From the NCBI GenBank assembly GCA_026210745.1, contig CP110632.1, forward strand, positions 4,587,001 to 4,651,000: a stretch of 64,000 nucleotides of DNA, read 5' to 3'. The stretch is from Exobasidium rhododendri. Taxonomy: Eukaryota > Basidiomycota > Exobasidiomycetes > Exobasidiales > Exobasidiaceae. Under the pieces are notes generated by a model, which saw only the letters and a program-made list of their open reading frames with translations, did no database searches and was not told the DNA's origin. Positions within the stretch are counted from its first letter, which is position 1. Every line of letters begins with the position of its first letter. A program made the position numbers and the translations under genes. Below, piece by piece: positions 1-64,000 of this stretch.

Positions 1-175
1 TGAAGAGGTCACCTCTTCACGTACAAGTAGGTGAGTGCAAGCGTATTGTGTATTTAGCAATCATTTTCTGATTCGAGTTCTCTTTCCAGACTCAGATACT
101 ATACAACAGTTAACTTGCCTGCCTCACTCCTTCGAGTCTGGTCGGTAGCAGCACCCACAAGTAGGGTCACCGATC

Positions 176-3150
176 ATGATGCATGGCAATCCCCCCTTTG
201 CGGGTGGGGGGGATATCCGCTCCAATTCAGCTGCTGTATTGGATTCAGCTCTGGATGCTTTACGGGGAGAGCAGTACGATCTTTCGCATAATCATTTGAC
301 CAATTTCCTGGTTAGCCTTCTCTCCGATAATCCACCGGACAATTCTTTACTGGAACAAAAAGATCGTCGACGTTTAATCCGAGCGATTCTGGATCGAGTG
401 AGCATTGACGCCTACACACAAGTGCTACACCATGCTTTGCCCAATTTAAGGTAAGTGTTGAAAAGCTACGTTGAGTCGAGAGTGTCGCTGTAGTATTGAG
501 CCTCACCATACACCTTCCTATTCGTAGACTCCTTCCCAATAAGAGCATCGCTTCTTTCCTAACCGACTTGGGTCCAGATGGTCTGCCTAATGTGGAAGTC
601 GCTCGTGCTATCCTTGCCCGTTTTGGTCTTACCGAATCCTCGCCTCCGAACGAGCAAGCTATCGCCGAAATCATCGCTGGTCTTCTTTCCGTCAATAGTG
701 AAACGATCGAAGGAGAAGCGTCCACCAACATGAGTACGCTGGTTCGAGCTTTATTGACCTTTTCTCGTTATGTTTCTTGGGCGAGAATGATCCGGATACT
801 TGACGAGCCAGAAGGTTTTTCTATTCCCAACAATGTACGATGGGACTCATTGGCTACCCTCCTACTTGCGACTCCGCAGGAAGGTCAAATATCTGCCGTG
901 ACTGGACTTTGGGGTGCATGGGCTCATCGAAATCGTCAATTACAGATCTTCCATGGTCTCTTATCGTTGGATGGAAACAATTTCACCTTTGCGATGCTTC
1001 CAGGCCGACGAGTCGTTACCGCAGAGGACGCCGCCAATGCAAACCAATCTGTGCGAATGATGGCCTCTACCGTACAGAATAGTACTTGGAATTCCATGGA
1101 CTTGATCGAAACGCTGGCACACATTGCAGAATGGGACGATGGGGAAGTGCAAGCATCCGTCACCAGCATACTGGAAAGGGCAGTGAGCAACAATGCAGAG
1201 CTACTATTGATGGGATTGGTCCAGGTACCTCAACCCTGGAGTTCACTACATCAAAACTTGAGCACAAAACTCCTTTCCATGTTCTTGGCCGGTCATCCAA
1301 ACCATCAACTAGTCTTCTATCGCATTTGGCAAACGAATCGGAACTACCTCTTGGAAGCGTTCCGCAAGTTCTACCTGGAAAACACGATGAATGTGACTCG
1401 AATACTGGATGTAGCGCAAGATTTGAAGATTCTCGACGCTTTATTAGATATTCGGCCTTTTGCCCTAGCGTTGGACTTGGCAGCGCTTGCAGCGAGAAGA
1501 GAGTATCTCAATTTGGACAAGTGGCTTCAAGACAGCATCAACGTACACGGGAACGACTTCATCAGAGCTGCACTGGAGTTTTTGGACAACAAAGTCAAGG
1601 ACGATCTAAGTAGACAAGATCCACAAGCTGATCATACATTCATGCTTCTCACCGTCAATGCCGTTGCCACTTTCCTGAGGGTGCTGCGATCGAACGGTGA
1701 TAGCATGTCTGCGGAAGAGATTGATTACTTTAAAGTGGTGCGCAACCTATGCCTGCAATTACATCCCAGACTGATGAACTTGACACCCGGTTCGGAAGGA
1801 CAAGAACCTGGATTGAACGTGGTGACGTTTACTCAAGACATTCACAAAGAGGTGGATGGATACTATCGTCAAATGTACGCGGAACAGATTACAATCGACG
1901 AATTGGTAGGAATGCTGCAAAGGACCAAAGTGTCTGACGATACAAGGGATCGCCAAATCTTTGCTTGCATGGTGCACACGCTCTTTGACGAATACCGATG
2001 CTTCGAGATGGACTACCCACCCAGAGAACTAGCCATGACGGCCGTCGTGTTTGGGTCCTTGATTCAGTATCAATTGATCGATTTCATACCTTTGGGAATC
2101 GCCATTCGCTACGTCTTGGACGCTCTTCGAAATCCACCAGAGTCAAATATGTTCAAGTTTGGACTGCAAGCTTTGCTGCGATTTCAAGATCGACTACCAG
2201 AGTGGCCTCAGCTGGGTCATGCCTTGCTCTCCTTGCCACATGTTCAGCAATCGCATCCTGACATTGCTCGAATGGTTCGGGCGTCTGTGAATAATGAGGG
2301 AGTCGGCGAGAGTGGCGCTCTTGCGAATGGAGGCTTCGTGGCACCCCTGCCGGTAGAAGAGGCGAAAGTCCCATTCAACGCAATCAACGTCCAAGCACCG
2401 CCGTCATCAAATGATCACGAGATCATCGAACCCGATGAAGATGCATCGGACAAGATTCTCTTCATCGTCAACAACCTTTCGCCCATCAATCTGGAGTCCA
2501 AACTGGTCGACGCTAGGAGACTGCTTCAGCCCGAATTGCATCAGTGGTTTTCATCGTACCTGGTATTGCAACGAGTGAGCATCGAGCCGAACAACCACAC
2601 GCTCTACACCGATTTCATCGACGGCCTGGAAGGGTCTGCCTCGTTGATCAATCATATCTTGTACGAGACGCTTGCAAAGGTGAAGATGTTGCTCAATTCA
2701 GACAAGACGGTGCAATCTACCACGGAGAGAACGATACTCAAAAATCTAGGTTCATGGTTGGGAAACCTGACGCTGGCCAAGAACAAGCCTATTCGACACA
2801 ACAACATTTCTTTCAAGGACCTACTCATCGAGGGATATGACAGTAATCGCCTGATTGTCGCCATTCCGTTTGTTTGCAAAGTACTGGAACAGTGTGCTCG
2901 ATCGACGATCTTTGCTCCGCCCAATCCGTGGTTGATGGCCGTCTTGCGATTGTTGGTCGAATTGTATCAGTTTGCCGAGCTGAAGTTGAACCTGAAGTTT
3001 GAGATTGAGGTGCTCTGTAAGAGTCTCAACATTGATCTGAAGGACATCCAGTGCACCACCATTCTTCGCAATCGACCGCAAGAGTTGGCAGCGCAAGAAT
3101 TGCATCGCGCTCAACAGCAGCAGATGCAGGAACAGAGACAGCAGCAGCAG

Positions 3151-3185
<35 letters not shown>

Positions 3186-6100
3186 ACAACAACAACAACA
3201 GCAACAGCAACAGCAGCAGCAGCAACAGCAACAACAACAGCAGCAACAACATCCACCACCCCAACAGCAACAGGCAGGCCAACAACAGCAGTCTACCTTG
3301 CCGGGCCATGCATCGCATTCACAGCAGCAATTTCGACCGCAAGGCCAGCAAGGTCCACCACCCGGTCCTACTACTTCTGTGGCAGCTCCCGGCAATCTTG
3401 CTCAAGATCTGGAAAGACTGTCCATGCAAGGTATCAATCGTAACGTCGCTACTGCTCCTCAACTACAAGGCGGAGTGCCACAGCAGCAATTCAACGATAC
3501 CCTCACATCGATGCTGCAAAACTTGGTTCATTACATCGTCTTTAATCCTGCACTGACCTTGTTCACCACCAATGCTGCACTGAAGAGAATGATTTGTGCG
3601 GCGATCGAAAGAGCCATCCGTGAAATCATCAACCCGGTAGTGGAGAGATCCGTGACGATTGCTTCAATCTCAACGCGAGAGTTGATTTCAAAGGACTTTG
3701 CCATGGAAAGCGATGAAACGAAGATGAGAAAGGCCGCTCATCAGATGGCGCAAAACTTGGCAGGCAGTCTGGCATTGGTGACATGCAAGGAGCCCCTTCG
3801 AATAAGTATGGTCACGCACGCCAGAACACTCTTGCTACAGAACGGATTCACCGAGCAAACCTTGCCCGAGCAAGCTTTACTGATCATCATGCAAGACAAT
3901 CTAGAGCTGGCTTGCTCTATCATCGAAAGAGCAGCAATGGAGAAATCGTTACCCGATGTGGATGAGGGATTATCCAGCGCATACATGGCTCGAAGAGATC
4001 ACCGAGCTCGTGGAAGGGGATATTACTGGGATGCAAATGCCTTGGCGCAGAGTCAGTACGCCTCCACGCTTCCTGATCTACTGCAACTCAAGCAAGACGG
4101 TTTGCAGCAACAACAATTGCGAGTGTACGAAGAGTTTGGTAAATTGCCACGGGCGATCGGTGACATCAATGAGTCGGCGGGAGCAGGAGGGCGTGATGCA
4201 CAGTCTCCGTCTTTGTCTCACATGCCTCCCGAAGGTGGAAGCAGTAATGCCTCCTACCCTTCTGGAGCCGTTGCTGCTGCAGGAAATGGTGTGGATACTT
4301 CCGAGCCGTTGCTGATGGAAGCTGTCACCCTTACACCTCAACAAAGCTTGGAAAGGTTCACTCGGTGTATGACTGAATTAGACCAGCTACTACAGCAAGC
4401 AGATCCACGATCGCAAAGTGAAGAAATTCGACTGCTTGCTCGACAGATTCCCATCTTGGCCGCTCAATCGGCGCATCGAGACGAGACTGCTCTCGTCTTT
4501 TCACAGAAGGTGGTTCAGATGATGTACAAGAGTGAGACGGATGCTTCAAGAGAGATCTACATCGTGTTGCTGGAAAGGCTCTGTGAGGTCTCGATGAAGG
4601 TCGGCAAAGAAGTGACGGCTTGGCTCCTCTATGCGGAAGATGAGAGGAAGTTCAACGTGGCCGTCACCGTCGGGCTGCTGCGAGCAGGCTTAATCAATGT
4701 CACCGAGCAAGACATCCAATTGGCCAAATTTATGGTGTCACGAGAGTTCAAGCCTAGCATCGTGGACTACGCTGCGAAGCTGTCCTTGACGTGCCTCAAG
4801 GAGCCAGCTTGTGCCACGAGACAGCAACTCAGTAACACGATTGAAGCGCTTATGAAGGCCGATCAGAGAGGTAGATCGACGGCTGCGAGCACAGAGTTCT
4901 TGGAAGAATTGCAAATCGGCAATCTGAAGTCAAAGACGGACATGGAGAATTCGCAGCCACTTCGAGAACAGTTGGCGTACTGCTTTGCTGAATGGATCCG
5001 ATTGTTCCAACACTCACCCAATGCAGAGAAGTCCTTCATCGACTTTATTACTCACTTGCAAGGACAGGGAATCTTGAAGGGGGAAGAGATTTCTAGCATG
5101 TTCTTTCGAGTGTGTACAGAGGTGGGCGTGGACAGTTATATCAAGCAGAAGGCCGTCGGTGGCAATCTCACGACGGGCATCTTTCAGCCAATCGATGCGT
5201 TCAGTAAGCTTGTCGTTCTCATGATCAAGTATCACGCCGATCCAAGTGGACAGAACAACGAGCAAGCCAAAGTGCATTACTTGACCAAGATTCTAAGTAT
5301 CGTCGTTTTAGTCTTGGCACAATCCCATGAAGAGTTGGGACCCCACTTCCAACAGAAGCCGTTCTTCCGATTGTTCTCCACTTTACTTCACGATCTGCAT
5401 CTCGCGCAATCGACGCTACAAGGCACCTACATCCAGTCGTTGTTGGCGATCAGCAACACGTTGAACACGCTTCAGCCAAGCTTTTTCCCAGGATTCACGT
5501 TCTCATGGATCAGTCTGATATCCCACCGTCTTTTCTTACCGAAGCTGTTGGACATGCGACCAGTCGCTACTTCTGAAGTGGAGAAGAAGGAGGGAGTCGT
5601 GGCTCGATCGGAGGGTTGGAATGCCTACTATCGGCTGTTCTCGTCTCTGCTGCGATTCCTATCACCGTTCCTAAAAGAAGGTCAATTGCAAGAAACTTCG
5701 CGCAACTTGTACAGGGGAACACTGCGAATCGTCTTGGTCTTGTTGCACGATTATCCAGACTTCTTAGCGAATCATCATCAAACGCTCAACAATCTAATTC
5801 CCAACTCTTGCATCCAACTGCGAAACTTGATGCTGAGCTCATTTCCCAAGACTCTATTCCCCAATGGACTGCCTGATCCATTTGAGTCAAGCCTGACCAT
5901 GATGGAGATGCCGGAAGCAAAGATCACACCGATCGTGTATGATGACTACCTCAACACGCTTCTCCATCAAGGTGGTGCTGGATTTAAAGACGAGTTGGAA
6001 GAGTATATCGTTCATGGTGGAGAGCAAAGCAGCAGCGGATTCTACGAATCTCTCAAGCGATCAATTCGCAAAGGCAGTCACAGTGATGATAGCGATGAAG

Positions 6101-6615
6101 GCGGTTACCATGAAGCATTCCTTAACGACCTCATCTTGCACTCCGGTATTACTAGCCTCGCTCAGGAGCACAATCTGCTTACTGCAGGACCACGACAAGC
6201 AGACATGGGCGTCCAATTGATCACAGAGCTATTGACGGATCTGGATGCAGAAGGCAAATACCTGGTTGTCGGAGCGATGTGCACCCAGCTACGTTATCCT
6301 AATCGCCACACGACGTACTTCTCGACCATGCTCTTACATCTTTATGTTCAACTGGAAGTAGCTCGAGAAGCAATCCTGCGTGTCTTGTTAGAACGAGTGA
6401 TAGTGAATCGACCTCACCCTTGGGGCTTGTTGGTCACGATGTTTGAGCTGCTCAAGGACAACCAAAAGTACCCTCTACCCGCCCAGACGCCCGTAGAGAT
6501 CATCAAATTACTCGATCACATGCGGATAGGATTAGGTGCCGGAGCAGCGAAGGGAAACGGTGCCATTCACAATGGGTCTCTAGAGGGTGGCAGCAACAAT
6601 CGAATTCCTCATTGA
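176..6615 (+). CDS. NOT1: NOT1, scaffold subunit of the CCR4-NOT deadenylase complex
   Basis: Two exons, 176-450 and 528-6615, joined at a GT/AG intron with matching phase, give about 2120 aa, close to the usual NOT1 length. NOT1 is the scaffold on which the CAF1/CCR4 deadenylases and NOT2/NOT3 assemble to shorten mRNA poly(A) tails. The regions come in family order: N-terminal HEAT-like helices; the CAF1-binding MIF4G segment near residues 730-937 (motif HQWFSSYLVLQRVSIEPN); a polyglutamine tract near 965-1000; the DUF3819 helical bundle near 1085-1267 (FNPALTLFTTNAALKR); and the C-terminal NOT1 superfamily homology domain from about 1680 to the end (LLTDLDAEGKYLVVGAMC). Two ATGs stand in tandem at 176 and 179; the first was taken. 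The odd point is the very long Gln tract in the linker between the CAF1-binding region and DUF3819. Identification is firm. Confidence 0.95.
3139..3249 (+). repeat. CAG/CAA trinucleotide tract encoding 37 consecutive Gln in NOT1
   Basis: An uninterrupted run of 37 CAG or CAA codons lies in frame within NOT1, between the CAF1-binding domain and DUF3819. CAG and CAA are mixed rather than pure, which usually limits slippage. More Gln-rich sequence follows (to about 3360). Long spurious reading frames on the opposite strand here are shadows of this tract. Confidence 0.95.
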
Positions 6616-8266
6616 GAGATGACGAACAGAGGAGCGGGGGAGAAGCGAGGTGACTGTCAAGGAAGGTATGAATAGGTCAAACGCTGGGAAAAATATATAA
6701 AAAGATGTCTCTGTATTGTATCGTTGAAATTAGACAGGACCATGACTCCGCCGGGCATCGCGCAATTAGGTGTGTAATATTAGAAAATAAAACCCTCATA
6801 CGGCCCAATATTCGCACACAAGCACTTCACCAACACACACGCACACACATTCCACTCTCAACAACACACACGTACCTAATACTTAGAGTTAATGACCCGC
6901 GCCTCTCCCTCTCCTCCTTTCCCCTCGTTCATCTCTGTGTTTCTTCTTCCCCTTCTCTCATGCATGTCCTCCTTCCACTCCCCCCTATTCTATACGCATC
7001 AACTCTTTCTTGTCACTCTACCATTCTTCTCAATCATTTCCCTCTTTATCTCTCCTCATCTCAAGTCTTTTTCATTTGTTGTCTCTTCTCTGCCTCAATT
7101 TACAAACCGGTGCTGTATTCGAAATAGTAGCCAATTTCCAGGTTCAGCCTTACATGCGCTCGAAAGTGATAATTGTGACAGAGTGATAGAGTGTAAAGTA
7201 CAGCCGTGGGCGAGAGATGCAAAGAAAGGGTAGAGACAACATCCCAGCACATTGGGAGAAATAGAGTCTTATGTAAGCAGCCTCAGTAAAGCCCCGAGTG
7301 TCAGAGCTTTGTACACAGTTATAATTACAGTACTTTTTTTTTTTCTTGGGGATTTTACAAGGAGCCTCACGCGCAATGAGACAGACTACTGATACAGCAG
7401 ATGATCCTTGCAAGCCCTTCGGCCAATGGCCTGCGCGGATGGAACGCGAGTTAGAGGCCTCATCTCCGAAGTGACCGAAATATTTTGACGAGTTGGAAAG
7501 GGAAGAGGGGGCGCCGATCCCCCCTACACCGTAATCTACATATATCTATAGATACAAGAGAAGGCTAAAAAGAATAGACAAGTAGAACGTACAGTGCAGT
7601 ACGGTACAGAAGTGGTCCATATCGCGAGCGCGCGCGTATCCGTAATGAAGGGCCAAAAACATAATGCAATACAGAGAAGATGTTCTTCGGCTATTCAGCT
7701 CCAGAGGCCCATGCCGAATATATGCAAGCTGCGCGCAGAAAATTCTAATTCTAATTGAATTATCTTGTAGAAATTACCGTTGTAAGAAGAAGAGAGATTC
7801 GATAATACTAGAACTTCATAAATAGCGGAAGGGCAGGACCGAGGATTTCGTTCCCTCTCCAGCGTAAATGTCAATTCTACATTTGTATTAGAGCGAATAG
7901 AATACTGAAAGGGGAGTAATGGCCCCCGGTCCAAATCATTCGAGACCTTCGGATTGAGAGATAGGGAGAGAGAGACAGACAAATTATAGAGGCCTATTTT
8001 CCCCCCATTAGTGAGGAGGTCCAGAGTTCCACTTCAATTGTTCAATTGGTCAGAAGTAGAATGTTGTTGTTGTTGCTGCTGCATGCGAGAAATGCTCCTA
8101 ACGACCCGATTTTTCTCCTACTTAGTCTACCCTAATAATCCTCTTTCTCTCTCCCCTTCCTCTTTCCAAACTCCATACGCCTATTCTCCTTTACCTCCCT
8201 CTCCACTCTCCATCAGGACACCTCTTCACCTCTACCACCACCGGCATCAGATTCAACCTTGCCAAA
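6616..8266. other. Intergenic region between NOT1 and the GPI protein gene
   Basis: No credible gene seen. It holds the NOT1 3' region, a pyrimidine-rich and CA-rich low-complexity stretch (about 6830-7080), an A+T-richer middle, and a CT-rich leader immediately upstream of the ATG at 8267 (about 8140-8250), of the kind common in fungal promoters and 5' UTRs. Open frames here are low-complexity and have no recognisable domain. Confidence 0.5.
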
Positions 8267-9059
8267 ATGAAGTTCGCCATCACCTCTATTGCGCTCCTCG
8301 CCTCTTTCGGTGCCGTCTTTGCGCAAGACACCACCAGCGCTAGTACCTCGGCTTCCACTTCGGCATCTTCCACTATGGCTGCCACATCTTCATCATCTGC
8401 TGCTGCTGCCAGCAGCGCCACCAGTGCAGCAGCACTTACCTGCACATTGGTGTCTGGTGACCCCAAAGCAACCGGTTTCGGATGCCCCGCAGGAGCGTGA
8501 GTTTTTTTTTATCGGGATAGCTTGGACATTGAACATCATGACTTAGCATGTTTACTTTTGTCATCTATCACCGCAGCGTTACCTCCACTCCTCCTTACGA
8601 CGCTGCTTCCCTCCAAAGCTTCCAAATTGGTGCGTACACAAATCTCTATTTGGAAGCCTCTGTGCAGCGAATGCTCGTACTAATGATTGCCTCTTTTCCA
8701 ATGCATATAGGTGCATACTCCGTTGGACGTGAGGGATCTGCTATCAGTGACGTTGCCGCGCAAATGGCCAAGACTGTCACCGAGTTGTACCCAACCTTGA
8801 CCGTCAAGTACAGCGAAATCCTCGAGGTGAGTGCCACAAGGGCCGGTGGTGGAACACAAAAGTTTAGGGAACTTTGCTGACGGATAAATGGACGAATCTT
8901 CTCTCTTGTCCTTTGCAGCAATACGAGACCGCTCTCTCAGCCTCAGCCACCCACTACGTCAAGGACGGTGCCAGCTCTTCCTTCAACATCCCATCTGGTC
9001 TCGCATCCATGGCTGTCGTTGCCGTGGTCGCCGTTGCCGGAGGTGCCTTCATCCTCTAA
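8267..9059 (+). CDS. Small Ser/Ala-rich secreted protein with predicted GPI anchor
   Basis: Four exons (8267-8496, 8577-8629, 8711-8826, 8919-9059) join in phase to give 179 aa. The N-terminus is a classic signal peptide (MKFAITSIALLASFGAVFAQ). A Ser/Thr/Ala-rich spacer follows (about residues 20-55), probably O-mannosylated, then a short domain with two Cys (LTCTLVSGDP...GFGCPAG) and a helical part ending QYETALSAS. The last ~25 residues are small-residue-rich then hydrophobic (SGLASMAVVAVVAVAGGAF), as expected for GPI-anchor attachment. So the product should sit on the plasma membrane or cell wall. I do not recognise the family; function is unknown. The agreement of all four splice junctions in phase, ending in a hydrophobic tail, supports the model strongly. 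Confidence 0.82.
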
Positions 9060-9613
9060 GCAGCATGATCGGATCTGTCTCTAGGAGTGGAGTCAAACAC
9101 CAAAAAACACACTCGATGCTCAATAGACCCTATTCTTTTTCAAATATTGAACCTGATAGGGAAATGATTATTCTTGCACCGCAACATCTCTATATCCAAT
9201 TTCTCTCTTCGCCTCACTCTTCATCTCTTATCTTCGTCTTTTCCTTACACCAATTATTAGCGAACTGGTCTTTGGGCTTTCGCACCCTAATCCTTCTTCG
9301 ACACTTTCCCCCTTTCGTTTCCTTTGCCGCCTATATTAAGGCCTAGAGGCTTGTCTCTTTCCATATCTCTTTCTCTCTAAACATACAGATGACAGTCGCA
9401 ATATTTTAAGTACTTCACAACTTTTCGTTTTGGAATATGAATTTATTCGCTTGACGATTCGCTATTTCTACAATGCTCTTGTCTTGGGAAGATGTCAATT
9501 AATAATACGTTGGAGAGAAAAAATTGAGACGAAGAAAGGAAGACGATATTGCGTGGGAGCAGAACAGACTGAGTTCCGTGTGAGTATTGGCAGCAGACAC
9601 CGGAAAGGCCTGC
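9060..9613. other. Convergent 3' intergenic region
   Basis: The GPI protein gene and the deubiquitinase gene end facing each other across this gap. It is CT- and T-rich with no supported coding potential; presumably both 3' UTRs and poly(A) sites lie here. Confidence 0.5.
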
Positions 9614-12245
9614 CTACTTTGTGTTGTGACCTTGATGACGCTGTGATGAAGCGGGAGCCGCTGCTCGCTTGAGATGAGTTCCCGATAGAGCGGGCTGTGG
9701 AGGATCCTTCTTCGGACCACCACTGTCACTCAAAGTGACGCCTCCATTGGCTATGACTGGAACGACGTCTTCCCTTGCATAGAAGAGAAGGTATGCCACG
9801 CCGTCGTGATGCTGCTTTGTCCCCGGTCCTACGTCGCTACCAGCTCGAACAGAAGGAGGAGACACCACTGACCAAGTCGTGTCATCGATGTGTATCCATT
9901 CACTCTGATCTTGTCTCAGCACGTCTACTGTGTAGTGGCCACCTGAAGCAAATCGTCCATGATGATAGATCACGCCGATCAACTTGTACCTCCGCGTTGC
10001 TTCCATCCTCCTCGAAGGACTAATGACATCCTCTGCGATCTCCAACGACGGGCCGTATCCCAGCACCTTGGAGCTCTTCTGGACACCTCCTATGTCGTCA
10101 TAGACGAATCGCTTCAAGTGGAGAATCAGAATGGGCGGCAATGTCTCGACAAAGACTTGCTTTGTCGCATCGACAGGGAGCTTCGTGGTAGCAGAGAGTA
10201 GGCCGGTGATGATCTCAGGGACGGTCAAATTCTCGAGAGCTTCTCCCACGGTGGTAACGTTGGCAGGCTGGATGTCCAGCTGAAGTGGCTGATACGGTTC
10301 CAGTGTAACACTATCCTTTGAGCCTGGTATCTTCAAAACACTCCTCAACTTGCCTCCAAAGATGCGTGTGATGGGAGAGTGGGCTGCTGAAGTGGTTCGA
10401 GTGAAGCTGGTCTTTCCCTTCTGACCGACTTCCAACCAGCCATCGCCTTCTGTTGGACTGGTTGGCCTCTTGACTTCCCTCTTAACTTCTTCCGTATCCT
10501 CTCCGTCGTCTCCTTCCTCCCCTTCATCGCCCACCTGCTTGTCGTCAGTCTTTGCCTGTCCGACTTGCTTTCGCTTTGCCGCGAGCTTGTCGTTCGAATT
10601 CCTAATCGCGATCAACAGCTCTTCGTGTAGGGTATCTAGGAAGAAGCCCAGGAACTCCTCTGCATCTTCCTGGTGTCCTCTCCTCATGGTGTCGAATCGT
10701 TTGTTCATCTTCATGGCATCATAAAGAAACTCTGGCGCGAAAGGTTCGGAGGAAGCGTCAATTTCTCGCAAAATGTCGATGGCTTTAGATGGTGTTTCTT
10801 GTAGTGCCTTTTGTACACTGACTGGTATAGGATGAAATTCGGAAAGGAATCCGATTCTGTGTGAGGCGAGAGGAGTGTCAGTGGATGATTCTCCTTTGTC
10901 AGTATCTACGAACGTCCACTCACACAGCCTCCATGAGCGGAGTGCTATTGTGAAAGTCGTGGGCGACATGCTCGCCCACCAAGCGAAAGAGATTGTAGAA
11001 CGGCGCACAATAGACCAGCACTTGAAGAATCTAAGAGACAGAAGATATGAATGGGTGAAGGTGACATCAGCTATCATTTGCAGGTACGAAATTTTGTCAA
11101 GATTAACGCACAGCATTGGCAAAACAGAAATTTCCCTTGTTGATCATACCCCGAGGATAGGTTAGCGGGGCAACGTAACGGGTTTCAGCTTGTCGCACGA
11201 CTTCGTCTAAGCTGATCGGACCTGTTGGTCCTTTCTTTCCCTTTCCGTTCGCCGTGTGCCTCTGAACACCGGGCGCATTATTGTCGTTTACGCTGTTGGC
11301 GTTTGAGATAGAATGCGAAGGAGATCGATTCGCTAAGTTTGCATCATTGACGTTCTCAGAAAACGGAGAGCCGAGCACTGTCCTGTTGCTGTTCCGAGAC
11401 GTGGCCATGTCCACCCAGGACTTTGGAGTACTCCAAGCTGGCTTCTTGCTCGCGGCGGGTATTGAAGAAGATGTGCTCGTCACACTTTGTGAGTCACCAT
11501 CAGGTATAAAAGAGGTGACAGCGGTGCTAGGTGAGGTCGATGACGCAAATGTGTTTGTACTTTCAGTCGAAGGAATTTCGCTAGTTGCACTTGGAAACGA
11601 CATGGTCGATGAATGTAGTGACGACTCGCCTTCCTCTTCTCCTATCCCTGCTAGGCTCTTCCTCGTCCCTCCTTCCTTGACCGCTTGCAACTCTAATGTT
11701 CGATTCGTCCGCCTCGCTGTTGTAGGTTCATTGAACTCTTCTGTGAAATATAGTTGATCGAATATGACTTTGGGGTCTGGCCGACATCGATTCGACAGAG
11801 TCACCCTTGGTGCTATCGACGGTTCCGGTCGACGTGATGACACACCCAGCGAAGTTAGCTTCAGCGTATTCTCCACCAGCAGGACCGACGTCGTCAGGGA
11901 GGCCGCGTATGCTGTATTGGACTCATCCTGTGCACTTGAACGAGTCAAGTACGCTCTTTGTTGACTACGCGGCGATCTAGAATACTTTTTGGGCGGTAAG
12001 AGAGCGGTATTGGATGACGAGGAAGAGAGAGAGAACGATAGGCCTGGAATAGAATCATTTGGGCGATTGAGTTGCCATTTTGAGAAGTTGCTAGAGTGAT
12101 CGGGAGATTGTGTGGATGTTGAAATGACTGGAAATGAGGTGCTGCCGACGAATGAAGAAATGTGCTGATGAATAGTCGACGAAGATGAGGAGGTCCTCGA
12201 AATCTTCTGTGGCTTATCTAAACCATCAGAAGAGGACGAAGCCAT
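9614..12245 (-). CDS. UBP3: Ubiquitin carboxyl-terminal hydrolase, Ubp3/USP10 type
   Basis: Three exons on the minus strand (12245-11112, 11030-10924, 10856-9614) give 827 aa with consistent phases. The first ~350 residues are Ser/Thr-rich and look disordered, as in Ubp3. The catalytic USP domain starts at the Cys box (PRGMINKGNFCFANA, nucleophile about Cys374), followed across intron 1 by ILQVLVYCAPFYNLFR. The QEDAEEFLGFFLDTLHEEL motif is present. The His box is GRFASGGHYTVDV (His about 721), and the Asp lies in WIHIDDTTW (about 738). All catalytic residues are therefore present. The Cys box has the F-C-F form typical of USP10/Ubp3 rather than the common NTCYMN. Ubp3 with its cofactor Bre5 removes ubiquitin in vesicle trafficking, ribophagy and stress responses. 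The gene symbol is by family resemblance. Confidence 0.9.
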
Positions 12246-13102
12246 TCCGTTTCCTCAAGTGTGCTGTCTTGGCTGATGCTTCTTTTTCGGCAACAAGAAC
12301 TCAGTGAGCAATTGTCTATGCTGCAGACTTTTGGCCCTTGTTTTTTCCCTCGTCCAGAAAGGCTTTCAAAGTGTATACTGCTTCCTTCTAATTTTGCTAG
12401 TCCTTGCTTCCGCAGCGAGAATTGCCTGGCGAAGAAGGGGGGGGAACGTTTTTGTCGAGGAAATCTTGCGTCCTTGCCCTTGCCAAAGAAGGCCAATTAT
12501 GACGAAACAATTGATGACGTCGAGTGGGCGGCGAGCTAGGTATGGGGGACTATAAGCTGCAAGAGTGTTAGCCAATGTCACACCGTGCGCCTCTTTCCTC
12601 TTGACTTCAAGTTGCGAAATAATTCCTAGCAGCAGAGCAGCTTCTTTGACCCTAAGCAGCTTAGGCCGTTGGGATTCAAAATTCTTCTTCTTCTTGAGGA
12701 GGAACCCACACGTGATAGGGCCTTGACAGGTTTATGCAGTCCCTTGTCGAATCCTGTGATTCACCATCAACGGTTCTGCCTTTCCTCTAAGCCTCTTCAT
12801 ATGTTTCCAAGCGAGCTTCTCTTTCCTTGAGCGACTGTCTATGTCATTGGGCAGCATAGCATCGGCGTTATCTTTGGCTTGATTCGCGTAGTAATACCGA
12901 CTCTAGAGCACAACATTCGCGAACTCCATTGCGGCTCTAGCATACACGACCCGGTACTTATTTCGTTGCATACCGCTGGGAAGAAATGAGGAGATCGTAA
13001 AGCAGTCGTACTCATCAAACGGGTAGCAGCTCCGCACTTCCAACAGACACACGTCTCATACAACTCCATCGGCAGGCGGTTGCTTCTGCTATTGCACGAG
13101 TG
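12246..13102. other. Divergent promoter region
   Basis: The UBP3-like gene (minus) and the R3H-SUZ gene (plus) are transcribed away from this 857-nt gap, so it must hold both promoters. Several short open frames exist on both strands but none has splice support or a domain. No clear TATA box was identified. Confidence 0.5.
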
Positions 13103-15226
13103 ATGGAGAGTTCAGATGACGCCTTCAAGGCGTCCGGGTCTACTGGAACTGGCGATGTCGTAGTCGATCTCTTGGCGCTGAAGTTACAAGGTGCTCAGGA
13201 AGAGCAAAAGGAAGAGGAAAAGCTCAAAAGCGTCATTGATGATATAAAGGCAGAAGCTATAGTCCAACGGAGCCACCTGGATGAAGTGTTGGTGGAAGCG
13301 CTGAGAACTCCAAGAGATCGGGTGTTCATCCTGAGGCAGGAGAAAGACATGGAGGAAAGGATACGAAGCGGAAGAGAGGTTGAATGGGAGTTACCACTGA
13401 TGAATTCATATCAGAGACTTCTGGTGCATCGCATAGCAGACCACTTCCACCTAGCTCACTCAATAGACGCCGTAACCAAAGCAGTCACTTTGACAAGGCA
13501 GCAAGACACTTGCATACCTGAACTATCAATCAGTACGATGGCCATCACTGATGTGGAGCGATTGTCTGAGCCAGTCTACTCGATGCGTGGTGACAACGAT
13601 GGTTCAGGGAACACCTCCTTTGGGGCTTTCAAAATAATGCGAAGAGAAGGCGCTGGGCGATCGGGCTCGTCGAGGAATGGAAGTGGCTCAGGCGAGGCGG
13701 GTGCTAAGGATCGGCGGAATATGACTATCGAGGAGCGGGAAGCAGCATACAAAGAAGCAAGACAGCGCATCTTTGGAAGTGAAGAGGCAAGTGTCGATGC
13801 CTCTGGGGACCCCTCTACTATGACTCCAGTGAGCGAGGTAGACATCAAGAGCTTGGAGGGTGAATCTTCCTCTTCCAAGAGTGTCAGTCGCAAAAGCACG
13901 CCGGGTCGCCTGAGCCCCGCTCCATCGTCGACGTCTTCGACATCATCAACAGCTTTCCTTCGAGCAGGAGCCCCCTCGTTTGATCCAAATCTGCGTGGAG
14001 GTCCCTCGGCAGAAGCACAATGGCAACAACAGCAGCAACAGCAACAACAGCAAGCCTATTTAATGATCGACAACAATGGTCAACAGTATCACCACTACTC
14101 CGGCGGATATGTATGGCCAGTGCTACAGCTTGACGTAAACGGAAGACAAGTCATATCGAATGCCAACACACCGCTCGTGTCTCCTTCTTATCAATTCACC
14201 ACACCAGGAAGCAGTGGTAGCAATCAAGATTTCAACTCTTCCCTCGGACCGAACTCCAGCATCAGTAGCCGATCGACGAGTATTAGCGCAGGGGCAGAAA
14301 GTGAGAACGCTCAGGGGTCGAGGAGCGTGACGCATGATCAGAGCTATGCAGCGTCGGTAGGAGGTGGTGGAGGAAATGAAATTAGTCGAGCTCAATCCGT
14401 GTCGCCCTCTATACCGTTTCATCGGAACGTAAGCTCAAATAGCATGTCACAGGGTAGACCAGGTGGTGGTGGTGGTGGTGGTACGACGAGTAACAACACG
14501 AACGGGATGATGGCATCGTCGCACGTCTATCAGGGTCAGGTGCCTATTCCTGCTTCTTGGCATAATAATTTTCAGCAGTATCAGCACGCCATGCAGCAAT
14601 ACAACAACGGCATGAACGTGAACAATCTGCGACCATACCCAACGCAAAATAGTCCGATGGGAAACTTGGAGCAACAGCCTCAAAGAGTGGCTTATGCTGC
14701 TGCTGCTCAAGAACCGTCTCGCGGCAGTCCTATGCCGTCCTCTTCCAATGGTTCTTCCCAGAGTAGCGGAAGTGGACCAGCCTATCTCAATCCTGCATTG
14801 ACCAATCAGCGAGGAGATGATGTCCTTTACCATAGTAATAGCTTGGGATCAGGTCGTGAGCGAGGAAGGATAAGTCAAACGGATCGTACCCTCTTTGATC
14901 CGAACAAGCCTACAATTACAGCGAATAGCAGCAGCGGCACTTCTGGTCGACTATCACTCGGCAAGAGTGCATCTGCAGGAGGCAAGCTGGAAAGTAGACC
15001 GAGCAGCGCATCTGATCAAGGAGGGAAAGGTCTTGACTCGGAGGAAAGAAGTCCAGCGACTCCCTCTTCTAGACCATCAAGTGAAGCCTCGAGACAATTT
15101 ACCCCGCCATCACATCCCTCCCTTCCGGCCCGTCCTGACTGGGTCCTACAAGCGAAGATAAACAAGATGGTGAATGAAAAGATGATAGAGGAAGAGGCAG
15201 CGGGCAATTTGCCTCCACCGCCATGA
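13103..15226 (+). CDS. R3H and SUZ domain RNA-binding protein
   Basis: A single exon of 707 aa from the ATG at 13103. Residues about 70-140 form an R3H domain (RDRVFILRQEKDMEERI, then LMNSYQRLLVHRIADHFHL), a single-stranded nucleic-acid-binding fold. Residues about 175-225 form a SUZ motif (GAFKIMRRE ... EEREAAYKEARQRIFG). The rest is Ser/Gln/Gly/Asn-rich and disordered, with a short polyQ run near residue 315 and poly-Gly near 455. The R3H-SUZ order matches the Encore/R3HDM family of cytoplasmic mRNA regulators; a role in mRNA binding is inferred from that. No intron is needed. Confidence 0.88.
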   Translation: MESSDDAFKASGSTGTGDVVVDLLALKLQGAQEEQKEEEKLKSVIDDIKAEAIVQRSHLDEVLVEALRTPRDRVFILRQEKDMEERIRSGREVEWELPLMNSYQRLLVHRIADHFHLAHSIDAVTKAVTLTRQQDTCIPELSISTMAITDVERLSEPVYSMRGDNDGSGNTSFGAFKIMRREGAGRSGSSRNGSGSGEAGAKDRRNMTIEEREAAYKEARQRIFGSEEASVDASGDPSTMTPVSEVDIKSLEGESSSSKSVSRKSTPGRLSPAPSSTSSTSSTAFLRAGAPSFDPNLRGGPSAEAQWQQQQQQQQQQAYLMIDNNGQQYHHYSGGYVWPVLQLDVNGRQVISNANTPLVSPSYQFTTPGSSGSNQDFNSSLGPNSSISSRSTSISAGAESENAQGSRSVTHDQSYAASVGGGGGNEISRAQSVSPSIPFHRNVSSNSMSQGRPGGGGGGGTTSNNTNGMMASSHVYQGQVPIPASWHNNFQQYQHAMQQYNNGMNVNNLRPYPTQNSPMGNLEQQPQRVAYAAAAQEPSRGSPMPSSSNGSSQSSGSGPAYLNPALTNQRGDDVLYHSNSLGSGRERGRISQTDRTLFDPNKPTITANSSSGTSGRLSLGKSASAGGKLESRPSSASDQGGKGLDSEERSPATPSSRPSSEASRQFTPPSHPSLPARPDWVLQAKINKMVNEKMIEEEAAGNLPPPP

Positions 15227-15690
15227 GAGCTTTTCTTTCTTCTTACCGCCCCCCCCCCTTCCAAACCTTGACGTGAGACGATTATCGTCAGTCTTGTGTC
15301 TTCGCCTGACGCTACTTCTCCCAAACGTCGCATCTTCTCCAACCTACACAAGCACACAAATCACCTCTCTTTGTCCTTCTGTTTTATATATCTTGTAAAC
15401 AAATTCTCGGCCCTGTCGAAAGTAGGTGCTATGTCGAAAATGTAAACACTTACCGGTCAGCGCACTCGGTGCGGTCACACAGTATTCGTATTCACTCGGA
15501 ACTCTTTCTAGGTCGTGCCGCGCCTCTTTGCAGGAGGTTATACAATAATTAGGGACGTATTCCGGAGGAAGGAGGTTGGCGAGTGAGAATAAAATTCACC
15601 TCTGCTTCGCTGGCTATGATCACAAGATTTTATCTCCTCTTTTTCGCTCTTCATACCTAGCTCCTCATATTGCAACTCTTGTTTATTGGC
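15227..15690. other. Intergenic region upstream of the cysteine-cluster array
   Basis: Contains a poly-C run near 15250, the 3' region of the R3H-SUZ gene and the upstream region of paralogue A. No coding potential was supported. Confidence 0.4.
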
Positions 15691-16976
15691 ATGCGAAAGA
15701 TAATTGCAGTCCTTGCCGATGGTAACGTCGGCGTCACTACCAAAGTCGACCATCTTGAAAAGGACGAGAAGAAGCAAAGAAGAAGAGAGTACCTCGAATA
15801 CGTGAAGATGAACGGGAAGCTGCGAACGAACGCAGGTCTCCATTTGAATTTCGACCTTCGAGTACCTTCAAAGGAGAAAGAACGAGTAAAAGGCCTTAAG
15901 GGATGGAAGGTTAACGGCAAGGTATAGTACAGTCCCCATTTGACTACTGGCTGTTTGGGAGAGAAAGCTGAAGCGCTGCCCATCCATTCTTCGTCTCTGC
16001 ACAGGTTTCTGTCGCTACCGTTTCCTGCAAGCGATGTCAAGAAGTGAACACATTACGACCCACTGATATGGAACCTCTGAGCTGTTTAGTGCGAGCACGG
16101 CCTAAGAGTGTCAAAATGGATGGATCGCAGAAGTGTGCCCTTTGCATTATACTTGGAGATGATACAAGTGCAGATTGCAAAGCTTGGGGTGGAACTATTC
16201 CCCAGCCAAGAAAAGATCTGTCTAAGAAAGCTGAGCAAAGTAGATCAGACTCGGAAATAGAAGAGACGGAAGACACTGACTCGTCAACATTTTCGACAGA
16301 CAATGATAGTGAAGCCTGGAGTAAAGTTCGACAAATTCGTCGAAAATTTCCCAGAAAGAGCATGAAACGACCACGACATTCGTACGACCGACGCAACAAG
16401 ACAAAAGGAGTCAATCGGAGTTCGTGCAGCGGCGATGAGACAATCACTCCCAGATATGAAAAGACTGAAGGAGAATTCAGCAGCCAGCGGTCCGAGGACG
16501 GAGATTCTAGATCGGAAACAGAGGTGGACACCTTCAAAGGACGATCACTAATGCAGGAAGATGTTCGCGGCAATAGCGAGGGAAGTTCCAGCAATGTGAC
16601 ATGCCGTACATCAGAACTTGTGCCAATGAAGAAGGGTGTTGAGGAATCGGACAATTTTATAAATCGACGCACTAGCAGTCTTAGTGCAAGAAGCATCGAT
16701 CGCAGGCAAAGTGACGATGGAGTGATGGACAGATTAGTCCAGGAGGAGGAGGAGGGAAGCCTCGACTACCTAAAGAAGAAATGCGAGAATGACAAGAAAG
16801 AAGTGACAAGGCTGGAGCGCAGAGCAGTGGAGCTCAAAATTGAACTAGAAGAGAAGAGGAAGGAAGCTGCCGTATCGCTTACAACATACACGTCAAAGCT
16901 GACGGAAGAATTACAACTGATGGCCCAGCCGGAGGAGAAGGATGTGTCTCTTCGGGTGGTAGCGGAAGAGCCGTGA
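15691..16976 (+). CDS. Cysteine-cluster paralogue A (uncharacterised, coiled coil)
   Basis: Two exons, 15691-15921 and 16005-16976, joined by an 83-nt phase-0 intron, give 400 aa. Exon 1 encodes a 77-aa basic module ending GLKGWKVNGK. Exon 2 opens with VSVATVS and then a six-Cys motif: Cys85, 88, 104, 121, 124 and 135, spacing C-x2-C-x15-C-x16-C-x2-C-x10-C. The rest is charged and Ser-rich, with a coiled coil near residues 335-380 (LDYLKKKCENDKKEVTRLER). Paralogues B, C and D nearby share the layout. The motif resembles the fungal Zn2Cys6 binuclear cluster but with expanded loops, so zinc and possibly DNA binding are inferred, not shown. I do not recognise a named family. The start is the first in-frame ATG. 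Confidence 0.75.
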
Positions 16977-17226
16977 TGTCGGGGAGTGGACGAAGACAAG
17001 GGGCGGACAATGTAATGCGTACTATGTATACATATCACCCGTGATGAGTCTACATCGCTTAGCTCGAGAAGGGAAGAGAGATATTGCTGTGCGGGCGCTG
17101 TTATGCGTGGGCGGGGGACAGAGGAAGAAATGCTGACTTGAGATCATTTTGAGGGGAAATATAGACAAACGCCTTAGTGCAACTTTTGAAAGGCGCTAGT
17201 TGAACCTGACAATAGCAACAGAGACA

Positions 17227-18576
17227 ATGGCTGAATCAGAAGTGCCCATCCGTACCGTCATCATGGCATCGACAAGTACGTCGCAGGACACACCCGCTGA
17301 TGGTCCAGTCGATGTGAGGATCGATCTCAGCCATCTCACTGAGAAGAACGTCGCCTCTCGTCGAAGACAGTACGAAGTGTGGGTAAATCCGAGTGGAACG
17401 ATCACGAGCGTGGCGGGCACTACTTATAAATTCGGCTTTTCAAACCGCTCCACTGGGAGGTTTGAGAAGCTCTCTCGATGGTTCAAAAATGGTCTTGTGA
17501 GCACTGTAAAGAAGCACTAGTGCGTGTGATCGTTACGAGCTTGCGGCTGACCATCAGTGTTGCTTCATGGAATTGTTTTATCTTCAAAGGTTTCGGTCGC
17601 CTTGAAGCCTTGTCGAAGGTGCAGCGAGATTAATTCAGCTCGCGACCCAGAGGACCCTCCATGGATTTGCTTTGTTTCAGCCTATCCGAGCAACGTCAGG
17701 TCTGACGGGGTTCAGAGATGCGCATACTGCAGCTTGACAGAGCCTTCCAAGGGAGATCCCTGCAGAGCAAAAGGGAGAACAATCATAGCTTCTGAGCTGA
17801 AGCCAGAAGGAAAAGAAGGGGCAGATAGGGACGACACCAGTGGAATTTCAGACCCACCAAGCCGACAAGAATCTGACGACGAAGAGTATTTCCCTAGCTC
17901 TCCTGCAAGAAAGTTAGTGAAGAGAAGCAGACGTAGTGGTGTGAAAGTAGCAAGCGCAAAACCAAATTACAGCAGGATCACCAGTGAAAGCGACGATAGC
18001 ATGGACGCTACGGACGACTTTGGTCGAATGAAGGAAGTGCAAGATTTTACTATGAGTCATCTATCGAGCCTGACCAAGGAAAATAAGGATCTCCTCAAGA
18101 GGGTGAAAAAGCTCGAAGAAGATGTGAAGAACGAAAGAGAGAGTGGAAAGACGGAGAAGAAAAGACATATTGCCGAGCTCCGCTTTCAGGAGCATGACCA
18201 TAGGAAGCGATTGGAGCAGCTGCAGATGGAGAACATAGAAAGGCCAAGAACGATGAGCAGCAGCCTTGCGTGTGACAGGAGTTCATCCGACACAACAGAA
18301 GTAGTAGGGCACACAACGGAGGAATCCGATCGGAGCTTCTTGCCTGCCGGCGAGGGAAGCCAAAGTACGGCAGATGTCTTAAGTCTCGCAAAGGAGGAGC
18401 TACAATCAGCACAGGAGGCACGCATTGCAGCTGAAGGCTGGGTCTTGGCTGCGGAAAGAGTTGTAAATCGATTGCAAGCACAGTCGCAAACCCTATCGAG
18501 GATGAAAGGCGGCCAAGATTCTAACTTACAAGTGTCAGGAACGGCCGTTGTGGTGCTTGGGGAGGAGGTTCTGTGA
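17227..18576 (+). CDS. Cysteine-cluster paralogue B (uncharacterised, coiled coil)
   Basis: Two exons, 17227-17496 and 17590-18576, joined by a 93-nt phase-0 intron, give 418 aa. The N-terminal module (about residues 28-90) contains VDVRIDLSHLTEKN, then YEVWVNPSGTITSVAG and a final WFKNGL. The six-Cys motif is Cys98, 101, 117, 134, 137 and 148; its spacing C-x2-C-x15-C-x16-C-x2-C-x10-C is identical to paralogue A. A long coiled coil spans about residues 245-310 (LTKENKDLLKRVKKLEED), and a second helical stretch lies near the C-terminus. The intron falls seven residues before the first Cys, exactly as in A. It lies 250 nt downstream of A on the same strand, consistent with tandem duplication. 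Function is unknown. Confidence 0.78.
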
Positions 18577-19595
18577 AAGGAGTGGACTACAGCATCGCTG
18601 CACCCTGATCAGATTTGAAGGACGTCTTGACGTATTCTTTCTTCCTCACTGAGCTCTCCTTGGCGTCCCACAATCTGTAACGATACGTTCCCTACCTGCG
18701 CACCAGGTATCAATGCTTTGAAAAGTGGGAAGCCTCTTTCGCATCACGATAGGTCCGCGCTAATTTCTGAGAAAGTCGCCAAGAAAAGGGAAAAGACGCT
18801 AGCTGGAGTGGCCTGTCACCCTGTAAAATATTCAGCATATGAATTGAATGCTGACAGTGAATGATGAGGCAAATTTGCGACCAAAGGATCTCAATTCTAC
18901 CGTCTATGTACACGACTTGATCTCTGACGCCGCCGGATGACGCTGAGAAGATGACTCTTCAGACCCTCTGGGCGGACTTCAATTATTTGGGGCCCAAGCG
19001 TTCACGCATTCAAATACACCCCTTTACTTTCCAATCGAAAGAGTGAATCGTCCATTTACGCTGACCTGAATAGCCGCCAGAGGAGTGCGCTGCTCTTGAA
19101 GTATGAATTGTGTGCCTTGTGATTCGAGCAGATGGTTGGTCAGGATAGAAATCGTGGGTGCGGAATTTGGTCTGATGGACGAGACTGCGAGTACATCTAG
19201 GGCGGTAATCGAGAGTCCGCAAAGAGAGCAGGACAAACGAGCGCCATGAGAAGGAATTGCATCGAGTCGGACCTAGAGAAGAGCTAACTGACGTTTGTAA
19301 CACACCTTGAATTTGCGAATCGTCTGCCTTCCCTACACCTCTATACTCCGACTTTCAATCAATTTCACGTCAAGACAATTATACTGGCGCCCTCATTGAC
19401 TGTGCCGCAATACTGTAGTGCATGCAGCGACGCACTAGAGGAGCACGATATTTGATTGTGAATTGTTGAGGCCCAAGCGCTCTCTCATCACGCTAGACAA
19501 AGAGCGTTGTGAAGTCCGCGAGCTCAACCAATTCTGAGTTGCAGGATTCCATTCGGCCGCTTCTCTATGTCTGCATCACAACCATCATCAGCTCG
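18577..19595. other. Intergenic region inside the paralogue array
   Basis: About 1 kb between paralogues B and C. A minus-strand frame at about 19024-19290 includes a CSLC motif and a possible splice acceptor, but no complete gene model could be built. I see no recognisable remnant of a further paralogue. Confidence 0.35.
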
Positions 19596-20863
19596 ATGGA
19601 GGAGACAAATAGCCTCGAGGAAGGAAAAAACATACAACACATTGGAGAGCCTCACGTCTACATAGATGCAAGGTGTCATTCAACTGAGCCACCGAGAGCC
19701 AATAAGAATACGTATGAGAAGAGAATCGATCAAACTGGGCGACTAAAGTTACATGACGGAGAAGTACTTCACTACGATTACATCTTCACAGGCAACGAGG
19801 CAGCGCGAGAAAAATTGGATAAGGGAGAAGTGAGCTTTGATACACTGATAATACTAGATGGGATTTGATGGGGGGGTGGCTCTAGAGACTTACCGTTCCA
19901 CTTCACTCTTCACACTTGCAGATTGCGAGAGCAGAAGAAACGTGTTGGAGGTGTAGCTGTGCCAATAAAGATCGTGAGCCAGGTAGTGTACCTGTAGTCT
20001 GCCTCAAATTCATCAAAGGACCTCAATGCTGCGTACTCTGTCATATTTGTCATCAAAAGTGTGAGCTGTACAAAGGACCAAGCTCAACAAGCAAAAAGAG
20101 CTCTGCACAGAAAGAGAGAGATTTGATGAGCGAGGGAGAGATGAGCAGTACGGATGAAGATTCGAGCGATGAGATGCCCATTCTACCTCAGAAGAGTATT
20201 CCGGCAAAACGTGGTAGGCCCAGTAAAGACCGCGTCCGTGAAATGAGCAGTCAAGGAGAGCGAAGGAAGCTTGACCTAGGAGAAAGCATGCTCACATTGC
20301 AGTCCATCGGCAATACAATCAAGAGGAAGCATGACAAGCTCAAGGAGGCATACGATGGACTCGAAAGGAAAATCCAGACACTGACTCGTAAGAACGCGAA
20401 ACTCAATGCAGAAGTAAAGGAAGTCAGAGATGCGAAGGTCAAAGCAGAGCAGCTGGAGAGGGAAAATGCCGAATATAGGCAGAAATTGTCGAAACTCGAG
20501 CGGCAGGCAAGGCATGCTGAGGAGAATAGGGTCAAGAATGCTGAAGAATTGAATGGGCGACAAGCACAAAGTCAAGTCTACCTTTGTCCAGAAGCTGGGC
20601 CAAGCGTCAGCAGTGCTTTGGATAAGGGGAAGGCAAAAGAAGGCGGAGAAATAGAGACGCATACAGGCGGCCAAAGAAGCTTAAGTCAAGTCAGGGAGGA
20701 GGTGCGACTGGCAAGAGAGCGTCATAGGATACTGACAGAACTACGCAACACTGCGCAAGCAAACCTTACGATCTCCAAGACTGCCACAGCAAAGCTCGCT
20801 TGCGAATTCTCAAATATGTTGGAGGAGGAAAAGCGACTAGCAAACGAGCCACTCGATGGCTGA
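19596..20863 (+). CDS. Cysteine-cluster paralogue C with AT-hook and long coiled coil
   Basis: Two exons, 19596-19829 and 19922-20863, with a 92-nt phase-0 intron, give 391 aa. The donor is the GTGAGC after LDKGE, the place where A, B and D have the NGK/NGL end of their first module. The Cys motif is Cys86, 89, 105, 115, 118 and 125 (C-x2-C-x15-C-x9-C-x2-C-x6-C), with three additional Cys inside it, making it closer in loop length to a classical Zn2Cys6 cluster. At residues 175-178 there is an RGRP AT-hook core (PAKRGRPSKDR), a minor-groove DNA-binding motif. A strong coiled coil follows (about 200-290, DGLERKIQTLTRKNAKLNAE). The AT-hook favours a nuclear, DNA-associated role by inference. 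The start at 19596 is the first in-frame ATG. Confidence 0.72.
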
Positions 20864-21290
20864 AGAGCATGTATTTGAGCAGAGGTGCCCCTTCCTCTAT
20901 CTGGACACTTCTATTTCTTTGTGATCGTTCAGTCCTTTTTACGAAATGAGCATTATGAAATTGATGTTCCGCTTGTCGAGTGATAAAAAGTCTGTCGAAT
21001 CAGTACGGCTGTTTACACAATTCGATACGAGATCACCGAAACGTGGTCATCGTGGCTACGTCGAAATACCCACTCCTGCTCAAGACCGATCGTTGCAATC
21101 TTCTATAGAGAAGACGAGCGCTCATGCATCTCTACATACACACACATGTGGATCATTGTAATTTCAAACAATTCCAGAACTTGCTTCCAAGTATCGATCG
21201 TCCTGCTTCCCTTAGTCGTTGCTATACACTCATCCTATCTGATGCTACACCTTCACACTGCCACATCGTATCTTTGCCTTGCCTTGAGTA
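20864..21290. other. Convergent gap between paralogues C and D
   Basis: Paralogue C (plus) and paralogue D (minus) end facing each other here. I looked for a continuation of D on the minus strand (a coiled-coil segment) and found none. Confidence 0.45.
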
Positions 21291-21946
21291 CTAGGAAGAC
21301 TTGCTGCCAGATCCGGTGGACTGTTGTGCGCATATCATGGCTCCCTCTTCAGTCGTGCAATTTCTTGTTCGAGTAGCGACACAATATGCGCAACGAGGTG
21401 ACGTAACCTTGTGAAACTTTGGCTTGTCAACCCTTTTTAGACATACGAAGGGAGGGCTCCCCGGTGGTCGACAAGTGTTGATCTCTACGCATCTTTGACA
21501 AGCGTATCTGGCTACCAAGACCTAAGAAAGGGGAAGGCAGGAAGGGGAACCACGGAACAGAAAACGGCAGGAGGAGAGTCCGTTGCATGCAGTCAGTACA
21601 TGCATACACTCGTCCTCTCTCTTGATGAGAGCTCTCAACATCTTCGCTGGACACTTCCCCTTCGCTTGTCTCTTATCTGCTGCATATAATCGCCAACCCA
21701 ACCCACCTTACCGTCTTTCTTCCAGACGCTGACACTCTTAGAAAGCACAGTCTGTCGGTTCAAGAGGTCAAAAGGCAATCTTTGTCCGGCTGCCGTCTTA
21801 AGCTGGCCTTTAGGATCACACCATTTTGTATACATGCGAGCTCTGGCTTTTCTGACTCGTTTGGACAATGTCTTGATGTCGACGACGACGTTCATCGGAC
21901 CGTCTCTCATTTGCACGACTTCCTTGCGACCGGATGCAGTTGTCAT
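21291..21946 (-). CDS. Cysteine-cluster paralogue D, short copy without the coiled coil
   Basis: Two minus-strand exons, 21946-21707 and 21521-21291, joined by a 185-nt phase-0 intron, give 156 aa. The N-terminal module aligns with B (NVVVDIKTLSKR, then PKGQLKTAAG and WKKDGK). Exon 2 starts VLVARYA, then Cys88, 91, 107, 124, 127 and 135 (C-x2-C-x15-C-x16-C-x2-C-x7-C), with a further Cys at position 97. Translation stops about 29 residues after the last Cys, where A, B and C continue for roughly 265 more residues. So D is either a truncated paralogue or a naturally short form carrying only the two conserved modules. Its intron is longer than in the others. It is the only copy on the minus strand. 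Confidence 0.68.
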
Positions 21947-22359
21947 GGCGATGAGATGCTGACTTGCTTGTAATTGTTACAAGAGAGACGTGAGCGGTGG
22001 GAACAAGTTCCTACTTGCTCAGTGCTCAGCGGGAGTCAGTCAGAAGCGAGATTTTCACGTCCACTTCTTGCATCTTGCATGCCTGCCTACTTTCTCGGTC
22101 GGATTCGTCTGGAGCGATGGACGGACACGACTCCCACTTGGTAAAGTGTGTAGCATTAAGACGCCCTTCACTAGCGTGGGAACTCATCAAGTGGCCGATA
22201 TGACACTCCTCGACGCAGTACATTTTATCGTCTCCTTGTTGGACCAGACTGCATCTTCGCACCCCCTTCGCGAGCTATGCTGCTGTAATTAGGATGACAT
22301 TGTATGCATGTAGAAGTACAAGAAACGTATCGTGGAGAAGTGTGAGGTGGCAAGATGGC
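21947..22359. other. Upstream region of paralogue D / 3' region of the nucleoporin gene
   Basis: Both flanking genes are on the minus strand, so this gap holds the nucleoporin 3' UTR and the promoter of paralogue D. Nothing else was supported. Confidence 0.4.
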
Positions 22360-25300
22360 TCATCGCTTCCTCCTTGCAGGCATCCCTCGCACTGGTCGAT
22401 TGCCGGACCCGGCAGGAGGGGGTGCTCCCATGTTGAAAAGACTTCCACCACCGGGACTTGGAGGCGGAGCTGGTGAAATCATGCCAAAGCTGAACCCTCC
22501 CGTAGGTGCAGCTTGAGGCGGTGGAGTACTGTTGCTGTTGTCTGCAGATCCAAAAACAAATGGTGAAGAAGGAGCAGAGTTTCCATTACTGTTCGCACCC
22601 GACGACAAGAGGGAATTGCTAGTGTTCGCTCCTGCAGCAGGTGGCAGGGAGAATTGGAACCCGCCGCCAATCGCTGGTGCTGCTCCTCCAGTATTCGGTG
22701 CCGCGTTGCCGTTAGAAGGAGCACCAAAGGCAAAAGATGGCTTCGAGGCCACGGGGGAGCTCATCGATGGAGGCTGTGACCCGAAACCGGCTCCGAATCC
22801 GCTCATTGGCTGCGATGTTGTCGTATTGGCATTGGCATTACCGAAAGAGAACGGAGCGGGCGAGCTTTGCCGACTGCTTTCGGCTGTGTTACTGATCGAT
22901 CCAAAGCCGCCACTGTTGTTGTTGTTGTTGCTACTGTGGCCGAATACATTCGCCGTCGCTGCATTGCTCGACGAAGAACCAAAGGCATGGGAGGTTGTTG
23001 AGGCAGTCGGTTGCGGTGGCTGACCAAACATACCACCACCACCACCGCCACTGCTGTTCCCTGTACTGCTTTGACCACCAAAGTTGAAGGAAGGCGTCGC
23101 TGAGCTGGTAGTAGTATGATCGCTCTTGGCAGGCGCAGGAGATCCGAATGTAAAGGCACCTTGGCTGCTATTCGGAGCCATTGTTGGAGCAGACAAAGTA
23201 GAAGAAGAAGCCGGTGCTCCGAAAGAAAAGGTCGGCTTTGCTTCTGAGCTCGAACCAAACAGATTCGAAGCAGGCCTGTTGACCGCAGCATTCGATGAGG
23301 GTGATGTGTCCATTGAATCCGTTGCTGCTGCTGCCGCTCCTCCTCCACCACTACCAAATACCGGCGCCTTGGATAGGCTTGCGTTATCGTCTGTCGTCGA
23401 TTCGGTAGGCGTCGAGAACGAGAAAAGGCCTGCAGGCGTGCTCGTACTACCTTGACTGTCGCTCGACACTTTGTTGCCGCTTCCGAATCCGCCTTGACTT
23501 TTGCCAGTGGTACTATTGTCACCGTTACCGCCACCGAAAGAAAAAGCAGGCGACGAATTGAACCCATTCGCCTTCTTAGCGGGTGCATCCTGGTCATCCT
23601 CTGTACCCCTTTTCTTGCTTGCTCCTGTAGAGAAGCCAGAGAAGGGACTGGTCACTGTGGCAGAGGTATTTGAGCTTCCAAAGGACGGAGTCGTGCTCAG
23701 CTTGGGTGCTTCCAGAGACGACGCCGCACCGAATCCACCAAACGACGGAGCTGACTGAGGCTTGTCTTGCGCAGACGGTGTAGCCGAGCTGCTGCCGAAG
23801 CCCGGGAATACAGACGAGGAAGTGTCTGGCTTCTTGGTAGTCTCTGATGTGTCGCCTTTCGGTGTCGTTGTAGGCGCAAAAGAAAAGGACGATGTAGATG
23901 CAGGTGCTGGTGCAGCATTCGCTGGCGCGCCAAAGTTGAAGGGTGCCGGACTCGAAGAAGACACTGCCACAGGCTTCGAAGCTGCACTATCTCCAAAGCT
24001 GAAGCCTTTACCAGTCTGGACTTCCCCTTGGCTAGAACCTGATTTGGCAAGCGAAGATGCGAAGAAGTCCGGGATGGGCCCATCTTTCTGTGTTGTAGCC
24101 GGCGCGAAAGGTGAAGGAAGTGGATTGGAATCACTCTTTGCGAAGAAGTTGGATAAAGGGGTTGCCTTGGAAGCGGTAGTCGCATCAGGACCTGGACTTG
24201 CACTCGGGCTCGCTGCTTGAAAGCTAAAGACAGGTTTGGCAGGAGTCGGCACGGCAATTGGGGCTTGGAATGAAAACGAAGGCGTGGTCGACTTGCTTGC
24301 ATCGACGGAGGTTTTTGATCCAGGCGCAAATCCACCAAGACGGCCGAAGAGTGAATTGCCGCTGTGAGCAGTTTCAGTGCCGAGATTTTCGACTGCGCTT
24401 GACGTTCCAGGCTGGATCGTTGCAGCAGGAAGCTTGTCATCCTTCACCGGCACAAGCTCATTCGGTGTGGACGAGCCGTTGCTGTGTGATGGTGTGGCAG
24501 GTTTGGAGAACGTGAAGCCCTGTGGGAATAGATTCGTCGGCAACTTGATCTTGATCAATTCTTCCGCCTCGGGCAAGTCCTCTTCGTCGTCATCCTCCTC
24601 GTCATCGTCTAGGCCAATCCTGCCCGACTTGGCATGTGTACGATGTTGCTTCTCTGCTCCTTGACGCAGCATCGATCGACTTCTCTCGGAGGACACGTTC
24701 ATCGAATCAGTAAGCACCTTGAACCCGCCACCCGCATTAAGTGACGCAGTAGGTGACGCAGCGGATGACAATGATGTTAATGGTACTGCTGGCGCCGCTC
24801 TTGTCGATTCTTCTAACATCGGCTGCTGGCTTGCTCGCAGTCGATTCGCAGCCGATGAGCCACTCACCGAGATCTCTAGTCGAGCTTTCGAAAGAGGTTT
24901 GCTCGGTGAGGGCAGGATGCTATTCAACTTCGAAGGGCTCAAGGGCATGTTCACTGCGTCCTTTCTCTTCGCGGAAGAAGGAGAAGGAGGTGGCAGAGTT
25001 TTGCCGGATCGAAGCGTCTTTCTCTCCTCCTCTTTGCTCTTGCCTGTAAATGCCTCCCTCTTTCGTCTTGGTGGTTCAGGTTCTTCCTGTTCCTCCGCGT
25101 CCTCCTCCTCCTCCTCCTCCTCCTCTCCTTCTTCTTCTACCTCTTCTGAATCGTCGTCTTCTTCTTTGTCGTCCTCCTCTCCATCATCCATGCTCGTATT
25201 GGAGCCTTCGTCGCCTTTTCTCTTCTTTCCCCTGTCCGATCTGGCGATCGAGCTGCTCATCGGCTTGCGCAGTCGAGATCTCAATCCTTCCCCTTCGTCG

Positions 25301-27090
25301 ACCTCCATAGATTGGGACAGCTTGCTGCGCTGCTTCATGACGCGAGAGTATGGCGACACTGTTTTACTGTAATCGTCGTTCTTCGCTCGTCTTTGTCCAC
25401 CTTCTATTCCAGAACGCTCCGAAACCGCCAAGGGAACCGGTACAGACATCATCTGACGAGATGGAGTACCTGATCGTGAGCCTTCCCCCCACGTCTGCGT
25501 CGCTCCCGTCAATGGAGGTCGCATCCCCTCCAGTGCATTCAGCAGCCTTTCTGCCTCATTCTTGGGCTGCGCCTTTGGTATCTCTGTACAAGAGAAATGA
25601 AAAGTGGGTTACTTTAGTGATGCAACAGTCTTTTCACAGTGTACTCTTCCCATCCACTCACGCCTAGCACGCAGATCATCTTTGCTGACGAACCCCAATG
25701 TCTGATCCCACACCATCTGTTTTTGCCTCTTTCTCGGGGCAAGATCGCTCATACTGTCATCTCCGTCCAGGCTCATGCTCATCCCCCTCTTCAGCGATCC
25801 TTCGTTGTAATTGCTTCCCATTTGGTACTGCGTAGCAGATGGACCAGCACCAAATTCCAACATGGAAGCATCAGACCCTTCTTGAAGAGCAGGATGTACC
25901 GATCCTTGACGCGACCCTTCACCATCCCTCACTGCCATGTAAGCCTGCATCAATTCTTCACCTTCCGATAGATGGACTTTCGGGGGTGCCAATCTGAGAC
26001 TACTCCATTCTCTTCTCTTCGGTGTCTGACTTGACGTACTCATCCTGCTATCTGCTATCGACCCTGCTCTACTCCTGTTCATCACACTCTCTCCAAAGAC
26101 GCTGAGCGGTCTCGAACGTGATGGTGTTCCAAGTTGAGATCCACCAAAGCGTGGCGATCCCTCTACCCCTGACACACTCTCGGCTGTAGATGATCCTGCG
26201 ATGGTGTGCCTGTTCATGGCAAAGGGGCTTCGAGAGGGAAGCTTGCTGTACGGGGTTGTGCCGAGTGGCGATGGAGACATGAAGGCGTGAGTACTTGCTG
26301 CTGAGCTGAGTCCCCCCAATCTCCTCTCCGATCCAAATCCAAAGGCGTACGATGGACTACTCTGACTCGCAGTCATACCATTGACACTGCCACTGCTTTC
26401 CGGCAGTACAGATCCATTCCTCTTGTAGCCAGGCGTTCCGAGCGTAGAGCCACCATATCTCGGTGACTGAGGAGTGAGACCGACTGAGAGGCGAGAACGT
26501 CCATGCGATTGGATCACGGCACTAGCTGAAGACCTTGCTGGTGATGGAGAGCGAGCCGAAGAAGAGTCTAGTGGAGACTGGAATGACAACGGCTGTTTGT
26601 TCGTTGACATTGGCGGTGGCTGAACGAACTTTGACCTTCCTGCATAGCTATCCCTATGACTTTCAATGTCTTCCTCCTCCTTTGCCTTTACTGACGTTAC
26701 TAATCTTTGGGCGGCAGTCTGCTGTGCATGGGATGGTAGACTGGAGGACGAGTTCTGTGTCTTCGAACGTCCGCTTCCAAACCAGCTCAATGGCTTAGAA
26801 AAGATTGCCTCACGAAGTCCACTCAAGAGGCCGCCAACACCGTTTGCTTTCTCAGCTTCACTGTTAGCCTTGCTTCTGCTACTTTTGAAAGAGTTTGCAG
26901 ACCTGAAAGAGTCGTGTCTGGTTATTGAGCTAGGCTGCGCTCTCTTGGGAGTATTAGAGGCAATAGTCGATCGATCGTACGGCTTCGAAGTGCTATTTCG
27001 TTGCTGTCGAGCTTCAAGTCGCGCTCTTGACGGACCAGCAATGCCACGAAGGAGAGTCGGCGAGTCCGCCTGCGTCGAAGGGAACTCCAT
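22360..27090 (-). CDS. FG-repeat nucleoporin, Nup1/Nup124/Nup153-like
   Basis: Two minus-strand exons, 27090-25662 and 25583-22360, with a 78-nt intron, give about 1550 aa. Near residues 86-105 is a putative membrane-binding amphipathic helix (GLREAIFSKPLSWFG), as in Nup1, Nup60 and Nup153. The segment spanning the intron (KNEAERLLNALEGMR) resembles the conserved motif of fungal Nup1/Nup124 proteins. A very acidic stretch follows near 605-645, then a long Ser/Ala-rich region with many FSF, FGxG and FSFG repeats from about residue 820. The C-terminus is basic (RGMPARRKR), as in nucleoporins that bind importin beta. Such proteins sit on the nuclear basket side and form the permeability barrier. 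The exact orthologue name cannot be fixed by eye. Confidence 0.85.
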
Positions 27091-27640
27091 CGGGAACAGC
27101 AAGACCAAACAAGGTCACAGCGTGTCTTTTCCGGACCGAGAGCAGATCGTTCTTCGAAAGGAAAGCCTGACAACGAGCAGAGATCACCTTCTCTGGAATA
27201 AGATTGCTGCGACCAGTGTGTTGGGAAAGAGGGAAGGTCGCTAAAATACAACGTCAAAGAGCGCGCGACAAAAAAGATCACGTGCCTACCATTTAATCAA
27301 CGGCGGTCAACTTCGACAGGCCCCTAAATGACGGGAAGGACAAGGTGTGGCTTTTAGCTCCCTTCACCTTTCGATCTCTCTGGCATGTTCTAAGATACTC
27401 GAAGCCATGCTCCTGCGCAGCCATGCCATGATCACACGTTGGAGATATAATTGGGATGAGTGACAGGTACATCATGTGAGGGACAGAGCGACAAGAAGAG
27501 AGGATATGTGTTGGTTCACTTTGCTAAGGATAGTTCAATGGCACGGATGGAGGGGGCGCAGGTAATGAGACTCGGAAGATGCAAGGAGCGTGTCATGCGA
27601 TGCTTGTATGGGCCGAGGTGTCAGTCCTGATCGAGAAGCC
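27091..27640. other. Intergenic region upstream of the nucleoporin gene
   Basis: Contains the promoter side of the nucleoporin gene and the 3' side of the short minus-strand gene at 27641-28203. No coding region was supported. Confidence 0.4.
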
Positions 27641-28203
27641 CTATTTAGCTGTCATCGGATTGAGCAGGCGTTTGGAGAGGAGCCGAAGTTGTTTCTGGGA
27701 GGCGTAGGTGAAGATCTCCCTGATACTTTTGCTAGCTGCGTCGACGAAGATCGTCCTTGCCTCGAAGTCCTTTGCGAGGTTTGTCATAATGGTAATCATC
27801 ATGGCAACAGACCAGAGCGTGTAGTTGACCGGTGTGAAAGGGTCTTTGCTGAACCATGACACCAGTGAGAGGAGCACATCGTTGTAAACGTCGCGGCTGG
27901 TGAATGTGCATGACGGGCAGCAGGGGATCACTAGGCGATACGGAAAGATGTATTTCCATATGGTCCTTGCATCCACCTGTGCATGCAAGATACACCCTTA
28001 TAAGATGCTTGACGGGAAGGAAACTCTGAGCTGTGACTACTCACCGCACTGTCACGCTCGAGCAGGCTGAACAAATATGGACGTCCTTCCGAAAAGGGTG
28101 AGACCTGCAGCATTGACTGGCGGACTCGTGCGTTGATGAGCTGTGGTGGGAGTCCAATGAGGGGATCGCAGCGAAGAGATGCATTTGTTGATGAGGGGCT
28201 CAT
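27641..28203 (-). CDS. Unrecognised short protein, possibly the 3' end of a longer or broken gene
   Basis: Two minus-strand exons, 28203-28045 and 27976-27641, joined at GTGAGT...CACAG in phase 0, give 164 aa from the first in-frame ATG. The sequence looks like real protein (for example LPPQLINARVRQSML, EGRPYLFSLLERDSA, then VNYTLWSVAMMITIMTNLAKD), helical and non-repetitive, but I recognise no family. A strong-looking splice acceptor lies just upstream (…CTTGCATCTAG), and the bases from there to the ATG read TVHRRAALILAE in the same frame. The true gene may therefore extend upstream. Protein-like frames continue to about 28500 but switch frame without usable splice sites. It could be a 164-aa gene, the end of a longer gene, or a decaying pseudogene. 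Confidence 0.5.
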
Positions 28204-29318
28204 CTCGGCTAGGATGAGCGCTGCTCGGCGATGAACGGTCTAGATGCAAGAGGTAAGCAGACATATGCCATTCTACATTACGCAGACCCTGGAGACTGGA
28301 GCACGCTACTCTAGTGGAATGTCCCAAATGGTGCTCAATCTAGGGGTCGACCGATCGGACGAGAGCATATCCGGCAAGAGAACCGTGAGGAGTCTATCAA
28401 GGCGGACAGAATTAGACTATAAGAACCCGGTGTGTGGGGGGACTTGACGTAGCTAGTGGGCTGGACATAGCTTCATCAGAGAAAAGGCTGACAACAGAAA
28501 TGGACTCTATGACAATTGCCCACCAGACTCCAGTAGTCTACCTAGCGATGCGCACGTATGCACTTGCAGTCGATTATGCAGTCTATCGATCTAGCAAAGC
28601 AAGGAGAAAGATCGGCTTTTGGCAGCGCGACGGACAGCTCACGGGCGCGTTAACGAGTCGACATGGGCGCTGCGACAGATCACTGCTCTCTCCTTGCATG
28701 TACTGCATTTAATGCCGTATATCCACTATCTGAGAGTCGACGTTCTGATGTCGCGATCTGCACACCTTTCGAAACACTGCTCAAACTACTCCGGCTCACC
28801 ATCATCATTCGGGCCTCCCCGACTAGCGCTCACCATCGAATAAGGTCATTTAGAAGAAAGGTCTAGGGATTGACAAGAACCCTGGCCCGTGCGCGAGGAT
28901 GGCGTGATCGGGAGGAAGAAGTCGAGCAATGATTATTTCTCTTTCGCTTTTCAACTTCCCCTCCTTAAAGAAGGGATTATACTTCTCGAGTTGATTGGTG
29001 CATATGTCGCCATTTCCCTGCACTGAGGGCACTTTAATTTGACTGTGGAGTATGGCAGGAGTTACAAGCAAATCGAAGCTCGAAAGGAGACTTTTTTTCT
29101 TTTGTAAGAGGAGGATGAAACGTCCAGTGGGAGAGCACACGTTTCGCTATGCACGGCGAAAGAGAGAAGAAGAATAGACTTTTAGAGGTCACCTGGACAT
29201 ATATGTACACCACTCCTTCTTCCTCACCTGTGCCGCAACGCTGTCTTCGTCCTTTCCTCCTTGACTTTCCATTCCTCCGTTGCCTAAGATAAGAAGCGAG
29301 ACAGATCGACGTATCACA
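28204..29318. other. Intergenic region with possible coding remnants
   Basis: The part nearest 28204-28500 has protein-like minus-strand fragments (see the findings). The rest, up to the sulfhydrylase gene, shows no supported gene; it should include the sulfhydrylase promoter and a CT-rich leader at about 29210-29290. Confidence 0.4.
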
Positions 29319-30993
<1,675 letters not shown>

Positions 30994-31128
30994 AGGAGGG
31001 GGAGGTGAATGACAATGTATACTTGCTGTCTCGAAGAGAGGGCGCTTTACTCTTTCTCCGCATCTCTAATTCGATGATTTCACTTTCGTAAGAAGATTTA
31101 ATTTATGATTACATTCTAAGAGGGTTGG

Positions 31129-32987
31129 TTACGCGCCCTTTGTCTCCTTCTCGTGCTGATCCTTGTAGATCCGTCGCAAAATCTTGCCACTCGGACTCTT
31201 CTCGATTGCCGCCACCACTCTCACACCACCTCGAAGCTTCTTGTGATTGGCTGACTTGCCATCAAACCACGCTCGTATCTCCTTTGCGAACTCCTGTGTC
31301 TTCTTTTCATCTTTCAGGATACTTTCGTCCCGCGGTACGATATAAGCTCTAGGCAATTCTGTTGCTTCTGCTTCGATATAGACCCCCAGAACAGCGACGT
31401 CTGCCACTTTGGGATGTGAAAGTAGAGAAGACTCCAATTCCGCAGGTGCTACTTGATATCCTTTGTACTTGATCAATTCTTTCTTACGATCAACGATGTA
31501 GAAGAAGCCGTTCTTCAGGATGGCAACGTCACCTGTCTTGAACCAACCATCTTCGGTGATACAGTCTTTCGTTGCTGCTTCGTTGTTCAGGTATCCCTTC
31601 ATGATCGTCGAGCCTTTGAGCCACAGTTCACCGGGTTTTCCGTCGGTACCTTGTTCGTGACCTACATCATTTCCGTCGTCGTCGACCAATCGAGCATCTA
31701 GACAAGGCATAAGTGATCCGCATGATCCTTTATGGTCCTTGTAATGCTCCATGGATGCATAGGTCGCCGTTGGTGAAGTCTCACTCAGTCCGTATCCTTG
31801 TGTAATCTTGAGTCCTTTTAGTCTGTTTTCCACTTCATCACCCAGCGCAGCAGACAGTGGTGCCGCGCCAACGAGGACCTGCTTTAGACTGCTCAGGTCG
31901 TACTTTTCGATCAGTGGATGCTTTGCCAACAGGACGCAGATCGGCGGGACCAAAGGTGCCAGGGTGATCTTGTACGATTGGATAGCTTCTAAGAAGACCA
32001 CCAAGTCGAATTTGGGTAAAACGATGACTTTCATACCATAGAAGAACCCTAGATGGAGGAATTTCGCCAAGCCAAAGATGTGCTGGAAGGGCAAGACGGC
32101 CAACACGACACTTTCTGGAGTGAAATCGGCGGTCAGAGATGTTTCCATAGCTGCTGTAACAGACGTCATATTTCCGTGGGTCAATTCGACTCCCTTTGGT
32201 TTTCCACTTGTGCCACTACTGTAGCAGATAAGGGCTGTCGTATCCTTGGGGTCCTTGATGGTGATCGGTTCCATCATCTCCTTGCCAAGTAGAGTTCGAA
32301 CATCTTTTTCTGGACCACCTGGAGCTGTTGCCATGTCGTCGCTGTCGTCTAAGAGCCAGATTCTTGGTTGATCTCCACGCTTGGCAGATATCCCGGCCAA
32401 CTCCAAGCCTTTTCGAGCAGCGTCTATGGCAGCAGGAAAGGCGAAGATGTACTGCACGCCGGCGTCTTTGAGAGGATGAGACATCTCTTCGGCGCCTGGG
32501 AAGGAAGAGTGAGTGGAAGAAGAGTCGGTATATGATCTCCCATCGAATTCTTTCTAGAACACTACTTTGTCACACTCACTGTACGCGGGGTTCAGCGGCG
32601 TCATGACCACGCCACTGATGAAGCCGGCATAGACAGCAACTGGATAAAACGTGCTGTTGGGACTGAAGATGGCCACTCGATCTCCTGCCTTTAACTTTAA
32701 CTTGTTCACAAACGCATGAGCGAGCCGTTTTGAGTCGTTGATTATAGATTCCCTAGAGACTTCTTTGCCGTCGTTCACTCGTATAAATGCAGGCTTCGAT
32801 GGCGAGATCTTCTTTGGGTTCGCTGTGAGATATGCAAAGATGCTGATGACAATGAGGAAGAGGAGACTATCAGCTAGAATTCTTAATCAAGAAGCAGAAG
32901 CGAGGGAACTCAAGCTGTGCCTCACTTTCCTCGATCCACGTCAGGCAGGGCCGGCTGCTCTGACTTGATGATCTGCTGTTGCGACAT
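31129..32987 (-). CDS. Acyl-CoA synthetase, 4-coumarate-CoA ligase-like (AMP-binding)
   Basis: Three minus-strand exons (32987-32926, 32842-32580, 32495-31129) give 563 aa. The joined N-terminus reads NIFAYLTANPKKISPSKPAF, matching the usual start of this family. The adenylation domain has the P-loop ALICYSSGTSGKPKGVELTH, the GYGLSETSPT motif, GWFKTGDVAI, and the hinge VDRKKELIKYKGYQVAP. The C-terminal catalytic lysine is in SPSGKILRR. The enzyme activates a carboxylic acid with ATP and transfers it to CoA; in fungi the substrate may be a fatty or aromatic acid and cannot be told here. The C-terminus (KETKGA) is not a peroxisomal SKL-type signal. The second exon start was chosen because only the CATCAG acceptor keeps the frame and restores the family motif. 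Confidence 0.9.
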
Positions 32988-33281
32988 CTTGCCGAAGCTT
33001 GGTATGGGATGCTGAAGGGTACGAGAGTATGGGAAGATGGGGCAGCAGTGTTACAGAGCGGGTGTGGTATTAATTGAGACCTATGAGGGGAATGGGCAGG
33101 ATGGTTCAGCATCCTCAACTGTACTGATTAATTAGTACGTTCCCCCACAGAAGGCGGAAACCCTGATGCGGAGCTCGGTGATTACGCACAAAGCCGATAC
33201 CCGCAGCTGTATTTTCCCCATGCGACTCCTCCCTCTTGTAACTGTACCGTGCGTGAAGATATGAATTTACTGTATACAGTA

Positions 33282-33310
33282 CCATGCCGGATCACTAGTA
33301 AATACACGTG
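33282..33310 (+). repeat. Left terminal inverted repeat (29 bp)
   Basis: Begins CCATGCCGGATCACTAGTAA and ends in a CACGTG palindrome. A second copy of part of it (CACTAGTGAATAC) occurs at 33322-33334. Confidence 0.85.
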
Positions 33311-34676
33311 CCATTTTCCACCACTAGTGAATACGCCGTGTACGACATGCTGTATCACCATGACCGCTTGTCCAATGTAAAGTACCATCTAATGGAATAA
33401 AATTGTATGAATATTCTGAACAAATTTGTCTGAAGCAAAAAGAGTGAAACATGCCGTTTTGAGTGAGTTGCTCTAAGTGTGAAATTTTATTAGGCCCTAA
33501 AAAACCAGTCAAAAAGTCCCGGGAACGCGATCACTAAACACGGTGTATTGATTGCGACAACGGCACATCATAGCATGCTCCAAACAGCATAAGACTTTGA
33601 TACATTGTGTAAAATTATAATATTATATATATGAGGTGTGAGAAAAAATGAGAAGATACATATGAAAGAGAGGAGATATAGAGGTATCGAGCCACTACGC
33701 CGGAAGGGTCCAATACTTCAGAAAAGTCATGGTCACAGCACAAAGTTTACGCGATTCTAGCTCTGCTGCCTCAGCGCAATGGCTTTAAGCTTCAAGAACT
33801 TGTATATAGCATTCTAAGTAGCATATCTAGCACTCTGTTCATTTAGAATGAGCTCTTGTTCTCAATAAGGGCGTGACGATACAACTTTTCTCAACCCTCA
33901 TTTATTGACCCCAAAAAACAGATCCGACTTCAATTATCTCCTTCTTTTGTCACTACAATGTATTTTGAGACTTAGTAGATGTTTTAGCTGTGTATCATAG
34001 CCATGTATGCTAGTAATACTATTTGCCCTAAAAGAGCCTGCAGATCACACAATTGAGCTTTGTAGATGGAAAAATGGTCAAATTTGGGTCATTATGGCAG
34101 TCTCACGGTTCTAAAATGACCCAATTTTGCTATCTTATCTGATAGACGTTGTGTTGAGCTCATACTACGCAAATATATGCGAAATTAGTGGGAAAAGAGA
34201 TTCAAAGCTTAAAAATGACCAATTATTAATCATACTGACGAGTAAACGGCCTTTGTAGCTTTTAAAGGCCAATTTCAATGGTGTACCCAATCAGCATGAT
34301 ACTGGGCTTACTTCACCATGAACTCAATTTTGCGCTTAATAAAGATTGTTCATTACTATCTACTGTTTTGTAATCTGCTTTAAAATTTGTATATTATTAA
34401 TGAGAATATGCTACAAAGCGAGATACCGCTGACTCCATGGTGCAAAATTTCTAAAAAATGATGGCGTTTGGTGTATTCTACAGTGGTCACTTTTCACGCG
34501 ATTCTGGCACAGACAGAGCAATTTCAATCATAGGACAAGTACCTCATAAAATGCTTTTTATCTCTCAATCTCTTGGGTATGGTTATAATGCATGCTACAA
34601 TACTCATCTATGTACAGAAATGGCTCAAAAAGGGGCCAGGAGAGCGTCAATCAGGCGTCGTTCACGTTCCCGAAAT

Positions 34677-34705
34677 CACGTGTATTTATTAGTGATCCGG
34701 CATGG
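34677..34705 (-). repeat. Right terminal inverted repeat (29 bp)
   Basis: Reverse complement of the left repeat with one mismatch (ACTAATAA in place of ACTAGTAA, read inward). The outer end GGCATGG is followed by TA. Confidence 0.85.
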
Positions 34706-34835
34706 TAGATAGGCAAGAAAGTCGCGTCGATATCATTAATCCAACTTAACGCGTGGCCCAAAAGACCAACACAAAGGAATTGAGAATGTCGAGTCGAGCC
34801 TGCCCTGCTGCCGCGTCTGATGCTACCACCACTTG

Positions 34836-36965
34836 ATGTTCTCCATTCCATTGGAGTCATTACCATTAAGCAAGCGGGAGAAGGCGAAATGCATAAGAAG
34901 TGAGAAAGACTGAGACCAGTGGGGTGTGAATGCTGGTGCCGCCTGTGAAAGATATTAACGATTGTGATACCGTCCTTTCCAGCGGACTTGATCAACGCTG
35001 CACAGATCCTGTACGCCACCTCGAGCGAGCATGATGTTCGTCATCTATTCGACTTGAATGAAGCTGCAAAGATCGGACAGATAACGGCACGATGTCAAGC
35101 TCCCAAGTTCTCTTCGGTTCTTGGCATACTGGAGAGCAGTGGAGAGGGCTCCTCCGTTTCATCAAAGGAACTCGTAAAATCGGAGTGCGATTCGGACATG
35201 ACAACCCGCGAGAGACCAACGGCAACAGACGAAGCATTCAAGAAAGCGTGCAGCGGGCTCTATCTGCGTACAGGAGACGGAAAAGTAGATGAGCTGCTGG
35301 GAGGAGGACTGCGGAGAGGGTGCTTGACTGAGATTGTGGGCGAGAGGTAAGTGGTGCAAAAAGAGCGGCAGGAATTTTTGATCTGTTCTCACCTTCGGAC
35401 TCGTCAGCGCTTGCGGCAAGACCCAATTAGCTATGCAAACGGCACTCTTCACCGCTCTGGGTCTCACGACACTCGAAGAGGACGATATCGGCATCGACGC
35501 TCCCATCGCAAAAGGCCAGAATGATCTCTACACTTCGCTGCGTGGCTGTGGAATACGACCTGTGCCGCTGACAAACAGCGTGGTCTTTATCAACTCCGGA
35601 GGCGACACGACGAGCCGACAAATAATCAGAAGGATGGATCAGATGCTGAGAATAATGGTGGAGGAGAGATGGGTTCAGAGTAGGAGATCGTCTAGCCGTA
35701 AGAAGAGCACAAAAAGGCCGAGGAGGGAGGGTGATGTCGGCAGGAGCTCGGGTACTTTTCTCGAGGAAGAAGATTGTGCTTCTACCTTACGAGATGCTAT
35801 GGATCAGGCTCAGAAGCAACTGTGGGAAAACGTTCACCTATCCAGTCCCAAAGACTATGAGAGTCTAGAGCACGTTGTGACGTATCAATTGCCCGTCTTG
35901 TCGAGTCGCATTCGGAGGCAGTCGAAAGTGCCAATAGGTCTTGTCATCATCGATGATTTGCCCTCCTTCTTCATCGAGGAGAACGACGATGCTGCAACAC
36001 AAGGAAAAGAAGGCTGGATAGTGAAGCGATCACGATTACTTTGCGAGATCTCCGACAAGTTGAAACGATTTGCTGTCTCTTGTTGTGGTGATGACAAGAC
36101 GATCTCGTCTCCTTTTTCTTCTACGGCTATAATGGTCATGAATCAAGTGATAGATACTTTTGCAAGTAATGCTGAAGTACTCCGGACAGCTGTCATAGGA
36201 TCCCGTTCGATACACATGGAGAGCTTCTTGCAAGGCTCCACTCGGCCTGTCCTTTCTTCCTCCGTTCAAGAAGGATTCTATAACGGTGTCTTGGCTAGTG
36301 TGGACGCATTTGCCATTGAAGAAGCTCAGCTTCGGCTCAGTCAAAGCAAAAAAGAGAACCAGATCAGTCATGACAAAGAGGAGGAAGAAGTACTTCAATT
36401 TGTCAAATCAGCTTCCAAGATGGCCTCCTTAGGTCACACTTGGGCGAACTGTATCAATGTCAGGATCATGCTGGCGCACACCAAAAGACAAGTTCATGTC
36501 AAACAGGATCGCGGAGAAGGAGGTGGAAGATGGAAAAGGTTCACCTTACGAAGAGCTGTCAGTGTGATCAACCCATTTGCAAGAGCAGGAGAAGGTGGGG
36601 ACTTTTGCGTCGAGTACATCATTCAAGAGCGTGGCTTTGTGTCACTGTCGAATTGTCGAATACGAACTGTCCTGGATGATGAAGAGCAGCTTTGGTCTTC
36701 CTTTGACAACGAAATTAGTACGGCTGATCTGAGCTCGTTGATGGACTCGGAAGAGCAAGACGGGAGCAATCGCAAAGAGGGTGGAAATAGACTTGCGGAA
36801 ATGGGCGAAGATGCCGAAGGAGATGACGAAGAAGAGGGGCAAAAGGAGAGGAGGTCGGAAGGAGATTATCAAGCTCCATTCACCCACACCACGTACGACG
36901 AAGACGACGAATTGTGGCAAACTAGTCTAGATCTAGACTCCTGGCGAGACTTGCCCACACTGTAG
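34836..36965 (+). CDS. RAD57/XRCC3-like RecA-family recombination mediator
   Basis: Three exons (34836-34899, 34983-35346, 35408-36965) give 661 aa. The first exon is short and begins MFSIPLESLPLSKREKAKCI, fitting the N-terminal helical domain of RAD51 paralogues. The P-loop is split by intron 2: GESACGKT, residues about 141-148. Walker B is GLVIIDD (Asp about 325-326). LGHTWANCINVRIML is the conserved segment near the end of the core. RAD57/XRCC3 proteins help load RAD51 on single-stranded DNA during homologous recombination in the nucleus. The protein is longer than usual because of a basic insert (RKKSTKRPRRE) and an acidic C-terminal extension. RAD57 and XRCC3 cannot be separated by eye. 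The first exon lies just 130 nt from the transposon end. Confidence 0.85.
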
Positions 36966-37166
36966 TATAGCCATCTCGATAATCAGTAATATTGTAACAA
37001 TTAGAGCAAGCGGATGTAAAGGTGACCATGTGATAACGATACACTGTTTGATATGAAGAGGAAGCATCCCTCCTAGCGACAGACTATTATGGCAAGTGAC
37101 CCGGGGAGGAAGAGATGAGCAAGCACAGCATCCGGCACCCGACCGGTCTCAGACTCACCCCAAGAG

Positions 37167-39057
37167 TCACTCTCTTTGAACGACTTGATGAGAGGTTGAT
37201 GGTACGGTCTCTTTAGCGTTTATCATCGGATTTTGCCATTTCGTCTTGAATCTCACCTCGATTATCCCTTCTATCGTCGCTTTACAGAAGGACTCCTTTG
37301 GTTGCCAGCCAAGGACTTTCTTGATCTTGGCACCATTCAACGAGATGCTCCTCTGGGCCAAGTCTTCAGGGTGAAGAAAGCACGTCAGAGGAGAGTTCGT
37401 GATAGGCGGATCAGCTTGTGTCAGGAGGGTATTCATAGCTTCGGCGTGCTGTGTTGTTCATCGGCAGTGGTCAATCTCGGATTAGGTCTGGGTATCACTA
37501 TTGCGACGGCGTCCGGGATGCATCATTCACCTTTTCATTCATGTCCTCTACGACGCTGTCGAGGTTGAACTGCAGAAGGGGCCTGCTCGTTAGGTCCCCA
37601 CATACCCTCAAAGGAAGCGGAGTAGACTCACTTTTGCCCACATGTTGATGGCCATGTTGGTGAAGCCAGTCTCGATACCAAAGACTAAAGTGAATGAAGA
37701 TTAACCACCAGGCGCTCTCCCGGGCTTTTCTCCCTTTCTCATGACTGCTCATTGCTCTCACCTTTGCTGACCACGTCCAGAAGCTTGCCCCTTTCATAAG
37801 GTGCGTCAGACGAAGATCTACTGCTCGATCTAGTACATATACACACTCACTGATCAGTGTCGCCGTCATCTACAACATTAAAGACAGGTGCCTTGGGCGT
37901 ATCCCTTCGAGGACAGCAGCGTTCAAAGTCCTGATCGACGTTGAAGTCTCCATTCTTGATTTTCCCGTTGGCATCAATTTTTGGCAAGTCCTCCCCTGCT
38001 TCCTTGTTTGCCTCTGCTCGACTTCGCTTCATACACCATTGTGCAGACAGCCAAGCTGCTTTGCACCAATCGACCGAATGCAGCGTATTTACCTTCAAGT
38101 CGGCCGACCAGAGCATTTTCATGGGCTCTTGCAGATGCCTGTATATATCTCCTAATGCCAATCTTGGATTAACTGGAGGAGAAAGGTCACATGTAAATTT
38201 GGCGCAAACACTCCCCTGCCCTTCATCTGAGACTGTTGCTTACTATACCCATGATGCTGAAAAGGCCCATAAATCGCCGCTGAACGCAGCAAAACGAGAG
38301 GAAGACTGTTAGGTCCCAGAAGCGTCAGATGGCTAGTTCAATTCCTCCTTCTCACGATCTAACGGCATGTGACGACTCACTCATCAACCGCAGCTACCGC
38401 TCTTTCAGCCTCGTAGAAGAAGTAGAATCGCACACCTTTCGGTAGGCTCCTGGTCGAGATACCAGACTCCTTCCAAGGCCCTTCGTCTGGCTTGCACGTC
38501 CAGAAACATGGCGTGTCGCGAATGTATGCTCGCACTTTGTGCTTCTTTGCCTCGGAAGCCAGTAAGCCAGCGAGCTTCGTCGTCCGCTCCAGCATCAACT
38601 GGCTGGATACGTCTTCGGGAGGACAGAAGGTGTGAATAACAGTAGCACACCTGTGTGAAATTTCACAAGAACTCACCCGACCCTATAATGCCCTCCCCCG
38701 TCAAGTCGAATACAGCGTGGAAAACCTCGTCGTCTGGAAGGTCAAAGATGGAAGAGGCCGTCGCTACGTTGGTTCGTCAGTAGGCGGAATCAAGAAGATT
38801 TGTTCCTTGCGACTCTCACCCTTGTTGTCCAAGTTGACCTGCCGATACTCTACTCGGGGATCCTCTAATGCCTTGAACGTGTCGGGGTCGAGATAGATTG
38901 TGCTACTTTTGCCAAGTATAAGCCCTTTTCCGACCATTCGGATATACTTGATCCCGGAAGAATGATCGAGATTGACCAGGTAACTCAGAAGAGGTCTTCC
39001 CAAGTGAGAAAGACCACCCACGATTAGCACATTGATTGGCTCAATCGGGCTCGTCAT
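37167..39057 (-). CDS. NAD(P)-binding epimerase/dehydratase-like protein, nine exons
   Basis: Nine minus-strand exons (39057-38820, 38763-38677, 38612-38381, 38305-38244, 38172-37851, 37790-37762, 37684-37632, 37569-37531, 37448-37167) give 447 aa, with all phases matching. The N-terminus has an extended-SDR nucleotide-binding fold with an atypical glycine motif (NVLIVGGLSHLGRPLL). Other signs are VFHAVFDLTGEGIIGS, VLLRSAAIYGPFQHHGY and FNVVDDGDTDQGKLLDVVSK, which read continuously only when the introns are removed as given. Two exons are very small (29 and 39 nt). The substrate is unknown; fungal homologues are annotated only as NAD-dependent epimerases. Intron density is by far the highest in the window. 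The exact acceptors of introns 2 and 5 were chosen by frame and motif continuity. Confidence 0.78.
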
Positions 39058-40184
39058 ACTTGATCACAGCAAGGACTGCCGAGAAGGCACAGGAGGATTC
39101 GACCCGGTATAGTGTAGCGAATAGCTGATCTGTGCAATGCTGAGAACCAGACCTTGACTTAAGATCCGTATCATGAGACGGCCCGCACCAAGTGAGAAAA
39201 GGGCAAGGTCGCTCGCAACAAGTTGAGGCTCTCCCTTCCAGTAATAAAATATGTTGGTTGCGTTTAAAGTTTCGCTCGCTCGGGCCTCTTTTCAATGTGG
39301 GCCATTGACTAAATCGAGCGAAGGCCAGAATTCACGAAGAACTCGCGAAAGAAAGAGAGATCATCTTTCCTGGTCATCGAGGTGGAGAGCTTGTCTAAGA
39401 GATACTTGTGTGCACCGTTGGATCATTACTGAGACCGTTCCTTGACGGATCTATCGATAGTGCTGCTTTGACTTACCGCCTAAGATCGTTATCTTAGAAG
39501 GTTTTCCTCATTACCACTACTGGCGCTTATAACGCTTCAATGCTGGTCTTTAAAGCCCCGAGCACACGGGACATAATATCTTCACACACAGCACTGATCA
39601 AGTAGAGAGAGGGGTCCACTTCACTCGTAGTAAAAGGGCTCAGAGAAAGCGCCTCCTGGTCATTTTCATTTAGCAGAGACGCGACTTATGTAGGTCAGAA
39701 GTGCCTTTTCTCTGGACGTGCGGATCGCATTTATGTACCGTACTTTGACGCTCGACTCGGGGTGGAGATTGTCCGCTCTCCTCTCTTTTTCTTGACTCGG
39801 CCTCTCTTTTCCCTTGACTTCGCCTCTCCTCTCCTCCTCTTCCTATCGTCTTACGTCCGTCTCCTTCGCGGCTGGTCTGCATACACACGACTGCGCCGCT
39901 GATCTTCATCGACAACCTCCAGCAACGATACGATGCGAGATGTGTAGATCGAGCAGCAGTGTTGCTAGATTTTCCCACCCAAGAGGACCATCGCACTGCT
40001 TGTCTGAGTAATCAGTAGGGAGAGCCTCCGCAAGGTCAGAAGTCCAACAATTGCCTCTAATTTTGGCCAGTACACCTAAAATAAAACCACACATCTCAGC
40101 GTCTATCAAGACATACAAGCGTGTACAGTAAAGCAGTGAACAGTTGCTTCATCGTCTTCGCCTACTTTGCAGGCTTCTACTAGT
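39058..40184. other. Divergent intergenic region
   Basis: Promoter region shared by the epimerase-like gene (minus) and the Ser-rich protein gene (plus). A CT-rich tract at about 39775-39850 precedes the latter. No coding sequence was supported. Confidence 0.45.
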
Positions 40185-43100
40185 ATGTCGCAGTCCCTGA
40201 ACTCCATCGCTTACGACGAGAGAGCTGCATCGCAGCTTGGTCGTCTGCGAAAGGAAAGTAATGGTGTGGCGGAGGATATCGATCGGACCCCTACCAAACG
40301 AGACCAGATTCTATCCTCCTCAGACAAAAAAGCAACAGCAGCCAAAGAGGATAGTCGATCAAGGCGAGATGGTGCCAACAAGAACAATTCCGAAGCGGAG
40401 CGTTTACCGAGACAGACGGACACGGTAGATAGTACGCGGCTTCCTGTGAGTGACTGTGTTCCCAGTAGAGCTTCGTAAATATCGAAAGCTTACTTCTCTT
40501 TGAGTATGTAGAGTCACAGGATGAGATACCAGAGCTCTACTGTAACGCTTCGATCACCCGATTTTCAAGGAGGCGAGCATGACTCTAGACCTTCAAGCTC
40601 CACAGCCAGAATCAGCTCTACTTCGGCGGCCGCTACCAGAGAAGAGAGAAAGAAGAAAAGTGCAATTTACGAGCAAGAAATACTGCAAATGCGTTCGGAA
40701 TCCCGCCTAGGAGATCACGATGATGGCGTTACTGACCGCTCTGTATCTCGTGCCAGCACACAAAGAGCAGCAGATACAACAGACACTTCAGGTACAGAGG
40801 GAAGTGGGCCTGTCATTGCCAACAGAAGGAGGAAGAAAAGCTCCATTAGCGCATCGAGCAAAAGAGCAGCAGGTCGAGCAACGAATCGAGACAACAATAT
40901 TTCGCCGCCTAAAGAAGTCAGCCCGCGAAAAGAACGTTTGCCGCCTTCCAGCTTTCGTCCTACCCAGGGTAGTCGCAGTCCTCATGGTCCTCAAACAAGT
41001 CCTCTTCGAACGGAATCAGCTTTCGAGTATGCCTCATCAACTAGATCACCTAGCACGTACAGAGCTCCACTCCTGAATGAGCCTATTCGCTCCAGATTCC
41101 GAAGCGATGAGCTAGTTGAGACACAGCACGAACAAGGCAGGAGGAGAAACTCCATTGGCAACGGAGCAAGGCAGCAAATGTGGCCGAGAGGGGAGACTTT
41201 GCCAGAGTCGGATCGTTTGGAAGAAAGGCGAAGACGTGATAATGCTGATGGGAAGGGTGCTGAGGCACAACCAAGGTCTATTGAAGCAGCGTCTAGTGAG
41301 GCAGCGTCTAGTAAAGCTGGACGAGTAGCTGTCGAAGCCAGTGACATCTCTCGAAACCTGTCTCGCACTAGCAAGTATGGCACGTTGACCGATACAAGAA
41401 GCTTGGCGAAGGATACTTCCGAAAGAGTCGTCAACAGTAATCAACTGACAAGCGACTTGATGCGACAACGCAAAATCTCCGCTTCATCTTCCATCTCTCA
41501 ACGTTCTTCGGGTGGTGCTTCGGAACTGCATAGATCTGCATCGAGAGCAAGCATGCGGAGGAGTCATGGCAGAGATGTCTTTGATGATGGTGGAGCACCT
41601 CCTTTACCAGACAATAGTACCCACCCACTCAGTCCTAGATTCAGCACGCTTGAACAGTACGAACAAAATCATGTTGCAGCACAATCACTGAGGGAGAAGC
41701 AAGAGGGCCTTCGAGGTGGCAGAACAGCATCAGGGAATGAAGGATGGAGAAAGGAGATTGAGTCACTACAAGAGAGGATCGATCAGTTGACAGTGGCGAC
41801 TAATACTCAAAGTCAAGTAGACCCATACTCGAGAAGTTCAAGTCGTGCTTCTGTTTCTGGAGGAGGTCGATCGAACATCGTCAGTACACCTTCTGTCTCC
41901 ATCTCGCGAAGAGCCAATCGGCCTTCGACTGAGCCACGGAATACGCGAAATGGAAATGACCGAGCTTTCTCTGAGTATGCACCCTTCATCCAGCGATACG
42001 AGGCTTCTTCTCGACTCAGTCATCGCGAAGCAGAGCACCATCGCACACTGCCTGTCACGCCCAACACGTCGGACACTAGAGGAGCAGGCAGTAGCAGCAG
42101 ACTGGCGGGAGTTTACACTGGACCGCTACCCAGCACTGGTCGATTTCCCTCCTCTAGTCATGCTACGAAAGCGTCTACCTCGTCCTCCGCAGGATCAGGA
42201 CCACTCCATGAACGCAATTTGCTCAACAGTGTCGAAGCCTTCGAGAGATTTCTCCTAGATTCCATCAAGACTGCTTCAGACTCACCATCCAACACCATTA
42301 GGAGTGCACCCGATGCTTTGGAACTGATTAATCGATTTCGTGAGACGAGCGAGACAGCGATCAACATCAATGCCGGGCTGCGAACATTGCTGCAAAGCGT
42401 ATTGGACTATCAGATCGACGCCGAGGTGCGAGATGGCAATGAAGATAATGCTCTGCTCTTCCAAAATATCGACAAGAGCTTGAGTCACATTCTGCGGGAA
42501 AGCGATGAGCAAATGAGAAGTTTGACAGATGGCCTTTTGATTTTCACTCGACAAGAAAAAGATCGGGATCGTCTGCGAAGGAGATCTAAAGAGCCAGGCA
42601 ACACCAGCGTCCTCTCAGGGCCCAGATCATCGTCTCGTCTCTCTACCTATGGGCTTTTGCAGGTCAGTCCGGAAAAGGAGAGGAGATACGGGATGGAGAC
42701 TAGGAACGGTGAGATCAGTCGTTCAAGTTCGAGCAGCTTGAGACGAGGCATTTCGATCCGAGATGGTGAAGGAGTGAATGCAAGCGACTATGCTGTACCC
42801 TCCATAATACAAGCTATCGAAAGTCGCAGTCAAGCCAGTGATAAGTCCAGTCTGAGTGGAGGGCACGATGCGCAAAGTAAGAGAAGCAGTAACTCTAGTC
42901 AACAAAGTAGGTCAAAGAGACAATCATCACTGCTTAAAGACACCAATCACAACCACAATCCGGCCAATTTCCCACCTTCACCTTACTCGCCCAGCCCCCT
43001 TCCGACGAACAGTGGAACGATATCTTCGCGAATCCGAGCGAGCATCACATCGCCCAGCCTTGGCATTTTTTCGACAACGCATGGCCAATTCATGAATAGG

Positions 43101-43637
43101 CGAAGCAGCACACTTGGTCACAGTAACGGAATGAATCATGTTCGATCGGCGTCCGAAATTAGTCCGAAAATAAGTACAAGAGAGGGCGTGGAAGGTCTTT
43201 TCGATCTTCATCAGTCCCCTGCTTCCACCACACGAAGGGACAAGACGTCCTCTGGTAGCGCTCAGACGGTGAAAGCGCCCACTTCACTCTCTCCCCGTCG
43301 TCCTCGATTGAGCTTTCCAAAAGTGTCAGCCACTACAGTTGGTGCGCTAACGCACAATTCAAACGCTTCCACGATGATGGACGATGGAGAGTTGAGTCAG
43401 GGGAGTGAGGTGGCAAGCGTTCGTTTGAATGGAGGAAATGATATCATCAGCAGCTCCTCAGCCGTCTCATTGGCGTCGACTTCGCCAGATAGTCTGAAGG
43501 ACTCCAAATTAACGCTGGAGAATTTGAAGCAGAACGAAGAGTCGAGCGGTCATGTCAATGCAGACTCGACTGCTTCCCGGATTTTCAAAAGCCTCGGTCG
43601 GAATGCAGGAATGAGGATGGCAAAGGATCTGAGTTGA
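40185..43637 (+). CDS. Large Ser/Arg-rich, mostly disordered protein of unknown function
   Basis: Two exons, 40185-40445 and 40512-43637, with a 66-nt phase-0 intron, give 1128 aa. The protein is strongly Ser-, Arg- and Thr-rich and low in hydrophobics, typical of a long disordered phosphoprotein. A short coiled coil is near residues 495-515 ([17 protein letters not shown]). The only stretch that looks folded is about residues 655-780: helical, with [36 protein letters not shown] and a final [20 protein letters not shown] recognise no family. Composition of this sort is common in fungal polarity or cytoskeleton regulators, but that is only a guess. The ATG at 40185 is the first in frame. Confidence 0.75.
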
Positions 43638-43680
43638 TGATCAAGAAGATGGAGTGGACCCGAGCATCGGCGTACACAAA

Positions 43681-43709
43681 CACACACACACACACACACA
43701 CGCACACAC

Positions 43710-43761
<52 letters not shown>
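43681..43761 (+). repeat. CA dinucleotide microsatellite
   Basis: About 81 bp of (CA)n with two CG interruptions, starting 44 nt after the stop codon of the Ser-rich gene, so probably within its 3' UTR. Confidence 0.95.
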
Positions 43762-43763
<2 letters not shown>

Positions 43764-43953
43764 AGTAGCGTCGCTTCCCTTTGTTCCCTTGAAAGTGTAC
43801 TGTATTACTACCAGCCGTCCCTATTCTTTCCTTTTCTACTACATCAGTCACGCACGCAACATCTGTCTGTTCTTCATTTCCCATTCACCATGCATTAAAG
43901 GGATTTAATTCCGTGCTTTGAAAGGCTAGTATACATGTAGCGTGCATAAATGA

Positions 43954-46900
43954 TCAGACATCCCAGCTGTCGGGAATGGTAGCAGGGGCCACTCTTGGAG
44001 AGGGTTGGCGTGGGGTGTTGGTATGACCAGCAGGGCGAAACGAAGCGGAATTAGCATTGAGACGTGGTGTGTCACTGTTAGCGATGTGCTGATTGTTGCT
44101 GTTGCTGTTGCTAGTGGTACTGCTGCCGGGCAAGGAGACACCCCACGCACTGGCCCTCGATTGTAAGGAAGCTGGAGGCGTTGATGTCCCTGCAGCTACA
44201 GCAGCCCAGCCTCCTGTGGCTCGTAGAGTGCCTCCCAGTGAAGAAGCTTGACCCCGATTCATTGCCGTACTCAGAGAGTCCTTCTTGATGATCCGGCCAT
44301 TCTCATCGCAAAAGCAGACAACAACTTCCTTTGCTAGTCGACTGTATCCTCCGTTGACATGACCCATGTTGCGCACCTCTTGAGCGAAACTTCTTAGTCT
44401 CAACGTATTGGTGTTGGAAATGACGGCCACGACGTCCTCCTCGTTGATCCACTTCAGGTGAACAGGAGCACCCAAAGTCACCCTTCGAAGTGTCGATGAC
44501 AGTAGACTCTCTTCTACACCAAACACGCCTCGGAGTAAGAGCGCATTCATGTTGATGCCGGCGGATGTCGATGAAGTGGAAGAGGAGTCTTCTCGCTTGA
44601 ATTGACCCAAAGCAGTAGGTCGCAGCTTCGACACGTTACTCTTGAAAGAGGTGTATGCTTCTTGCAGCAGCGGGTTCGGAATCTTAGCGTGCATCCCTCT
44701 TCGAACGGCGACGCTCTTCTTTGGCTCTTCATCGACGTCTTCGGACTGCAAGCCAAACACGCCCACTAACTCGTGAATGAAGGTGCGCTGGTTCGTGCTT
44801 GGTTGCGCAAAGATCATGGCATGCTTGAATGACTTGATGAACTCAACGAGCGTGTCTTCCACTTCTTCAGCGAACCTGCGATTGGTGGCGTAGAAGTTCA
44901 TGGTCGAGGAAGCATATTCACTTGGCTGTGACTTCTCGGACGGGTTCAGTCCCAGGGCTTCAGCGAGCTTTGCATTTCGTTGTGCGACCAGGCAAGAGTC
45001 GTTGCACTTGAGCGTTCGATCGTTGATCTGAGGGCTGTGTATCGAGTGGCCGCATCGGACTTGTTGTTGCTGGTGACCACAGGAGCACAGCAGAGTCACC
45101 AGCGCTTGACAAGGTTCTGTTTCTGGACAGGCTACAGGTGCATGGCAGGGCTCAGGACACGCATGCCCGCATTTTCTTGGCTTTGTACAGGTCTGGTGAC
45201 ACGGATCGCAGTCTCCTACGTCATGGCAGTGTTTTAAGCAGCGATGAAATCCACAATTCAGGACGGCATCACAGACTTGCCCGCACGAGACTCGACTTCG
45301 GTGGCAAGGCACATTCGCAACCACGTTCTTGCCGCAGATGCACATCTTGTCGACTAGGTATATGCAAGGCGGGCAATCTTCCGTTTCGTGACAGTCGTGT
45401 TGCTGCTTTGGATGACCACAGGCAGGGGCTGGTCGAGTGCATGGGAAATGGCATCGAATCACCGTTCCACAAGGCACTGGCGGATCCATGACAGTCCGAC
45501 CGCAGTGACAACTCAGCTCATCAAAAGACGCCTGCAGACAGGGTGGGCATGGACCCCGATGGCAGTTCATCTCGCAGTGATGACTGCCACACCGCAACAG
45601 CTTCCCACAATCCAGATCACAGACATGCAATCCACCGGGATCCTGCTCCACCAATTCTTCATACGTCGGCTTGCGCTTGCTCTTGCTCTTTGCTTGAAAG
45701 TACAGCGGACAGCACCTCGTTCTGCATTCGTGTTTACCACACAGTCGAAGAGAGCGGCATATCGTCTGACACAGTACTTCTTGACCGCCCTCCTGCTCTT
45801 CCTTCTGCCGCTGATGGCAGGGTAGTTGCTTCTTTGTTTCTCCACATCGGCAAGGAGTCGAAACGGAGACTCTGCAAGGTGGGCAGTCTCCCAGATGGCA
45901 CTTGCTCTCGCATTGATGCCCGCACGATATTTGCCGCCGACAGACATTATCACACGTCTTGATCTCGTCCTCACAAGACGATCGATTGCCATTGATAGAT
46001 TGTGCTCCACAGGGGCAGGTATCGATTAAGACGGGCGAAAAGGGGCAGATCCCCACTTCCTTTTCCAAAACATGACAGGGCCGTTCGCAGAAGTGCTTTC
46101 CACAATCAAAGGCTTTCGAACAGGTAGACTCGCAGCTGTATCGTCCCTTCCAATTCTCTTCTTTTGCGCCCTCCCTCAGATCAAAGCTGGTTTGCGGTGT
46201 TCCTGAACCACATTTCATCGCCTTTGTGTGCCGCCCACAGTAACATCGAGCTTCGATTGTCTCCTCACATACACCGCAAGGGCCATCATGACATATCTTG
46301 GTGCATTTGTGTGTGCCACAATCCAACAATTTTCCACAGCTCTCACCACAAGAAACGCTAGACGTATTTTGCGAGCTGGTCGATCTCAGTTGAGAGCATC
46401 GTAGCGTGATCTGCTGAGAGCCACAGAAGCAACCTCGAGTTATCGAGATCGGACATGGGGGACAAGGACCGGGATGACATGGACCAGCCGAGCAACCATG
46501 AACGCACTTTCCCTTAGAGCAAGGCTTGCCGCAAGAGTGAGGAGGGGAACCCTTTCCACCTATTGGATCTCTAGTCTGACCGTCCCAGCACATGTACTTT
46601 CTAGGAACTTCTTCTCTAGCAAATTGACATCCTGGACATCTCCAAGTGCCTTTCCTATTCCGAATGTTTGGATCCTCCTGTCTAGCGTTCTGCTCTTCCA
46701 CCTTTGCAACGCTTGACTCTGCCCATTTCTGGACGCAAGGCAAATGCAGGACCGAGTAGCATTGAGAGCACGACCATACCGGGCTTCGAGTGGTAACGCA
46801 AGAATAGCAAACGACGCAGTCGTAGTCTCCAGAAGAAAGCTCCGCCACCAGTCGAGAACGCATGTCACTGTATTCGACCGGCGTGGCTTTGCCTTTAACG

Positions 46901-47370
46901 CTATTATTGCTTGTAGTGACTTGTCTGCCCTCAGGCTCAGCATCCGCTTCCGTCAATTTAGAGACGAATTTGCGCCTTCGACTTGGGCCAGTGTGACCAT
47001 CGCCATTCGATGTAGGCGTATCCTCGGTGGGGAGAGGAGTCTGTGTCGTGGACGTCAAAGGTACAGATGCTGCCCCTCCACGATTGCCACCTCGACCGCC
47101 CCTCCTCCCTGAACCTCGTTCCCGGCTATGATTTCCGCTATGAACAACGCTAACCATATCCACACCGTGCTGTGTTGACGTCGATGCACCATTTCCGCTC
47201 ACTTCTGGCTCCCTTGCTGCTTGACCAGCCACTTGTCCTCCTCTGCACCGACCGCGACCTCTGCCTCGTCCTCTGCCCCTACCTCTCGCATGTTGCGCTT
47301 CATTGGCTCTGGCCTCCATCGTATGCTCTACGTTCCCTCCGCTACCCCCTTCCAGGACGACGTCAGCCAT
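43954..47370 (-). CDS. FAP1: NFX1-type zinc-finger protein, FAP1-like
   Basis: A single exon of 1138 aa. The N-terminus has an RG-repeat (RGRGRGRGRGR) and a disordered region. Residues about 186-250 form a RING/PHD-like finger (CVVCYSCVTTRSPVWSCSQC ... WRCPGCQF). A long array of NFX1 zinc fingers follows (about 270-800), each of the CG-x-C-x3-C-H type, for example CGKPCSKGKCVHGCSAGPCH. Near residues 800-890 is an R3H domain (RRFAEEVEDTLVEFIKSFKH), and toward the C-terminus an RNA-recognition-like segment (VHLKWINEEDVVAVISNT). This layout is that of NFX1/Fap1; yeast Fap1 binds FKBP12, and NFX1 proteins act in the nucleus as DNA/RNA-binding E3-like regulators. Family assignment is firm, biochemical role less so. 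Confidence 0.9.
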   Translation of the reverse strand: MADVVLEGGSGGNVEHTMEARANEAQHARGRGRGRGRGRGRCRGGQVAGQAAREPEVSGNGASTSTQHGVDMVSVVHSGNHSRERGSGRRGGRGGNRGGAASVPLTSTTQTPLPTEDTPTSNGDGHTGPSRRRKFVSKLTEADAEPEGRQVTTSNNSVKGKATPVEYSDMRSRLVAELSSGDYDCVVCYSCVTTRSPVWSCSQCYSVLHLPCVQKWAESSVAKVEEQNARQEDPNIRNRKGTWRCPGCQFAREEVPRKYMCWDGQTRDPIGGKGSPPHSCGKPCSKGKCVHGCSAGPCHPGPCPPCPISITRGCFCGSQQITLRCSQLRSTSSQNTSSVSCGESCGKLLDCGTHKCTKICHDGPCGVCEETIEARCYCGRHTKAMKCGSGTPQTSFDLREGAKEENWKGRYSCESTCSKAFDCGKHFCERPCHVLEKEVGICPFSPVLIDTCPCGAQSINGNRSSCEDEIKTCDNVCRRQISCGHQCESKCHLGDCPPCRVSVSTPCRCGETKKQLPCHQRQKEEQEGGQEVLCQTICRSLRLCGKHECRTRCCPLYFQAKSKSKRKPTYEELVEQDPGGLHVCDLDCGKLLRCGSHHCEMNCHRGPCPPCLQASFDELSCHCGRTVMDPPVPCGTVIRCHFPCTRPAPACGHPKQQHDCHETEDCPPCIYLVDKMCICGKNVVANVPCHRSRVSCGQVCDAVLNCGFHRCLKHCHDVGDCDPCHQTCTKPRKCGHACPEPCHAPVACPETEPCQALVTLLCSCGHQQQQVRCGHSIHSPQINDRTLKCNDSCLVAQRNAKLAEALGLNPSEKSQPSEYASSTMNFYATNRRFAEEVEDTLVEFIKSFKHAMIFAQPSTNQRTFIHELVGVFGLQSEDVDEEPKKSVAVRRGMHAKIPNPLLQEAYTSFKSNVSKLRPTALGQFKREDSSSTSSTSAGINMNALLLRGVFGVEESLLSSTLRRVTLGAPVHLKWINEEDVVAVISNTNTLRLRSFAQEVRNMGHVNGGYSRLAKEVVVCFCDENGRIIKKDSLSTAMNRGQASSLGGTLRATGGWAAVAAGTSTPPASLQSRASAWGVSLPGSSTTSNSNSNNQHIANSDTPRLNANSASFRPAGHTNTPRQPSPRVAPATIPDSWDV

Positions 47371-47846
47371 TCCCCAAATTAAACCCTTAATGAGTTTGTT
47401 TGACTATGGAGTCGATGGACAGGAAGAAGAAAACGATGATGACTCAGGGAGCTCTCCTCTACGAACTTTTTCCTCTTCGTAAATTCTAATTTCCAACAAG
47501 ACTTCCAATGCACACGACAACTAATCATTCTTCTTCGCGTTGCAAATGTTGTGGAGGCTGCTCCATCTTATGAAATGGAGGACGCTACTTTCTTTCTGGT
47601 GATGCAGTCCTGAAGAACCGCCGTGCAACACCACACGACACTCACACTTTGCGATACGATTATCGTGCTTCCACAGCAACTGCAGGAAAATCGACATTAC
47701 TCAGAATTCAGCTTTTGTCGCACACGCACAGAGTGAGACGTTGGATTTGCAGGCATCTTCCAAGTGGACCCTGTCGAAAGAGCGACCAGATTCTAGACTA
47801 GAAGCCTGCTGCCAATCCATCCTAGAAACCTCTATCATCCCCTACA
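47371..47846. other. Divergent promoter region
   Basis: Between the FAP1-like gene (minus) and the small plus-strand gene at 47847. No motif stands out. Confidence 0.4.
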
Positions 47847-48299
47847 ATGCTCCCAGCGAGGGTAGCTTCGTGCAGTACTTGCAGCCTTGCCCTTCAGAGG
47901 ACTTCTCACGTTCATGGTGTTGCGTTACTAGGCCCTAGTCTAACAAGTAGGGCACAGGCACTGTCGACATCCCCGTTCACTACTTCCACCATCATCCGGA
48001 GTGACGATCACAAACAGTCTCCAGTCGATCAGCTCAAAACCGATGAAGACAAGGAGAAGAAAGTGATTCCAAAGGTGCTGAATGTGCTGAAAGAGGACGA
48101 GAGGATTCGTCAGCTACTGTTGGATAGAGACGGTGGTTCAGCGTCTGTGCCAACCAGAGAAGGAAAGTGGGATCAAGAGATGGGAAGAGAGACGTCCCGG
48201 CAAATGCATCGAGTTCTTGATCAAACGAGAGTCAACAAGCCAGGAACATCGACTTCAGTAGGAGAAGGGGAGTCCAAATGGTTTACAAAGAGGAGGTGA
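47847..48299 (+). CDS. Small protein with possible mitochondrial presequence
   Basis: A single exon of 150 aa. The first ~45 residues have no acidic residue, several Arg and many Ser/Ala/Leu (MLPARVASCSTCSLALQR ... LTSRAQALSTS), fitting a mitochondrial targeting presequence. The remainder is hydrophilic and helical (VIPKVLNVLKEDERIRQLLL), ending in SKWFTKRR. I recognise no family. The gene sits where one is expected: its upstream region faces away from FAP1 and it is followed by a convergent membrane-protein gene. It may have another exon I did not see. Confidence 0.5.
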   Translation: MLPARVASCSTCSLALQRTSHVHGVALLGPSLTSRAQALSTSPFTTSTIIRSDDHKQSPVDQLKTDEDKEKKVIPKVLNVLKEDERIRQLLLDRDGGSASVPTREGKWDQEMGRETSRQMHRVLDQTRVNKPGTSTSVGEGESKWFTKRR

Positions 48300-48480
48300 C
48301 ACACATCGTCAACACGGCCAGACGTATTGCGATTTTCGACTCAGTCTATCCTCTACGACATCAACGTGTGTAGTCTCGAAGGTGATGTTACGATATTATT
48401 GTATATGGGGGGGGGCTTGCAATGAAGGAAAAGGAAGTATCTACAGTACCGTACAGTGATGACTAGAGAGGAGGAGGTGA

Positions 48481-50030
48481 CTAGGACCGATTCAGAGATG
48501 ACTGTATCCAATTACCCATTTTTCCCATGTACGAGTCGTTGGGAGGGGCTCTATCTGATTGTCCTGCTATGCCGAGAACTCTTCTCGCCTTTCTACTCTT
48601 CGTGGGTGCTCCACTCTGTTCCCTTCGATCCTCAAACGTGGCTCCTTCTTCCTGATCGCCGAGATCTCCAGCGCCTTCTCCATCACTGTGTACGTCGGCA
48701 TCAATCTCTACTCCCCTCCACGCTCTTGCCACATAAGCTGCTCTGCCCTCCTCATCCTCTCCGTCTGGTCCACCACCCGATCCTCTCATTGCACCTCGCA
48801 GACTGACTCTGGGAAGTTCGTCTTCATCTTCGTCTGACAGAAAGCTTTCCTCCTCCTCTCCCAATCGCACGCCTCCGCCCCGTCCTACGTCCTCCTCGAG
48901 CGGTGTATGTGCTGCCGCGGAATACTTGCGAACAAAAACGGGCACCAGCACCGCGCAACACACACCACCCAGTAGAAGGGTGTTGCGGACGGAGAAAAGG
49001 TTGAAGTCATCTGCACTGGTCATCTGATCCAGCTTCTCTCCGATGGTGACGTGAATCATGGAGACGGCAAAGATCCCAAAGAAGGTGGATATCCAGAACA
49101 GGGGAATTTTGATGCCGAGGTGGGGTGCGAGTATATTCACTATAGAAGAAGGAGAGAGGTGAGAGGTCAGGCTTTGTTCCGCTTATGTCGTTGACGCTAC
49201 CAAGCCCTCGAAAATGGCACTCACCGATATTGTGGGGTGGGAGTGGCATCATTCGTAGAACGATGAGATAGCTGAGCATGTTATCGTTGTAGCCTGCGAG
49301 TACATCGCCCCATGCATCCACCCTTGCCTTCCACTTTGGCATAGCAATGAGAACGACGCCCAAGTTCTTACTGATAAGGTAACAGATAGTTGCACCAGTC
49401 GCAACTGAAGCGCAAACAATCGGCAGAGCTAGAGGGACACCCCACATTGCACCTGCAATGATGCTCATGTACATGGAGCCAGGGATGCTAAAAGCTTGCA
49501 AGAACATGTAGATGACCACCCAGCACAGCATGACGCGGAAGAAGTATTCATCTTTGTATCGTTGCAGGACTGCATTGAGAGCCTTGAGCTGTTCGAAGGA
49601 ACGCGGAATCTTGACATCATCTCGATCGGCGCTGCAAGGTTAGACTGTAAGCCCATGGCATCCTGGACGACACAAATCGACCCACGTATCTAACTTACTC
49701 ATCAATCTTCGGCAAGGCAAAGTATAGTGTGACAAAAAGAAGAGTAGCGCATGCAATGAAGAGAATGAGAAGCTGCACAGCCGCTCGAATGAGTGTCTTG
49801 TTTCGATAACCCCTCCACGCCGCCGCCTCCTCCTCGGACATGTTTGTAGAGTGCTGTGGCGCTGCTGTGGTATTTACCGATATTGATGAGCCAAAGGGTG
49901 AATTAGGCTCACTACGAGCCGATCCATTCTTAAAGACCTTGAGTGCATGTCGAGAGTGTATCGATTCGTTGTCGTCAAGGAGTGCATCCGTGCTGACCTC
50001 TCTTGTCACTGTCGGCTTGGGGTTATTCAT
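48481..50030 (-). CDS. TVP38/TMEM41/DedA-type membrane protein (VTT domain)
   Basis: Three minus-strand exons (50030-49699, 49631-49225, 49139-48481) give 465 aa. A disordered N-terminus is followed by a first membrane span (LLILFIACATLLFVTLYFAL). The VTT domain follows: FRVMLCWVVIYMFLQAFSIP, GSMYMSIIAGAMWG, two more hydrophobic stretches, and the conserved R-x2-P-x2-P-x4-N-type segment (LRMMPLPPHNIGVN) that spans intron 2. Two more spans (FWISTFFGIFAVSMIHVTIG and LLLGGVCCAVLVPVFV) precede an acidic cytosolic tail of about 130 residues. Yeast Tvp38 is a Golgi protein, and TMEM41/VMP1 relatives scramble lipids in the ER. The family is secure; the precise orthologue is not. Confidence 0.87.
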
Positions 50031-50944
50031 GACCTTGGCGGTGTTGCTGGTTGAAGCCAACTCAGCGGATGTTGGATGGTGCTTGAGATTTGAGATGACT
50101 CTCCTTCGTGTGGTTGTTTGGATGCTATGCTGTGTAGTGTAGGTGGGTCTTTGGCAATGCGGGTGGGGGGGAAAGGGGGATGAGCAAGGTGAATGGAGTG
50201 GATGCACTGGAATTGGCTGATTCAATCAATTCTATTTCCGGTATTGGGGACATCGATCTTTACACCCCTGCTGCATCGGCCCGGGCAGTCTCTTGCGCGT
50301 ATGGGCAAAGCCGCGTGGCGACCAAGATCAAAGTGGACCACTTGGAATAGTCGTTACATTTCATCAAGGAAATTAACGGTGAGGTGTAGGTTTTGGACAA
50401 TGGCCTTTCTACCTATCGAGTGGGGAAGGAGAGGTCTTGTCAACTCCAAGGGAAGGACGTAGCGAAGCTTGTAGTTCCTCGTCAACATTCGCGGAGCCTG
50501 AGAGAGAGTATCATAACTCAGCTTCGCCTTCAGTGCGTTGACAGAGGCCACCTGAAGGGCAAATGAGCAGAATAGAAGAGGTGCGACCTTACTCAGGGGC
50601 GATGGAGGGTAAAGAGGCCAGTCTGTCTATCAACGTGTATAGCAATCAGGGCTCTCCTGCTTTCGATCAGGATCAGACACGACCAGCAATTTTGCGTAAA
50701 CTCATTGAAAATGTTTATTATGAAGGTTATAAGAAGTGGTGCTGAGATACAAGTTGGGGTAAACCAAAGAATTCCTTCCCAACCAGAGAAATGTCCAATG
50801 TCGATGAAGGGTAAAGGAAAGAATACTGTCGAGGATTTGTAGCATGATAGACTTCACCAAAGAAAGTGTATTGCGAACGACTGTTGAAGAGCAAAGAGTG
50901 AACAGATGACATTTGCTGGGAATGCGCTTCTGTTATTTATCGCT
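50031..50944. other. Intergenic region between two minus-strand genes
   Basis: Holds the upstream region of the TVP38-like gene and the 3' end of the PEBP-like gene. A 65-codon minus-strand frame at 50354-50551 is preceded by a good acceptor, but no upstream exon joins it in phase, so no gene is called. Confidence 0.4.
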
Positions 50945-51902
50945 CTAGAGGAGAATCGCACCACCAGCGAAGATGCAGGCGAGGAAGACGGCAACATAGC
51001 CGTATTGGTAGGACTGCATAGCTCCACTTGTTGAGCTGCTTGCTCCACTGGCTGGAGTGGTTGTGGCAGTTCCATAAGCGGCCGCCAAGGATGCCTATAT
51101 CGAAGAGCAAGGTCAGATGAGAAGAAATTAGAATTTCACTTTTGTGCACAACGACTAGCCAAGAAAGCACACTCACACTGGCAGACGAAGATGCAGAAGA
51201 GATGGCGGAAGAGCCCACGACTGTGGTAGAGACGGGAACGACAGAGGTAGTGCCCGCTGAAGTGTTTGAGCAAAGGAAGAACGTGGCAGCAACAACACTT
51301 CCGAGGTTTGTTTGGCTGATGTAGGTTGCCAAGTCAAAGTCAGTGTCGATCGTAGTGTTGGTGTGTGCGAGGCTGTCGGGGATGTTGAAGTTACTGGGCT
51401 GCTCAAAGACCAGGGTGGTATAACGATGGGCTCCGCTGCCGACGGGAGGTGCAGGGGAGAACCAGCCCGCAATTGAAGCGGTCGTATTGATCAGTTGTCC
51501 ATTGGTCAAGGAGACATTGTTGGCCAGGTAATGACGAACGACGTTGCCGACAGTGGCAGTGGCAGTACCGGGATCGAGGGTCATGATAGTGAACGTCGAG
51601 TTTTGGATAGCGCTGGCTTCATTGCTGCTGTATTGTAGCGACCAAGAGGGCTTGTTTGCGACTTGGGCGATAGAGAGCGTCTGACCGGGTGTGTTCGATG
51701 TGCTGCCGAATGACTGCATCACGAGCGCAGACAGCTTCAGTGAAGATGCAGCGATCAAGTCAGGAACGACGTGAGCGCCCTGTAAGTTCAGGACGACGTT
51801 GGCAATGCCACTGGCAATGGTGTCCTGATTCGTGGCCTGCCCAGCTACCAACTGCATGCTGGCAGCGGCCAAAAGAGTGAGTGAAGCGAGTGACCTGAAC
51901 AT
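50945..51902 (-). CDS. Secreted PEBP-like protein with predicted GPI anchor
   Basis: Two minus-strand exons, 51902-51177 and 51094-50945, joined in phase 0, give 291 aa. There is a signal peptide (MFRSLASLTLLAAASMQLVA). The middle matches the phosphatidylethanolamine-binding protein fold: a degenerate DPDAP-like motif (MTLDPGTATATVGNVVRHYL), then GWFSPAPPVGSGAHRYTTLV and FEQPSNFNIP. A Ser/Thr-rich stalk follows, and the second exon ends in a hydrophobic tail (YGYVAVFLACIFAGGAILL), fitting GPI attachment. It should be displayed at the cell surface. Whether the ligand site still works is doubtful because the DPDAP motif is altered. Reading straight through the intron would lose the tail, which supports the splice. 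Confidence 0.85.
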
Positions 51903-52527
51903 GCTGAATGGGAGCGGTGGTTATGTAGGAGCGAGAGAAAGTAGCGGAATAGGGATGGGAGTGTAAGGGCAGGAAACAATAAGGAGTGAGAAAGAGGTGG
52001 TGAGATTTGCTATATCGAGGTAAGTGACTACCAATTTTTTACATTTCTGACCCCTCGTCCCATCAAATCTCAGCTCTTATTAGTGCTTTGAATTTGACCT
52101 GCATGCTTGTTATAATCTCTGTTATGCGCTCGTGTTCTTCGGGGATTCGAGGTCTTTGTTCTATTTACTGATCACCTAAAAAACAGTATAGGGTCACTCT
52201 GCCGACTTTTGCTAAGGAATGAGACTTTTTTAGCTCTGATTTTGGACCACCCAATTCCGACGAGCCCTATATTGTCTGCTAGACACACACACACCGCGTG
52301 GAGATGGACTCTGTACCCATCCATGTGCATAAAACTGTAGAATAAGAGTGAAAGCGCTACAACGAAATGTCAAAAGATAATCTTCTCGGCCACTGCATCT
52401 TCTTCATCAGGCGTGCGTACCACTGTTTCCCCAGGTGCAGTGACATTCAGCGTTCTTCTGATTTGTGAAGGGGACTGTTGATTCGTGAAGCAAGTGCAGG
52501 AGGATACCGTGACTGAGAAAGAATAAG
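51903..52527. other. Divergent intergenic region
   Basis: Promoters of the PEBP-like gene (minus) and the phosphoribosyltransferase gene (plus). A short CA-rich stretch lies near 52282-52292. No coding sequence was supported. Confidence 0.4.
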
Positions 52528-53656
52528 ATGGCCAACATGGAACAGTTGCCAGATGATCACTATCGAGTGACGTACGACGACGTTCACCTTCACATTGCTC
52601 AGACAGCCAAAAGCATCGTCAGCACCTTTTCGCCAGAAGTCATCATAGGAATCAGTGGAGGTGGCCTCTATCCCGCCAGGGTACTGAGGACGTTCCTCAA
52701 GAGGAAAGTGGGCAACGGCAAGCTGGTCAATGTTCCGATCCAAGCAATAGGCTTAAGTCTCTACGAAGACTTAGGTCAAGACGAAAAGGAAGGTCTTGGG
52801 CCAAGTGCAAAGGCAAAGATAGGCACTACCGTCGTTCGTACGCAGTGGCTTGATGCTGCAAAGCCAAAGGTTTACGGCAGTGCCGTGCAACATTCGGGGC
52901 TTTTAGGCAAAAACATCCTGATAGTCGTGAGTTGAGTGGGACGCGGAGCTACCCGACGTTGAACAATGTCGACCTCAGAGCTGACACCCCCCCCCCTTCC
53001 CCGCTCAGGATGAAGTGGACGATTCGAGGACGACGTTGAGGTGAGAAAGGAAAGGCCATCTTTGATGCGGCCTCAATACTGATAATTCACTACAGATACG
53101 CCTACCACGAACTACTCTCCGACGTCGAGAGCTCCCTAGCCGCCCTCACGCCCGAAGAGAGAGCCGAGATACCACCTACACGATTCGCCATCTTTGTCGT
53201 CCACAACAAGCTTCGAGAGAAAAAGGGGAGCCTGCCAATCATCTGGTCGAACCACCAGCAGACCCAAGCCGGTCCGTCAGAAGATCAAGCTCACGGAAAG
53301 GAGGAGAGACTCGCCGGAGGACAGGAGATAGTGGCCTCTCGACAGGATGAGAACGGAACGGTCGTGCCTGGAGTGTGGTACTTTGCAGCAGAGACGACCG
53401 AGGACTGCTGGATCGAGTAGTGAGTAATGAATGCTGTGCAGTACGTTCAAAGTGAGAGACTCATGACTCACGTCTGGTATCGCCTACCTGCTTTGTCAGT
53501 CCATGGGAGCAGGAGTAAGTGATGGTGGAATTACCCTGCCGATGCACTTGTGAAAGCTGACACTCTCCATTTCTTGTCTTCAGTGACATTTTGGAGCACA
53601 ATCGTATCACCGCCCTCGCTAAGAAACTCGGTCAGAACAAGGGCCGAGTGGAGTAA
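52528..53656 (+). CDS. Purine phosphoribosyltransferase (hypoxanthine/xanthine-guanine type)
   Basis: Five exons (52528-52926, 53009-53040, 53096-53419, 53500-53514, 53584-53656) give 280 aa, all in phase. It transfers phosphoribose from PRPP to a purine base in the cytosolic salvage pathway. PEVIIGISGGGLYPARVLR is the N-terminal substrate loop. The PRPP-binding signature is ILIVDEVDDSRTTLRYA, spread across introns 1 and 2 (about residues 129-145). The C-terminal PRTase segment WYFAAETTEDCWIEYPWEQE is followed by DILEHNRI. The fourth exon has just 15 nt (Tyr-Pro-Trp-Glu-Gln). The hydrophilic insert around residues 195-230 is longer than in bacterial XPRT. Resembles yeast Xpt1/Hpt1; base preference cannot be settled by eye. 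Confidence 0.9.
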
Positions 53657-54147
53657 AGAGGAGTAAAGCCGTTTCCGAAAAACCTGTACATTACTGTAAC
53701 GGATGCAATATTCAGTACCGAGTATGCATATCTCAACGGGAGTATGGCGAAGCTAGCCAAGGTCACAGGCAAGGAAGAAGGACTTTACTGAGTAGAGCCG
53801 TCATTTTATCGTGCCACCATCCGTCGCGGCATTGGGCCTCTGTTTCCTTTGTGCTCCCTTTGTACTCCAGTCTGTGGCGCCCGACTCGATGCTCTGCCTA
53901 AAATCTCACTCAAGACGTTTTCTTTTCTTAACTCGACCCCAGCGGATGACATACATTGTCTTCAAGCACTTCGTTCGAGCATCAGTGGAAGGCGCTTTTA
54001 AACGGACTATAATAGGACCGCCATCCCACTGTCCCGTCTTCTTTGCGTTACCTCAAGCACCCTTCCTCCCTCCTCACCTTCCTCCTTTCCCTCCCCTCCC
54101 CTCCCTCTGGCTCATCAAAATCTTCTGCTCTTTTCTTTTTATCAGTC
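53657..54147. other. Intergenic region upstream of the dynamin-like gene
   Basis: Contains a strong CT-rich tract just upstream of the ATG (about 54050-54115), similar to the leader of the 8267 gene. No coding region was supported. Confidence 0.45.
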
Positions 54148-57100
54148 ATGGGCGCTCCGAGACCAAGTGTCGATGCAGACACTACTGCGAACGGCAAAGC
54201 AAAGGACTCGGCTCCCGAGAACTATCTCTCGACGGACAGTACTCAAGCTCGTCGACAGCGTAAATTGCTTGATGGATTGAATGCTTGTGGCATACAAAAG
54301 ATGCTCGATATCCCCAAGATCGCCATCGTTGGTAGTCAAAGTGCCGGAAAGAGTAGTATTTTGGAGGTGAGTAAGGGGCAGAGATCGGCTAGAAGTAGAG
54401 ATATTTAAACTAGATCGATCGATATATCTTTCCCCTCCGGTTGAGTTGGGCCCTGTCTGGAGTGAGTACGAGAAGGGTAATCGAATCTTCCCTTATCGAA
54501 AATACTCACACTGATCTTCCTTGCCCCTAAGATCACTTTTCCTAGAGCGGCTGGTACATGCACCCGATGCCCTAGTGAGGTCCGACTCTTTCAGAGAGAT
54601 GAAGATTGGAATTGCAAGATCTCCCTCCGCTTCGAGCACGACAAGGATGGCAAGCCGTTGAACGACGTTGTCATTGTTCCTTTTGGTGACGCCATCACCG
54701 ACTCGGATCAAGTCCAGCACCGTTTGATCCAAGCTCAAAAGGCAATCCTGAACCCAGCAAAGCCGGTCGAATCTTTCCTAGCAGAGGATGGTAAGGCTGT
54801 TGAAGGGAACAATTCTACTATTCCCAACGAGATCCAATTCTCGGAAAACGTCATCTGCATCGACGTCAAGGGTCGAAACGTTCGAGATCTCTCCTTGATG
54901 GATCTGCCCGGCTTGATTGCCAATGTCGGCGAGAATGAGAACAAGGGAAACATTGACTTGGTCAAGAATTCGATCGTGAAAGCAATCAAGAAGCCAAATT
55001 GTGTCATCCTGCTGGTCATCACGATGAGCGGTGAGTGTTGGCTCGAGACGAGTGAGATGAAGATACGTGTCACTCACCACCCTCACCATCCGCAGAGGAC
55101 TACCAGACTCAGCCCGGCGTCACCTTGGCAAAAGAAGCTGATCCCCACGGAAAGAGAACCCTGGGCGTCTTGACGAAACCCGATCGTGTGGAAGAAGGAG
55201 TGTTTCAAAACTGGAAGCCCATCCTTGAGGGCACCGAGCAGAAGCTTCTTCATGGATACTACGTCGTCAAGAATCCTGACCCGACTCAGTTGAGTAAGTT
55301 GACCCACAAGCAAGCTCGGGAGCATGAAAAGAACTTCTTCCATCAAAAGAAGTGGTCATCGTTGGGCAGTAAGGTGACGAGTAGGTTGGGCTCTGCAAAG
55401 TTGGCTGGCCGCTTGTCCTCGCTTCTCGAGCAGATCATCAAGATATCGTGAGTAGCTAGCGTCTTTGGCGATGGACTCTTCCTTGCACTGACAGACACAC
55501 TTCTCGTTCAGGATTCCCGACATTGTCAAGGGTGTGATCGCGATGCATCAAGAAGTGAAGAACGAGCTTGACAGTCTCCCCAAGCAGGTCGAAGAAGGCC
55601 GCATGGTGTCTCACCTGAATACGATGCTCAGAGCGTTCAATGAAGACTTTCAGTGGGCTTCTCTTGCAGATCAGGAGGAAAACAGTCTCGCCGACGACAT
55701 CTACACTTTCACCAACCAATTTTGGCTGGACATGCTGTGAGTGGAGAGGTGCAACGACCTAGATGTACCGCAATTCTTCTGATCGTCCTATGCCACACCA
55801 CTCAGCGACCACCGACCTCGATTCCTTCCCTTGTCCGGCGCGGAGCTTACTTCTTTGCGAAATGCTCCTGCTAATCAAGAGATCCGAGGCCTGGCCAAGA
55901 TAAAGGAGACGAGAGACTACCTTTTCGAGGAAGACAAAGAAGATCTGAAGGCTCGCAACATCCATCCAGTAGAAAAGAGTCAGACTTCTGGCAGTGACCG
56001 CAAACTATTGGAGACGTTAGAGCAAGAAGACTACACCGCCGTCGCGAATTATACGTCGACAAAGAAGATCTTTCCGTCGGCCATTGCCATCCAGCGATTC
56101 ACGCTTTCCGACATCAAGAAAGTCAGAATGCGGTGGGTAGACTGGTGGTGTGCTCTTACATCAATGGCAATGTGTGGGCAACTGACACTTCCACACACCT
56201 CTTCCAGAGCCACGCGAGACATGCTACCGAATAACATTCCGTGGAGTGTAAAGGAGAAGCTGATTCGATTGTGCACGCAAAATTGGCCCGACATCACATT
56301 CGAGACGCTCAAGAAGATCGAGGCCCGGACCGCAAAGGAAAGTGAACTTCTCATCAAGCAGCACTTCTCTCGTTTTCAGGTTGGAGGCCTGGAATATGCA
56401 GTCCAGTACGTGGGCTTCTTCTACACTGATCAAGGTTGAGCGTCGCAGCTGACCAAGATATAAATCTGCCCTTGACAGACGAGTGATGAGTAGCTTGATC
56501 TCGGAGAAGATCGAGAAGACAAGAGAGCTTCTGTCGACTTTGTTGCAATTGGAGAACAGATTCAGTACGATCTGTACACAGTCGTTTGTGAAGCAGAAGG
56601 AACAGCTTAGACAAGACTACGAGCGTGTTCGAAAGAATTGGTGAGTGTCTGCCATACGAAGAATCCCATCATTGCGCTCACACATCTTCTTCACAACGAA
56701 GCATATTGGCTGAAAAGTACCACAAGGACAAAGAAGTGCACTGGAAGGAGTGGTATGCTCTCACGGATGTCGTCGAGGACGAGCTAGACCTCATCGCCGA
56801 AGTCCGAGCGTACTGGCAAGTGAGTGGTGTCTCGTTGTCATGCTCACTCTGAATGAAGCACTGACTAGAGATGCCATCCGTCGCAGGTCGCCTTCCGTCG
56901 CTACACCGACAACGTCTGTTCGACGGTGCAGACTGTCTTCCTCCAGTCGCTTGCCAAAGATCTCTTGGAAACGTTGACGAGCGAGTTGGGTCTTTATGGT
57001 GACGCAGCTACTCACACCGTGAAGAGGTTCCTTCAAGAGGATCCCGACGTCGTGCAGATTAGAAATGATCTCCTTGCAAAGGATGCCACTCTATCCCAAG

Positions 57101-57150
57101 GTCGCGAGGTGATTACTGGCTTCTTATCCGACTCTCTCCCGGTCGATTGA
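54148..57150 (+). CDS. Dynamin-superfamily large GTPase (Mx-like)
   Basis: Nine exons (54148-54366, 54532-55030, 55096-55447, 55512-55736, 55806-56132, 56208-56405, 56479-56640, 56702-56819, 56887-57150) give 787 aa. G1 is GSQSAGKSS (about residues 62-70), G3 is DLPG (about 197-200), and G4 is TKPD (about 266-269). FPRAAGTCTRCPSEVRL is the dynamin switch I region. A middle/stalk region and a C-terminal GTPase effector domain (QVAFRRYTDNVCSTVQT) follow. There is no PH domain or Pro-rich tail, unlike classical endocytic dynamin, and it is longer than typical Mx and different from Vps1/Dnm1 in its N-terminus. A role in membrane remodelling is expected from the family; the specific organelle is unknown. 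Confidence 0.92.
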
Positions 57151-57396
57151 TCCCGTCTTTCGCTATCTTTATCGACTCCAGGAGACCTTTCCCCACCAGA
57201 CGGACACTTGCTGACTTGCGCCACTATCTCCCCCACCATGATGTATTCAAGTCGATACTGATGTCAATAGACCGATCCTTTTCTGATAAGGTGTGTATTC
57301 CGATGCTACGAAAGATGCGAATAACCTTTTTATCCTAAAGCTTACCTGTAGAGAGAAGTCGCGAATGGTATGCACACAAATAAAAATATAAAAAAT

Positions 57397-57492
57397 AGGC
57401 CCCGACGAGACTCGAACTCGCAACCTTTTCGGGATCAGTTGGCTTTGCACCAAGTAGAAACGAAATAATCTAAACCATTGATCTACAAGGCC
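57397..57492 (-). tRNA. tRNA-Arg (anticodon UCU) with a 22-nt intron
   Basis: The minus strand folds into a full cloverleaf: acceptor stem GGCCTTG/CGGGGCC (seven pairs, two of them G-T); D stem GATC/GATT; anticodon stem TTTCG/CGAAA; variable loop AGGTT; T stem GCGAG/CTCGT with loop TTCGAGT. The anticodon loop is interrupted at the canonical position after base 37 by a 22-nt intron (57433-57454), leaving loop TTTCTAC with anticodon TCT. Exons are 57492-57455 and 57432-57397. A T-run follows the 3' end, as expected for a Pol III terminator. The discriminator base is T. Confidence 0.9.
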
Positions 57493-58085
57493 GATATTTA
57501 CACATCATAAAAATTACACAAATATATAATAACCAAAAAAATAAAGTGAATAGGGTAAGGCATAGTAACGTTGATGTGATGGAGATATGGACATTGCTTT
57601 CTCGAGACAAAGGTCAGGTCACCAAACAAGTGGGAATATTATGGATGTAGCAATGCTTAGTTGCTCACAGAATAGGGTTTGCCGACTTGTGAGGCTCGAC
57701 TTCTAATATTCAGACCTGAGCGCATACACACTCATATCTTGGGAAGGAAGGACCGCCGTCAAGGCCGAAGATCTAGCATATAGAGTAAACAACTCTGACC
57801 GCAATTCTCGTTCGTCTTTACGCCTTGATAACTGCAAAACAATCTCCGCTTGTATTCCAAATTGCTGTCAATAAAAGTATCGCTTGATCGCATACTATTG
57901 AAGCGGACCTCGCGCCTCCGTTATCGTCTTCCTGACAAAGGGCGGTCAATAGCGTCGTTGGCAAAGAAAGTAAGATCTACATAGCTCCTCGTCAACCTTG
58001 GCGGTCTCCCTCTCTACATCTTGCCTCGAGGAAAAATTGCTTCCAGAAACAGTATCTTGAGCTCTAGAAGATCTTCGGACTAGAA
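57493..58085. other. Intergenic region between the tRNA and the GIY-YIG-like gene
   Basis: A+T-rich near the tRNA, otherwise unremarkable; includes upstream regions of both. No further RNA gene or coding sequence was recognised. Confidence 0.4.
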
Positions 58086-61000
58086 ATGAGTCAAGCTTTT
58101 CAGCTTCCGTCGGAGTATCTTTATGTTGACATCGTCAGGGAAATAATGGACTTCAGACCTCTTGTGTGAGTGTCTGTGTCGAGAGATGCTACGAAGAGCA
58201 GCCGTCAACTAACTTAGTCGAGATTGCATCGTCTTCGTCTCTCTTTAACGAAAAGGGAAAGTCAGTATATTACGGAAGCAAGGCTTCTTTTCCTTGACCG
58301 AAAGCTTGCATTTGCCGAGAAAGAATTTGACTGGGACGGAGAGCTAATGGAAGTAAGTGTTTCTTGCGAATGCGACCTCGATTTCATCGCGGAGCAGGTC
58401 AAACAAGCCCGACAACATTTGGAGCATTTGAAAGTACGTCATACCGTTCAAACAAAGGACGATGATGTACTTTTTGTAATTGACAAGATTAAAAAGTACA
58501 AGCTTGCAAGTCTAAGCCAATCAGACTGGCACGGTCTGATGCAAAAGATTCTGCGTAGCCATGATAAGATCGACGGCACTCACAGGTCAGCGTATGCTAA
58601 TGAATTGAACATACAGCAAAGGTGAGATTGATATGAGTCTGCACGTCACATTCTCTTTGCTCAGATTGATCTATTGACAGGAAGACAGAAGGCATAGAAA
58701 TGGAGAGTACTACCGAAGGATGCGAAGGCTGTGGAAATGATACAACTGTTTCTGACGAGGTTGATTCTGAAGATGAGGAGGACTATAGCAATGAAGAGGA
58801 TGATGACGTTCTGATTGATCAAGAGGACATAATCGAAGAGGAAGGTCGTTCTTCCATTGATGATGTTCATGATGATGATGAACGCAGCGTTCAAGTAAAT
58901 CTCGTTGAAGAATTGAGACAATTTTTTCAGGACCACGGAAATTCTGCTGAAGATGAGATGGGGTGTGAAGATCACAGCAATGAAAGTGTGGAGAGGTAAG
59001 TGTTGACTGAGCTCGTACAGTGGCTCATCGTCATGCTGAAGAGTTCTCTTCATGTTTGTAGATTTGCCAGTAGGTATGGGCGAGCCGATGACATATTATC
59101 AGGACGAACACATGAACTTCGACCTGCAAGCTCAGTGGAAGCAGCAATGAGACTACTGAAGTTGAGTCCCTGCAGCATAGCTAAGCTGGAATCGACAAAC
59201 GGTGAAGATGCAATCAAGGTAGATCCATATGTCTCTTTCGGATTAAACAAGCCGAGAATACCGGAGAAGAGCAAACGGCCAACCGACAGTCTAGGACTCA
59301 TTAGATATGCAGTACATGCTACCAAGCTATACCTCCAAGATGCCAATATACCTCTCGGAAGTGATCTTCTCTTGGCCCTGGGACAAAGTATTGAGGAGAT
59401 TTATGAGAGATTTGAGAAACACCTTACAAAGACTGGATTTTTTGTCTTGGACTGGATGCTCAGCGGAAATTTCCGTTTTCAAGACTTCGTCAACGAAGAG
59501 GATCTCCTACAAAGTACTCCGGAAGGAAAAGGTGGTTGCTATCTAGGCTTTGGCTTTTCTAAAGACTACAAGCTCATCTTTCTGTACGTAGGTAGGAGCT
59601 GTAACATGCTTTACCGTAATGCAGCACATCTTGCATGTAGCTTGATCCCATTGTCGATGCCTTGCCTTCACTATAGACTGGCCAGACAGACACTTCTGGA
59701 TCAAGGCAAGGTCTTCTATAAGCAAGTATCTTTGTCTCAGGAACCTTCTGATCAATTTTTTTGGGAAACCCTGTGGGGGACCATCACAGGTACATTTCAG
59801 CTGGGAGTAAAAGGAGGTCACTTTTTGCAATGTCGACAAGAAGCAGGCCTTCGGGGATTTGGATTTCTGGGTGCAAATAGTATTGCTTGCTTTCAAAGTG
59901 GTAATTGGGCTGCTATTTCAGGGAAATGGACGATAAGTGAAGAGTCGGATAGTGCGGTGGGCCTCCAATTAGTCACAATCTATAGTCTGAAGTATCAACT
60001 TAACATGAATCGAGCAGTCTTGCTTGTTTGCCCTCATGTGAACAAGATTATGCTAAAAGCAAAGGAACGAATCATCGAGCTCGAGACACAGCTTGCTATC
60101 TCAAAGCAAGCGTACTATGACAGGAATCGGGCTCTTCTCCTCGAAGGAGCACTTGTGGTTCAATTCTTTCCCTACACAAGCAATCGAAGCAGAAGCAGGA
60201 CCACCTGGAATGCTTCCAACTTCTTTGGTCTTTCGTTGCCTAAAAAGAATGCAGATGAGCTCGATTTTACCGTTGGCCCAAGTGACTCATTGCCAAGGCA
60301 TGTGACGGCAAAGCTCGCAATTTCGGATGAGTCTTCTGCTTTTTCTGATCTTTTTACGTGCCGGTCGGAAAAATTACATCATCTGATGAAAGGTGTGTCT
60401 ATACAATTATCCTACAACAAGAAGAGCACTTACTGGCAGATCAAGGGTAATTCTTGCAATGCTGTCGCTCAAGATAGGCTGATCAAGCATCTTCTTCCAG
60501 CTCTGGGGAGGCTTTGCAAGGAACGGTGTGCCTTGGCAGACAGCGTCCCACCATCTCTCGACTTACCTTCCGAACTCGAACTACACTTCAAAAAGCTTTT
60601 GAACGGAGAAGTTCCGACTTTGGGCAATGAAAGACCCCGGCAGAGCAGGCTTTCTCTTGAACGACAAGTTGTACAGTCTTCCCTATTGTTCAATCATCGA
60701 GGAGATTTACTCGCGTTATACAAAAAATTGCGGTATCCTTATGCGCGTCAATTTTTCGAGTTCTTCTCCCGTCTATTCTAATTTGCACAGATATAGGTCG
60801 AATTTGACACAAGGTGAAATTGACTTGAGTCTCCGCGTCGGAATCGACTTACTTGCTTTTGATGGGAAATGGCAGACAATCACAAGTCCCTTTCAAGGTC
60901 TTGGTAGCCCGATGCTGTGGGTACTTCTCAAACAAGCACACAATAGTCTGAATATGTGTCTTAAAAAAACAAAGCGAGGAGCATTATTGCCAATCGAGGA

Positions 61001-62126
61001 AGACTGTCAAGTTTCATCTTTCCTACTGCATGAGATGAATGCAAGAGAATGTAAGAGCAAGGTAATAAGTACCTTACATGAAGTAGAAAGAAGCTCAAAG
61101 AGACACGAAATAGCAAGAAAGGAAGCTTCTTTCTTCGATGTACACCTTTTACAACGCAAAGACCCGCCTGCACCTGCTCAAGCTCCACTCAATCCCTTGG
61201 AAAACGAGATTTTTCAGCCTCGTTTAGCTATAATCAAGAGAAACGGCTGCAAAATAGGTAAAGCAAAGAAATACTACTATCGGATCCACATAGCGACTGG
61301 CGTCCTTGTCACTCTACGCGCTGACATAGCTTTTACATGGGGCTTGGATCAAGAAGAATATCTTTGTGAGGTACGGCTAGACGGTTGGAACAAACAAAGA
61401 AAGGATGTGCGCATATTTTGTAGACTTATGCATCACGAATCTTGGATACTGACAAACACTGATGTAGGGAGGGGAAGTACGTTAGGAAAAGGTGGAATCA
61501 GTATTCGAGTCTGGAAAAAAATACAAGATTCCACCTCGTTTAATAGTGACAAAGAATTGCTTCGTTTTCCTGAAACCCGCTCCTCTCAATACATTCATCT
61601 CGACCCAGATGGAGTACTTAATAGGTAAGTCCGGGGTAGAGACTATTTGGCGCTCACTTTTAGCCGACTTGCAACTCAAGTAGGTCCAAGACTCTGATGA
61701 AGCATGAAGAGTTGGAGCATTGTGAGTATTATACTAATGCAGTGTGAGAAAAGATTGAAGAATTGCTCTCATGCTATACTTGTAGGGCGAATCAAGCTCA
61801 TCCATTGGCTGGGCAAGAGCTCCTTCATTCTCAAAAGAGCACGTACCAAAAATGGTGAGAAAAGGATATTCTTGAGCAAAAAGACTATCTGCAGGATGGT
61901 AGAAGTTTCGAATTTGTATTTCAACGAACAAGGATTAGAACCATTGCATACGAAGCAGTCATTTCTTCTTTCACCCGTATCACTGACAGCAGCAAGACAG
62001 GACGACAGCGATTCAAGTGGTACTTTTTGTGCAAGCTCGAGTTCATACCATCTTGACGGTGAGAAGGAATCTATAATTGGGTCTAAAGGAAATGGAAGAG
62101 CCAAACGTCCCAATCGAGACATGTAA
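58086..62126 (+). CDS. Large uncharacterised protein with a GIY-YIG-like nuclease motif
   Basis: Seven exons (58086-58163, 58218-58621, 58681-58995, 59062-60732, 60791-61624, 61684-61721, 61786-62126) join in phase to give 1226 aa. The first junction uses a weak donor (GTGTGA), and exon 2 might contain one more intron (perfect GTAAGT at about 58353). A very acidic region spans about residues 180-240. Around residues 424-501 the order G-C-Y (424-426), YVGRS (441-445), Arg451, His455 and Glu501 resembles a GIY-YIG nuclease: GIY, YIG, catalytic Arg, then a Glu about 50 residues later. The C-terminal half is unlike anything I know. The gene reads A+T-richer than its neighbours. It could be a lineage-specific gene or derived from a selfish element. 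The 3' end is uncertain. Confidence 0.6.
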
Positions 62127-62822
62127 AAGGTGCGATCGAAACCAAAAATTGAGGCAAGTCTTGGTTGCATGTGGAAAAAGACTATAGTCGGGTCTTCGTG
62201 GGGAATCACAGGAAAGGAGCTACGCTGCAAACAGTATGTTCACTATTTGTATCTCCAGAAGCGATAAAGGTTTACAACTTCACCTTTACTCTCACAAAGA
62301 GCACCCAGACGGCCACTATCACTTCCGTGCCAAATTCGGTCGGCTCATGTTGTACTCAACCATCGAGAGCTATTAATGCATCAAAAGACAAAAAGAAAAG
62401 ATGTAAGAGAGGGGTGAGAGGACTGCAGCAGGAGATGGCGTTTGCTTCCCTGAAACAGCTACCAGCCTAAACTGAAGGGATCGAGACCTGAGAGACCGCT
62501 CTACCGTAGACTTGCCAAGTAAGTGACTGTAGTCTCATATCTGACTGACTTGCTGAAGGTGAAGATGTTGAGCTGTGTTAAGATCCCGTTGATCTTAGTT
62601 TCCCCGGCACTCTGAAGACGAGCAAGAAGATGTCTCCCTTGATTGTTCGCGCACTCGTGGGCAAATAAAAGTACAGTAATAATAGATTTGTCGATCATTC
62701 GTGCGCGCCTCAAAGAGTGTTACTTTCCGCCGCTAAGTGTTTCCTTTGACTTTGCCTGCATCTATCTATAAGGAACACGCCCGCGCCTCTCTTCCCCTCT
62801 TCGACATTGCCTTTCGCCTGCC
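62127..62822. other. Region between the GIY-YIG-like gene and the CAP-Gly gene
   Basis: Contains protein-like fragments on the plus strand, among them IETCKRCDRNQKL (about 62110-62155) and a His-rich HLYSHKEHPDGHYHF (about 62275-62325), in frames that stop quickly. They may be further exons of the upstream gene whose splice sites I could not settle. The rest is the CAP-Gly promoter. Confidence 0.35.
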
Positions 62823-64000
62823 ATGGCGTCGCCCAAGGGAAACGCGCCTCTTCGACTGCATCAGCGATGCAAGGTGGCATCCTATGGCAGAGGCGAGATC
62901 TTGTTCGTGGGCCAGACATCTTTCTCGCATGGTCTGTGGGTAGGGATCGCCCTTGATGAGCCAAAGGGTAAGAATGATGGGTCGATCCAAGACAAGGTCT
63001 ACTTTGATGCTTTGCCCGGTCATGGCGTCTTTGTCAGGACAAGTCAAGTCGAGACTATTGATGATGTTGATGATGATGACGAAGAGGAGGAGAGGATCGA
63101 TGAGATCGTGTATGGGATGGAAGAAGACTCTGCGTCGTTACAGTCACCGCCTATGCCATCTTCGAGAACGAGTGCAGGCTCATCCAGAACGCCATCTCGA
63201 GCGACTTCAAGCCCGAATAAAGCGACAGTAAGACCGCGAACTTCTCTTGCTATGCGACCACCTTCATCTGCAACAATCACACGACCAAGAGTAGGCTCGC
63301 CATCCAAGCCTACCATCAGTCGATCACCGGTAAAGACGCCAGCAAGAGGGACAACCAGTCAGCCAATGTCTCGAACTAACACAGGACCAACAGGATCGTC
63401 AAATGCTCCCCGACCTGCCTCTACAATGGGTGGTAGGATCGCAACCGTCTCTACTCCCGCGCCACGACCTGCTGCTGTACGTTCCATCACCTCGACTCCA
63501 GCAAGGACGACCATGACAGCAGCTTCTCGAAACAATGCAAGATCGGCAGTTCAGGCTGCCAAGGCACCTGATACGGCGACAGCAAGAGCGGGTCTAAGGC
63601 CGGTGATGAAAGCCAGAGCCTCGATGGCCCCTCCAAGTTCGTCTTCAGCTGCTCGTGTTCCGCGGACACCTACTACAATGATGCCTTCTCGACCGGGTTC
63701 CTCTGCAGCAATAGGGCCAAGTCGATCGTCAGGCTCTATATCCGCTTCGGAGACTCCTATAGTTCGTCAAGCGAGGGCTACGACAACCACTCCCGCACAT
63801 CAAAAGGTGTTCGCAAACGAAGATGAAGGGGAACAATATGATGCATTGATGGCGGATGGAGACGACGGTGAGGCAGCACAAGAGCTCCTATCGTCCACTG
63901 ACTCTGGGGATATAGCGGCCTTGGCGAACCAACAAGAGGAGGGACTGACGTCTCCCTCTCTTCGCAAGGGATCTGCAGGTGATCGCCAACAGGGCTACAT
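62823..64000 (+). CDS. CAP-Gly protein, dynactin p150Glued/NIP100-like (cut by window end)
   Basis: The frame is open from the ATG at 62823 to the last base, giving 392 residues without a stop, so the gene is partial at its 3' end. Residues about 12-75 are a CAP-Gly domain: GRGEILFVGQTSFSHGLWVG, then ALDEPKGKNDGS (the tubulin/EEY-binding GKNDG motif) and YFDALPGHGVFVR. A short acidic run follows, then a long Ser/Pro/Arg/Thr-rich basic region like that of p150Glued and CLIP proteins, which helps microtubule binding. An N-terminal CAP-Gly followed by a basic Ser/Pro region favours dynactin p150 (a cofactor of dynein on microtubules), but CLIP-170 or a tubulin cofactor cannot be excluded without the coiled-coil part that lies outside the window. 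Confidence 0.8.
   Translation, partial: MASPKGNAPLRLHQRCKVASYGRGEILFVGQTSFSHGLWVGIALDEPKGKNDGSIQDKVYFDALPGHGVFVRTSQVETIDDVDDDDEEEERIDEIVYGMEEDSASLQSPPMPSSRTSAGSSRTPSRATSSPNKATVRPRTSLAMRPPSSATITRPRVGSPSKPTISRSPVKTPARGTTSQPMSRTNTGPTGSSNAPRPASTMGGRIATVSTPAPRPAAVRSITSTPARTTMTAASRNNARSAVQAAKAPDTATARAGLRPVMKARASMAPPSSSSAARVPRTPTTMMPSRPGSSAAIGPSRSSGSISASETPIVRQARATTTTPAHQKVFANEDEGEQYDALMADGDDGEAAQELLSSTDSGDIAALANQQEEGLTSPSLRKGSAGDRQQGY

Follow-up and report, generated by a model that had tools for sequence, protein, structure and literature searches.

A paralogous gene family of Exobasidium rhododendri with a six-cysteine module of Gal4-like layout

Genes of the locus

The window, that is, the whole stretch of 64,000 nucleotides analysed here (C3:4587001-4651000), belongs to the assembly of Exobasidium rhododendri CBS 101457, a rhododendron gall fungus (17,647,348 bases in four contigs; the genome paper for this strain is Li et al. 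2023, as cited in an excerpt of PMC13010171). It contains four neighbouring genes, A to D, in each of which an exon for an N-terminal module is followed by an exon for a cysteine module. Gene A lies on the plus strand; its exon 1 (15691..15921, 77 aa) matches exon 1 of genes F, E, D and B with E-values from 1.1e-7 to 0.074. A modelled phase-0 intron of the GT...AG type (15922..16004) separates it from exon 2 (16005..16976), which encodes the Cys module (six-Cys motif at 16026-16178) and, behind it, an acidic and then a basic patch and a coiled-coil-like segment. Gene B, also on the plus strand, has its N-terminal module (78 aa) in exon 1 (17263..17496), consistent with the annotated protein P0001. 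Its exon 2 (17590..18576, motif at 17611-17763) encodes residues 79-406 of that protein and is backed by both the annotation and a structure prediction. A protein-database search identified gene B with the annotated record CBS101457_006808, whose protein the gene model matches; the introns of all other genes are models of this analysis. Gene C (plus strand) carries the most diverged N-terminal module (exon 1, 19596..19829, 78 aa), and its exon 2 (19922..20863, motif at 19943-20062) includes a basic patch with the stretch KRGRPSK, as well as coiled-coil-like segments. On the minus strand, gene D consists of a modelled exon 1 (21707..21946, 80 aa), with a donor site ambiguous by one codon, and exon 2 (21291..21521, motif at 21357-21500), which ends after the Cys module and thus lacks a tail.

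An earlier note on this DNA had described an array of four genes sharing a six-Cys motif between 15691 and 21946. The motif is indeed present in all four once the introns are removed, and these two positions are the start codons of A (plus strand) and D (minus strand). The family is, however, larger than the note had proposed, since two further copies lie upstream of the window: gene E (C3:4536222-4537721, minus strand, about 49-51 kb before the window) and gene F (C3:4559979-4561544, plus strand, about 25-27 kb before it). All six genes fall within about 73 kb of one chromosome. F may be read through, because its frame stays open through the modelled intron, which is placed three codons earlier than in the other family genes.

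Among the matches listed for 10 protein queries (E-value up to 10), no further copy was found in the 17.6-Mb assembly; these queries did not include B exon 1 by itself, and a single-sequence search of the genome with gene C exon 1 recovered no paralogue. A profile made from all six genes was also scanned over the local 131 kb, and it returned the same six genes from which it had been built and nothing else above the inclusion line. Synonymous codon usage is biased toward that of five neighbouring conserved ORFs in all six frames (z from 3.0 to 4.1 against a random-codon null, the frame of E including one extra codon). The codon scores of the six genes (-0.02 to 0.04) are mostly lower than the scores of the five ORFs used for training (0.02 to 0.11).

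The conserved unit and the search for relatives

After intron removal, genes A to D follow the pattern C-x2-C-x15-C-x(9-16)-C-x2-C-x(6-10)-C. The spacings between consecutive cysteines (Cys1 to Cys6) are 2-15-16-2-10 in both A and B, 2-15-9-2-6 in C and 2-15-16-2-7 in D, which confirms the previous observation that A and B are identical and that D differs from them in the last loop alone. The corresponding values are 2-15-17-2-7 in E and 2-15-16-2-17 in F. The Cys1-Cys2 (2), Cys2-Cys3 (15) and Cys4-Cys5 (2) distances are therefore constant in all six genes, while Cys3-Cys4 (9-17) and Cys5-Cys6 (6-17) vary. Extra cysteines occur near the motif in C (at 91, 114 and 121) and in D (at 97 and 144). 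Apart from the cysteines, an asparagine four residues after Cys2, an arginine seven residues after Cys2 and a proline three residues before Cys3 are invariant (6/6). The stretch E-I/V-N-T/S after Cys2 was found in A, B and D, as had been reported. A search with C-x2-C-x-E-[IV]-N pointed to six places in the genome, three of which are A, B and D; the other three were discarded, two being unrelated proteins (one with a normal Zn_clus domain further on) and the third a short frame.

The full six-Cys pattern occurs in 7 of the 3224 ORFs from the 131 kb around the locus, six of them being the family genes, compared with an average of 1.2 in shuffled sets. The partial pattern C-x2-C-x15-C was found in 13 ORFs (6 of the family) versus 9.65 in shuffled sets, and it can also be read in another way, mostly as Cys1-Cys2-Cys5, in 19 of the 30 ordinary Zn_clus domains inspected from this genome. 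By itself, this partial pattern is nothing special.

The Cys motif had been regarded as the conserved unit. The motif itself stands, but the unit has roughly double that length: it also takes in the first exon, whose N-terminal module has some 78 residues in each of the six genes, and the position of a phase-0 intron between this module and the Cys exon in all six models. Fifteen positions are invariant (6/6, B numbering): M1, G14, V18, Y37, G52, A82, C86, C89, N93, R96, P102, C105, C122, C125 and C136. We assessed the relationship with leave-one-out profiles, built for each exon and run against the same 3224 ORFs. For both exons the omitted member always ranked next after the five training members. 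With A, B, D, E and F the E-values were between 7.2e-18 and 3.1e-11 for the Cys exon and between 2.4e-17 and 8.3e-13 for the first exon. For gene C they were 0.055 (best non-member 0.15) and 0.024 (best non-member 3.3), respectively, and such weak values make C the least certain member. We retained it, since two separate exons agree and share both their order and the intron phase with the other members. These results support A-F as a real paralogous family, weakly so in the case of C.

The strong divergence of the copies, the weak relationship of C and the fact that B alone came up as an annotated protein in database searches would fit decaying or spurious frames, or effectors that are secreted and have no metal-binding role inside the cell. 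However, the frames are open, their codon bias is that given above, and both the intron and the Cys pattern are conserved; moreover, inspection of the first 30 residues by eye reveals no evident hydrophobic leader. We consider such an explanation highly improbable.

Searches for known relatives agreed with the earlier suggestion of an undescribed family with no named domain. Across the six genes, every Pfam match stayed below the curated cut-off of its model. Below the cut-offs, C and F gave mostly coiled-coil models (e.g., CENPH, 0.0017, and BBP1_C, 0.006-0.008), A exon 2 gave vWF_A (0.059) and DUF7057 (0.32), and the Cys region of F gave Phage_CI_repr (0.035). Sequence searches of the PDB yielded no convincing match but single poor rows, 6nuk (E-value 0.33) and 6y5n (E-value 1.8). 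All these rows were set aside as too weak. A large protein collection returned nothing beyond B's own record. These searches depend on shared five-residue words, one of them scored only the best 7999 candidates, and the paralogues A, C, E and F were not returned either; for these reasons they cannot prove absence of the family in other species. We found no publication on such a family, judging by titles and by excerpts of PMC13010171, PMC2447501, PMC3998117, PMC10141177 and PMC6471507. At the level of sequence, the data support the view that the six-Cys module, together with the N-terminal module, defines an undescribed paralogous family.

Comparison with Gal4-type zinc clusters

The Gal4-type Zn2Cys6 domain (Zn_clus, PF00172) follows the rule C-x2-C-x6-C-x5-16-C-x2-C-x6-8-C, with a Cys2-Cys3 distance that is always 6 (excerpts of PMC6471507, PMC10141177 and PMC2447501). 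According to the available part of PMC6471507, the Cys1-Cys2, Cys2-Cys3 and Cys4-Cys5 distances in these clusters are always 2, 6 and 2, and Cys3-Cys4 and Cys5-Cys6 vary. Our family likewise keeps these three distances constant and varies in the other two, whereas the Cys2-Cys3 distance is 15 in all six genes instead of 6. The six cysteines of both groups are arranged as two CxxC...C half-sites, and both have a coiled coil further on, a putative one in the case of our family; in contrast to Zn_clus, the family has an additional N-terminal module ahead of the Cys cluster.

The earlier note had read the motif as a Zn2Cys6 version with a longer first loop and had proposed a comparison with Zn_clus profiles. 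This comparison did not bear out membership. A Zn_clus search of the genome (E-value up to 10) gave 76 matches, none of them at the six family loci, and Pfam scans of the six genes reported no Zn_clus row at E-values up to 5. When the six Cys modules were aligned by hhalign with 30 Zn_clus domains of the same genome, the probability was 2.3% over 11 columns. C-x2-C-x6-C is present in all 30 Zn_clus domains inspected of the 76 genome matches. The Cys2-Cys3 loop of those domains is basic, with a mean of 3.7 Lys/Arg in 6 positions, while that of the family is non-basic (1-3 in 15 positions). With so few basic residues in this loop, DNA reading of the Gal4 type is unlikely.

One could still suppose that these genes are true Gal4 Zn_clus members, strongly diverged and with an insertion in the first loop; the six cysteines do come in the same order, with the same pattern of fixed and variable spacings. 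Given the results of the profile searches and the non-basic loop, we hold this to be very unlikely and rejected Zn_clus membership. What remains of the original proposal is the analogy in layout, and the sequence comparisons support the conclusion that the family resembles the Gal4 zinc cluster in this respect only and is not a member of it.

Predicted structure, possible role and genomic setting

Structure prediction, likewise proposed in the earlier note, was performed for B with AlphaFold2. Without a family alignment the pLDDT was 49.4, and residues 81-130 were at 33-36. With the family exons, the ten-residue mean pLDDT over residues 81-130 was 83-93. The latter model has a pTM of 0.29, weaker values over residues 51-80 (60, 47 and 68) and an alignment consisting of six related proteins. 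It predicts helices at 87-95 and 123-128, each starting at a CxxC pair (C86/C89 and C122/C125). In solved structures of Gal4 half-sites there is a helix at each CxxC, and the predicted B model is similar in this regard. Fold searches with the model bear on the coiled coil alone and carry no information on the Cys module: the rows listed in the second search corresponded mostly to residues 215-306, the coiled coil, and a solved Gal4-type chain was not among the 50 rows listed for each search.

Zinc ribbons and treble-clef fingers also carry two CxxC pairs. In a treble-clef or ribbon-like arrangement, one zinc ion would be held through both pairs and Cys3 and Cys6 would have another role, which would suit the fixed spacing inside the pairs and the 6 to 17 residues between Cys5 and Cys6. 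Yet the family adds these two cysteines, both invariant (6/6), to the pairs, the Cys2-Cys3 distance is fixed at 15, and helices are predicted to begin at both CxxC pairs. A single-zinc site seems to us quite unlikely. Zinc binding by the module is probable, and a compact cluster of two zinc ions bound by the six cysteines would be the likeliest arrangement. The layout would then be that of Gal4-like half-sites, each made of a CxxC from which a helix starts and one later cysteine, combined with a longer, non-basic Cys2-Cys3 loop; together with the alpha/beta N-terminal module (about 78 residues) this would make a two-part domain.

Behind this domain, A, B and C share the order of an acidic patch (scoring windows starting at 159, 159 and 143), a basic patch (184, 185 and 165, i.e., about 22-26 residues after the start of the acidic one) and a coiled-coil-like segment (from 323, 217 and 209); the coiled-coil and patch scores are home-made and uncalibrated. 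In the B model, predicted helices at 219-302 and 338-385 agree with the coiled-coil-like segments. Such segments occur in five of the six genes, E and F included, but the succession of acidic and then basic patch seen in A-C is not kept in these two. The KRGRPSK stretch of gene C, seen by eye, presumably resembles an AT-hook (PF02178); it is one short stretch in one paralogue, and hmmscan did not report AT_hook, a very short model, for C at E-values up to 5. The tail features of A-C suggest nuclear, dimeric proteins. The basic patch would likely serve nuclear import and/or contact with DNA, the coiled coil may mediate dimerisation, and the domain-only D could compete with the long forms.

Our best reading, which we put forward tentatively and rate somewhat below an even chance, is that the family encodes dimeric nuclear regulators that bind DNA or chromatin and carry a two-zinc cluster. 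The DNA- or chromatin-binding role itself is no more than plausible. The module may instead be a structural zinc-binding platform for protein-protein contacts, part of a scaffold with long coiled coils, in the nucleus or the cytoplasm, that does not touch DNA. The non-basic Cys2-Cys3 loop, the long coiled-coil-like segments in five of six genes and the predominance of coiled-coil models among the weak Pfam rows of C and F would all suit such a scaffold. However, A and B have strong basic patches after the domain and C has KRGRPSK, features that fit a role in the nucleus and near DNA, and D has no scaffold part at all. We regard the platform as a possible, if rather doubtful, alternative; the domain family would be undescribed in that case too.

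Returning to dimeric DNA- or chromatin-binding regulators, the family may have arisen by local duplication and then diverged. A more far-reaching version, which we think unlikely in its entirety, would be that a two-zinc cluster of six cysteines, with 15 residues in its first loop, evolved independently and was fused to an alpha/beta module in fungal DNA- or chromatin-binding regulators that expanded locally in Exobasidium, with the domain-only D as a natural competitor. If two zinc ions are held, the binuclear six-Cys layout would have been solved a second time. In this solution the first loop would have a length that, according to the excerpt of PMC6471507, never occurs in the Gal4 family, and the module attached to the cluster would have no known relative. 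The genes would also exemplify regulators that multiplied by local duplication while the sequence outside the metal site drifted. Such a family escapes Pfam-based inventories of fungal transcription factors.

The six genes sit amid ordinary conserved genes. The neighbours of E and F are eIF3a, a HOOK protein and SPT16, glutamate synthase and ATG2 lie between F and the window, and NOT1, a ubiquitin hydrolase and an R3H/SUZ protein precede A. The ORF beyond D is a minus-strand frame of 1054 codons, rich in FG repeats by eye and with no Pfam match. The whole locus is located about 330 kb from the contig end.

The C-x2-C-x15-C piece in ordinary Zn_clus domains

By another reading, C-x2-C-x15-C is also present in ordinary Zn_clus domains, in 19 of the 30 read from the E. 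rhododendri genome (stretches L048-L077), where it mostly spans C1-C2-C5. Thus, this piece alone is a poor diagnostic for the six-cysteine family.

The genome pattern and Zn_clus searches also gave a frame on contig C2 (about 5115838-5116170; L074 / L002) in which CPKCQEVN lies 69 codons upstream of a normal Zn_clus domain. This frame is without the x15 spacing and does not belong to the family.

Glutamate synthase frame and tRNA call

Outside the window, upstream on the minus strand, Pfam profile matches mark a glutamate synthase frame (L035:3-7385; C3 about 4566770-4575385). Its residues 1783-1832 are homing-endonuclease-like (Hom_end 1.8e-05, LAGLIDADG_3 5e-05), and this stretch suggests that the frame may contain an intein or an intein remnant.

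Within the window, a single tRNA of undetermined type was called by ARAGORN at 57397-57492 (minus strand), with a four-base anticodon, tcta. Probably the call is spurious or the tRNA bears an intron that was misread.
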